A DNA stretch of 64,000 nt. Source: Paramacrobiotus metropolitanus. Lineage: Eukaryota > Tardigrada > Eutardigrada > Parachela > Macrobiotidae. The position numbers and the translations under genes are program-made. The stretch lies in assembly GCF_019649055.1 (NCBI RefSeq), contig NW_026570253.1, positions 1,054,001 to 1,118,000 of the forward strand, in the 5' to 3' direction. Under the pieces are notes generated by a model that worked only from the letters and a program-made list of their open reading frames with translations, searched no databases and had not been told where the DNA came from. Positions 1 through 64,000 of this stretch are shown here, one piece after another; the stretch's first letter is position 1, and each line of letters begins with the position of its first letter.

Positions 1-2068
1 CGTAGCGTTAAACATCTCCCACAATGTTTTTGTACTGTCACGAACTCATAAAAAGCTGTGTTACAAATTACAGTTTTTAAGGATGATGGGTTACTATTTA
101 GTTAGTAGTTCTATTGATCAAATAAGAGGATACGCACCCAAATGAATTTACAACCTGAATTGCGAACCTTACTTTTTAACGTTATTAGAATTAGCGTTAA
201 AAAATAAAGTTCGTAAATATTTAAAGTTTTTTATTAAAAAAAACAGTGTAAAACTAGTAACTTTCTTGCCGGTTCTGTAATTAAAAATAGCTATAGGTAT
301 TTGTAAAATGCATGCAGCATGAGAAAACAAAGTAGTAAGACAAGTCTACGCTTATTTATGCCTATAGGCAAACATTTCATGTGAGTGTTCTTTCACGAAT
401 GTTAAAAAATTCGTAAATTTGGCATATGTAATTACAAAAAAAGACTGTTCTGTACAGTGTTGCAAGCCCAGGTAAAATTCTATGATTCCGAGTGCTTGCC
501 ATTCCATTCTGTGAGTTCAAGTCGACCGCTCAGACACTTAGATTAAGTGTTATCAAGACTCAAGAGCGACATGTGAATAATTGATATTTACAAGCATCGT
601 GCATGTTCAAGCACAGAACTCAAAACTAGTGATTAGCAATAGACGAGTTTTTAGCATCTGGCTTTTATTATCAGCGGTTCCCAGTATCGTAAAATGGTAT
701 GGATACTAGTAGTCTCTTACGTCTAACTTGCAAAATTAACACCAACTTGTAGTACAGGCTCCGTGATGTCCCATACAGATACCTCGTACATCTATAAAAT
801 TTAGAAATCCCACAGAATTATGATTCTCGATAATGTGCACAAAATATTCAATAATGTAGATTCATCTCAACTCTGCATTGACGAACTGGACATCCCGCTT
901 TGTCATGCGCCACCACCGGAACCACAGAAAATAGCAAGCATTAACTGGGAAAGCCGACTGTTTACGGAAGTTTAGTACTCTGTTATTCCGCAGGCGTCCA
1001 CAATTGGCTGTCTGCACTGCGTAAAAACTGCACTTTTTATTCAGATAAAGTTAACTCATTACAATAGAAAATGTAATTACAGAGCAAATTGCAGAGCATT
1101 AAACTTATTCGGCCATTTCAATGTACACAATTACCCGGCTACCCACCGAGAGGAGCTGGGGCTACGTATGCATTTGTACGGACTTACTACTTTGTACATA
1201 TACAGAACTTAAACGTATTATACAGAAGGGAAAAATCAAACTACAACACCGACTTATCCATCCAGTTTTACGAGTATACAACTACAACGATATACAGTGT
1301 AGTACAAAAATAACTGCTGCAGTTGCAAGACTACTAACTGTGCTTAAAATAATAAACCAGTGCTTAAAAGAAAATTTTTTTTTAAATTTCGCCACGATTA
1401 TTTTCATTGCAGGTGAAAGATTTATTGACTCCAACCAACTTTCAACCCTATTATTTTAACATAATTATGTAGCACTAGGAAAAGTAAACTCGTACAACAG
1501 TAATAATTGGTACATTGCATGAAGTTATATAAATTCTGCATTAGCAGATTTTTCTAGAAAACAGAAGCCCATCTGAATAAAAGACGATATGAGGAGAGTT
1601 GGAAGGAAACGAGCTAATTGAAGGATTAACATTTGCCATCCGCCGCGGCGGAAGTGGAGAAACCTCCACACTGCAGCGCCTGCCCGGGCACGCGCACTGA
1701 TTGACAGACAGATTGGCAGACAAAACGCCGTGGATGGAGCTGTTACACTAGCTCGTCCCACGCGATAGTTTCTGAGTTTTTCCTCGATGGCTCTTTATGA
1801 GCGGGCTTAAAAAAACTGACGATATTGCGTGCTGTTGCATAAGCCAATGAGGGCATACTTTTGGATCCGAAAACTTGCTAAGCGGTTAATTAAGCGGGCA
1901 GCATCGTGCTCAGGATTTATCATCTCGGTTGTTAATACTGCAATTGATTTTTTCATGCAGATGCCACAACAATTTCCTAAAGGCTGAATGCTCAGGGGTC
2001 AGATACGCTTCTTTGAGTACAAGCGATGATCTGCCGTTGTATGCCAATGCAGCAGGTTAGAGTATGCA
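1..2068. other. Intergenic, AT-rich; small GC-rich island
   Basis: I see no supportable gene here; short open frames look random. A GC-rich island at about 1630-1770 stands out. It holds a perfect 12-bp palindrome (CCGCCGCGGCGG, 1640-1651) followed at once by a hairpin with 6-bp arms GTGGAG/CTCCAC and an AAAC loop (1654-1669). It lies about 400 bp upstream of the first P2X promoter and could be regulatory; that is inference. Confidence 0.5.
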
Positions 2069-2074
2069 TATAAA
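2069..2074 (+). promoter_or_regulatory. TATA box of first P2X gene
   Basis: TATAAA lies 70 bp upstream of the P2X start codon at 2139, which leaves room for a transcription start near 2100 and a short leader. Motif and spacing are seen; function is inferred. Confidence 0.5.
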
Positions 2075-2138
2075 TTGGCCCGAGTGGAATATTATCACCA
2101 TTGTTATCGGTGCATCATCCGTAATTGGTCGATTATAA

Positions 2139-5100
2139 ATGGCGTCTCGTCCCGGGTCAGTGTTTTGGAGGAATTGTCTCGATACCTTTACCAAGTAAGC
2201 CTTGCGAGTTGCAGTTATCGTTTACATATGATTTAATTACATATCGAATATTATATACAGAGCATATGCATTATGAAGGACTGAAATATTATCGCACATG
2301 CCAAATTCATTACCATACAGTAGACCGCCAGTAATTCTGGGTAACTTATAGATATGAGACCGGAAGAACAGCTCGCTTTAACGAACCTTTTATAGCCATC
2401 TGCAACAGGATCATCCAATGCATCATCTTGGTATATGTATTCGGGTAAGTGCTCTCAGAAACTATTATAATATCATGTTAAATTACTTACGCGTTTTTAA
2501 ACCCGCGGTGCACTGAAACTAACTTAGTACTTACAGTACAAGACCGAACAATGGAAAAAATAGGAAAGGTCTCTTTTGTAAATAGCAGTTTGTTCGTTTT
2601 ACAAGGTATATAGACCGTCAGTGCATTATATTAGCAGCTTGACAATAGCAGTGTAATTTGCAATGACATTATTATGAACCATGCTAAGTACACACCGACA
2701 TTCTCAATAATAAAACTATATGTGTTATGTAATTATGTTATCCCTCTCTAAACTGGGTAATGCTTTTGTTAAGGTTACGACCATTTTGTGTAACAAAACC
2801 ATTTCATATTTGTGCAAAATAATAATCGGATAGCTGCAAATAGTACGGTACTTATGTAGATATATTGCTTACAGCACTTAGATATATTGCATTGCTGCAC
2901 TCAGATGTATTACATTTCGTGGAATTATATACTGTAGCAGTAATAATAGCACTGTACATTATATAGTTCAGCTAGGCGTCATAATACTTTGTATATTTTT
3001 TACTTAGCGGTGGCGAATATCTTTCATATTGATTACAGCAAAGATATGATCATACTTATGGCTGCAGCTAGCACATGATGTCATCTGGTATGTAATTAAA
3101 AGATTGACCATTGAATGTTGTCCTTTTTTCGACCGTATCTAAAGGTATGTGCTGCTGGCCGACAAAGGATACCAGGAGATTGACAATGGCGAGAGTAGCG
3201 TGGTTACCAAGGTCAAAGGAAACCAGAAGAACATCCGCCGCGGTCACACTGGCCAGAACATGTTTTCTCCCACAGAGGGCATAACGTGGGATGCCGCCGA
3301 TTACGTTTATCCGCCATTAGTAAGCTGCAGCGCTGTGATTCGTATCGATCTAAACTGCATTTTTCAGTAGCTATACGTGCAAACGTACGCATCCTATATT
3401 TACTGGATTTATTTTTATTTTATAGGAAAATAATGCGCTCTTTATTATGACTAGATTTACCATCACAGAAAAACAGAATCAAGGCAAGTGCGCCGAGGTA
3501 AGTTAAGCATATGCTCTGTACTGCATCCCAGCTCTATAAATCATGCATGTATCGCCTTGAAGCGCACAGTAATCATTTCACTGACGGCTTCGCAAAAATT
3601 TATCTCAGATTATCTCTCAAAAAGCTCAGAAATTTATCTCTCAAAAATTTATCTCAGGCCGCAGTTTCATAATTACTAAAAATGTTTATAAAAAATAAGT
3701 TTGTTGCAGCGTAATGATCCATCAACACAAAAGGAGGCCCGCTGTGTCGATCATACCGATTGTCTGCTGGGCAAACCAGTGCATCTCGGGCATGGATTTC
3801 ATACCGGGAAATGTGTATATTCCACCGGAACCTGCGAAGTTTTTGCGTGGTGCCCAATAGAAAAAGATACAAATGAAGCGTAGGTGACTTTGCTTTAGTT
3901 AATAGTGCGTTGTATTCCCGTTGCAATGTACTCGTACATACTGTGCGTTTGCGGTTTTGTTACAGTAATACTCGCTAGAATCAATTATCGTGCGACGTGC
4001 AGTATGTTTATTACTTATGATCTTTTCTTGATACAGATTTGTCTGGTTGGATGGCGGACAAAATTTGACCATTCTTGTAAAAAATTTTGTTCTGTTTCCA
4101 AAATGGGGAATTCGCCGGTAAGCTATGAAGCAATCATAAATACATAGGCCAGAAAAGTACGCAGCTAGACGATGAAATTAAGAAAATGCTCTCTGAATTC
4201 ATTATCGTAAACCACACGAAAGCTTTCCTATTTAGGAAGGTTTTCCTATATTTAGTACGAGTTATTGTTTTTTATCGTAAATCACACGAAGCCCGTCCTC
4301 TATTCTATTTTATTGTAATATCCAGGAGGAATATTGGTGACCTCAGTGCCACTCACCTCAAGGACTGCAAATATAAACCAAAGAAGGATCCGCTTTGTCC
4401 CATATTTGTTCTAGGCGATATCGTTGAATTAGCCAAAGAAAACTTTACCGAAATGGCTCTTCATGTACGTGGAGAAATTTTTGACGATCTAAACAATAGG
4501 CTAATATGCACTTGCAGTACCCGTTTTTGTCTACATATGCCCTTTAATGTCAAAGCAATTATTAAGATCGGTTCATTTGCATATAGTTATTCGAAAAAAC
4601 CGTTTAATTATGATTTTAACTTGAACTTTCGGCTCATGAAAAGACATGATATACGTCTGCAATTGCACCTTGCTAACACTTTGATCTTCTATAGATATTG
4701 CTGTATAGTGTCTATTAAATATCTGGCTGGTGCCTTAACAGCGCTTAATTTTACATGTTAAGATATATGGTGCACATCAAAAGTTTTCGCCTTAAGCTTG
4801 CGATATTGTACAGGGTGCTATACTGAACTTTGCGATTACCTGGGACTGCAACCTGGACCGGCACATCCAGAACTGCGTGCCTCAATATTCATTTCGCCGA
4901 CTGGACAACGGCCGGGAAGCGGTTGCTCCTGGGTGGGATTTCTGGTAAGGAAATAAATTTTCGAAAGGGCACTTGATATCAGTGCAGGTTGTAGTGCAAT
5001 GTGATAAATTACGAGTATTATTGTACTTTAGCTTATGTATTGTGCACACATCCTTGCATCAATGATCAGGGTATTTCAGTTGTTAATCTGTGCCGGGTCG

Positions 5101-5854
5101 AAGTTTCAATTTTTGATTCGCAGGTACTCGGGATATTGGCTGGACAAGGATAACGAGCCATCTCGCTTCCTCATCAAAGCCACTGGCATCCGGATCGTTT
5201 TTACTGTCTACGCTAAAGCCAGGAAATTTAGCATAGTGAAGACAACCATGAATCTGGGAGCAGGACTGGGTCTTCTTTTCATGGTATTAATTAAACATAA
5301 TACGAGTAATGCATTGTTTGGAGTCATCCAATTTTTTAGCCGAGGCAGATTGCAGGTGCGGTTTATGTTAAAGGGTGTATGTTTTGTAGGGATATTGCTT
5401 CAAGTTCTCCCAGATATTGAGTTAGATACTTAATGAATACCTAGCTAGAAGTTTCTACATTTTTCCCGCGCCAGCTTTCAAAACGATGCCAAAAAATGAA
5501 CTTCTTATTGAAATGTGTTTCTTCTTTAATTATTAACCAGATTATTAGAAAAAGCTCTGAAATAATTAGGGTTAGACTGCAAGTAATAGATTATGTGACC
5601 TGGAGTGCAACTGGTGTAAGTCGTTCGTAGAATCATAATCTGTGAACTTAACGTTTTCACAGGCGTCAATGATTTGTGACTATATGCTGTTTTATTGTGG
5701 GAGACCACGGGAGCGAGAGATTCGGGGTGCTTATGCGTCCGTGGATGCCGAAGAAATCAAGAACGAAAACGCCAGTAACAATCACAAAAATGGAAATTAT
5801 CATTACCGCTATGACAACGGTGACCACCACAACGGAAACCCCGTATTCCTATAA
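2139..5854 (+). CDS. P2X ATP-gated cation channel, copy 1
   Basis: P2X receptors are trimeric plasma-membrane cation channels opened by extracellular ATP. Ten exons join in frame to 422 residues, normal for the family: 2139-2194, 2352-2444, 3145-3319, 3426-3497, 3710-3879, 4037-4117, 4326-4464, 4814-4944, 5124-5283, 5663-5854. Visible hallmarks are the N-terminal YxTxR motif (YETGR), TM1, the ATP-binding VTKVKG segment with both lysines, all ten ectodomain cysteines (for example GTCEVFAWC, WDCNLDRHIQNC), NLTILVKN, LIKATGIR, and TM2 (GLGLLFM then MICDYMLFY). The usual NFR ATP-contact motif reads DFW (residues 304-306), so its Arg is missing; the W codon is split across an intron. The C-tail is Asn/His-rich and lacks the classic YxxxK signal. 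A tandem paralogue follows 1 kb downstream. Family assignment is secure; ATP sensitivity is uncertain. Confidence 0.95.
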
Positions 5855-6735
5855 TATAATCAACCCTGAAAATATTTAAAAATATTTATGACTCTCCCGA
5901 GCTGCCGTCTTCTCACACAAAAATAGAAGTTGTTTGTTAAACAGAAAGAGCGCACATAAAATAGTGAAAATGGTAACCTCATGTCAGTTTGTTATGACTC
6001 TTATATTTCTACTTGTTTATGATATGCTGCTTCCTGTCTAGACCAGTTCTTAAAAATATTTCACAAAAAAGACAGTGTAAAAATTAATAAATACAGTATT
6101 AGCAGGCAACATGAACGCCTTCGTAAACGTTCTACCACCGTCAAAAAACATCTTAAACTAGTTTTGGCAAATTTGGCATAAGGTATTGAGCGTGTATGCA
6201 ATATTCTACATGAGCAAAGCAATCTGTTGTATTCAGTTTTTAAGGTATTACGCGGCACAAGTGTAAAAATTTGCACTATACCTCTTTACAGAACTAATGC
6301 AGGACGTTGCACAAAATAGCATAACCGAGCGGTTCATCTGCACCTACTATGAATATATTTTTTTTATATAAACCGTATTTTACTTGCATATTAAAAAATT
6401 AATTGCGCAGTTTATAAATATGGTCAGTTAGACAGTTTCTAACATTTTATATACACGCGAACCTGATGATCACGCATTTAAATTACACTTCCGTTCGTTT
6501 TACCCTGTTGATACGATTACAAGTACATATGCCATATATGCATCCATGATAGTTTTCAATAAAATGCCTAATGCAAAGCCCCATATGTGAGGAAAAACAG
6601 CACCGGTTTAAGTAGTAATCGATAATGGACCAAATGGGCAATCGGCACTTTATATGGCAGCCATCGCGGGGAGGGGTGGGAATAACGCTGCAATCATTGC
6701 ACATGGCTGCCGGCACTGTGTTCGCTTTAATGCGT
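5855..6735. other. Spacer between the two P2X genes
   Basis: It holds the 3' flank of P2X copy 1 and the upstream region of copy 2. The sequence is AT-rich to about 6600, then more GC-rich leader-like DNA. No separate gene is supported. Confidence 0.6.
6086..6091 (+). terminator. Poly(A) signal, P2X copy 1
   Basis: AATAAA lies 232 bp after the stop codon; it is the first canonical signal seen on this strand. Confidence 0.4.
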
Positions 6736-6741
6736 TATATA
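6736..6741 (+). promoter_or_regulatory. Candidate TATA box of second P2X gene
   Basis: TATATA lies 166 bp upstream of the second P2X start codon, in a locally GC-richer stretch. It would give a leader of about 140 bases. Weak evidence on its own. Confidence 0.3.
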
Positions 6742-6906
6742 CCGGGGCGACGACAGACTTCAACGCCAACACATGTGCCGACTTCCGGTCTGACTGTCCA
6801 GTCGCGCGAACCACCATCTCGCCGATCATCACCCAGGAACAAAATTAACTTTACGTGTCGCCTGTCGCTGCTCGGACAGAGTCATGTCCCGTGTGTGAAT
6901 TAGGCA

Positions 6907-9900
6907 ATGGCGGCCACTTATGCTGATCATAATCACTGGAGCGTTTTCCTGCGCGGATTGCTCAACAAATTCACCAAGTACGATTTGTATCTGGGGCTTT
7001 TGTTATATCCGTTCATTCTATTAACCATTTTATGCTAGTGCGCACTAAGCACTGCGGTTTACAAAATTTGTACCGATTTGTTATAACCAGACCATTTTAT
7101 ATTGATTTAAATCGTTTTTGTTTTTGATGCCGCTTTGTTTTATTGTTCCGCTTTTATAATTTTGTAATTGTCAGCAATAATGTTTTCTAAAGCATAGTTA
7201 GCCCTATTTCATTTTTAAACAATGCGCACGGACTTCCATTCACAAACAAATTTTCTGTGTTTGGAGATATGAGACATCACGCGGAGTGGAATTCAAATCA
7301 CCTGCCATTGGATTATGCAATCGTTTGGTGCAGTTGATTGTTCTGTCATATATTGTGGGGTAAGTTTAAAATACTTGCCACGAAATCATTTCCTCTGCGA
7401 CTTGCTCTTCCAAAATCCTTATTCGGATTATGATTTACAAGTTTTACGGTGCTAGCTTCGGCATATTAAAATTCAGCTGACAGCCAATTCCATCATGACT
7501 TCCCGATTTTTATACCTGTATACACGGTATCAGAATATAGGCTATGCCGTCTTTTTAATTAATTATGCAGCTTCAGTACGTACACAGCGCTCTGTAGGGT
7601 GCCCAGACCCGCACCGCCATAGTTTATCGAGATGTAGTAGGTATATATACTCGTAGAGATAAATACCGAAACAAAATCGCCGACATTTGGTCACAATAAA
7701 CGTCGAACGAGTTTGCATACAACGCTTTTTTCCGAAAAGCTTTCCTGTATGACCAAAGTTGTGTAAAAATTGTAATTTTGAAGGATTGTCTTTGTGGCCG
7801 ACAAAGGTTACCAAGAATTCGATACGGGTGAAAGCAGCGTGGTGGCTAAGGTCAAGGGAAATCAAGCGCATATCAACAAAGACGCTGCCGCTGCTGACAT
7901 GTTTAATGTCGAAGGTGGTGTGACATGGGACGCAACCGGTATATGGCAACAACTCTAGCTTACCCTACTTGTTACCGTTGATATCAATAATTTTAGAGTT
8001 TTTTTACATTAGATGTTGTCATCCCACCATTGGTAAGCCGGCATGGTATAGTTGGTATAATTCGGTCTTTAATGACGTATAAGAGTCTGCGTTTAAATAT
8101 TCTTTGCAGTTTACGTTTGCGTTGTTACTATGCATTTTACAGGAAAACAACGCGTTGTTCATCATGACTAAAGTGTCCATGACGCCCAAACAGGTTCAAG
8201 GCAAGTGTCCAGAGGTATTTCGCTCCAAATTAGTTATACAAACATAATCTGCAAAATTGTCAATCAGCTTTCGTTTTCACAAATATTCGAAAAAGGCTGC
8301 AGTGTCATGCTGACGTACATTGACTTCCGTATATTCATTTCATTCCTTTAACTGTCAAAACGTTGCACATTGCAAGACCTGCCTTTCTTTCATGTTGCCC
8401 AGGATTTTTGTTACCGGAAATAAATTATACAAATAAATATAAAATAAGTGATTTTAAACTCATGAGTTTGAAAGCAGGATTCTTATCATCTGATCATTCC
8501 CTGTGCGCTCGATAGGAATTTCAAATTAACGTCAACGAAACAAAGTGCTACAAAGACGATGACTGCAAAATCGGGACCACAGTCCACTTCGGTCACGGCT
8601 TCCACTCAGGCAGCTGCGTGGCCTCCACCGGCACTTGTGAAGTGCACGCGTGGTGCCCGTTAGAGGACGATAAACGACGGTAGTGGTTGCCTGGATGAAC
8701 CCCGCTAGCATGACACTTAATTACATCAGTCAGCACAAAATGTTATGTGCCGATTGCAGATCAATAGTCCTCTCGGGTGGGGAGAACTTAACGATACTCG
8801 TGAAGAATTTCGTAATGTTCCCGCGGATGCGAATTCGCAGGTAGGCAGCACATTAGACACACAATTGATGACGTCGTTAACCGCGCGGCAGAATTAATGT
8901 GATCAGTGACCGTATGTCTGTGTTGGCGTGGTTGTCAGGCGGAATTTGGGCGAACTGCCGGAGCGTTACGTTAAGCATTGCACGTACGATCCGGTTTCCG
9001 ATCCATTGTGTCCCATCTTCGTATTGAAGGACATTGCACGTCTGGCTGGCGGGGATTTTCTCAGCATGGCAACGCATGTGAGCGCCCTTTCGCCAACGAG
9101 GATGCGCATCGTGTGACGATGCAACAGCTAGCTAATGTGATTTGTCACGAATATACGATGTGTACATTAATAATCCCACACAAATCGGTTTGGTCTGTTT
9201 AGTGTACTGACTCATCACGGAATCTTTGACATTATCTAGCAAATATTAGCATATTAATTGCTTTAGAATCACAGTTGTTCGATCACCTGGAACAATGTCT
9301 TTTGCGGGGTTTCCAGAATCCGATCCGGATGACCCTGCTAGCGCAAAATGTTATAATAACTTTTATCATATTTTTAGGGAGCTGTTGTGAGTTTTGCAAT
9401 TCACTGGGATTGCAATTTGGATTTTCACATTCGCCACTGCATGCCAACATACTCGTTTCGTCGGTATGTAGAGTGCAATACACTTTGTAATAATACTCCG
9501 CGTAAACACTGTCTGCTTTTCTCCCGAACATTGTCTGCTGTGCGGTGCATTTTAGCATTTCCAAAAACTTACGACATAAATCTTAGCACTAAGGCAAGCA
9601 GTGGTAGCTGAATAAAATCTTTCTGTGTTAGGCTAGATGATCCCAAAGAAACCAACTCTCCTGGATGGTCTTTCCGGTGAGTCAACTGTCAGATCTGATT
9701 AATAATTGCTTAATGCAATTTTTCTACTATACAGCGAGTCAGAAACTTTGATTGTTCCGAAAATTTTGCCCTTTTAGAGGGCGCTAAATTCAGCAGTATT
9801 AGCCATAACATAAGAAATAACAATGAAATTTGCAGAATATCGGGATACTGGCTGGACAACGATGAACAAGCACGTTATTTGTTAAAGGCCACCGGGATTC

Positions 9901-10269
9901 GGATCGTTTTTAACGTATACGCTGTCGCCGGGCGTTTCAGTATTGTAAAGTTCACCATGAATCTGGGATCGGGACTGGGTCTTCTCGGCATGGTAACAAG
10001 CGTGTAACACATGTACACACATCGCACAACTCTCCACACATTAACATCGCAGCGTCATAACGTTGACCATTATTTATGCCATTTATCTATTAAACAGTAG
10101 TCACAGAAATTTGTCCACAGTATAATTGAATTTGCAGGCCACTCTATTATGTGATTACATCCTCTTCAACTGTGCTAGACCGGAAGTCAGGAGGGAACGA
10201 GAGCGTCTGGCGGTTGTCGACGTCGGGACAACTCCCATTCTGCGCCGTGACAGCCGACTGCCACGCTGA
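6907..10269 (+). CDS. P2X ATP-gated cation channel, copy 2
   Basis: Twelve exons encode 404 residues: 6907-6977, 7267-7359, 7784-7938, 8013-8032, 8143-8214, 8516-8679, 8760-8840, 8939-9077, 9378-9463, 9632-9676, 9836-9992, 10138-10269. The layout matches copy 1: YETSR, TM1, VAKVKG lysines, ten ectodomain cysteines, NLTILVKN, LLKATGIR and TM2. Here the ATP-contact motif reads SFR (307-309), so the Arg is kept. Several exons have exactly the same length as in copy 1 (93, 72, 81, 139), and 155+20 equals 175 and 86+45 equals 131. Thus two introns, 7939-8012 and 9464-9631, split exons that are single in copy 1. The C-tail is short and Arg-rich (RRERERL). A tandem duplication is the obvious origin. 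Confidence 0.95.
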
Positions 10270-10785
10270 CGTCGTTATTGTTTGACTGGGGAAATACGGA
10301 CGAGCGGTGTTTGTATTAATAGAATGGATTATAAAGCGAGTGTACATTTTTCTTGTTTGTACCGAGCAAACTATTCTAAGATGCAATTTCCTAGGGTAGT
10401 GGTTAATTCCCGATAAACCGCTTATAAAAATCACGAACAATAAATTAAATTTTAAGGCAGTATTATTTTTCAGAGCAAACGCCCAGAAATTATTCCATAA
10501 ATATATATAAAATGTTTTCAGCTGATTTATTTTTTTGTTCTACAGGGCCGCTTTGAGCAAACTGGAAACCTTTTTTGTTCCTTTTGTACATAAATATGCA
10601 GTAAATTTTTGATTAAGGCTCTATTTAAAAATAGATGCTACTTATCTTGTACGTTCTGTAATTTGCAAAACCAATTTGACATCAGAAGCGACACGGATCA
10701 GTTAAAACAATTAAAAAACCATATTAATAACAAACAAATCGGCAAAAATCTTTCGCAAGCCACTGGCATGATGACATCCATTACA
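10270..10785. other. 3' flank of P2X copy 2 and of the Nudix gene
   Basis: Two genes converge here. A poly(A) signal AATAAA for P2X is at 10439-10444; TTTATT at 10526-10531 reads AATAAA on the minus strand, about 255 bp past the Nudix stop. No gene seen. Confidence 0.5.
10439..10444 (+). terminator. Poly(A) signal, P2X copy 2
   Basis: AATAAA lies about 170 bp after the stop codon. Confidence 0.45.
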
Positions 10786-12176
10786 TTAAGCTGTTTGGTC
10801 CACCGGCTTTGTCTTATCCTGAATGTACTTTTCGGCCTTCTTCAGCAGTGCATCCGCTTCCACATAGCCGCTGACCTTTACCGCATCGCTCAATGGCAAC
10901 CACCACGCCGCGTTATGTGCATCGCCGGTGACCTTAATATTCTTGGCATTGCCTTTACTCTTATCGTTATCCTTGGCTTTCTCTCCCGTTATGAACTCCG
11001 CCAAGCCGTACCAGATTTTCTTGATCTCCTTCCGCACTGAGTACTGCATCTTGAAGGAGAAGTCGTCGAACACCTTCAAATCGCGGCTCTCCAGCCCGGT
11101 TTCCTTCAGTGTCTCTTGAAGAGCTGCTTCTCGATCGTTTTCCGTTTCGATGTAGCCTGTTCAAACATAAAATGCCGTACTTCTATGGAATACAGAGCTG
11201 CTAACGGCGACCCATATTCCGGATAAAGGGAATCTTTTGTAACATCTGCGTGTTTGCTTTCCACCAAAATTTAAAGTGTTAACTACATAATTTTTCCAGT
11301 AAAAAAGCTGACTACTATAGAGTTGACAAAAAATTCACAAGTACGTCTGGGACTCTGCATATAAGAAGTGCATCTGATCGTGCTGGTGATGCGAGTTTCA
11401 AGCATAGATACTGTATACCCGTACAATCGTACTCGTAAATTAAGAACACAAAAATTAAAATGCGATTGTTTTGAGCACAGTGGTCGCAATTACTGACATC
11501 CAGTTTACAGTAGGTCTTACTTTACATGACAAGGCGTACAAGGACTGAAACATATACCTCGTAGTTTTACTTTTGCATTCAGTCGAGACACGTTTCAATA
11601 TTGAAATTTGTCTACTAAAGTTATATTTACCGTACTTTGAAATATCTTTTAGGTAGCCTGTACAATGGCAGAATACAAGGTGGTGGTAACTGGCAATATT
11701 TTGTGGTGCAAGATCACACTACACAGTTATCGAGGTTTGGTGTATCATCTTTTGCAAGCATTCTACGGGCTATAATTTACGTATTCCTGTAATATAAAAA
11801 CCTTTGGGTGGCGTCCAGTGTTTTTCTCCGAAATTCTCTTGCAGCAAGAGATATGATAATCCGCCATTTTCCGATCGGCGAAACACAACAAGCCCAGCTG
11901 CTCGGGTGCCGGTTGGACCTCGCGGGGTGTCTGATAAGAGAAGAAGGAAGTAGGACTATTGCAGTACTGTCATATAATAAGCCTCTAAATCCAAGATTTT
12001 TATTGAAATAATAAATCTAAGATGCATTAAAATATGTTTTATCATGTCATTGATGGTCGTGCGAGTACAGCGTACAGATAGTAGCTGCTCGTAATGTTTG
12101 CACCACTGACCATGAGAAACAAACACTTACTGTCCAGCTTATCCGAACCCAAATTCATTTTCTGGGAAAGGCTCAT
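10786..12176 (-). CDS. Ap4A-hydrolase-like Nudix protein (NUDT2 family)
   Basis: NUDT2 proteins cleave diadenosine tetraphosphate. Three exons on the minus strand, 12131-12176, 11802-11930 and 10786-11156, join in phase to 181 residues. NUDT2 landmarks are clear: GLVVFRRSENGG, SYLLLQENFG, HWTPPKG, then KIWYGLAEF and the C-terminal helix. The Nudix box is degenerate. After PPKG the usual HVEPGE reads YIETE, one residue shorter, and the REUxEExGU core reads QETLKETGL, so the Arg and one of the paired metal-binding Glu are replaced (Q and K). A lysine-rich insert (KAKDNDKSKG) sits in the second half. The second intron (645 bp) uses a weak GTTTTT donor, but the join gives exact family alignment. 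Fold assignment is strong; catalysis is doubtful. Confidence 0.85.
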
Positions 12177-13312
12177 TTTTGGCAAAAGTATATAGAGCGT
12201 GCGATATAATCCAAAACCTATACAGGATGTAGGTTACGGAACTAAAAATGCATAAAATTTTTGTCAAGCTCTCATCTGCGGTTAAATTTCTGGATCAGAA
12301 AACTAATCCTAAAGGTAAGAACTGGCGAAAATGTACATCAATAATTTTTCGGGCAAGCAGTATATTCATAAGATTATAAATCCGAAATTGCGAAAGTGCG
12401 CAATGCAAGCATAGTATGTAAAAGGATCTTTGAATTTTGTTGCAAGAAGATTCGTAAGAAACACGGTAATACCGTCTTCGCTTACGTTGTCTGCATGTTC
12501 GCCTTACGCACCCACCCGAAAAAATATATGCAGCTTAAAATATCCATGCGCTTACGTCAACTAAAAAACGGTTGCAGTTAACGAGCGCTCCCAGTAATTG
12601 CAAGTTGGAACGCCTTCTGCAACATTTTGAACAACTGTGTGTTGTCAGACTCCGCAGAGTTCGCGCTTGCCGGTATGTAATTATTACTGTGTCATTGCTG
12701 TGTGCAGAAGATTCGTATGACCAGCATATCTGAAACAAAAATCCTTAACGAAGTGAGTAAATACGTTTCCATCCACAACAGACACAGATGCGAATGCTGG
12801 GCAATTCTCAAGCCTGGCAATACAAATAATTTTGTACCCGCAATATACCATGGAGTCTGCGATGCGATCGTACAGTACCAAGCTACGAAAACAGAATTGT
12901 TTTTAAAATGTATTATCCCGAACGCGCACATTTCCCTAAAGCGATTATTATTATTAATTAGCAGCTTTTGTTTCGTACGGTAGCTTCGTATATTTATCTC
13001 TTCATTATATACGAAGCAAAAGCTAAATTTGCAAAAGCTACCTAAAATCATTCTGTAGCTAAATTTTCTTCTACTTGTATACAATGAAGATCATACAATG
13101 AAAATATCACTGTCAACGAAACGAAGCCACTTTCTGCAGTTTATTGGTAGTTCTTGATACAAAAGCTGAACTCACCAAATCGCACAACCTTTCACATCGT
13201 GGATGTAGCAAATGCGCAATTACAACAGTCATGTTAAACCGTTTAATAATAAACTGCAACAATTCTCGTGGATACTCGATACAAAAAAATAACTCTCTCA
13301 CACTAGCGCTGA
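12177..13312. other. Intergenic, no gene seen
   Basis: AT-rich sequence between the Nudix 5' end and the cyclin L 3' end. Open frames of 60-130 codons on both strands overlap one another and show no family resemblance or splice-supported extension. Confidence 0.5.
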
Positions 13313-16300
13313 TCAATGTCGACGGTCATAATCCCTGGAACTGCGATAATCCACTGAGCGACTGCGGGACCGACGTCGACCGTCTTTGACGACATCCGGC
13401 GATCGTCGACGTCCCGGCTGGCGGTCATCGCCACGGACCTTCCGCCGATGAGGCGAACTGTGCCGTGGTGATTTACGATCACGGGAAATAGTTTGTCGAG
13501 GTGACCGCGACCGGCGGCGCTTTTTCTCCTTGCGTTCATTCGACCGGCTCCGTTGTCGTCTGTGTTCATGGTCGCGCGAGCGACGCTCATCTCGACTATT
13601 TCTACGGTCATCTTTGCGGTTGTATTCTGTAATTAGCACACCAGAAGACACTACGTACTGCACACTGTGACAAACCATATATCTGCTGATTAGTTGATTT
13701 ATAAAAACTAAAAATTTTGTCGAGCTATTCATACCTCTAGGACGCACTTCCGGAGATATGTGGGTACTATCGGGTGTTTTATCATCCTCCTGCCCCACAA
13801 CACCGGCTAGAGGCCCCTTAGCACGGGTGTCGGCCACAGCTGCACGTAAAGCATCAACTTTCTCCAATATATCCGCAATCGGTGGCTAGAAAAACCAGCA
13901 AATTTGTTGTACTCTTTCGCATCGGATCTTCAATAATCGTATGATGTAATACAAAAGCTTTATTATTTTGATCATGACAAGCACTTACCAATTTGATGGA
14001 ATACAGCAGCAGAATATTGGTAGCGATATCCACCAAGGCATCCGCGGTAACTGCTAGTAGCTGAAACCAACTCGTCTTCCTAGGCAGCGGTATCTATATA
14101 AAAAATTAGGATGAAAAACTATACAAAAACTGAAGTCTGGCTACGCAAATTTCCGTTAATCATCGAGAAAGACAAAACACGGCCAACACTTGCAAAATTC
14201 AAGAAAGTTCAGGCTATTGTTTCAACGGAAAAGAGCAAATTTTGTAGTGTTATTTTGCCACAGTTTATGCAATCGTATGTTTGGGCGCATCATGACAGAT
14301 ATAAAACGTTTGAAAACCCCACATCCATATGACCATCGGCAAGACATTTCTTTTCTCGTCCCCAGGAAAGGTAACCCCTGGAACAGGAAGTTCCGGCCAT
14401 CCACTTCAATTAATGGTCTTCGAACACTGTGCAACCTGGCAATATACAGGGCTAAATACAAGCAACAGAATCACATATACACTATTCCCTCAGATTTCCA
14501 TCGACAGAATATAACCAACTGCAACCGAACATATTCTCGTTTCAGCGCATCCTGATCCCTTCCGCTTTATCTGATTATTATTCATAACTACCAAAGCCTC
14601 GAATGAGCAGGCAAAACGCATTCGCTATGTTAGCTTGCCACAAAAACTCTTTTCGAGACCTAAAGCAGGCTGGGGTCGCCATTAATCACAAGCAAAACTA
14701 TCGTACAAAACAGCAACTTCGTTAAAAGCGACTTTCAACTCACCACGCGGAGTAATGGTTAAAAGCAAACATCGAGTCATGCAAATTTCGACAAAAAATA
14801 TTGCCCCAACTACATGGCGTTCAATTAGGGCCTATAAGTTTCCTCATTAAAACGAAGAAAACTCTGAAACAGCAACAAAGCTCCACAAACGTTTACCCAG
14901 TTCTTTTTTCTAAATGTCTTTCTCGATGATTTCGGATTATTTAGAAAGTAATGGCAATAATATTTACCTGCAATGCTCGGGCAGCTAGAAAAATACAGCC
15001 ACAAGCTACCGCTTCCGGCGAATAACGTACAAAGAGATCAGTGCGCAGACTATCGTTCATGTAATTCCTGCAATGGAACATCAATGTTAGTTATGTTATT
15101 CTTTATCACTTACCGCCATCGCCCCATCCGGTACACAATCAGAGTGTGGTCGAAACGAAGCCGGAACCCAGAGTGTCCAACCCGCACAGAATTATGTACA
15201 TTTGTGTTTTTGCTCTGTGTGTACATAAAACCAATCAACTGTCAAAGAACCACCAAGACCATACACAAACCTCGATCTAACACGAAAATCGACAGATTGT
15301 GTGTGTCGGTCAGGGCGGCAGTTTAGGGTATCATCGGATGGCAAATGATGACCCCGACACTCATTTGGCGTTCCCGATCTGCTTTCGCCACAATCTGGTA
15401 GAAAACACGTATTAGCAAGTGCTGTCACACACATTGCATGCCTACTGGATGCTGCCCAACCTCCCGGTTTCTTTAAAGAATTAGGCGCTTCAAAACCCAA
15501 CTCTTACCAAAACCATGTTAACACAAAGCAAAAATGCGGCTTATAAGGTTGACACTTCACACTGAATTTGCCCCAAATAACTGAGAGTAATATCAAAATT
15601 TTTAATCTTTCCACCGTTATCATAAATTTCATGACATACAGATTCCTCAATTAAGGTGGGGTGGTTAAAGAAAAAAACTATTGTATGGATCACCAGGGTA
15701 TGGTTTCAAATAAATTTCGAAATATATGGATCAATTGATATTATTAATCAAACCGCATTTTGTCGGAAAAATAAAAAATTTACAATTGAAAACTGGAACG
15801 TGCATGACTGATCCCAAATGAATAGCACCAAGAAGCGTAATAAGCGACTTTCCACTCCCGAAAATTAAAGGAAACAATTTCTGTAAGTTTTTCACAAGCA
15901 AGAAAATCCTGCAAATATTGCACAAAAAAGCCAACTAACTGTTTAAACTTACCAAGCTTTCTGCACGAACACTGCATTCTTGTCCATGTCCAACAGCTGC
16001 AGATACATTACTATCAACTGCAAAAATAGGCAAATTTTATGTATTGTGTTTCACTTCAGAAACACAAGTAAAATATCATCATCAACCGAAGAGACAAACT
16101 GCAATAAGTAAATTCCGTAATGAAATCTACAAAAACATCAGGAATTGCGCAAGATTCGCGCCAATAAAACAAACACGAAATCAGAAATCCCGAGCGCTCA
16201 AGTACGTTAGTCTTGTCCAATTTAATCATAGGCTAACTCACGGCAAAGGTGCGCTATAATCTAATCTCAACTCAACCCTAATGATAACTTTTCCCCTTTC

Positions 16301-17389
16301 ATACAATTTTTTGTATAAAAATAAATCACGAACATTTACGAGTCGATTGCGAATTACCACACGAATAAAAATATGAGGCGGCCTACCTTATGCGGGTGTT
16401 TGACGTGAACGCAGAAGCCCAATTCCTTCAACAGGCGTCGCTCACATTTAATCACCTGGTTCTTGAGATTCACGTAGCTTTCAATCACTAACACGGGCTC
16501 AATGGGCCTGAAACAAAAACAACGTTCAAATAAAGCAGTTCTGCCGCTGTGGTTATTTATCGAAAAGTCAAAAACAGCCAACACTACGAATGTCAGTGAT
16601 CAATAATCACACTCACTCTCCACATAATGTCTGGCGAATGTGGGTGAATACGTTGATGATATCCCTCAGACGTCTCGGGGATTCTTCCACTTTGGATGAC
16701 AGATACACACAAGCCATTCCCATCGTCTACAACGCATGATAGTGAACACAACTTCCATCACGTTTGGCAACTATACTGCTACAGCGACTGCTTGGACATA
16801 AATAACTACTGGAACGTAATACTGTTGAGAGGCGTTCGTCCACAAAACCAAAACGCATATTATTCTATTACTGAATCTCATATGGATCACCATGACTTAC
16901 CAGGTAGTCATTTTTAATGAAAGATTTGGCGTAGTAAAAGCGCTGATAGAGGACCTGCGCCGTGGCCGCCGCCGTCTGCGGCAGTTTCAACAGAATGCCC
17001 GCATGTTGGATGATATCACAGCCAAGTCGCCGCAGATACCATTCCGTCCGCACATCCAAGCCTTCCGTCATGGATGGTGTGGGAAAGAGTTTATCAGCGG
17101 GTAATATACAGTTCTCCAGCGAGATGACCACCTTCCCGAAGGTGCGCTGCAGGACGGAGGAATGGGTCTCCACATGAGGATTAGGTGAAACGGACTGTGA
17201 AATGGCGACGATCTGCACATCTTTGCTGTCACGTCGCTCCGTGACAATCTCGGATTTATCGGTTTTTAGCTTCACACGAACTTCAGTTGACTTAATAATC
17301 AGTGTGGATTTCTTTCGCGAAGGCTCCATCGCACCAAGGGCAATCCGCTTATCCACTCGCGACGACTTGTACAGGTGATGTTCCACCAT
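13313..17389 (-). CDS. CCNL1: Cyclin L (transcription/splicing cyclin with RS tail)
   Basis: Cyclin L partners CDK11 and acts in nuclear speckles in pre-mRNA splicing. Eight minus-strand exons, all in phase, give 484 residues: 16901-17389, 16617-16726, 16387-16507, 15953-16017, 14968-15067, 13989-14093, 13735-13885, 13313-13626. Strong family blocks are [53 protein letters not shown] followed by [15 protein letters not shown], and [16 protein letters not shown]. The last exon is an Arg/Ser tail ([17 protein letters not shown]), shorter than in vertebrates. An in-frame stop lies just upstream of the chosen ATG; a second Met 20 residues in is a possible alternative start. The gene symbol denotes the L-cyclin family; one invertebrate gene corresponds to the vertebrate L1/L2 pair. 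Confidence 0.95.
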
Positions 17390-17795
17390 AACGAAACTTC
17401 ATCCACTCAGCTCCAAGGGTTTCTTAAATCTCTTGTATCACCCAGTGACAAATCTATCAACGTGATCAAATGTTCTCCTTTACTCATTAGTCAATACAAA
17501 TACAAATAAAATATTAAATCAAATTTTGGTCGCGGAGTTAAAAAGTAAATCCTGCAGCAGTCGTTACAGTAACGTAGGCTGCGACTGCAACAAAATGCTG
17601 CATCACAGTCTGTGCAGATAAAGCTTGAAGCATTGCCAGCTTTCGTCTTGGTAACACGTGGCGCCCTCTTTAACGAGCGGACCGCCTGGGCAGGCGTCAA
17701 CGTTAACTGTCGCAAACGCATACAGCCGATACAACGGTCAAGGAGTTGCAAGACGGTGAAGACGCTTCTATATTACTAGTACATGTTGTGCCATA
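17390..17795. other. Upstream region of cyclin L
   Basis: Likely holds the cyclin L promoter and leader. A moderately GC-rich stretch lies at about 17560-17750. The open frame there (minus, Cys-rich) has no splice or family support. Confidence 0.4.
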
Positions 17796-18137
17796 TAAGG
17801 GGAAAAATGTGTCTAGCCGAACCAATCCCTTGTACTTCTGATGTGAGCCAGCTGGTGGTTTACGTTGTGGCTTGACGGTGTTTTATGTAAAGCGCTGCTA
17901 TTTAGATTGCAGGTACTGATAACAGGTAAGCGGCACTCGTACAACTGCAGGTAAACAGGCTAAAAGTGTATTATAGCACGGACCTGCCTGGTGCAGTTAA
18001 TACCACATGTACCGTCAATGCCGCACAGCCTTAATAGCAGCGCTTTACATAAAACGCTGTGCAGCCACAACGTAAACCACCAGCTGGCTTACATCAGAAG
18101 TACAAGGGATTGGTTCGGCTAGACACATTTTTCCCCC
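17796..18137. repeat. Long near-perfect palindrome (about 110-bp arms)
   Basis: The left arm (about 17796-17907) is repeated in inverted orientation at about 18026-18137. By eye the arms differ at only six or so positions over about 105 bp, mostly in one short block. The spacer of about 120 bp shows weaker continued symmetry (GCGGCA near one end, TGCCGC near the other). TATA-like runs lie at both outer ends (CATATAA near 17792, CTATATAAAT near 18136). It could be a young palindromic MITE or a hairpin-RNA locus. It holds no convincing open frame. Confidence 0.85.
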
Positions 18138-18301
18138 TATATAAATCTGATAACCATTGGGAATTGGGAGTGACCAAGGTGAGAGCTTATGGTTAGAACA
18201 GGTACCTGTGTGCTGCAGTGTGCAAACTTTTACCAATAAAATACTTTTAATTCAGTACCGAGAAAAAGATTACTAAATTTAAAAAAATAGATTACAAAAA
18301 G

Positions 18302-18375
18302 TGGCTCCAGGGGGGATCGAACCCACGACATCCGCGTTATTAGCACGGCGCTCTAACCAACTGAGCTATGGAGCC
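18302..18375 (-). tRNA. trnI-AAT: tRNA-Ile (AAT anticodon)
   Basis: The minus strand folds as a complete tRNA: 7-bp acceptor stem GGCTCCA/TGGAGCC, D-arm with A-box TAGCTCAGTTGG, anticodon loop CTAATAA (AAT, Ile), and T-loop with B-box GGTTCGATCC. There is no intron. A T-run for Pol III termination follows at once (18291-18300 region). One oddity is a T-C mismatch at the second T-stem pair; the rest is intact, so I call it functional. Confidence 0.93.
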
Positions 18376-19516
18376 TCGCCAAAAGTTAGAAATTTTTTTG
18401 TACAAGAATTGTTCTTAAACGCTGTGCATTAGCTTCGCTTTGATTTAATACCAGTAGTTAGTAACTTGCAATTGGTAATCTACGTAATTGGTTTCCGCAG
18501 AAATTCGTATTCCGCAATCCGCAAGTACTCCGCAGTTTTTCACTCACACCCGTCCATGTGCCCGGCAGGTGTATAACCGTGTATTTAATCATTCAAAATT
18601 TCTTAAAACTTCACACTGGCACTGAATTTATTATTATCTAGCGTTCGTTCCTCCTCAGTTTGTTTTCCTTTAATCTGCTTGAACATTTTGTCGGAAAAAT
18701 TGAGCTGAAATGTTAAAACTTTATGTTCTAACCACTTCCGGTCAGACTCTCCTTTGTGCGTCTTTTGTGCAGTAGAGTACAAGTAGCAGTTCCGAAGGCA
18801 GTGTAGGTTGTGTATTGCACGTGCAAATACTGTAGTGACCGTTTGCACAAAAAGAAAAGAAGCCACTGGCCCGCTATATCCATCAAATTTTAAAATCCGA
18901 CTTTTAAAAACGAACTCACTTCATAATTTCCAGTCTAGCTTCGTTAGCAAGATTTAAAGGTAGAAAATGACATTATTGTACATGCACATCCGCCTCTAGT
19001 GCATGTAGGGTATCCAAGCGGGTCATTCGTTTGAATTTCCGCCGCTCCTTTCGACTATTATGAGTACTTCTATACTTGCGACGGTATTTGTAGTATTCTG
19101 TACTCCCGGAGTACTACTCCGGGATTATTGCGAAACTAAGGTGACTCACCGGCGGCGGAGTGTGCATCGATCACGGATCTCGAATTTCATAACGCTACCG
19201 CACCGTCGATTTCATTCATTCGACTTGCGGTCACTTGCCAGATCAAACTGATCAGTGATCTGGTATTGTGAGTTGACTATCATCAGTCGAAAATTTCCCA
19301 CAATATTCTACACATTAATATTTTCGCCAACTGTTTTATAAATAATAACAACCATGTTTTCGTTTTAATTTTCGCAGGCGTTGTACGTACTAATTGCTGT
19401 TCACTATTTACTAATATAGTTGCTGACAGGCGGATGGCGTGACTGTGATTTATCGTACGAACATCCGCATTTTTGTTTCAGTCGCACGTGTTGGGTGACA
19501 GCCGTCCATTAATACC
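18376..19516. other. Upstream region of SMSr, with a 21-nt palindrome
   Basis: No gene recognised. At 19104-19124 a perfect inverted repeat (TCCCGGAGTA, one central base, TACTCCGGGA) sits about 400 bp before the SMSr start and could be a dimeric factor site. An 87-codon minus-strand open frame at 18603-18866 matches nothing I know. Confidence 0.5.
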
Positions 19517-22195
19517 ATGGAGAAAGTCCCTAGCGATTTGCTGGACATTACAGTGGCCACATGGACCGTCAACGACGTGTCCAAATGGCTGGAATTGCAG
19601 GGTTTCGGTACGGATCTCCGCGATCTCTTCTCCACGCATGAAATCGACGGCTACACACTGCTGCGCATCAGCGAGAATGATCTTCGGCAGCCTCCTGTAT
19701 CTCTGGTGAAATTGGGCACCATTAAACATCTGATCGGGGCCATCGCGGATCTCAAACGCACCATCATCGCCAAGGTGGACGTCAGTAAGCCGGGGATGCC
19801 CGTGGCGGAGGAGGACGCTGAGGGGCGGTTGGGGGGAGGGGGCGGCGCGTTGGGCCCGACTAAGACGGGCACGACGGACACGGTGTTGGCGCACCAGTTG
19901 GGAGTGAGTAGCGACGGGGGGCTGGATACGTCGGATAGCGATACGGAGGAGACGGAGAGCCCCACCGCCAGTCAGGCGTCCCGTGGGCCGTCACTCAAGT
20001 TTCCTTCTCAGCATCGCCGACTGCCGCCATTGAAGCCCGAGATTGGCAAAGCCGTGCTGGCGTTTGCGTAAGTGGTGATGTTGTGTAAGCGGTGTCGATG
20101 GTATTTAATCGATTGCATAATTTCCCATCAGCACAACTTGTACGTTATAATCTTATTGATATTGATCTGTTCATGAATTTTTACCAATTTTAAAAACTGT
20201 AAAACTGGTTAATTTGTTGGTTTTACTGTAGTTAACATTACCGACCAGAAACGCTGATGTCCCGTTAATCGGGATGTCTGCTCTTGATGTAAAAAGTAAC
20301 AATAATAATAATAATATTATAGTACATTACGTATGAATTTTGTTGAATCATTTTGCAAGCTTCCGATTTCTTGTTTAAAACTGCGTTTACGATTTACGCG
20401 CCCTGTTCATAGTTACCACCAAAAAATGCTATATTGTGTTATTAGAAATATTGTTGTCTGGAAGCAGCAAATGCGTTTGCAGTCTTCTACGTCCTAGCTG
20501 GCTTTTTCAGTAACAAAATTTAATGTTTTTAAAATGGCTAATCATTTTGGGTGAAGATTCAATACGGTCACGTACGGTATGCTTTATTTCTCTCTATTTT
20601 CTCTGGCAGGTGAATGAGTTACCGGCACGCCTTAAACATAAATATTTTGTAATGGTTGTCTACAGATATCTGTAGCTAGCACAATAATTGTGAAACTGGT
20701 TTTTTGTAGATATTTCCTCATAGTGACAGTTGTCACATCCTTTGTAATGGTTATCGTACATGATCGTGTACCAGATATGGAAAAATATCCGCCGCTTCCT
20801 GATTTTGTACTGGATAATGTGCCGCTGATACCGTGGGCGTTTGATCTGTGCGAGGTCGCTGGATTTTTGTTGGCGGTTGTATGGACTTTCGTACTGCTCT
20901 TCCATAAATACCGGTAATTTCATGCATTTGAAAGCAATTTCATGCATTTAAGTGCATTTTTAAAATTGCATTTAAATGCAATTTCATGCATTTAAGTTAA
21001 TAATGGGATGGAGTAATGTTTTTTGTTAAGGTCATTTCTCCAAATTATTTTATTTGAGGTACTGAGACAATTTAATGCAAATTATCTGAATACTAATTCT
21101 GAAAATGGCTGAGGAAAAAATTTTTACATGTCAGTTATTACGAGGTTGTTTGTCGAAACTGGAGAAAGATTGCTGATCATGGTTGGCAACTAATTTGTTC
21201 GTGGAGTCGTACAGGAACAAGAAGTCAGAGTCTAGCTTACTAGATTTTCGTATTGTTGCAGGTTCATACTGTTGCGCCGATTTTTTGTGTTGATGGGAAC
21301 CATTTTCCTCCTGCGCAGCGTGTGTATGTTGATTACTTCCATGTCTGTGCCTGGACGCCATCTCAAGTGTGCTGGCAAGGTTTACTTGATTCAGCTAACA
21401 AATTTTGTTTTTCATCGACCATGCATAATTTGGTGAAATGATGTTCGCAGAACTTCGGAGATCTGCCAACGAAAGTGCAGCAGGCTCTAGTCATAGCGCG
21501 AGGATTTGGAATGTCCATTCAAGGTGTTCGTACCTGCGGCGATTATATGTTCAGTGGGCATACCGTGGTTATTACGGTTTTAAACCATTTCATTACAGAG
21601 TGTAAGTGTTAATTAGTAGTTTCTTTGCAAATTGTTGTAGGAGATGTTTCGTAGAAGTTGGAACAATGCCAAATAAGCCGGTTAATTCTGGATAACGCTT
21701 TCCGAAATTGTTTTATTGTTATGGTTATAAAACTTCATCGGAAAATTCGTCTTATCGGTGTTATTGACGTAGATACTCCTAAGCGGCACCGCTTAATCCA
21801 CTTGTCTTCCTGGACATTGAATTTGTTCGGAATGTTCTTCATCCTTGCAGCGCACGAGGTAAAAAGCGTGCCAACAGTGTGATCTTCGCATGTGCACCGG
21901 AAAATAACTCTGATTTTTGCTTGAATAGCACTACTCGATCGACGTGTTCATTGCCTTCTACATTTCTTCCCGTTTGTTTCTTTACTATCACACGATGGCC
22001 AACACGGACATTCTCCGACGCCATCCTCGTCGCGCTAATCTATACTTCCCGTTATACGCTTTCTTTGAAGCGGAAGTCTACCGTGTTGTACCTAATGAAT
22101 ACGAATGGCCGTTCATGTTGTCGTGGCCATATGTCAAGTTCTTCCGGGAAGAGGAACAGATTGTGGATAATAACGGGAAACCGAAAGGATGCTAA
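19517..22195 (+). CDS. SAMD8: SMSr/SAMD8: ceramide phosphoethanolamine synthase family
   Basis: SMSr is an ER membrane enzyme of the sphingomyelin synthase family that makes ceramide phosphoethanolamine and restrains ceramide levels. Six exons give 458 residues: 19517-20067, 20710-20913, 21262-21379, 21451-21601, 21773-21858, 21929-22195. Order: N-terminal SAM domain (about residues 10-80, [15 protein letters not shown]), a Gly- and acidic-rich linker, then six membrane segments. Family signatures are near identical to vertebrate SAMD8: [31 protein letters not shown] and [11 protein letters not shown], so the catalytic His, His and Asp are all present. The tail is lengthened relative to vertebrates (ends NNGKPKGC). 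It converges with the XK-related gene downstream. Confidence 0.97.
20925..20996. repeat. Short AT repeat with 22-bp palindrome (intronic)
   Basis: In SMSr intron 2, TTTCATGCATTT occurs three times in 70 bp. Between copies lies a perfect 22-bp palindrome, AAATTGCATTT and its complement (20963-20984), containing octamer-like ATGCAAT. Could be a POU-type site cluster or simple slippage. Confidence 0.6.
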
Positions 22196-22701
22196 TACAT
22201 CCACAATGTAACCTGCACAGGCACTGATTATTAGCAGTTTTACCGGTTTTCAAAATGAACTACATTTAGCTGGTTGAACCCAAAAATTGTAATAGATTAT
22301 GTTATTTTCAGCTTAGTATGGAGTTGTCAAGCTGGACGAAGAATTTACTCGTGGTAGAAGTGGGCGCTTCTGCTTCCAACGACAGATTAATTTCCCTCGA
22401 GATTTAAAGTATCTCATTGCAAAGTGTTTGCGATTTACTCATTGCAAGTATTGACTATGATGAATGCCCAAAGCGTGCTGAGTTCCTACATGTGCTTCTA
22501 GTTATATACGTTCTTTACTGTGATTTCCTGAGGCGATTTGTAAATACCTGTGTTTTCTTTTAGACAATAGTTTTGCTTTTGCGTCGTTTTTCGTTATTTT
22601 TGGTTTATTTATTTTGTTTATAATTATATTTATTTGTTTTTGGCCCGATATGCAAATAAAGTTTGGATAATTTACAGAGAAATTCATTTTCATAGAGCAT
22701 A
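22196..22701. other. Shared 3' flank of two convergent genes
   Basis: The 3' ends of SMSr (+) and the XK-related gene (-) meet here. No coding sequence seen. Confidence 0.5.
22655..22660 (+). terminator. Poly(A) signal, SMSr
   Basis: AATAAA lies 460 bp after the SMSr stop and close to the end of the opposing gene. Confidence 0.35.
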
Positions 22702-25700
22702 TCAAAATTGACTGAACTCCGACACAGGTTCGCTTTCGATGTATTCGAAATTTAGTTTCTCGCCGAAAGATTCAGTTTTGTACATCGGGTTGCTATGTGT
22801 CAGATTTGTCGCAGATCCGGCAGGCGATATGGGATCATCTCTCGGTACCACATCGCCCACACCCATTTCCAAAGTAAATGCGCTGGGTGCGGATGCACGC
22901 CGGCGATTTTTGGAATAGATGGTGACGTTTCTGTCGCGGATCCGTTTGGAATGGAGGTTATTCCGAATCACCATATTATGAAACATTTTGGGATATATTG
23001 AAAGACTTAAATCGCGATCCACTTGGTGCAATCGTGAGGGCAGGAAGTGATGAGTGACAGCGGTCAGCAAAACCTCCATCCAAAAATTACCAATGTCTGG
23101 CAACCCCAAAAGTACAGCGTATTAACAGCCAGCCAGTTTTCATCATATACAACGCCAATATCATTTACAGAAAGTTAAGTTTACCGTTGTTTTGCCGAAT
23201 TAACTGCAGCCATTCGCTTGTAAGTTCACCGGGTATGCGCTGTCCGGCGTGGAGATACTCCCGGCACCGTGCCGCTAACCGGCGTACGGCTTTCATTAGG
23301 TCTTTCTCTTGTGGACCCATAGCCATCAGTCGATGCCGTTGCGTACGGCCACGTTTGATACCACCACCAAGTCCCAGTGACTCTGAAAGAAAACGATCCG
23401 ACAGCCACTCCAGCTCTTCCTTGAGTTGTTCTGTGCTGCCTGATTGGACGATCAACTTGTGAACTTTTCGCAGTCGAGGGCCCAGTTTTGGACAAAAGTA
23501 CCCGCCAACTTCTTCCGCCATTCGAATAATTTCCATTTTTGCTATCAAACCTATTATTGCGCAATGATTCTGATCAGCTACATATCTGCATCCACCAAGA
23601 AAAGCTTGTAGATATTAGTTTTTGATTTTATCGTGTTTACCTCTGCGTCGCACGCAAGTTTCCCATTCGCGCGTATAAAACGGAAACAGCACAAAAGCGT
23701 AATACAGCACATGAAAGATCATTCGTCCGGTGATCCATACAACCACCGGTACAGCAGTGACAACCACCACAAACTGATATGACGCCGTGGCGCACCATAT
23801 TCCCAGCATTATCACGGTCTCCACGAACTGGAAGACGGTCACTACGCAGAACTGCCGGGTCAGGACCGCCCGCAACCGATGCTTCCACGATAAGAAATCC
23901 GTTGGCCACGCCTTATTCGTCGGCGGCAGAATCAACGAGGCAATGGACGCTTGCACATGCTCAAACCAATCGTCGCGGTAGCGGCGCGTCCCCCGAAAAT
24001 CCCGGGCAGCCTGCCGATGATCCGGATGCTCGTTATCGGGCCGCGGAGCGGATAGCCAAAACCACAAAAATGCCGCTGTTAGATGGACCGAAAAGAAACC
24101 GATAGCTGGAACGTACACGAACGCGGTCGCATAGCCCACGGTCAGAAAGCAGCCAATGGCGATAACGCGCGGTATCACGAAAATGAAATCGAAAAAATTC
24201 TCCATGACAAAGTCGTAGACGGCCGGCTCGATGACGGTATCCAGATCGACGATCATGCCTTTCTGACCGTGCCGTGCACTGGGTTCGTAGCGCAGCACGA
24301 AGATGGCTGAAGAGCAGAGGGACAGCCAGCTACTGATGGGGATATCGTAGACGTTGGTGGCGATGGCCCGTTGCAGCATAATGTAGGACTGGATGATCAG
24401 CTGCGGGATGGCGCCGAAGTACACATCGAGATCGGAGGCGCGCGTCCGTTCACGATTACAGCGCAGGAATGTTCGCAGTTTGGTAATGTAGTTTTTGGCG
24501 TCGTCTGGAGTACTGATGTTGCGCTTGCAGGGTAAGGCACAGTACGCTTTGACCGTCTTCCATGACCTGAAGCATGACATATAAGGGGTTGATTGGTCAT
24601 AAATCTTCAATCAGAATTATCTTACGCAACTTGAAGTGTGTGCACTGTGCGATAAATTAAGCCTATAACTGACGAATCTTACCGGAGTTTTGACAGGATA
24701 ATCATCACCAACTGCTGTCACCAAAAGGCGTTGGTAACATATTTTGACTGCCTAAATCGGTACTTGCTCTTATTTACAAAATAACAAAAGCATTATAATA
24801 TAATACTTATAATTATGCAATCATCATCCTCGCTTAAACTGATAATGATCATTACTAAAATCCTAGGCAAAACTATGACCGCGGAAGGAAGAATAAAATT
24901 TCTGTATTGCACATTTCCTAATGTGTGCTGCAAATAGAAATGCCGGTACTTTATACCAGCGCGCATTGACGTATACAACGTTGTATTGTTCCTTTCATTG
25001 TGAATAAGCATCTGCGTCTGCTTATGGTTAGATAAATTGCAATCGCAATGAACTCCGAATACCGAAATTTCGTGCCATTTTTTCAGGTTAAAATATATGG
25101 ATTGTGGATGAATGAGCACCAGGCACTTAAAAAAACATAATCGATGCAATCACGTAGGTACGTAGGCAATCACAAACAAAACTGAATAGTTTGGTTTGCT
25201 AAATTTGTCCTAGTTTAACAAACCGAAACTGACATCTTAACAACAGCCTGCTGGCTTGTCATAATGATTCTCGATCACAAAATTATCATCATCATAAGTA
25301 ATTTATTATTGGGTGTCATATCGCAACACTGCAGTTGATACCAAGCAGGCTACTCTAGAGTTTTTCAAAATATAATTCTATTAATATCGCTTATTTATTC
25401 ATTTGTCAATAAAGGCCTGTACTTAAATTATGATAACAAAAGATGAAAAAACCCCAGTACAGAATATTTTTTGGCCCAACGAGTTTACTGTTGCCGGTAT
25501 TCCGCCATGAGCGCTGGCTGGTTTACGGAGAAAGACGGCAGCTTCTGATCGACGGAAGTCCGGCGCACAGAAAGCACTTGAACAATGTCGAAATCAGCCT
25601 GCGTGCTGATTATCATCCAACTCGATTACAGTTTACGACCCAGACAAGCAGCTTACATACCAGTAGACCATTCCCGCCGGATAAACCTCAAAAATGGGCC

Positions 25701-26139
25701 GGCGCAAGGCAATCACAAAATACACAAAGGAGATCACGTAGGGCAGCGCAATAAACGACACAATGGCACTGGCCCAGAAATCATCACCCACACGATAATA
25801 CTTGACCGCTTCCACCACATCCAGACCCACATCGACAAAGTAGGCGGCCAAACTGAACACCGCCCAGATGATCACCGTCCAGTGGGGATTACACACATCC
25901 GGCCAGCACAGAAACCATGTCTTAAACGTCCGCCGTTGCGCTGTCTGCCCCGTGGTGCCACACTGCAGCACCAGCGGCCGATACACAACCTGTTTGAGCG
26001 TGTTGGCTGGGCGGCCTGGTCGCTGTCCATCTTCCGAGTGTGTCTGGCTGTACTCCATAAAACAGGGGCAGTTTTCTATGGGGAAAACATGGGCAAGACA
26101 ACTTAATTGCTGGAGCGTACTGACTGGCACATGTCGCAT
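22702..26139 (-). CDS. XK-related (XKR) multi-pass membrane protein
   Basis: XKR proteins are multi-pass plasma-membrane proteins; several members scramble phospholipids. Four minus-strand exons join in phase: 25661-26139, 23641-24566, 23185-23550, 22702-23096. The product is 721 residues from the first Met; the Met at residue 28 (MEYSQ) is an alternative start. Family signs are AAYFVDVGLDVVEAVKYY followed by a long polar loop, YFGAIPQLIIQSYIML, and at least eight hydrophobic segments to about residue 460. The C-terminal 250 residues are cytosolic-looking and polar, longer than in mammalian XKR4/6/7. I see no obvious DEVD-type caspase site, so apoptotic activation cannot be claimed. It is convergent with SMSr, another lipid-related gene; a functional link is speculation. 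Confidence 0.9.
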
Positions 26140-28238
26140 TGAGACTGTGACGGCGAAACATGCATTTTGTGTTTTCCGTGTCCGCGCAGTGCGCTGGGCC
26201 AGACATACTAGTTTCTTCGCAGAAAGGTTTGGTTAAGGATAATTACACACATCCGTCGATTGCTCCACCATCGGCATGTGGCGAATTTCAGCGCGGCATT
26301 TATTTATAGATTGGGAGGATTTCTAAGTGTAACAAAATCGCGCAATGATACAGCAAGTATTTTTTTATGACGAATCTGACTGACAAGGCATTGCAGACGA
26401 GAGGGAGAGGGCCCTTTTCTCGCGCGATCCTTCTTGGCTGTTAATTTGCTCAAACATTGAGACTGCGGAGCTGCTGCCCGGTTTGACATCAGCCTGTACC
26501 GACTTAAACAATTTACATGCATATGGTGAATCCATGCAAATCCACTTACAAATCCATCCCAAACTCAACAGAACTAAATATTTACACAAAAACAGAAAAT
26601 TTGCATGATAGATCAATGACCCTTCATTAAGCTACAAAGCCTACAATGCAGTGGTTTGTTATAACCGTCGAACTCCATGCGGCTTGCGGACGGTATTCAC
26701 AACAAGCATGAGAGCTCTCCCAGTTTTTAAACAACGTAAAAGCATTTTAATTGATTAGGACGGACGCTGGCTGTTTAATGTATTAAAAAATCATTACTCT
26801 AATAGCTAAAGTACGGCATGGTAGCATCTGTGCACGAACGTGTTCGCCAGAGCTGTGTTAAACGATGAGAGCACCAAATACCAATACGTACAATAATACA
26901 GCCTCCATAATAATTATGGCAACCTTTCGAAAATACCCACTTGCATAATTAATTGATTTGTAATCAACTTTATTGTGCATATTACAGTAACCTTTTCTAG
27001 TACTAGTAAGTACCGTACAGTCAGGTCCGTACTTATGTGAAGGCATCATATCATGATCGAATGCAATGTTTACCGTTAAAATGCACGTACATGGCTATGC
27101 TCACGAACGAAAAACAGTAGTACAATAAATGCACTCATTTTCTGTCAAACAATTGTTCACTTGGAACATAGTGAACACACAACACAGTGAAACAATTGTT
27201 CATAATCAGCCAACGTGAAAAGCGTTTTGTGCTCGTACACTGTTTGCGAATTCTTAATCTAAATGCTGTTGGTTCTGTCGCCTGGATGATCTGTTATAAA
27301 CTTTTGATTGTTTTCCATTTGACCCAGTCCATTTTTGATTGTTTTCCATGATATTTGCTAAATATTTGTTAACCTTTTTAATGAAATTTAATGGTACGGC
27401 TCTCTAAATAACTAAATTCTAAAATATACACTGCCGAACAGTATACGGTTTAACTGTGGGAAACAACAATCCTTCCCCTGCATTAACATTCTTGCAGGTG
27501 ATGAGTTGTATATTGATCGTTTGCCATAATATACGGTAACCAGATTAAGTAATACGAGTACTGAACCACATAAACAGGATGACCGCGTCGGCGTTACTTC
27601 GCTACTCGATCGAGTTGGATATCGCATGTAACACCAACACTAGGTAAACCATGTGTTTAATAACAGAATCTATAACGGCAGAGGTCAGATGCAGTACACC
27701 TACAAAAGTTGTAGAAACGTGAGTTCATCTACGAGTAACAAATCTGCAGCAACTAACAAATGTAAATACAAAAAAAGCGATATACAGAAAGTTTTCTTGA
27801 TCTGTGTGATACGTAACACTTGCTGTGCATTATATATAAAGTTCAGATGAATTTTTAATTGGAATCAAGCAAACAAGTGCCAGCAATAACAATAACAATC
27901 TTGCAGACTTGAGAAACTGTACTACAGTAAATGAAAGAATGACTACGGTCCAACACCCATTGAGACAATGACAAGTAGCAACAAAGATCCCACTGACAAT
28001 CTGACACTCAAGGCTTTACAAATAGTCAGATACAAACATTTTCCACAGTACAGTTAATTAATTTGATGTTTACCTTCGGAAACGACACAACGGCTAAAAC
28101 CCTTTGAAATGAGCAAACAAAAACGGAGTGGTTCATGAGCATAATATGCTGTAATTGATCAGTTGAATTCTTACATAATTAGCGCAAAACTACCTATAGA
28201 TATTCGCGGTAGTGAGAAGGTTGATATCAGTACTGCGA
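26140..28238. other. Divergent intergenic region, XKR to dioxygenase
   Basis: The two flanking genes are transcribed away from this region, so it should hold both promoters. A good donor on the minus strand (GATTT then GTAAGT, near 26543-26553) may mark a 5' non-coding exon of XKR. An open frame beside it (26365-26616, minus) has no recognisable product. The rest is AT-rich and featureless. Confidence 0.45.
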
Positions 28239-28246
28239 TATATAAT
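28239..28246 (+). promoter_or_regulatory. TATA box of the dioxygenase gene
   Basis: TATATAAT lies 73 bp upstream of the start codon at 28312, a spacing like that of the first P2X gene. Confidence 0.5.
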
Positions 28247-28311
28247 GCATATGTAGTTTTTGAAATTGCGACAGTCTGCTTAGCTGTAATTTGTTCGTGC
28301 TACAGCCAACC

Positions 28312-29495
28312 ATGTATTCAGAACATGCTTTTAGTTACTACTCGGTTGTGGTGCTGGTGGTGGCATACTCCGTGATGGGGGCCGGCAAAAGGACGCAAAA
28401 GGTCAGCGCACTGGATGCTCTTAACGGTACGTGAAACCGATTGTAAATGTGCTACCGATCCTTTTGATTATTTTGTCGCTTTAATCGAATACGTGGGAAA
28501 CTTGAACTGCGTTTTTTACAGATTCATCTCTAGCGATAAATAATCCCTTCACTCCGTTCCGTGTATGTGAAACCACCAAATCGGACGACGAAGGTCCTTT
28601 CTACAAAGTGTACGCACCAATCTACAAGATGGAGGATCTGGAGAATGTGGGCCGTATTGAAGTGTGTAAGACGAATGTGACCTACGGCCGTCTGCTGCTC
28701 AACGGAACCATCCGCCAGAGTTCGTACGAGAACCCCTGCGGGAAGCCGGTACGCGCCATGGTGGAGGTGTGGCAAGCCAATTCGCATGGATTGTACAGTG
28801 ATGTCTCGTGGTCCAGCGGCGATTACGTAAGCTGTTACAAATACGCTCTAAACCATAAATCTCGTGTCGGTTTTCGGTTGTGTACTGATGCGTGCGTGTA
28901 GCTAGAATAATTGGATTCTTAATGACTTTTAATAGACATGTCGGGCGCGGCTAATTACCGGTAGCGACGGGTTCTATTCGTTTGCCACCCAGTATCCAGG
29001 AAGGTATCGTTATAACATGTAAGATTCTACAGGCGAAAATATTTACGGCGTTAATGAAAGCGTTAAAAGTTGAGCCTTTCTCAGGACTGGCCCGTTCCGT
29101 CCAGCGCATGTGCACTTCCGTATCACTCCGCTGGATGACAACTACGAAGCCACTGGCAACAGCTTAATTACGGCTCTGTATTTCCATCCAGGTAAGCCAA
29201 ACCGCAGCGGATGGAAATCATTAGATCGTAGACGTTCGCACCGATAGAGTACTACGCTGTACTCTTAAATATTAATGATCCGTTTTACCGCTGCTACGGG
29301 AACTTGTATATTAACAGATGAGCTACCTGTATTACAAAGCAGCTGACAGAACTGTTTGCAATTGCAGATATTTTCCTGCGACCGAATGATGGCTGCACAT
29401 TCTGCCGGTCCAATGAGCCTAGTTTAGGGATTTATGCCTCCAATAAGCGGGACCTAACCACGCTGGAAGGGACCTGGGATGTTCTTCTTGCTTAA
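28312..29495 (+). CDS. Secreted intradiol ring-cleavage dioxygenase
   Basis: Intradiol dioxygenases open catechol-type rings with a non-haem Fe(III). Five exons give 245 residues: 28312-28426, 28522-28826, 28936-29018, 29085-29191, 29368-29495. A hydrophobic N-terminus (YYSVVVLVVAYSVMGAG) looks like a signal peptide. Then come DDEGPFY, the VEVWQANSHGLYS block, GSDGFYSF, PGRY and RPAHVHFRI. The four iron ligands known for the family (two Tyr in GLYS and PGRY, two His in AHVHF) are all present. The fold is common in bacteria and fungi and rare in animals; spider mites gained secreted copies by horizontal transfer. Five introns-worth of host-like gene structure and a TATA box show it is domesticated nuclear DNA, not contamination. 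The substrate (dietary phenolics, DOPA-like catechols) cannot be read from sequence. Confidence 0.93.
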
Positions 29496-30750
29496 TCACC
29501 ATCCAAAATAATTATATAAAAGTTTACTCATTCTCGCATTCTTTGATTGATGTACTTGCAACAGCTGTTTGTGGTGTGCGAGGATGCGGCAGTTACATTT
29601 TATACGGTGTGAGCACACTACACCTACTCTAGTTCACATTACCGATTACAGTAGCAGACTTAAATGTTATGCATACTAACAAGGGCGCGGTAAACTTACT
29701 CTAAATATTGTTCGAATGCAATAACAAAATAAACAGAAATATTATGAGAGGAATATCAATTACACAAGCATGCGGCAGCTTATCTGCATAAACGGTGCAG
29801 TGCATATTTAGCTTCGCGAGCAAAATGTAATATTTACGCCTAAGATGATAATTATAAGCCACTTAACGGCAATGGACGGTTTCAATCAGCGGCTTTTATT
29901 TTTAAATAACCTTTCTTTTAAAAAAATAACTGTCCTCCTCTGAGAAATCATCGGATGGCACTGTGGAACGGAATAAACATACGTCACAATGGCGGTAATG
30001 TTGTTACATATGCTAGTGTGCTTGTTTATGCTAGTACCTGGTATCTCGTTTCAGGGTAACAGTTTCCTTGCTGGTACTGTACACAGTCATGATGTTCCAT
30101 AATGTATGTATGTAGATCTAGATCTGCTTGTGTAGGGAAACTTGGGCAGTCAATGAATTATCAGATTACCGGGTCCAACTGGTTGTGAGATGACAGTTTT
30201 TTTTTTGGTAAGCTGAATCCAAGTAAAAACCATCCCTTTCATGAAGAATGCACAAATCTCTCTCGGGAAAGTGATCAGATATCCCGAGACGCTGCGTTAG
30301 GCACGGCAAACGCATACCTTTCATCATGTACTATTGATGTATCACTTGCGCTGCTTATTCCGACAAATAGGCAACTTAATTGCGGCGTGCTTTATGGGGT
30401 CCTCAATCACGGTTGTTCTTTCGTAGAGGCTGAATTTCACTTCCGCATGCTCCGGGAAAAATCTTTGTTTAAGTTTCATGACAACAATTTTCTCAATATT
30501 TCTAATTGCTAACAGACACCTCAATATCCGCTCAAAGGTCTGCCTTAATTATTACATTCAAGAAATATGATCACACAATAAGAGTACTAGTAATTCTTCG
30601 CACCAACAACATGTCTGGCTTACAGTTGACTGATATACATGTACTCCTATGTTCCACACTTTTCGTCTATTATTTTTCCTCTCGTCAGCTCTTGTCAGCT
30701 TTTAAATTTAGTGCGCTGGATGTGGCGCTGTGGATATTTCTGAAATTAAG
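29496..30750. other. Intergenic, no gene seen
   Basis: Holds the 3' flank of the dioxygenase and the promoter side of the guanylyl cyclase. AT-rich; no supportable coding exon. Confidence 0.5.
29728..29733 (+). terminator. Poly(A) signal, dioxygenase
   Basis: AATAAA lies 233 bp after the dioxygenase stop codon. Confidence 0.4.
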
Positions 30751-33700
30751 ATGTTTTTCTTTATCTTTTTATCGTTATGGCAGCACGCTTCAGCACGACT
30801 GAATATTGTCACACTAACGGCTACACGCAACTGGGGCTCCGGTGCCGAACAAATGATCTCTACCTTCGAAATCGCCGCGGAACATATGGCCGAAAAGTAC
30901 CCGGTATTGTACGCAAATTATACGAAAACCGATCTCATGTGGGAATTAAACGGACCAAATATATGCAAAGCGGAAGGTGATTGGCTGGTGCCAATTAGGC
31001 TAGCTGAATGGTATGGCGCCAATAAGTTCAGTGATGAGAACGGTGTTACCATTATTGCCACTTCAGGTTGGTGATGTTGGCCTTTTACAAAATACCTAGC
31101 TAGTAAACATAAATATCTTTCACATAAATACGTAGCTCTACTCTTTCAGAAAGAGTAGTAAAGCCTCCATTAATTACTACTTTGCGCATTTGTACTGTAT
31201 ATGCCGATATAAGTACAGTAATCGGAATTTCTCTGTTGTTTCAGTTTGCAATTGGGCGTTACCAGATGTTTTCGACTTTGCCAGAGGTAGAAACCTGACT
31301 TTAAGGAATATTTGTAACAACTCCATTATTTTGTGTATTTAGATTGTAATGTGCTATAGCTAAAAAGTAACTGGAAATAATTGTTAATGTACATTTGCCT
31401 GTAAAGTGTAGTAAAGTATAGATATATCGATTTGTCCTTAAATTGTTTTTAGCGCCACTGACATATTGTGAAAAGCGCACTAAAACAGAAATATTGTTAA
31501 GGTGCACACCAATTCAAATTCAGATTATTGCATATTAACATGCGCGGATTCATTGGCCACTCACTGCATTACGAAAATTTTCCAATACGAAAAATCCTGC
31601 CCAAGAGTGAAAAGTCGTCCGCTTTTACTCCTTGCACCGATGGGTTTTTGACTATTTTCCTTTTTACATGAATGTTTTTATCTTTGCAGAACTGGATCTC
31701 ATGATTGTTCCATGGTATGAAACTAGCCAATCTAGACTGTTTCCAGTTTTTGACGACGGTTGTTCTGACCTTTAGCGCGGCGGGTGTGGCTATTAATAGG
31801 CAGCGTTCGCCGAATTCCGTCGCGATGGCTGCAGCCTCCTACATCATTTTTGGCGCCGCTATTGGGAAGATCATGGATAAGTACAACTGGCGCTACTTAG
31901 CAATTATCAGTGATAATCTAACAAGACTTCAAGAAGCCGGTCGGAGTATATCCGAATGCGATGGAATGTTCATTGACCTACGTAAACGGGCCATGGAGAT
32001 CCAGCAAAAAGTCTTCGCAGTTGACTCGACAGATCCGGGGTTTTCCTTCAAAAACTCGTTGCAAGAAGCAGCGGAATATAGCCGAAGTACGTTCCTGCTT
32101 TTGGTCTAGTGCTGCTTAGGTCTAGTGGTCTTCTACGCATAGTACAGTCATCTGTGCGTTCATTGATGTAATGTTTTCTTTGTGTTTTGTTAGTCATCAT
32201 GTGCTGCACGCTCTTTGAATCGATGAGAAAATTACTGGTAAACTGAAAGCAGAAACGACATGAACCAATGTAGCATGCATATGGTAACACTTATGTGACG
32301 GTGTAGGCGGATGCGTATGACTTGGGGATGACCAACGGGGATTTCGTAAGTGACAAACCGCAACTTTCTACCAAATGAATAAGTGTCAACCCAAGTGTTT
32401 TCAGTGAACATCATCCTTAAAGTACGGCGGACTTCGTTTTTATGTTTTGCCTGTTTATGTTTTTGTTAGGTATTTATGATGTTATATGAAGGAGAAATCC
32501 CAAAAGAGCCACCGATTGATGACTGGAATAAGGAAGGTGAACATGATGTTAACGAAGTATGTACGTCGATATTATTGCGTATGAAGCTTATGACCTTTGA
32601 GGCTACAATGAATGTGGCACGCGGCAAATGATGATTTTGTAGAAAGTCTATCAAGCACTGGACAATGTGCTTAACTTTCGCACACCCCATGCCGATTGGA
32701 AAAGGTTTAATGAAACGTCATGGAAAGTGAACAAAAGACGGGAAGCGAAATTTGGCACTCCGTTTAACGAAAGTTTAATCGTAAGGGCGCCCTTTGTGTT
32801 TATGGCACACCACCAAACGCATGCTAAAATATACGTTTAACTTTTCAGGTAAATGATTTTATCTTCCAATGCCACGAGGCAATAGAAATGGCTTCTCTGG
32901 TAAGGCGCCATGCTATGCATATACGAAGTCAACATGTTTACGAGAATCTTTTCCTTCCGTTAGGCTATCAATGAAACTCTGATGGACATGAACATCACAA
33001 CAACGGAGGCTCTTGGTCGACATCTACCGGTAGCCGATATGATCCGTCGAATTTCTAATCGGACCCACGAACTCATGTTCGAAAATGTAACCGTAACACC
33101 GGCCAGTGACAAGGAGCCCATCATTTGGATTCAGCAATTCGACCGCGCAGTAAACCAGGCAGTGGTAAGCCATACGAAAAACTCGTTTCGTTTATTACCA
33201 AAACAAGCCATTCACCGAAACGTTCGTAGACGGTTCTACATTACGACTATCGAACCGAAAGCTACCCACTGGTCGATCCCAATCGACCCGTTAAATGGCG
33301 CCTCGGACATGTGCCACCTGATCGGCCGCCCTGCGGTCTGCATGGAGAAAAGTGCATAAGTGGGCTCAGCATAGGGTTAATTGTGGGCGTCGTTACGGCG
33401 GTTGTACTTTTGACGGTTGTTGGATTGGTTGCCTTCACTATTTGGTAAGTTACCCATTCGTATTCGTCATAACTGCTTTTTTGTGTGTTCTTAACATGAA
33501 GTAAATGAATGCTGTAGCAAAAACCATAACTGAGGTAAAGCTTTCACTTGAATTTTATGTTAAGCGATCTTGCACCGCGCGAGTAGAGCTGCTACCTGAT
33601 TACTTAAACTTGATTATTTATCAGGAATGGTCAGCGGAAGACTAATATTAAGCAAACATGGTGGATTGTTCATCCGACCGATGTGGAGCAGGCCGGCAGC

Positions 33701-36700
33701 ATCCTCAAAGCTTCCACAGGAAAAACCAGCATGTCGCAGATTTCGGCATCTACCAGACAAGGGGGTGAGAACTTTCAGCGACGTGTCGTCATGGTGCGGG
33801 GTGTCCAGGCGGTCAAGACGCCACTCTGGTGGAACGCGCACGGTCACAAACAGCCAAGTGTCAACAGCGCCTTCATTAACTTTCTCAACTCCGTAAGTTC
33901 CTGCACAATATCGATTAACACACTTTTAATTTACAGTAATACCCATCGCCTCTGAACATATTACCACTAATAATCACTAAGTACTTGTAAAAGTTACGTG
34001 GCACCAGTATTAAAGTAAATTTGTATTTACCGGTAAGTATAATATAAAACGTAGACCTTTATGAATCTTTTTGAGTTAAAAGTTTTTGCCGTTTACAGAT
34101 CCGTAAACTGGATGCACCGCAAATTAACAAGCTTCTCGGCCTGGACATAACCGAACTTCCGCCGGCACTGTACTACGAATGGTGCAAACGCGGATCGTTG
34201 GAAGATCTGCTGCAAGCACAAGACCCGGACTGGACGCTTAAACTGTCTCTTCTACAAGATATGATTCAAGTATGACAATTTTGTGCAAAAGAATTTGTCT
34301 AATTAGGAACTGCCGTGTAAGAAGGTTGTGGTAAAAAATTACAGTGTCCCCTCTAATACGGGTCGTGTTTTAATAAGTAACGCTTTTGCTGAAAAAATGT
34401 ACAGAGTAATATAATTACGAGTATTTCTAATTGCGCAATACAAATGGGCTAAGAACTATGCCGGTATATATTTCCCTGCACAGGGATTACGTTACATCCA
34501 TACATCCGGAATTCGATTACACGGTAATCTCCGCCCCACCAAGTGCCTTCTAGATAGCCAACTGAGTCTGAAGATCTCCGACTATGGCCATCAGATTATC
34601 AGCCGTCTCCTGTCAGGATCGACGCTGCAGGCCATCCAGGACTCGCGTCCCTTCTTCCCACTGCACTCCTGGATGGCGCCGGAAGTTATGCGCGGGCAAA
34701 CGGTTCTGCAGGCCAGTGATGTTTACGCAATGGGAATCATTGTGCAGCAGATTCTCATGGGTTACCAATCGTTTAATGCGTATGCATTTGGAAGCACTGA
34801 GGACCTGTTAGCCGATGGTAATGTCAATCCTGTTTCTGGCATACAGATTTGCCATTTGGCGGAAAGCTGTAAATGAAAGAAATGACTAGGAACATACAGA
34901 TACGTACCAACCAGAAGAGTCAGCGAGAAACAACAAAAATAAATCGACCAATAATCAACGCCTCTTATAACATTATGACCTTTTATTGTACATGTATTAG
35001 GTGGTGTACGTGGTTTAATTTACGAGTTTCGGTTTACGAATTTACGGTTTCGTTAGTTGTATGTTGAAAACTTGATCACGTTTCCTTGCAGATGCGGATT
35101 ATACTCCACCTCGACCAGAGTTCTCTGAAGTTTTGCGAAACGGATCACTGTCGGCCTTCATTACAATAATACAGCGCTGCTGGCAGGAAGACCCGACTGC
35201 ACGCCCAACTATGCTGGATGTACAGAAAGTCTTTGCGGCGGTCACGGTTTCGGAAGGATTAAAAGGAACGTTGATTGAGAGGGTCCTGAAGCGGTTGGAG
35301 AAGTACAATGCCATACTGGAGAAGCAAGTTTTCGAAAAAACGGTTCAACTGCAACTTGAACAGCAACGGGCGGATGATCTTCTTAGAGAAATGCTTCCAG
35401 AGTAAGAAATTGTATCAAGTACCAACTGGCCACTGCAGTGTACGTAGAGACAAAACGTTCATTACACTACCGCTTCGATGAAGTCTTGCATAGAAAAATT
35501 AAAAAAAACAGTCGTGGAAGTCAGTTGGAATGCACATGAAAGTAGATACGATGGGCAAGAAAAAGGAAATTCTTAAATTAAAATAAAATTCGTAATTTAA
35601 ATCATACAACGTATTGCGTACAAGAAGTACCAGGTATCACAGTACCAAAACGGTACATACTATGTCATCATGGTGTAGTACCTCGACTGGTACTGCTTAC
35701 TACCAGTAGTATTACGATGCAGGGCTAAAGCAAGGCGTATTTAGAGAAATTGTGAGGAAACTTCGATCTGGCATCACTCCTGACCCGGAATACGTGGACG
35801 AAGTCAGTGTCCTTTTCAGTGATATTACAGGATTCACTGATTTCATCGCCGGATGTCCACCGGATGAGGCGCTACATTTCCTTCACAACACTTACACGCA
35901 CTTTGATAAGGTCATCGCTCACGTTTCAGTCTACAAACTGGAAACCATCGGAAGCAGCTACGTGGTATGCGTAAACTGGCTTTCTGTCCACCTGTGACCT
36001 TTGGGCTTTTCATGCACCCGTTTTATTAGGCGGTTAGCGGTTTAGTGGAGCGGATCGGCAGTCGGCATGCCCATGAAATATGTCGCTTGGCGGTTTTATT
36101 ACGGGAGGAATTCTATCGAGTCATCGACGATTCTCGACTGGGACTGCTGGTGGGACTGCACAGTGGGCCAGTGGCGGTGGGCGTGGTTGGGCTGAAACGA
36201 CCGCGTTACTGCCTGTAAGTTTATCAGTGTTTGACTGCATTCACCATTTTTTATTCTCCTAAAATCGGTTCGCACGATGCTCACAAGTACACACTAGAGA
36301 CCGAAAGTATAACGCTATGCCGCTGTATTATACCAGTCATCGTATGTACACCCAAATTTACCAAAATCAGAATCAGTATCGCGTTATTTGTTCGTTTGTC
36401 AGCTTTTTGACTTAAACACAACTGTACTCATAATTACAACAACAACAAAAACGCGTAGAATGTTGATGTTCAATAATTCTGCAAAGGTCTACTGGAAAGT
36501 AAAGGCCAGTGCTGGCGAGTACTGCTTTGAAAGGAGAGAAAGAAGTGTTATTTTAGACACAGTTAACACAATTGCAAATCATTACCTGCATCATGCATGT
36601 ATTGCGTGGCGAATGGGGACTGTGAGATTGTATGTTGTAATGACAGTACATAATAGTCTTGAACCTACTAGTACTTAATTGGTAATAGTGGATAATAATT

Positions 36701-36994
36701 TTTTTTGGATAGCATTGCAATCGAGACTTGGACGTTTTACAGGTTTGGAGATACGGTCAACACCGCCTCTCGAATGGAAAGCAATGGACTTCCTGGAAAA
36801 ATCCATGTTAGTCCAGATGTGGTTCCTATTGCCGAACAGTTTGGACATAACTTCGAGATTCGTGGCAAAATGGAAATCAAGGTACGCTAACTGTTGGTGA
36901 TTGTGTAATCTGCGGACCGTATATGCGTGCTTACAGCTGTCCTTTCTGACAACAGGGGAAAGGACAGATTACCACCTACTGGTTGAACGACTAG
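30751..36994 (+). CDS. Receptor guanylyl cyclase, cyclase domain likely impaired
   Basis: Family role: single-pass receptors that make cGMP when ligand binds outside. Nineteen exons give 1044 residues: 30751-31066, 31245-31286, 31690-31714, 31776-32086, 32194-32237, 32307-32345, 32470-32556, 32643-32780, 32849-32899, 32964-33164, 33230-33444, 33625-33892, 34099-34269, 34484-34817, 35092-35401, 35745-35964, 36030-36214, 36743-36881, 36956-36994. Order: signal peptide ([15 protein letters not shown]), ANF-type ectodomain, TM about 464-490 ([20 protein letters not shown]), kinase-homology pseudokinase (HGN for HRD, DYG for DFG), coiled linker, cyclase. The cyclase keeps [15 protein letters not shown] and VNTASRMES, but the second metal-binding Asp is gone (ETIGSSYV where ETIGDAYM is usual) and the LRIGIHSG Arg is Leu. 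It may be inactive or need a partner subunit. The exon 3-4 junction is the least certain. Confidence 0.93.
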
Positions 36995-37652
36995 CACCCG
37001 TTCGCACTCACCCACAGGAAATGCTGACAGAAGCACTCACCCGCAAGAAATGTTGGCAGAAGTTCTCTGGTATAATTGATTAAAACGTTATTTATATACA
37101 CAAGGTTTTATTATTTGCATGGCTACTCGTACGATAAAGCCTTAATTTTGGAGAAAACAGCATTCTTGGAAATTACGTAGACGCTCCTTTTGACTTTTTG
37201 CGCTGAAGTTTTCGTTTTATCTTCTATTCCGTACATTTTACCTTGGATTCGATAAACAGAATATGCAACAACTAACAAGGACTGATTACGGCGGCTGAGC
37301 AGTTTTGTTCTGTACACCAGGTTTCTTGAAATTCGAAAGAAACAGAACATCGGAGAAATATTAATCGTAATGTCCATAGAAAATAAGAAATCAAATTAGT
37401 TTTTCCCATTCATCGAGAATAGTCAGCTTAAACGCTAAACATATTATTTATAACTTGTAAGTACCCCATTAGCGCCTGTCGGCATTCAAAATTAATGTTC
37501 CAAGCGAAAGATCAAAGAAGATAATAACTTAACCACCACTGAGTTCGCTCCATTTCCAAAACAAAAAGGTTAAAATGTTACACAAAATATGCTCTGTATA
37601 TATCTTTCGCAAAGTGAATTAACACAGTTTCTTAACCAAGAAAACCGCCCTA
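36995..37652. other. Convergent 3' flanks of cyclase and BAG genes
   Basis: AT-rich spacer between two convergent stop codons. No gene seen. Confidence 0.5.
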
Positions 37653-40600
37653 TCAATTAATAAAAGTCTCTTTCGCCTGATTAACCGCCACAGCCTCCCC
37701 ATCCAATTTCTTCTCCTTTTCCGGATTCATGGCAATAACAATCCGATGTGGACCGGTATTTCCGCCCTCCGGAACGGGCGAGACGCCTTTGGCCGCCGGT
37801 GAACTGTCCTTCTTGTCTTTTTTCTCCGTCGATTTGTGTGCCGGCGTCTTAGTCTCGAGAAGATGAATGGCATCATGCACCCGCTTCACCGCCTTTTTCC
37901 GGGCATTCCGCACCTCATCCAGCCCCTCGGTGGTGACCACATCCAGCTTCAACACCGCCTGCGTGAGCAGTTCATCCAGCAGCCGGTATTCGTGGTCATC
38001 GCGGGTGCCGGTGAACTGATTTACCCGCGCCTCCAATTTCTGCACTTCACTGATGATCTCCTGGATGCGATCCAAGGGATTCTTAACCGGCGGTGGCGGT
38101 GGGGTGGTCTCGGTGGGTTTCGGTGGCGCCGAGGCTGACCGTGGCGTCTCCAACGGTTTCACCACGATCGGCACGCGGTGCACTTTGGCGTTGGGCTCTG
38201 GTTTGACTTTGTCGGGTTTCTGCGGCGGATCCATGGGTGCCGAGGACGGCCGGTCATAGCCCATGGGGATAGCCTCGCTGGGATTGCGCTGCTTGGGCAG
38301 GAAACCCATAGGAATGGGCTCGCCATCTTTGCGCCCGGGTGGCGCACTGTCCTGTGTCTGAACTTTCTCCGCTCGCATGGGCGGTTCAATGTCCACGGTT
38401 GGTTTCGGTTGGCGGAAGGTGGGCGGAGAGTGGGTGTCGCGGGACTGTCGGGGGAAGCGCTGAGGGAAAGAGGCTGAGCTGGCAGAGTCGGAAATATCAG
38501 ATGGGCTGTTGGAGGCCGCTCGGTCGATGCCGCTGTCGGAGGCGTTGGATGGGAAGTTGCGTGCCGGCTGTTTATTGGGAAAAGAAGATGACAGGCCCGG
38601 AAAGCTGTTGAAACGACTGCCGGCTGGATGTTCGTTTGACGGCTGCGCTGAGGGCGCTTGCTGCTGTTGCGGTTGCTGGGGAGGAACAGGCTTAGGAACG
38701 GATGACGTCGTCTGGCGCATCAGATTGGATGCGTCATCTTCACTGAAGATGGGGATGTTGCGCACGTAGGAACTCCGTTCGTCTTCTTTGGGGATTTTGA
38801 ACGCGCGCGGATGAAAGGCCGATTCCCGCTCACGATCAAACTAAAAAAAACATTTTTGATATCGTCACTGTGAAATATGGAAGACAATCAAGTGATATTA
38901 GTAGCCAAAGAAACGTGATGCGCTAACGATAGGAACAGTGTACTGCCAACACGTACGCTGAAAAATATTTCTGTCATGTGCAAGAAACAACGATACCGTT
39001 TAAATATTGTGTAAGTATATTATGATGATGTATCGATACCTAAACTGCTATGGTGCTACCGTCGTCAATGCGAGCACTAGCGCCACATTATTCATCGGAT
39101 CGCAGGGCTTCGCACCACAAGCTTCTTTTCCATATAATATTATTATTTTAAAATGCAGTCCACCCACCATACAAGTAACAGAAATAAGTACAGTACTTGT
39201 TTACTTACTTTTTGTAAGCCACTAAACAGGCTCTAGATCTTTGATGGGGTAGCTAGCCAGCAGTCATAAATACGTAAAGTTATGCATAAATGTTACGCTT
39301 ATTGATTTTATGGCATGTGAGGGCTTCGGAACACACAGTAATGACGCAGGTAAACCCGGCTTATAAAAGCAAAACTACATAACTTACCATCCAATTGATA
39401 CTTGTATAGAATCTTTTATGACGCGCAAAGATAAAGAGATTGTTACAGATTACTTTGTACTCCGCAGTTACTAGTATGTACTACAAAGATTTGTAACACG
39501 AAATTTTCACCTTGCATACTACACTATTTACATAATTATTTCAAATTGCAAGCTCGATTAGGATTTAGAAGCCAAAACTTGTAATGAAAACTCAAACTTC
39601 AGTTACCAAAATCATTTTTAGTGAGATAAATTATTGCATACAGTGTTTTGACCACGGATCGGACCGGCTGAAATACTGCATCGCCGCGATATACACTGCT
39701 TAAATGAAGAAAGAGCAATCCTGAATCATACTCTCAGATCATTCTAGGTTTCTAGCCATTGCGCATGGCTAAAAACAGACTCACAGTTGCAATCAACGAA
39801 AATCAATAAAAACATCAATGCCAAAGCAGCAGACTCTGTCGCAGAAAAGAACGCGACCGGAAACATCCCGAATTCACGCAGCTGACTCGCTTTCAGCCGT
39901 AGTCAGAAGCATAGACGATATACTCAACCACGACATGCGGCGATATCAGCTGACGGGATAAGCTTTTATTTGCGGAATGCCTACTGCTGTACAAGGTCAA
40001 TCATCGAGAGAGCTTGACGTGCTGCCCTAAATGTTAATGGAAAAGACTATACGGAAAAAATCGACAGGCGATAATTCGGTGCGGTTAACAACGATTACAC
40101 CCGCGGCATCTTGTAATTGTTGAATCAATTTATTATTACAAAGAAAAATTGTAATTTAAGACAAGGGATTTCAACAGTCAGAGGAAGGTCGTATTAACGT
40201 TTACCGGTTGGCACCACTTATTATTACCAAGCAAACGTACACACGTATCAGAAAAATATTACAGTTGAATGGATACTTTACCGGTCAAGAATGCGCAGTT
40301 ATTATTATCAGAAACGGCTTGAAGTCCAAGCGTCAGCAGAAAGTGCCGGTGATTCGCGGAGAAAGCAGAAGTTAAATAAATATGAAAATATTATCATACC
40401 GGTCGGTCTCAGGTCGGTGTCTATGCAGCATATACGGTAGTAGTCCCTCGAAATGGGTGTATCATTACGAGGATGCACGCAGTCGAACCGACAGTAAATT
40501 TTTTCAGCGATACCAACCGACAACCGTGCACATAGTGCAAGCGACTGCCCACCATCCACGGATGGCTGTCACCTATACCACGCATACAGTGCAAACCATA

Positions 40601-42698
40601 CTGTAACAGTGGCCTATCTGGCTACTGTTCTAGTGGGGTGGCGATCAGCCTTTACCACGATTAAACGGCTGTTGGTGTGAAAGGTGGCACGACCGGCAAC
40701 GATGCTGGCCGAGGACGCTCTTACAGATGTAACGCAATTACACAGGTGGCTCCGATTGGGATGACGCTAGTTCATCCCAAGCGGTCAAACGCAACAACGT
40801 AACTCAAGGCATGTTTAATGACAAGGGAATCAAGAACGCAGCAAGGTTGTAAGCAAGGGTTTCAGCAAGAGGAACAATCAAGTAGATGCAAGCTGTAGCA
40901 AGCGAGTGTCAAGACTGAATTCTAGAAATTCATGAGAAAGGAAACTAGCCGGTAAAGTGGACAAATTCATAACGCGATGGAATGATTCATCATAACTGGG
41001 CGGTCTTATCGTTGGTACAAATACTATCGCTACAATACCTTCCGTCCACGGGTAGCTGTTATGTGAAAAAATAATCTGCTTGTGTGCGTGGTTGTCGGTT
41101 GGTCTCGCTGAAAAAATTTACTGTCGGTTCGACTGCGCGCATCCTCGTATTCATTATGTTGTCGCACTTGCGAGATGAGAAATTATCGTCAGAATATTTG
41201 AGTTCTTAAATTATCGATCCCTTATAGTACAATAAAACGTCAAAAAACAGAACTATCTTTACACTAATAAAAGTCCGTCAATAAGTGTATGCTAATAAAT
41301 TATGTAACCCGAATAAAGTTCGGCATCGATTAGGATTATATAAAAGCTAATTAAAATAACACAAACGCAATGGTATTCACAAATCAGCGCCAGATCGCAG
41401 ACATGCATCGGTGTCACAACTACTCGTATTTGATAAATCATATTCGTTTGTCCGCTGAGAGCCAGCAGAAGCTGCACACAAAAACAAACCTGCCGGTAAA
41501 TAAGTCACCGACGGTAAATACCACATATGAATCCAGAAATTCTTATCCACTTAACTGACCTAAGTATGCAAAAAATATGGTATCAGAATACCATGTGTTA
41601 TTTTTAATAACTATCGTTCAGTACCGGACTCTGTAAGTATCAGACACTGATATTCATTTCCGATTCAGGATCGTGCTGAACAAACTTATTTTAAATTTTA
41701 TGATTATAAAAAGTTTCGATGAGGAACACAGTTACCAAGGCAAGAAAGTTAAACAGTGCAATAATGGCGATGCAACGGTAACGACAGAAACTGTGACAGG
41801 AAATGACCGCGAAGGCATGGATGGTGTTTTTCGGTACACCGCGATATGCTTTATGACTCATTCGTAAACAGGTAGGATAAAAGCTGATTATCAGAAGGCG
41901 ATTGTTGATAAGCAGCTTGTAATAGCTGCTCTTGAAAATATAATCCTAATTCCTATAGTCTTTTCTTGGAATTCCCAGCTACAGTATAGTCACGCTTTCC
42001 TTTCTCGTTCTAGCTATCATTTTAATCATCTCATTTTCATGAATGTTTTAATAATCAAATGAAGCACATACATGGTATGCGGTCAAACTGGCTGAACACT
42101 ATTTACATTGATATACTGTCTATTAGACAGTGTCTAATGCCATGTCTAATCTTGAAATCTAAATTACCGCAACCGGAACTGAAGAATGATAAACTGAAAA
42201 CGAAAATGTAGCAACTCGTAGGTTCCAGCAGTACAAAAAACATATACCTAACAATAAGCGCCTATCCGTACTGCAATTTACCGACGCATTTTCAAGAAAA
42301 AAACGCTGTCACCTACAATCACCCCAGTTGTGCTGTCAAGAATCTTGATACATACGCACTTATGCAGCACGCATAAATTACATACTCGAGTCTCGGACAC
42401 ATCGCATACAGATGAGGTCACACGATAAGCACAATAATATTCACGTAAACACCGAGCAGCGCCATCGACGATAGTTTACATTTAAACTGTTTAACGTAAA
42501 CAACAGCTACCACTACCAATCGCCACCAGACAGCCAGAATCTTACCCATGCTTGATCAAATCCGTTATCCATTCGCATATTCCGCGCACGGTTATGGAAA
42601 CGTTCCCGCATTCTGTCGAAATCATCGGTCATCATGGAATCCATGTCATCCCGGAAGGAGGTGTCGTTTCCGAATGTGAAACGCCGCGGTGCATTCAT
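37653..42698 (-). CDS. BAG3/Starvin-like BAG-domain co-chaperone
   Basis: BAG proteins are nucleotide-exchange factors that bind the Hsp70 ATPase domain. Two exons, 42546-42698 and 37653-38840, join in phase 0 to 446 residues. The C-terminal BAG domain spans about residues 306-380 (PLDRIQEIISEVQKLEARV to VHDAIHLLE). The middle is a long disordered Pro/Gln/Ser-rich region. It contains repeated EPIPMGFLP, EAIPMGYDRP and HRVPIVV, which resemble the IPV motifs by which BAG3 binds small heat-shock proteins. I see no WW domain, as in Starvin rather than vertebrate BAG3. The intron of 3.7 kb is the longest here and holds an inverted-repeat element. The first exon (Met, Arg and Asp rich, FTFGNDTSF) rests on open frame, a GGGTAAGA donor and phase only, so it is less certain than the rest. 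Confidence 0.85.
39818..39961 (+). CDS. Possible small ORF, 47 residues
   Basis: An ATG after an A-rich leader opens a 47-residue frame (MPKQQTLSQKRTRPE then a helical-looking DSLSAVVRSIDDILNHD) inside BAG intron 1 on the opposite strand. Its composition is unlike the flanking AT-rich DNA. I do not recognise it; chance is quite possible. Confidence 0.15.
   Translation: MPKQQTLSQKRTRPETSRIHAADSLSAVVRSIDDILNHDMRRYQLTG
40467..41150. mobile_element. Terminal-inverted-repeat element (non-autonomous, MITE-like)
   Basis: The segments 40467-40533 and 41084-41150 are inverted copies of about 67 bp with few differences, starting TACGAGGATGC and sharing CAGTCGAACCGACAGTAAAT. The interior (about 550 bp) has no transposase frame. 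This is the shape of a non-autonomous DNA transposon. Flanking target duplications are not clear; TCAT lies near both ends. It sits in BAG intron 1. Confidence 0.75.
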
Positions 42699-43900
42699 CG
42701 TGAACGAAATAATTATGACTTCAACACATCCAATAATAAATGCTTCAGACTAACACCAATTAATGTCTCGGAAATTCCAAAAATATTCTCGGAGTACAAC
42801 TGATAGTCAAAAACAGAAATCAACTGGTCAGTGACGCATCAAATCACATGCTGAACCGAGAGAGAGAGATCTTTAACGTCAAGTAGAGAAAAAACAGGGA
42901 CAAGATCTATTTGTTGGCTAATCGATGCTACTTTTCTCGGTTATGTAGAATAAAGAGCAGAAACAAACAAGCTGTCTGTGTGGTAAGATACCTGACTTGC
43001 TGCTACCTGTCGAACGAATTAAGTAGTTAAAATGGTCATATCTCAGCGCACACGGAACGAATGACTAATCTCACTCGAGCTCGGTTTTTGTTGTTCCAAT
43101 CGGATGCCTCACGCGCGTCACGTACTGCAGGCCCGTCGACAGCGCCTTCTGTACGAGTACTGCACTGCGCCACAAACAGCCAATGTTATCCAAACTTGGT
43201 GCTGACATGGCACCACCCACGTATTTTCCGTCGCTAAAAATTGAAATATGCGACGTACGTTCGTCGTTGGCGGAACTGGAATCTTCGGCCGCGCTCGACG
43301 CCGGTATCATAATAATTATTATTTGATATTTCCTATCAGTAGTCAATACAAAGCGGTCGACCGGTGTTCTCATAACCGAAAGGAAAAAACACGTTATATA
43401 ACTGAACATACAATGATACAAATGAGCTTCGCAAGCGCTTCGCGCGCGACGCGTTTTCGCCCCCGCTTCGACCGGCTCATCGATTGACAGTCTGTGCTTC
43501 CATGGTCTATACATACCCGGTACTGTATTACATGCTGATTTATTGTTACTACGGTATAAGAAATTTAGAACTATGAACACAGCGTGCGATGAAGGATATT
43601 CAATCAATGCTTTGATCCAGTGAGGAAATTCAGCTTATAAATGCTGCTTCCGGAGTGGGGATGCAACCTTCATTGAAGTCTTCTCGGTGGCAAGTGCCTA
43701 TATATATTGCGTTTAATTCTTACAACGACAAGTGACAACTGACCACAAAGCCTCTTGCGACGACAGGAAAAAGAACAAAAAACACGACTTGAATTTTGTT
43801 GTTAGTATTAAGCCTGGTTCATTCGTTCGTTAACAAGTTTTAATTCAGTTTGGCGGTACAAAACAGTCATAAGTTTTCTACAAAAAAATGAAATATTTAC
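42699..43900. other. Upstream region of the BAG gene
   Basis: Divergent side of BAG. A CpG-rich stretch (43080-43500) contains CGCGCG runs and a 178-codon minus-strand open frame (43071-43607) with no recognisable domain. It may include a BAG promoter or leader exon. I would not call a protein from it. Confidence 0.4.
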
Positions 43901-43919
43901 AAATTTCACAGTCTTAGCC

Positions 43920-44600
43920 GACAACGGAAATAGGCGGGCTAAACTGCGCACAGAACATATCGTCTAAATAAGCCGATGCTGGTGCTGTTCCCATGACAAA
44001 GGCCGCAATCACGCGTTGGATTTCGATGCAGATCCGCTGCCGCAGGTATTCCGTCGCCCGCAATTTCCTGTTTCCTGTCGTATCATCTTCCCGAGTTCGG
44101 CGACCAAGCGAGAGGCGTCCGGTCCGACGAAGGTGCGATTAATTGATTAAACCGTCTTACTGCACGGAACACGTAGCCTTGAGGAATGTCCCGATATTTC
44201 GCCACTTTATTCTGCTCTGCAGCAGGCCGCGGCTGCCCCCGCTGGTTTCGATGTTGCCGCGATAAAATACCGTACACATACATATGACTTCCCAAGTTAA
44301 CATTACTCCTCTTTCCCAAGGGACCAATCGCATTTCTTCTCGCCATTGGTTCGGGTTAGGCCAGCCGGTGGTTCCAGTTCCGTTTTAACACCAGCTGACG
44401 CGAAGGCGGCTTCATAAAGTGTTGTTAAAGCAGCAGTGTCTGGGCTTCCGGTCCCGGCTTTTTTGTAACAGACCCTGGTAACCTCGCGAGTCGGTCCATT
44501 AATGCAGTTGCAACGGTGTGGAGTGGTGATCGGTACTCCGAGACGATCGAAGGATTCGAAGCTAGGCCGAGAGCGATTCCGAGAAGTGAGTGTTGTGGTT
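43920..44600 (-). pseudogene. Decayed coding-like tract A (repeat-family relic)
   Basis: Minus-strand frames here share blocks with tract B downstream: GPDASRLVAELGKMIRQ, then LRQRICIEIQ. Reading is not continuous and no host gene family is recognised. GC content and codon-like structure exceed the flanks. Two related relics in the same orientation within 1.5 kb suggest a dispersed repeat family. Identity unknown. Confidence 0.45.
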
Positions 44601-44859
44601 TACTCGTGCACGTTATTGTTATGCATGTTGTACAAGTACAATCACTACAATGTACGTACTGGGCTGTAATTTTTATTCACGTAATGAGCAGCAAATTCTT
44701 CACACATTCTAGTGTAAATGAATCGTGAGAAAGAGAAAGCACAAGCGAGTTACACAGCAACATCTACGAACATAGGCGGGCGAATAACAGAATAGAATGA
44801 TTTAGTCTAACAAAAATGTAAATTTGCGCCGGTGGTGCTGTTCGGGCTGTTCCCATTAT

Positions 44860-45320
44860 ACTATAATTATACAGATGCGGCGTTTCCTCGTCGAATCTGT
44901 GTATGCTGACCCGTTGACGCAGAACTCTATTGCTCGCAATTCGCCTGCTGCTGGATCATCTTTCCTGGCACGTTAAGCAGTCGGGTGGCTTCTGGTCCGA
45001 ATGTTTCGTAGGTCCCGCAGCCCAGCTGCGAGAACCAGTAATCCTGGGTGATGTTGCAGTTCAATGCGGTATTTCTCGGTTTATTTCTTCGTATAAGTAC
45101 GTATTAGTACGATACTGTACTAACAGTACTGTTTACCTGACTGCAGCTCACCACCTTGCGGGGGGTACCCTCGTGAATGTTATTATAATTGAATCTGTCG
45201 CCTATCGGCCAGTTTAGCAGGCCATTTTTCGGATTTTCCACCTAGCCACAAGCCACTCATGCGTGTCAAGGTCGTACGTGTGCCGTAACATGCGCTACGG
45301 AGTCATAGACCAAAGGAAGG
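44860..45320 (-). pseudogene. Decayed coding-like tract B, related to tract A
   Basis: Contains ITQDYWFSQLGCGTYETFGP, then EATRLLNVPGKMIQQQ, then VLRQRVSIHR, matching tract A in the same order (IPQGYVF, GPDASRL, LRQRICI). It is broken in several places. No family assignment possible by eye. Confidence 0.45.
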
Positions 45321-45891
45321 TGAGCATACAGATATGTATATCGGTTGTTAGTCTGCATCTCTCTGTCCCCTACCTTTTCTTCACAGGATCTCTTTATGGA
45401 CTTATGGTCAGTTATTGAAATGAACCTGTTGTCTTGTTTCGTCTTTATTCGTATATTCCATGTATAGTGCCTGGTGCTAGTGCAACTTGTTTATTGCAAG
45501 ATCTAACGATTTCATCAGTTCCTTCGTAACTTTTAACTTGGAATCGCAGAATCAGATACAGTAGGTAAGTGCAGTACATCAACCTCTGCGGAAAGCTGCT
45601 TGCAATCCTTGCATACTGCGTGTTATTTTTTACCGTAGTCGTTTTTAACGATAAGTAAGTGGTACTAACATTTTAAACATTTAAGTGATTTTGGCGATTA
45701 ATCGTCCATACTTCAAGTATCTTCCACACATTTAACGGTAGTTGGTTGGCAGTTGCCGTTGACACTGTGTAGCCTTTGTTTTCGTTTTTCTTCGGTTTTG
45801 TTGCTGCAGCTCGCAAGCTCCTTTTCGCAGAATATTATATGTCTTTGCAAAGTACTTAGAACTAGCTCGAGTATACGTTATTTGCAGAGGA
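45321..45891. other. PAK promoter and 5' leader with a predicted leader intron
   Basis: A strong donor (GTAG then GTAAGTG, 45565) and acceptor (TTATTTGCAG, ending 45887) suggest a 323-bp intron in the 5' leader of the kinase gene. No coding sequence seen. Confidence 0.45.
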
Positions 45892-45918
45892 ATGGAATGC
45901 AGCGCAGTCATCTTCTAA
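45892..45918 (+). promoter_or_regulatory. Upstream ORF in the PAK leader
   Basis: ATG then eight codons and TAA end 6 bases before the kinase start. Reinitiation over so short a gap is inefficient, so it could lower translation. A third ATG, at 45897, opens an overlapping frame. Confidence 0.4.
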
Positions 45919-45924
45919 AGCGGG

Positions 45925-50216
<4,292 letters not shown>

Positions 50217-51262
50217 AATCATAGCCTATTGGTGGTCCATAGGAATAGCTATGGCGGATTTATTTTTGTAAACGCTTTTGCCTGTAATCTTGTATCGCCC
50301 TCTGTTGTTAGCCTGGTTTAACCGAGATGTTGATGATCCACACGGTTAGTCTGCTGTCTTACTTATATCTCGCTTAGCGAATTTTTTCTGTCTTTGGAAT
50401 TGTCCCATGTCGGACGCTACTCTGATTTAACTTATCCTCATGCTGTAGATCTGCCGAGTTGCTCACTTTTGTATGGCACGTTGCAATAAGTTTAATTTTT
50501 AGATTTTGTACCCCGTAATTTTTAGTTGTTTCACTTAAATTCAGCCGGCGATGCTGCCAAATAAATTCTTTTTCCCAAACTTCGCAAGCAGTTCCAGACG
50601 CTCCGTTATTAAGCACTCTCGTGTTCTTTAATTACGATCAAAAAGCAATGCTGTATTAACCTGTTAGAAATAACAATTTCGTTTATTCCGCTTTGTTTGT
50701 TCGTTCGACGGTCTACGTCAGTGCACGGTAAAGTGCCCACTGCCCATCTCTTGCATGCTCGGAAAAAAGTCGAAACGAACGCCTGCGATGTCAAATAAGT
50801 AAACATCATTATGAGTCCATGCTTTCCATTAATTATAAAGTATTCTTACGAAATTATCAGCACTACAACATTTTTCGATTGCATGATGATATCGGGTATG
50901 GTGTTATCGGAATTTTTACCGCAACGACAGTTTCTGGAGTATCTGCAACCTTTTTCATCGCGTACGATTTCCCGTACATGTCATCCATACGGTTCAGATT
51001 TGAAAACAGTGATTAGTAACAACAATCCGCACATTCCCAGTAAAACAGCAATTTGAACCGCTCAAATGTGAAAACAGTATTAAACCGATGTGACGCCACA
51101 GTCATCTGCTCTGTATCGTAACTTGCTCAGGTAACACAATGAAAAACAAATTCTACAAAAATCAGAAACATAACCAACATACCCGAATAATTAGCAATAA
51201 ACCACCAATAAAACTGGCTGAGATGCAGTCGGGAAATTGGGAGCAGAGCTCCGCGGGTGTCC
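50217..51262. other. Convergent 3' flanks of PAK and SmD2
   Basis: AT-rich. AATAAA at 50560-50565 could serve the kinase gene. No coding exon recognised. Confidence 0.5.
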
Positions 51263-51772
51263 TCATTTGGGTTGCGTGGCCTGCAGGGGATTGCGGAGGA
51301 CCAGAATGACGCTGTCGCCGCGCAGAAACATCTTGGAGATGAAACGGTCCTTGTTGACGGGTTTGCCCTTCTTCTGGCCCTTCCCGGACTTCGGGTTCTC
51401 CGTCCACATCTCCTTGACATTCTCCAACACCATATTACAGTGCCTGCAAGGGAATACAGTCACAGTACCGATCAGCGAAAGTGTGCTTGAACAGGCAGCG
51501 GGTTCGTCCCTGTTTCAGCGTACCTGTCGAAGGCTTTGACGCGCGCAAGGAGCTTTCGATTGTTTCGACAGTTGATCAGAATTTGGGTGTTATTCTTGAC
51601 GGACTGAGTGAGGACGGAGAGTGGTCCGGTGCGGAATTCTTCCTCTTCGAGCTTCTGCAGCTCATCTTGAGTCATTTCACTTTTGGGCTTCGCAGCAGTC
51701 CTAATCAAGAAATGTGCGCGTACAGTTAACAGTTATAATGCCACATACGCGAAGTGTATTAACTTACGCCAT
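51263..51772 (-). CDS. SNRPD2: Small nuclear ribonucleoprotein SmD2
   Basis: SmD2 is one of the seven proteins of the Sm ring on spliceosomal U snRNAs. Three exons give 120 residues, against 118 in humans: 51768-51772, 51524-51700, 51263-51443. Blocks are almost identical to vertebrates: [58 protein letters not shown] and [20 protein letters not shown] (Sm1 and Sm2). The first coding exon is only five bases (ATGGC): Met plus two-thirds of an Ala codon, with a GTAAGT donor. No other in-frame Met lies upstream of the Sm fold, so this start is well supported. Confidence 0.97.
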
Positions 51773-52665
51773 GATCAGAGCAGGGTACGAAATGGAATGG
51801 CTTCGTCAATGTAAAACAATTAAATCTGAATTTATTGTGCGCAAAAAAACAGAGAAAACCTATTTAATAGTAATGTTTAATATAAAAAAATTGCTCACAT
51901 AAAAGTTTTATTGTCGTTGAGAACCTTTCAAATGAATATGCAAGACATGCAAGTTGCAAGCTACCGTACCGCGAACGCAGTGGATAGTTTAATAGCTGCC
52001 GTTTGAGTGGGGTAGCCTTAGAGACATTCTCGAAACGGCCTCGTAAGGTCACTGTACAAATTTCTCACAAGTCACAACTATAATAATTAATAATTATCAA
52101 GTGTAGTAAATAGTAAATACTGAACTTGATGACTGCGGTACTTATGATATGCTAGGCCAATTTTAGCAAAACTTTTCCCCAGTATTTCCACAACCCTTTA
52201 TTTTAAAATAAAGTTTCAGAAGGTTTTAATACCCAAAAAACACGAGTTGATCGACATATACAATTTTATTAGTGGCTTGCATATTTATTTTCTACCGCAT
52301 ATTTGTATTTATGGTATCGCTTCCTCTATTTTCTTGCATATTTATTTTTATGGTATCGCTTCCTGGTACTACTTAGACTACAATAGTTGTTCCCGGGACA
52401 GTTTCAGCGCTACAATAGTTTTTATGGCATTTTTTATTGACAGACCAAAGCAAAAATCGCAATGAACAAAAGTGTACAAAGTACCCGTATCTCATTGTTT
52501 GATTTAAATCTGAATTTAAAAAATTGCAAAATAATGAAAATTTAAATAAATAGCTACTAACCCACAGCTAAATCTTAAATCAGTCATCATTTTTGCAGTG
52601 TATGAAAACAGTGTTTAGCATCAGCGGGTTTCCAAAAGGCAAACAACACGGAAGGAATCATTTTC
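51773..52665. other. Intergenic, SmD2 5' side to Rho 3' side
   Basis: AT-rich. TGCATATTTATTTT with GGTATCGCTTCC occurs twice near 52279-52355 as an imperfect short repeat. No gene seen. Confidence 0.45.
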
Positions 52666-54300
52666 CTACATCAGACTGCAAAATCGCTTCTTTCTTGGCG
52701 TAATCAGTCGCACAGCAGTATCGAAGATTTCCTTGACACCTTCGCCCCGTATAGCGGAGCATTCTAAATATGCAAGAGCGTGAATTTTCGCGGCAACTTG
52801 CTTACCGACATCCGGCTTGATCGGTTCCTGAAAAAAAATGATCAATAACGTTTCCGGAATTTGACGTGTATTTACTTGACGTATATCGGTATATGTACTA
52901 TTTAACAATGATACAAAAGTAACAAAAAAAGCACCGCATTGCAGAACGAAACTGTTTGCGAGATTCTGACAAACCTTCGTGGTGAACAATATAGACAAAA
53001 GAAAAACCTGCATGTATAAAAATAAACTTCAGAAAACATCCTATACCATTCCTTTGCTGGCCAAATGTTGCATCACTTTCTGGTCCGACCGGAGATCCTT
53101 TTTCGTTCCCACCAAAATTATTGGTTTTTTGTGGCAATAATTTTCTAGCTAGGCAAATGAAGGAGTTACCCATTTTTGATCGTGGGTGCAAAAATCAGCG
53201 CGGCTTGCGGTTTACCTCTGGTAACCATTTTTCTTGCGCATTAATCAAGCTCGCTGGATGAGCAATGGAAAAGACCAGCAGGATAACATCGGTGTCCGGA
53301 TAACCCAAGGCCCGCAAACTGTCTGGAAATGTTTTGAGTGTTGATGCTTATTGTTAGTATGCGCACAGTAAGCATCCAATGTAATTGCGAAGTACATTCA
53401 TTACCGTATTCTTCCTGACCCGCGGTGTCCCATAATTCGAGATGCACCTGTGCATATTCAATAAATTTTACAAAACAAAAAAAATTGTTCATTTGCACTT
53501 ACAATAAGCCGATTTCGTTCAAATTTCAGCTCGTATGCTTGGTAAATACCGTATATGTACTTACAGTATCTATGCAGCTATTTTGCGCTTACGCGTACTG
53601 TATTGTACATCAAAGTCAAAGTTTGTAGAAATACAGAAATCAATAATAATTTCTTCTAACGTGCAACGGCAAAATATTCATATGAATAAGATCTGTTTGT
53701 TGACGGCGCACGGACTTATACATTTGCATCTTTATACAAATTACCAATCACTGTATGCTAATAATGGGTACCACATTGATTTGAATTGTTTGACATGAAT
53801 GCGAAACATTATTATGACATTGTTATGAAATTAATTATAATATTATTAATTGTGACATAAATTATGAAAAAAAGATTATATAATTATGTAAATGGCAATA
53901 TTATCACGTCTAGTAATGTAATGGTAATGCCATTGGAATTGTGGCATTGTGCAAATAAGAATACGGACTGTAACGGACAGTACGGTAAGTATTATACATA
54001 TTACATATGCATACAAAAGTCATATTCATATGTACATACAGTGTTACCAAGGCATAACACATTTATATTTATATTTTGCCATGCATGGTATTACTGTGCA
54101 TATAAGTGGACAGACTGTAAACTCACCGTTTTCCCGGCCACTTGTACATCCTTTGTAGTCATATCAAAAACAGTGGGATCATGTTCCACTGGAAAATAGT
54201 TTTTGGTGAAGACGGTTAACAAGGAGGTTTTACCGCATCCGCCATCGCCCACCACGATCAGCTTATACCTGTCCATTTTCGATTTCGATCCGGCTCCCAT
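52666..54300 (-). CDS. Rho-family small GTPase, copy 1
   Basis: Rho GTPases switch actin and polarity pathways. Five minus-strand exons, all phased, give 195 residues: 54127-54300, 53405-53447, 53216-53322, 53047-53148, 52666-52827. Motifs: P-loop [11 protein letters not shown], switch [31 protein letters not shown], Rho insert-like segment, ECSAI, and a C-terminal polybasic PRKKRF with CAAX box CSLM. Final Met suggests farnesylation. The effector loop FDMT differs from the usual FENY/FDNY, so partner choice may differ from RhoA/Rac/Cdc42. N-terminal extension of eight residues (MGAGSKSK). Tandem with another Rho gene of equal length upstream on the same strand. Confidence 0.94.
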
Positions 54301-54964
54301 TTTTATCGGGAGGTATAGGCTGTTTCATGGAAATGAAAAACTGATCAAACCAAAAAGCGATCCCAAATTTCGCTAACAAACAATTTTAAAGATTACAGCT
54401 AGTGATATGTCCATAAGATCGTTCTCCATTAATGTGGAATTAGCCACATGGAGTTCCTGTCGGTGAGCAGAACGGCACATGGATTTTCTTATCTTCTCCG
54501 CAAAATATAACGCGATAAGTTAATACTTACTAACAACAAAACAATGAGTGAAGTTAGTGAAGAAAGCTGACAGATAGCGTAGGACAATTACGTAACTGTA
54601 AGAAAACGCAGCAGTAAGCACGCACAGTGTGCACAGTGTGTTGCATCTGTATCTGCATATCCTATGAGTAGGGCTGGAGTAGGTTTTTTATTACCTCCCA
54701 CGTCAGTCGTTTCGGCGCACCGTCATTTTCCCTTTTTTTAGGATTTCTGTTATCCAGCATCTGTTTTTACATTCATGCACGTTTATCAATTAACAACATG
54801 GTAGCATTCCTGTGTTACCCAAACGAAAGAAGTTTTAATCCAATAATAATGCTTAATGCACGCAGAAATATTCGAGCAGGAAACAGAACTCACGATTTTC
54901 CCCACAATATGAATAACCACGAAAGCAGCAATCACAGTTCGGCCGGACAACCGGAATATATGCG
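54301..54964. other. Spacer between tandem Rho genes
   Basis: Upstream region of Rho copy 1 and 3' flank of copy 2. No coding exon recognised. Confidence 0.5.
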
Positions 54965-56982
54965 TTAAAGCAGAGAGCAAGTACGAGATGACCTTTCCTT
55001 TCGTTTGAGCAGGGCATGCCGGACAGCGGTCAGAAAGAGATCGGTTACGCCTTGGCTCGTCTTGGCTGAGCATTCCAGATACGCTTTGGCTCCTATCCGA
55101 AATGCCAGCGCTTCGCCTTCGATTTTCTCTATGTACGGCTACAAATTACAGAAAAGAAGACCAAAATTAATCAGAATTGCATTGGGCTCGGGCCTGCTGA
55201 TCGGTGTACGTTTAATTCAGACGCCTACTCCGTATTTGCACTACAGATCTGGGATTACCGAAAAAATAAGGGAAGCATTAAATGCTCAAATTGCTTAAAA
55301 AATGCGAAATGCTCAAATTGCTTTGAATTGGCAAAATCGGGGCACATTGCGGCAAACAGCAGTTACCACATCTGTTCTCGTAGAAAGGTCAACACGTTAA
55401 CTAACAATGACCTCGCGACAAATGCTTACCGCTTCAACAGTTGAGGATTCATCGTTTTTTACCGCTCTAAGGTCAGTTTTGTTGCCAACCAAAATCACAG
55501 GGATGCCGGGACAAAAATGTCTGACCTGAAATTGTCCTGGTTTCATTAAAAAAGACGGGCATAAAGTTAGATTGGGAACTCACATAATAATATGCTAAAC
55601 GTTATGCCAGCAGCGAAAGCATAAAGTGAAAAAGTACATGAAAGGTGGTTAAATAATATAATTATAATTTTGAAGCCTAAATAGGAATCAGTGACGAGTG
55701 GAAAAATGCTTTCCCTTCTGTACCTCAGGCGACCATTTCTCAGATACGTTTTGCAGACTGGTGGGATTATCCACGGAATAGACAATAATAACAGCGTCGG
55801 ACTCTCTATAACTCAGCGGTCGCAATCTGTGTACACAAAAAAAAACGATTCATGGAAGAATCTTTGACTTTTCTACACGAAGAAAAAAGCAAGTTAGAAA
55901 AAACGCAGCTTCTTTTCATTCACCTATCAAAATCTTCCTGTCCGGCCGTATCCCATAAAGTAGTTTCTACCTGAAATAAAACCAACAATTTCAAATACAA
56001 GTACAAGTATAATCGCACATTGCAACTGCAAACTAGGGTTTGCACTTCAAGGCGCGGCTTACAATGTACTTACGTATCTGTATATCTATATCTAATACCG
56101 TATTACCTATTAATCGTAAGATTGCGCGCTGTTGTAGAAAGCTTCGCTACTAATACGTACCCGCATGAAAGTGATGCGGAAAAACTATGCTGATTTGGTC
56201 GTGTTTCCGTATATTTCCAATTAAACTTTGCGCATATTCGAGTGTTGCTATTATGTAGTTAGTTGGTCGTCTCTAAATCGCATCCCAGGTATGCGCTCAG
56301 ATACGGACGCTTCATCGCTTGCGCACATTTTAACAGCACTTTGCAGAACGTTCAATTTTCCAACGGAGCTGGCGCGAAATCCGATCGACTTCGACCATTG
56401 AATTTCTAGCCAACTGGGCTTTTAATTGAAGGAGAAAAATATAATAGCATAGATTTTTTAAAAGTCGTTAGTTTCAGAAATCGTGCAGAATAAACGAATC
56501 CAGAATGCGCACGTTCGCATTCTGACCGCATCACTTTCGTGTGGGGTATCTGCATAAACCTTATGCACAGACGTCTACAAAAGTTTATCAAATTGCCGTA
56601 AATGTATGCAATTAACTGCAGATACTGTTATACGAGAAAGGTAAAACATTCTCAGTGGATGCATACTTTTAGTCCTACTTTACATCATGCTCGCTCAGTT
56701 TAACGTAACGTCCAACATTTGTTTACTGTTGCAACTCTGCAAGACTGCATCCTATCGGCTTGCCCAAAAACGGTATTATATGGGCCGAAATAGGCTACTT
56801 GGTCCAAGAAATACCTTTTTGTTATCAATGATGACATCGGTAACGAAATTCTCGAACACCGTGGGAATATGCACCGATGGGAAGGTTTTATTGCAGAATA
56901 CCATTAGCAGGCTGGTTTTCCCACACACTGGATCTCCGACAACAACCACTTTGGCGCAGCGAACTTTCGGCTGATTAGTCAT
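54965..56982 (-). CDS. Rho-family small GTPase, copy 2, altered P-loop
   Basis: Five phased exons give 195 residues: 56815-56982, 55924-55970, 55724-55826, 55430-55525, 54965-55138. Switch I is canonical (PTVFENF), as are [28 protein letters not shown] and ECSAKTSQG; the tail is RSSRTCSLL (CAAX box CSLL, geranylgeranyl type). The P-loop reads [11 protein letters not shown]: the Gly equivalent to Ras Gly12 is Pro (residue 18) and the next position is Val. Such changes alter GTP hydrolysis, and atypical Rho proteins with non-Gly there can stay GTP-bound. The switch II Gln is kept. Start chosen at MTNQPKVRC; an in-frame Met 18 codons upstream (not ATG) is ignored. Confidence 0.94.
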
Positions 56983-58386
56983 TATCGTCCCACATCGGAT
57001 GAAGACATTAGCGTCCACTGGCGCAATGATTACCAAATTGTGTAATTATTCGTACTGCATTATTTCAATATATTGAAAGGAAACTATTAAACTGATGCTT
57101 AGTGATCTATACTGTTGCGAGATCGTTTTACTGGTCAGATTCAGCTACGTATTTGTACTCCTCGATTCTGCTGCACACAAAAATTAATTAAACAATTCTA
57201 ACATCGCACTGTGAAGAGGGTACGGTAGCGACTTCTTGAGTATTCGTACAGGTACAAAATCAAACACCGGTAAAAGGTGCTTAATCTCATTAATTTTATC
57301 ATTTAACGGTAAGCATGATTACTGTATTCGATAAGGTTACCGTACGGCGCTACACTGCATGATACATCATCGTGACGTACGAGTATACTTACATGCAAAA
57401 ATTTCCAGGTCCACAGAATCAAACCTTATCAAAAATTCTTACAGATAAAACCAGTAAAATCGGTTTTTAAGCCTTTTATAGATGCTTCATACAGGTACAG
57501 TCACGGTGTAAAAGGTTTACCCTATCCACCTTGGTACAGTGTTCACAATCAGTACATAATTATACAAATATATAATATATATAAAGGTACTGTACTTCTA
57601 CAATACCTCCCTTAATGCTCGCAGTTCATTTACCGTAATTTCACACATATCGTTTTGCATTTAAGTATAAATTCATTTTAAGTAGATATGTACTTCCTTA
57701 CTTCTACGGTATTTATTTAAACATTATTACTACTGTTTACTATAAACACAAACACGCTGATTTTTGGTAGCAGTGAGACGTCCGCAGTTAATCGAATTTT
57801 GTTTTAACTGGTTGTAACTGAAATAAAGCGCCAAATGTCGCCCAACACCATGAACCCAGCCGAATATAGATATTGTACATACAATAGTAACAATACTTTA
57901 CAGTATTGTACGAAACACATACATATCTGTAGAACATCTAATACTGTCTGTACTGTCACTTATAAAATGGGTTAATAATTTCTCTATACAACGATCTTTT
58001 TCAGGGCACCAAAACCGAGCAAAACATGCAAGCATTAGATCGTAATGCATTATTTAGCCATTATTCAAATCTTTGTGGCCAAGTTGCTGTTCCCTCAAAC
58101 AAATGCTCCCCGAAGTCTTGATCAAGAGATCAAACATTTTTCCATTTTCCAGTCAGTGATTACCCATTTCATCCTTAAAAATTCAAAGTGCTGCTACGGA
58201 TATTTGGCTAGTGAGCAGTTCTTAAAATCGAGACAATATCCAATAAGTCACGCGGCTGGCTCCAATGGATTTACGGCAACCTCAGTCAGTGCAATGATTT
58301 ACAAGCTTTTGCCTTTTCGCCTTTTCCTGCTGTTTTCCAAGCTGTTGATCATTTTCGTGTTGCCAGCAGCGGATTCTCAGCTAGTT
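56983..58386. other. Intergenic, AT-rich
   Basis: Promoter side of Rho copy 2 and 3' flank of SDHAF1. A short AT microsatellite lies near 57566-57587. A 117-codon plus-strand open frame (58045-58398) overlaps the SDHAF1 end and is probably chance. Confidence 0.45.
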
Positions 58387-58635
58387 TTATGCAGGTGAAT
58401 GTAATTTTTCTCCAATCACTTTCAGATCAATTGTGCGAGGATCTTGTACCATTTGCAGCTGTCTTCTACCGCGCCTCAGCAGCGCCTCAATGCGCATGGA
58501 TTCTTTGAGAGGAATACTCGCGTTGGCTTTGAATTCCTGGCGTATACGATCGCGGAATCCCGGTTTCGCTGATGTTGCTTTTATCAGCTCTCTGTATAAA
58601 TGAAGAACTTGCTGTGACAACTTGGAGCGGACCAT
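58387..58635 (-). CDS. SDHAF1: Succinate dehydrogenase assembly factor 1 (LYR protein)
   Basis: SDHAF1 is a small mitochondrial LYR-motif chaperone that helps place Fe-S clusters in the SDHB subunit of complex II. The single exon gives 82 residues from MVRSKLSQQ. The LYR motif is in VLHLYREL, followed by RIRQEFKAN and the hallmark MRIEALLRRGRRQLQM, close to human SDHAF1 in order and spacing. The start was chosen because it aligns with the human N-terminus; an in-frame ATG 36 codons upstream (58743) is possible. The C-terminal disordered tail of the human protein is absent. Confidence 0.9.
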   Translation of the reverse strand: MVRSKLSQQVLHLYRELIKATSAKPGFRDRIRQEFKANASIPLKESMRIEALLRRGRRQLQMVQDPRTIDLKVIGEKLHSPA

Positions 58636-59067
58636 AGCGAAGCAAATGGTGCAGTGCAGAGGAATCTTCCGTGCTATTTGGGGGTACTTCGTATTGGACT
58701 TCCACTTTCCAGAAGGATCCAACTCATCCAAGGTGGATTCCAAGGTGGATTTGACGTAATAGAATAAAGTCCAGTATGATCACAAGGCTGATGATTGATG
58801 ATCATTAATTTGCAGAAAGTTTATCCAAACTGCAGCGCGTACAGTCGATTAAAATCAAAACTAAACTCACAAGTCAGTTAAAAAAATCGAAAAGTTACAA
58901 AGACACCTAACGGGCGGCCACCTCGGGGGAGGCGGCCAAGTGGCAGGCGGTTTAAGAGTTAGAAGCGCCACCTGGTGTTTGTATAATTGATTGAATGTTG
59001 GTTAATGAAGAAGAATGGTTAATGAAGTTGGAAGTATGGTTGTGCGTAGGACTCCGATAGAGACGCA
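58636..59067. other. Upstream region of SDHAF1
   Basis: Possible extended N-terminus to 58743, then short imperfect repeats (GGTTAATGAAG at 59001-59030). Nothing else seen. Confidence 0.4.
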
Positions 59068-59104
59068 GCTCAGTTAGTTTATAACATACATAAACTAACT
59101 GAGC
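59068..59104. repeat. Perfect hairpin, 15-bp stem
   Basis: GCTCAGTTAGTTTAT, 7-base loop, and its exact complement. It abuts the first unit of the 79-bp tandem array. Confidence 0.85.
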
Positions 59105-59418
59105 ATATTTATAACATACACCTGACTCTAAATCCCACCTCCTTTGAGCTGGCAGTAAGTGTTGGTTGGGCGCAGTTGGGCGCATACTTATAACACACAC
59201 CTGACAATAAATGCTACCTCCTACGAGCTGGCAGTAAGTGTTGGTTGGGCGCAGTTGGGCGCATACTTATAACACACACCTGACTTTAACTGCTACCTCC
59301 TACGAGCTGGCAGTAACTGTTGGTTGGGCGCAGTTGGGCGCATATTTATAACACACACCTGACTCTAAATGCTACCTCCTACGAGCTGGCAGTAAATGCT
59401 GGTTGGGCGCAGTTGGAC
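59102..59418. repeat. Tandem array, 79-bp unit, four copies
   Basis: CGCATA(C/T)TTATAACA starts at 59102, 59181, 59260, 59339 and 59418, an exact 79-bp period. Each unit also holds GCTACCTCC, GAGCTGGCAGTAA and GGTTGGGCGCAGTTGG. A decayed unit lies at about 59605-59665 (CAGCTACCAGTAAG, then CGCATATTTATAA), so the array was once longer or has spread. Confidence 0.95.
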
Positions 59419-59420
59419 GC

Positions 59421-60033
59421 ATATTTTAAAATTTACCCATCTTAATTTTTAATTTTATTTTCACTTATTGTTACCACACATCAGCTGACTTTCGGTTTGT
59501 ATAATCGGTATGATCCCGATCAGGATAGCATAATACAACTGTTCTTTTCGTTAAGGCCGTTTTGTTCTAATGCATATTTTGTACTCGTACCATGATAATT
59601 ATTAAAGGTTCTCAGCTACCAGTAAGTTGTTACTTGGACTCAGTAGGTCGCATATTTATAAAATATTATGATCTACTCAAACTTGAAAACAAAGAAATTG
59701 CCTTATTTATTTCGTCCTTTAGTTATTGGTAACTTTAAAAGTTAATTACTACAAAACCAATACAAAATAACAAAATAATAGTTTATTTCAGTATAAGAAA
59801 AATACTAAGATACAAACTTTACAAGTATTAAACGAGTAATTCAACATAACTACATCACATAGATAATAATACCGCACCACCACTGTCAGATAATAATACC
59901 ACAGATAACTATAATGCACTTAGAAAAATGGTATAATGGCGGTAATAAATTCATGAATCGCTCAAATAACAACAATAAAAATGAAAACGATTGGTCCATC
60001 TCAAAGTAAAAGCAACGGTTCATGCTATTCCAT
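59421..60033. other. AT-rich flank of the tandem array
   Basis: Includes the isolated decayed 79-bp unit. Otherwise no feature. Confidence 0.45.
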
Positions 60034-60847
60034 TCATTTATTTCGTTTCTTCGGAGTTCCTGCATAAACAAATAAGTGGTAAATAAATAAATTCAGAAAA
60101 AATAAATTTTAAATTAATAATTATATTTAAATTCTTACCAACAGATCGTTTGCTGGAGTCAGGCTGCAGTACGGTTGTATTGTCGTCAGTGACAACAATA
60201 TCCATAGCACTTCCTGGAATTTCGTCTATCAAAATAAAAATTCATTATTAATTTTGAAGATTAATAATTAATTTATTCTCGTAAAAAAGGTTATACCTGG
60301 CTTTTTTTCTTCCATATACGTTTTGCTGATTGTTTCTTTGCTCCGACCCTATATGAATATTTTATAAAAATTAAAAATTATAACTTGTGTTAATATCTTG
60401 TTATATTTATGAAACGTTTTTATTGCTAACTTCAATATAAGCATAAGACTGTTTCAGTATGACGCGATATTGCTTATTCATAGCTGAAAAATCGTGAATC
60501 CCAATCAATCCGCTTTGATGCGCAGCAGCTGAATGTCCAAATAATTGCTGCTGAATTTGATTATATCCCACAACATCCACAACACCACTGTCGTCAACGA
60601 TTTGCAACTACAATAACAAAAGAATTTATAATATAAATTAGAACCTTATGCTTCATGACTATCGTAATTACAGTTATTGGCTTGTAGACAAATGTAACTT
60701 CCGATGATTTCGGCTCAGTCAAAGATAATAATTAACCATAATTTTATTAAAATATGAACTGCCAAATATTTGTTCTTTTATCTGTTTCTTAGGTTTCTTA
60801 GGTTTCTTACTCTTTTCACACTTTCGCTTAACACCTCTTTTTTCCAT
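60034..60847 (-). CDS. Unrecognised small multi-exon gene, Lys-rich ends
   Basis: Four exons close in phase and end in a stop: 60431-60607, 60297-60348, 60139-60225, 60034-60059, encoding 113 residues from LQIVDDSGVVDVVGY to VGTPKKRNK. A candidate first exon (60737-60847, phase 0) would add MEKRGVKRKCEKSKKPKKPKK and NKIM, but its GTTAAT donor is weak. Total would be 150 residues. Basic clusters at both ends (KKPKKPKK, PKKRNK) suggest nuclear or nucleic-acid location. I recognise no domain. Short AT-rich introns and consistent phases argue for a real gene. Confidence 0.45.
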
Positions 60848-60899
60848 CTTTGTATAACTTACCCAAATTCTTGTCCCCCATTTTCGTTTCAATACCTTA

Positions 60900-63190
60900 A
60901 AAAACCAGCAAATAAAAATTTTTGCACAATCAAATTAAATTAAAACACTTACCAATAAAAACCATACACCTAAAATGGCATGTATACAAAAACAACTCAA
61001 ACATACAACCAAACAACCGCAACAAAAATCGGAATGAAAGTCATGTTCTCCAAATTTTTCCGATTTTAATCTACAATAAAAAACATTTGTAAACCTCTAA
61101 ACGGAATATTGCACCCACCTGTCTCTCATAACTCCAACTTCACTTGCCAATCTCAAAACGGATCAAAATACCCTAAAATACTGAGTGATACGGAACGTTG
61201 CACCCACCTGTTTCTTCAAAATATTTACTAGATTTAGTAAAATAAAAATCCAAATACAACAGACTTCACATCATACGGATCGTTACACCCACCTGTTTCT
61301 TCAAAATATCTTATTCCCACACACATAATCATTCATCCATAACTACATTTACTCCAAAACATACCCAGATTCAAACCATAAAACCAATCAACTTTACAGT
61401 ACATTATACGCATCATATACTATATACGCATACGCATCATATACTATCGCAACATATACTATACAATAAACCATACGGAGCACTACATCCACCTGTTTCT
61501 TCAATTTGATTTTATCAACTACAATATCTACACAACATAACTCTAAAAATCCCAAATAAATTTTCTATAATGCCACTTATTCTTTCTATATTTTACCAGA
61601 ATATACTTTTCCATTTTTTCCATAATTTAATTTCTATTTTCCTTCATATGATCCATATTTTCCTTTTCTTTCATCATTTATTAACATAAATATTATAACT
61701 ACCTTCCTATTATTGATAACGTCAGTTACCGGTTACAGAAAGTCCTCTGCAGTTAAGTAAACTGCATTTATGTAAACTGTCCCAGATAACAGTCTCAAAA
61801 ACGACCTATACGTCGTGCAACAACCTACTCTAGCGATACCGGTGTTTAGTGAAAATAAGTAAGCGCTCGCTACTATTTTAAAAATTCTATAGTAATGCAC
61901 CATTAATGTGCTGCACATTTGAATTCTCACAGAAAAAATGATTGGATGTAGTTGGAAAAAGTATATCAATAAGCGTCAGTGAATATAACAATGAATACCG
62001 CGCAACACCATAGTAAGTACTACAGTAAAACTGTAAATAGTATAGCTGTTTTCTGGGCACTTCATCAGTTGGTAGTCGATTGAAAGTTAATCTTGATCGA
62101 AGTGAATAAAAGAACAAATAACGTTCGCCACAAAGCAAAAAGATAAGAAAGAAAATAAAATTAAGTAATAAATTTAGTAAACGCAGTAATGGAATAATAT
62201 ATTTTCCTACTATGTTTCAAGAGTTGTCATAACTGGCACTTGACTAATAAAAAACATAAAAATCGCAAAAATAACAAAACACCCCCCCGAAACACTCAAA
62301 CCCCAAAAAAGCATTAAAATTTTAACATGAAATTCCAAAAAAATCTACACGAGCAAAAAATCTCTCCTTCTCATATTCTTTCTGACTAACGACTAATGTA
62401 TCTCTTCGTTATGAGAGGTAATTACCAAAAGTCATTACAACAAAACTCCTAGCTCGTTATACTAGTAAGTTACATTATTGATAATGTTAAGTACTAAAAG
62501 TTCTACTAGTAGCACGTTAAAAATTTTTTATCTTTCACACTAGCGAAAAGCAGCTGCACTACATGATATTATCTACACACCAAACATCCGAATATACAGA
62601 TATACTGTATAACATCCTTAAAACTCCGTAGATATCCTTAAAACTCCGTTTAAACCACACTACCATAAAGCCAAAGCCAACCAATTCTCTAATTATTCCT
62701 TAATATCTTTTAATCTATTCAACTTAGAAAACCAAATGCAACAAAAAATTACCAATAATGACAAAAATTCACTAAAAAAATTTCTTACTTGTCACAAATC
62801 TGCCAAAATCCATTCAAACACCTCTTTCCAGGCACTCCAAACCACTCTCCACCTTACTACAACAACCTTTGCTATCAAACTATCAAATAAGATCTTACAA
62901 CACAATCCACACAACAAACTTCTCACAATTTCCCTTAACCAACTAAATTTCCACCGCACTCCGATTTCCTTTTATATACCCACAACACACTATACTTCAC
63001 AAAACCACCAATCACCAGCAAATACCTACCTCCCCCATCCGATAACTTCCAATCAAAAATCATTTCGTCAGAGAACTTTAAAAGCGGCCTCATTTATATC
63101 GAAACACCCAACCCGAAAATCGTCCTTGACAGGACACATATGGCTAAACTACTGCTTCTACAAAAAAGACTACCCTTACAAATTCTACAC
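60900..63190. other. G-depleted strand block
   Basis: From about 60.9 to 63.19 kb the plus strand is A/C-rich and poor in G. In 62641-63060 I count 16 G and 131 C in 420 bases. The bias stops sharply near 63190, where balanced sequence resumes. It is not a simple repeat: sequence is complex. It includes the CACCTG-bearing repeat and one long open frame. Confidence 0.85.
61101..61510. repeat. Four copies of a CACCTG-centred motif
   Basis: ACGGA followed by a variable 5-6 bases and CANCCACCTGTNTCT occurs at 61101, 61190, 61275 and 61475. The last three also share TTTCTTCAA. Spacings are 89, 85 and 200 bp. Each keeps an intact CACCTG E-box; the DNA between copies is not repeated. Confidence 0.8.
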
Positions 63191-63218
63191 AACAGAGCCA
63201 TATGGTCTCGGGTGCTAA
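62736..63218 (+). CDS. Open frame of 160 codons, doubtful
   Basis: It runs through the G-depleted block, so it is rich in Asn, Thr, His, Lys, Ser and poor in Gly, Ala, Val, Asp. Low G removes TAG and TGA, but TAA should still be common in A/T-rich DNA, so 160 open codons are somewhat surprising. No recognised domain, no splice support. Could be a diverged element or chance. Confidence 0.2.
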   Translation: MQQKITNNDKNSLKKFLTCHKSAKIHSNTSFQALQTTLHLTTTTFAIKLSNKILQHNPHNKLLTISLNQLNFHRTPISFYIPTTHYTSQNHQSPANTYLPHPITSNQKSFRQRTLKAASFISKHPTRKSSLTGHIWLNYCFYKKDYPYKFYTTEPYGLGC

Positions 63219-63589
63219 ACACCCTCTGTCGCGATGGCAACCCCCCATCGCCTGCCGGAAAAACCGTTTTTTGAAAACGATTTTTGAAATTTTGAAATGG
63301 CCCTACCACCGTCCGACTCCGCTGCATATGTGCACTCTGCGAGTCTGCACAGCCATAAGGAAGCTGTGGGTGGGTACGGCATAGTGTCGCGTAGTGCGCC
63401 TCCCGCGGGGGTAAATCGACATACTTTTCGTAGTTAGCCCACGCCTCGCCACTGATCAATCCACACCATACGCCATCCGCAAAAGTCGTGACCGAAAATC
63501 TACGTCACTGCGGTTCTGTTTAAGTAAACTTCGTCGAATTCTGGAGTCTTTTCTGATAACGGACGACCATCCGGTTGCGTGTGGTTCGA
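63219..63589. other. Upstream region of the decarboxylase gene
   Basis: Balanced composition resumes abruptly. A 7-bp stem GCGATGG/CCATCGC (63231-63252) is the only clear local structure. Likely promoter and leader. Confidence 0.4.
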
Positions 63590-63928
63590 ATGGCTGATAA
63601 CATTGGAGATATTCCGCCTTCCGGCGGTGGAGGTTTTTTCAAACGCATGTGTTTGGCTCGCGATCGTCCAGCTGCTTTTGCAGTGGCAGTCAATTCTGAA
63701 CTTGCTGGTTGTGTTAAATCTCCTGACTCACCTATGGACACTTCCGAATGCTCGCAGAATGGTGCTCCGGCTTCCAGGAGCCCGAACGATCTACCAAATG
63801 GAGAAAACAACAATTATACGGGGAAAAAATTGGTCGAGGAGGTAGTGGCGTTATTGCTGAAGACATGGGAAAATCGAGCAAATAAGAATGGCAAAATTGT
63901 GGATTTCCTTTTGCCAGAAGATATGAAG
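63590..63928 (+). CDS. GAD/CSAD-type PLP decarboxylase, first coding exon (partial)
   Basis: Group II PLP decarboxylases make GABA from glutamate (GAD) or hypotaurine from cysteine sulfinate (CSAD). This 113-codon exon ends in phase 0 at an AAG/GTAGGA donor; the rest lies beyond the window. An 80-residue Ser/Asn-rich leader precedes KKLVEEVVALLLKTWENR and GKIVDFLLPEDMK, which match the family's N-terminal helix and VLDFHHP-type strand. The FLLPEDM form is nearer CSAD/ADC than vertebrate GAD65/67. Which substrate cannot be told without the PLP-binding core. Confidence 0.75.
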
Positions 63929-64000
63929 GTAGGAAGCACGATGTGGTACATGCATGATACATCATATCTGTGCACGATATTGATATGCATGGAAAATATT

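What the first reader, a model, noticed from the sequence alone, without database searches (positions are those of the whole stretch)
35745..36881. Receptor guanylyl cyclase missing a catalytic Asp and Arg
[12 protein letters not shown] and VNTASRMES are kept, but ETIGDAYM has become ETIGSSYV and LRIGIHSG has become LLVGLHSG. Two-metal catalysis needs both Asp. With the pseudokinase domain already inert, this may be a pure binding or dimerisation receptor, or a heterodimer half whose partner supplies residues.
Basis: partly seen in the sequence, partly recalled or inferred. Interest (0 to 1): 0.75.

Follow-up and report, generated by a model that had tools for sequence, protein, structure and literature searches.

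The report
Half-equipped receptor guanylyl cyclase gene
An animal gene encodes an apparently intact cGMP-making receptor that has lost key catalytic residues on only one of its two working faces, so it probably cannot work alone and may need a different partner subunit, as has been argued for a pair of worm receptors.

Summary
The window holds an apparently intact 19-exon receptor guanylyl cyclase gene (30751-36994, + strand, 1044 aa, 18 GT-AG introns in my hand-built model), with ANF-receptor, kinase-like and cyclase domains. The cyclase domain is identical to GC-A at 97 of 194 aligned positions. The second metal Asp is Ser (S921, AGC at 35953). The phosphate-binding Arg is Leu (L964, CTG at 36147). 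I found no splice choice that restores the Asp.

In two-part class III cyclases one half supplies both Asp and the Arg (adenylyl cyclase C1, sGC alpha); the other supplies guanine recognition plus Asn, Arg and Lys (C2, sGC beta). Here all five C2/beta-type residues are kept and two of three C1/alpha-type residues are lost. Adenylyl cyclase 5 C2 shows the same Asp-to-Ser change (IGSTY; here IGSSY).

Best reading: a dead or nearly dead homodimer, and a C2-like half needing a C1-competent partner. This is a known kind, argued for C. elegans ODR-1/DAF-11. No partner could be sought: no genome is held. A purely regulatory pseudocyclase remains a serious rival.

The parts
30751..36994 (+). Whole receptor guanylyl cyclase gene, 19 exons, 1044 aa, start ATG 30751, stop ends 36994
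   Evidence: Spliced by hand-chosen GT-AG sites, one open frame, 18 introns all GT-AG; Pfam ANF_receptor, PK_Tyr_Ser-Thr, Pkinase, Guanylate_cyc; GC-A E 5.4e-102. No transcript evidence.
30751..33364 (+). Extracellular part: probable signal peptide, then ANF_receptor-like ligand-binding region (end approximate)
   Evidence: PF01094, residues 154-395, E 3.9e-17; signal peptide judged by eye only
33365..33444 (+). Transmembrane segment ([27 protein letters not shown]), approximate, in exon 11
   Evidence: hydrophobic run judged by eye; aligns with the corresponding stretch of GC-A
33625..35401 (+). Exons 12-15: juxtamembrane part, kinase-homology domain and dimerisation helix
   Evidence: PF07714 residues 567-793, starting late in exon 12; HGN and DYG motifs as in GC-A, and the helix before the cyclase aligned to GC-A
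35745..35964 (+). Exon 16: first metal Asp D877 kept (35821), guanine Glu E917 kept (35941), second metal Asp replaced by S921 (35953), followed by S922 (35956)
36030..36214 (+). Exon 17: phosphate Arg replaced by L964 (36147); guanine Cys C985 kept (36210)
36743..36881 (+). Exon 18: ribose Asn N992 (36759), phosphate Arg R996 (36771) and phosphate Lys K1032 (36879) all kept
36956..36994 (+). Exon 19: [12 protein letters not shown] and stop

Best explanation
This is a full-length receptor guanylyl cyclase subunit whose catalytic domain has become one-sided. Its C2/beta-type face (Glu917 and Cys985 for guanine, Asn992 for ribose, Arg996 and Lys1032 for phosphates) is complete. Its C1/alpha-type face has lost the second metal-binding Asp and the phosphate-binding Arg. 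Two copies together cannot build a complete active site, so a homodimer should make little or no cGMP (inferred). Paired with another receptor cyclase that keeps both Asp and the Arg, it could complete one site: partner metal face plus this subunit's guanine face. I therefore think it most likely works as the C2-like half of a heterodimeric receptor cyclase, contributing its own extracellular domain to ligand sensing. Shown: open gene model, domain order, residue pattern. Inferred: loss of homodimer activity, existence of a partner, heterodimer activity.
For: Five of five C2/beta-type positions kept, two of three C1/alpha-type positions lost (the eight sites and their subunits are from PMC3591389 section 13, while their placement on motifs of this protein is mine). 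The same Asp-to-Ser swap occurs in adenylyl cyclase 5 C2 (TIGSTYMAASGL against TIGSSYVAVSGL). In sGC, homodimers are said to be inactive because key residues are split between subunits (PMC3591389 passages). The helix before the cyclase aligns with GC-A, and 23 of 24 positions invariant in GC-A, GC-C, AC5-C1 and AC5-C2 are kept. The gene model is open over 19 exons, so it is not an evident pseudogene. Precedent: a number of C. elegans receptor cyclases are hypothesised to be obligate heterodimers because they lack GTP- or Mg-binding residues, with chimera experiments for ODR-1/DAF-11 (PMC8045692 section 58).
Against: No partner was found or could be looked for. No orthologue shows that the pattern is conserved. 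D877, the first metal Asp, is retained, whereas AC5-C2 has lost it, so the face is only partly eroded. By hand, two losses out of eight sites both fall within the three C1-type sites by chance with probability 3/28, about 0.11, which is weak. Only 74 of 111 positions shared by GC-A and GC-C are kept, so the domain is fairly diverged in general. In the sGC crystal structure the Arg equivalent to the lost one points away from the proposed site, so its loss may matter less. [quoted passage not shown]
Confidence: 0.5

Rival explanations
1. A true pseudocyclase: the receptor makes no cGMP in any pairing and acts as a ligand-binding decoy, scaffold or natural dominant-negative that ties up active receptor cyclases in dead or half-active dimers.
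For: Loss of a metal Asp and a phosphate Arg; ligand-binding, kinase-homology and dimerisation parts present. Recalled, not confirmed: a GC-A mutant at Asp893 is dominant negative; (terms D893A and guanylyl cyclase) found 0 papers in the held library. In the 9bcv chain the aligned TIGD starts at 890, so its Asp is 893 in that numbering.
Against: A pure pseudocyclase has no need to keep guanine Glu and Cys, Asn, Arg and Lys, yet all five are kept. If the loss is recent, retention proves little.
Confidence: 0.33
2. A still active homodimer: one metal Asp plus main-chain, Ser or water ligands support slow cyclisation, perhaps only with Mn.
For: The first metal Asp and all guanine, ribose and C2-type phosphate residues remain; the sGC Arg equivalent to the lost one points away from the proposed site in the crystal structure.
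Against: Both Asp are described as essential for metal coordination (PMC3591389 section 13); a phosphate Arg is lost as well.
Confidence: 0.08
3. Decaying gene or wrong model: a young pseudogene, an assembly error, or an unseen exon choice.
For: No transcript is available; the splice sites were chosen by hand.
Against: All 18 introns of the model are GT-AG and a single frame runs 1044 codons; the Asp-to-Ser change needs at least two base changes; no unsplit IGD or GDxY coding string lies in 30701-37100 on the + strand.
Confidence: 0.07

Closest known systems
C. elegans ODR-1 / DAF-11 receptor guanylyl cyclases
   Same: Receptor cyclases proposed to need each other: a number of worm receptor cyclases are held to lack GTP- or Mg-binding residues, and each of this pair is said to provide essential residues to a single site (PMC8045692 section 58; PMC5225109 passages)
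   Different: Which residues each worm protein lacks is attributed to Morton 2004, which I saw only as a citation, so I could not compare residue by residue; a partner is known there and not here
Natriuretic peptide receptor GC-A (NPR1)
   Same: Same domain order; 97 of 194 aligned cyclase positions identical; HGN and DYG kinase-homology motifs
   Different: GC-A keeps all eight catalytic positions; this protein lacks two
Mammalian membrane adenylyl cyclase C2 domain (AC5, 8sl3)
   Same: Ser in place of the second metal Asp, in a very similar local motif; Arg position also changed; Asn, Arg and Lys kept
   Different: AC5-C2 has also lost the first Asp and has Lys/Asp instead of Glu/Cys for the purine; it lies in one chain with C1. 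The likeness looks convergent (inference)
Soluble guanylyl cyclase beta1
   Same: The subunit that supplies Glu, Cys, Asn, Arg and Lys to the single site
   Different: Not a receptor; its own state at the metal and C1-type Arg positions was not scored here

Membership tests
Animal receptor guanylyl cyclase | ANF-receptor ectodomain, one membrane pass, kinase-homology domain, dimerisation helix, class III cyclase domain, in that order | tested here: met
   membrane pass and signal peptide judged from sequence only
Animal receptor guanylyl cyclase | Guanine specificity pair Glu and Cys | tested here: met
   E917, C985
Self-sufficient homodimeric receptor cyclase (GC-A type) | Both metal-binding Asp | tested here: not met
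   D877 kept, second is S921
Self-sufficient homodimeric receptor cyclase (GC-A type) | Phosphate-binding Arg of the C1-type face | tested here: not met
   L964
Heterodimeric cyclase half of C2/beta type | Keeps purine pair, Asn, Arg and Lys | tested here: met
   five of five kept
Heterodimeric cyclase half of C2/beta type | Lacks the C1-type metal and phosphate residues | tested here: inconclusive
   two of three lost; the first Asp is retained
Heterodimeric cyclase half of C2/beta type | A C1-competent partner expressed in the same cells | not testable with these tools
   no genome held; no expression data
Heterodimeric cyclase half of C2/beta type | No activity alone, activity in the pair | not testable with these tools
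   needs a cGMP assay
Pseudogene | Disrupted frame or splice sites | tested here: not met
   single frame over 19 exons, 18 GT-AG introns in a hand-built model

The most novel reading that the evidence does not exclude
A receptor guanylyl cyclase that has independently evolved adenylyl-cyclase-C2-like asymmetry (second metal Asp to Ser, phosphate Arg lost, guanine face complete) and works only as one half of a heterodimeric receptor, in an animal lineage that may lie outside the nematodes (possibly a tardigrade, on weak evidence).
Probability: 0.35. Interest if true: 0.5.

Novelty: new member of a known kind. Interest (0 to 1): 0.33.

Why it matters
Mammalian receptor guanylyl cyclases are described as homodimers (PMC5225109 and PMC5023690 passages). 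Obligate receptor-cyclase heterodimers are argued for a few C. elegans proteins, and formal proof in native cells was still called for in 2021 (PMC8045692 section 58). If this animal is not a nematode, a clean one-face loss here would suggest that the split has arisen more than once, and it gives a simple complementation test: this subunit against a partner whose guanine face is disabled.

Tried and rejected
Relatives: the catalytic domain was searched with six peptide patterns in the GTDB genome collection (44 stretches matched a pattern, none confirmed) and in IMG/VR (7 matched, none confirmed). Neither collection is meant to hold animals. Metagenome contigs: cap 0, not tried.

Alternative exon or splice site restoring the Asp: rejected, except that a motif split by an intron would escape that search. 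Sequencing slip: judged unlikely, at least two base changes in the Asp codon and a separate change in the next exon.

Literature: (D893A and guanylyl cyclase) found 0 papers, so the dominant-negative GC-A mutant stays a recollection. One search (guanylyl cyclase and tardigrade) listed 6 papers; of these I saw passages of PMC1435932 only, which says that no homologues of nematode-specific cyclases were detected in tardigrade ESTs. PMC5531438, a tardigrade genome paper, had 0 hits for guanylyl or guanylate cyclase in its main text. Searches looked for other receptor cyclases lacking catalytic residues; apart from papers named in this report I saw only their listings, so I make no claim that none is in print. 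Papers were seen as passages (PMC5225109, PMC1435932, PMC8815786, PMC5023690, PMC9232122, PMC5531438), or passages plus one section (PMC3591389 section 13, PMC8045692 section 58); no whole text was read.

In one search the residue labels in the list of changed positions are one too low; numbers in this report follow. AC5-C1 is unaligned at site 8, so that cell is empty. One search repeated with a shorter query and added nothing used here. In the Pfam scan of other frames 7 of 10 frames matched a family at E 0.001 or better and 3 matched none.

Full report
What is there. The + strand at 30751-36994 carries a receptor guanylyl cyclase gene. I joined 19 exons at GT-AG sites chosen by hand; they give one open frame of 1044 residues, and all 18 introns begin GT and end AG. 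Pfam finds ANF_receptor (E 3.9e-17), a protein-kinase-like domain (PK_Tyr_Ser-Thr E 2.1e-24, Pkinase E 5e-20) and Guanylate_cyc (E 4.9e-53) in that order. The best solved relative is the natriuretic peptide receptor GC-A (E 5.4e-102 over residues 146-1042). In the cyclase domain 97 of 194 aligned positions are identical to GC-A, 89 of 195 to GC-C, 62 of 174 to the C2 domain of adenylyl cyclase 5 and 47 of 141 to its C1 domain.

The substitutions are real. The second metal Asp is Ser921 (AGC, 35953), followed by Ser922 in place of Ala; the phosphate Arg is Leu964 (CTG, 36147). No unsplit string coding IGD or GDxY lies in 30701-37100 on the + strand; the GTs after the two Ser codons cannot remove them, and the nearest earlier GT (35929) would drop the motif without supplying an Asp. 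tblastn of the cyclase domain against the window finds a single copy. A splice variant or duplicate cassette that restores the Asp is therefore unlikely.

Which face is lost. Allerston and colleagues list eight active-site positions (PMC3591389 section 13, read): two metal Asp and one phosphate Arg from sGC alpha; two purine-recognition residues, one ribose Asn, and a phosphate Arg and Lys from sGC beta, with AC C1 and C2 as the respective counterparts. I placed these on the motifs of this protein; as a check, the aligned ends given for sGC alpha-1 (6jt0_A) put D877 and S921 at positions 486 and 530 by hand arithmetic if no gap intervenes, which are the two metal Asp named in the paper. Scored on the alignments, the protein here reads D, E, S, L, C, N, R, K at positions 1 to 8; GC-A and GC-C read D, E, D, R, C, N, R, K; AC5-C1 reads D, K, D, R, D, T, H and is unaligned at 8; AC5-C2 reads S, K, S, K, D, N, R, K. 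So both losses lie among the three C1-type positions, and all five C2-type positions are intact. The local motif around the lost Asp, TIGSSYVAVSGL, resembles TIGSTYMAASGL of AC5-C2. I take this as convergence, since the rest of the protein is that of a receptor guanylyl cyclase.

How strong is that. Two losses out of eight positions would both fall in the three C1-type ones by chance with probability 3/28, about 0.11 (hand calculation), so the pattern is suggestive, not proof. Position 1 is still Asp, unlike AC5-C2. In the sGC crystal structure the Arg equivalent to the lost one points away from the proposed site. Of 111 positions shared by GC-A and GC-C, 74 are kept and 37 changed; of 24 positions identical in all four comparison domains, 23 are kept, the exception being Asn to His at residue 898. 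The fold should be sound (inference).

Mechanism. In a homodimer every site would lack one metal Asp and the phosphate Arg, so activity should be absent or very low (inference). With a partner that keeps both Asp and the Arg, one of the two sites could be complete. The alternative is a pseudocyclase that binds ligand and holds active subunits in poor dimers. Retention of all five guanine-face residues favours the first, but without orthologues or a partner I put it at 0.5 against 0.33.

What is known. A 2021 review states that a number of C. [quoted passage not shown] it adds that formal proof in native cells is awaited (PMC8045692 section 58), and elsewhere that there are clues they could also act as homodimers. 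[quoted passage not shown] The chytrid NeoR system is an obligate heterodimer for other reasons, since RGC1 and RGC2 keep all residues known to matter (PMC8815786 passages); so needing a partner and lacking residues are separate matters. The finding is thus a new member of a known kind. I saw Morton 2004 only as a citation.

Organism. No genome is held. Ten further frames were scanned: XK-related (two), BAG, SAM and Ras-family matches pass Pfam's cut-offs, two more match below cut-off, three match nothing. With the many introns this fits an animal. One below-cut-off match, Dioxygenase_C, recalls the intradiol dioxygenase clusters reported in tardigrade genomes (PMC5531438 passage), so a tardigrade is possible, but this is weak.

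Noticed in passing
28506-28898 +: Exon-sized frame resembling the intradiol dioxygenase family (Dioxygenase_C, E 5.9e-4, below Pfam's cut-off), which I would not expect in most animals; tardigrade genomes are reported to hold clusters of intradiol dioxygenases
   Followed up: partly
23618-24610 and 25636-26232, -: Two exon-sized frames matching XK-related protein, perhaps one gene
   Followed up: no
37656-38840 -: BAG-domain protein, 395-codon open frame downstream of and convergent with the cyclase gene
   Followed up: no
35884: Residue 898 is His where GC-A, GC-C, AC5-C1 and AC5-C2 all have Asn: the only one of 24 four-way invariant positions changed
   Followed up: no
19499-20068 +: SAM-domain protein frame
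   Followed up: no
48261-48608 + and 52669-53028 -: Frames matching part of a protein kinase (below Pfam's cut-off) and part of a Ras-family GTPase
   Followed up: no
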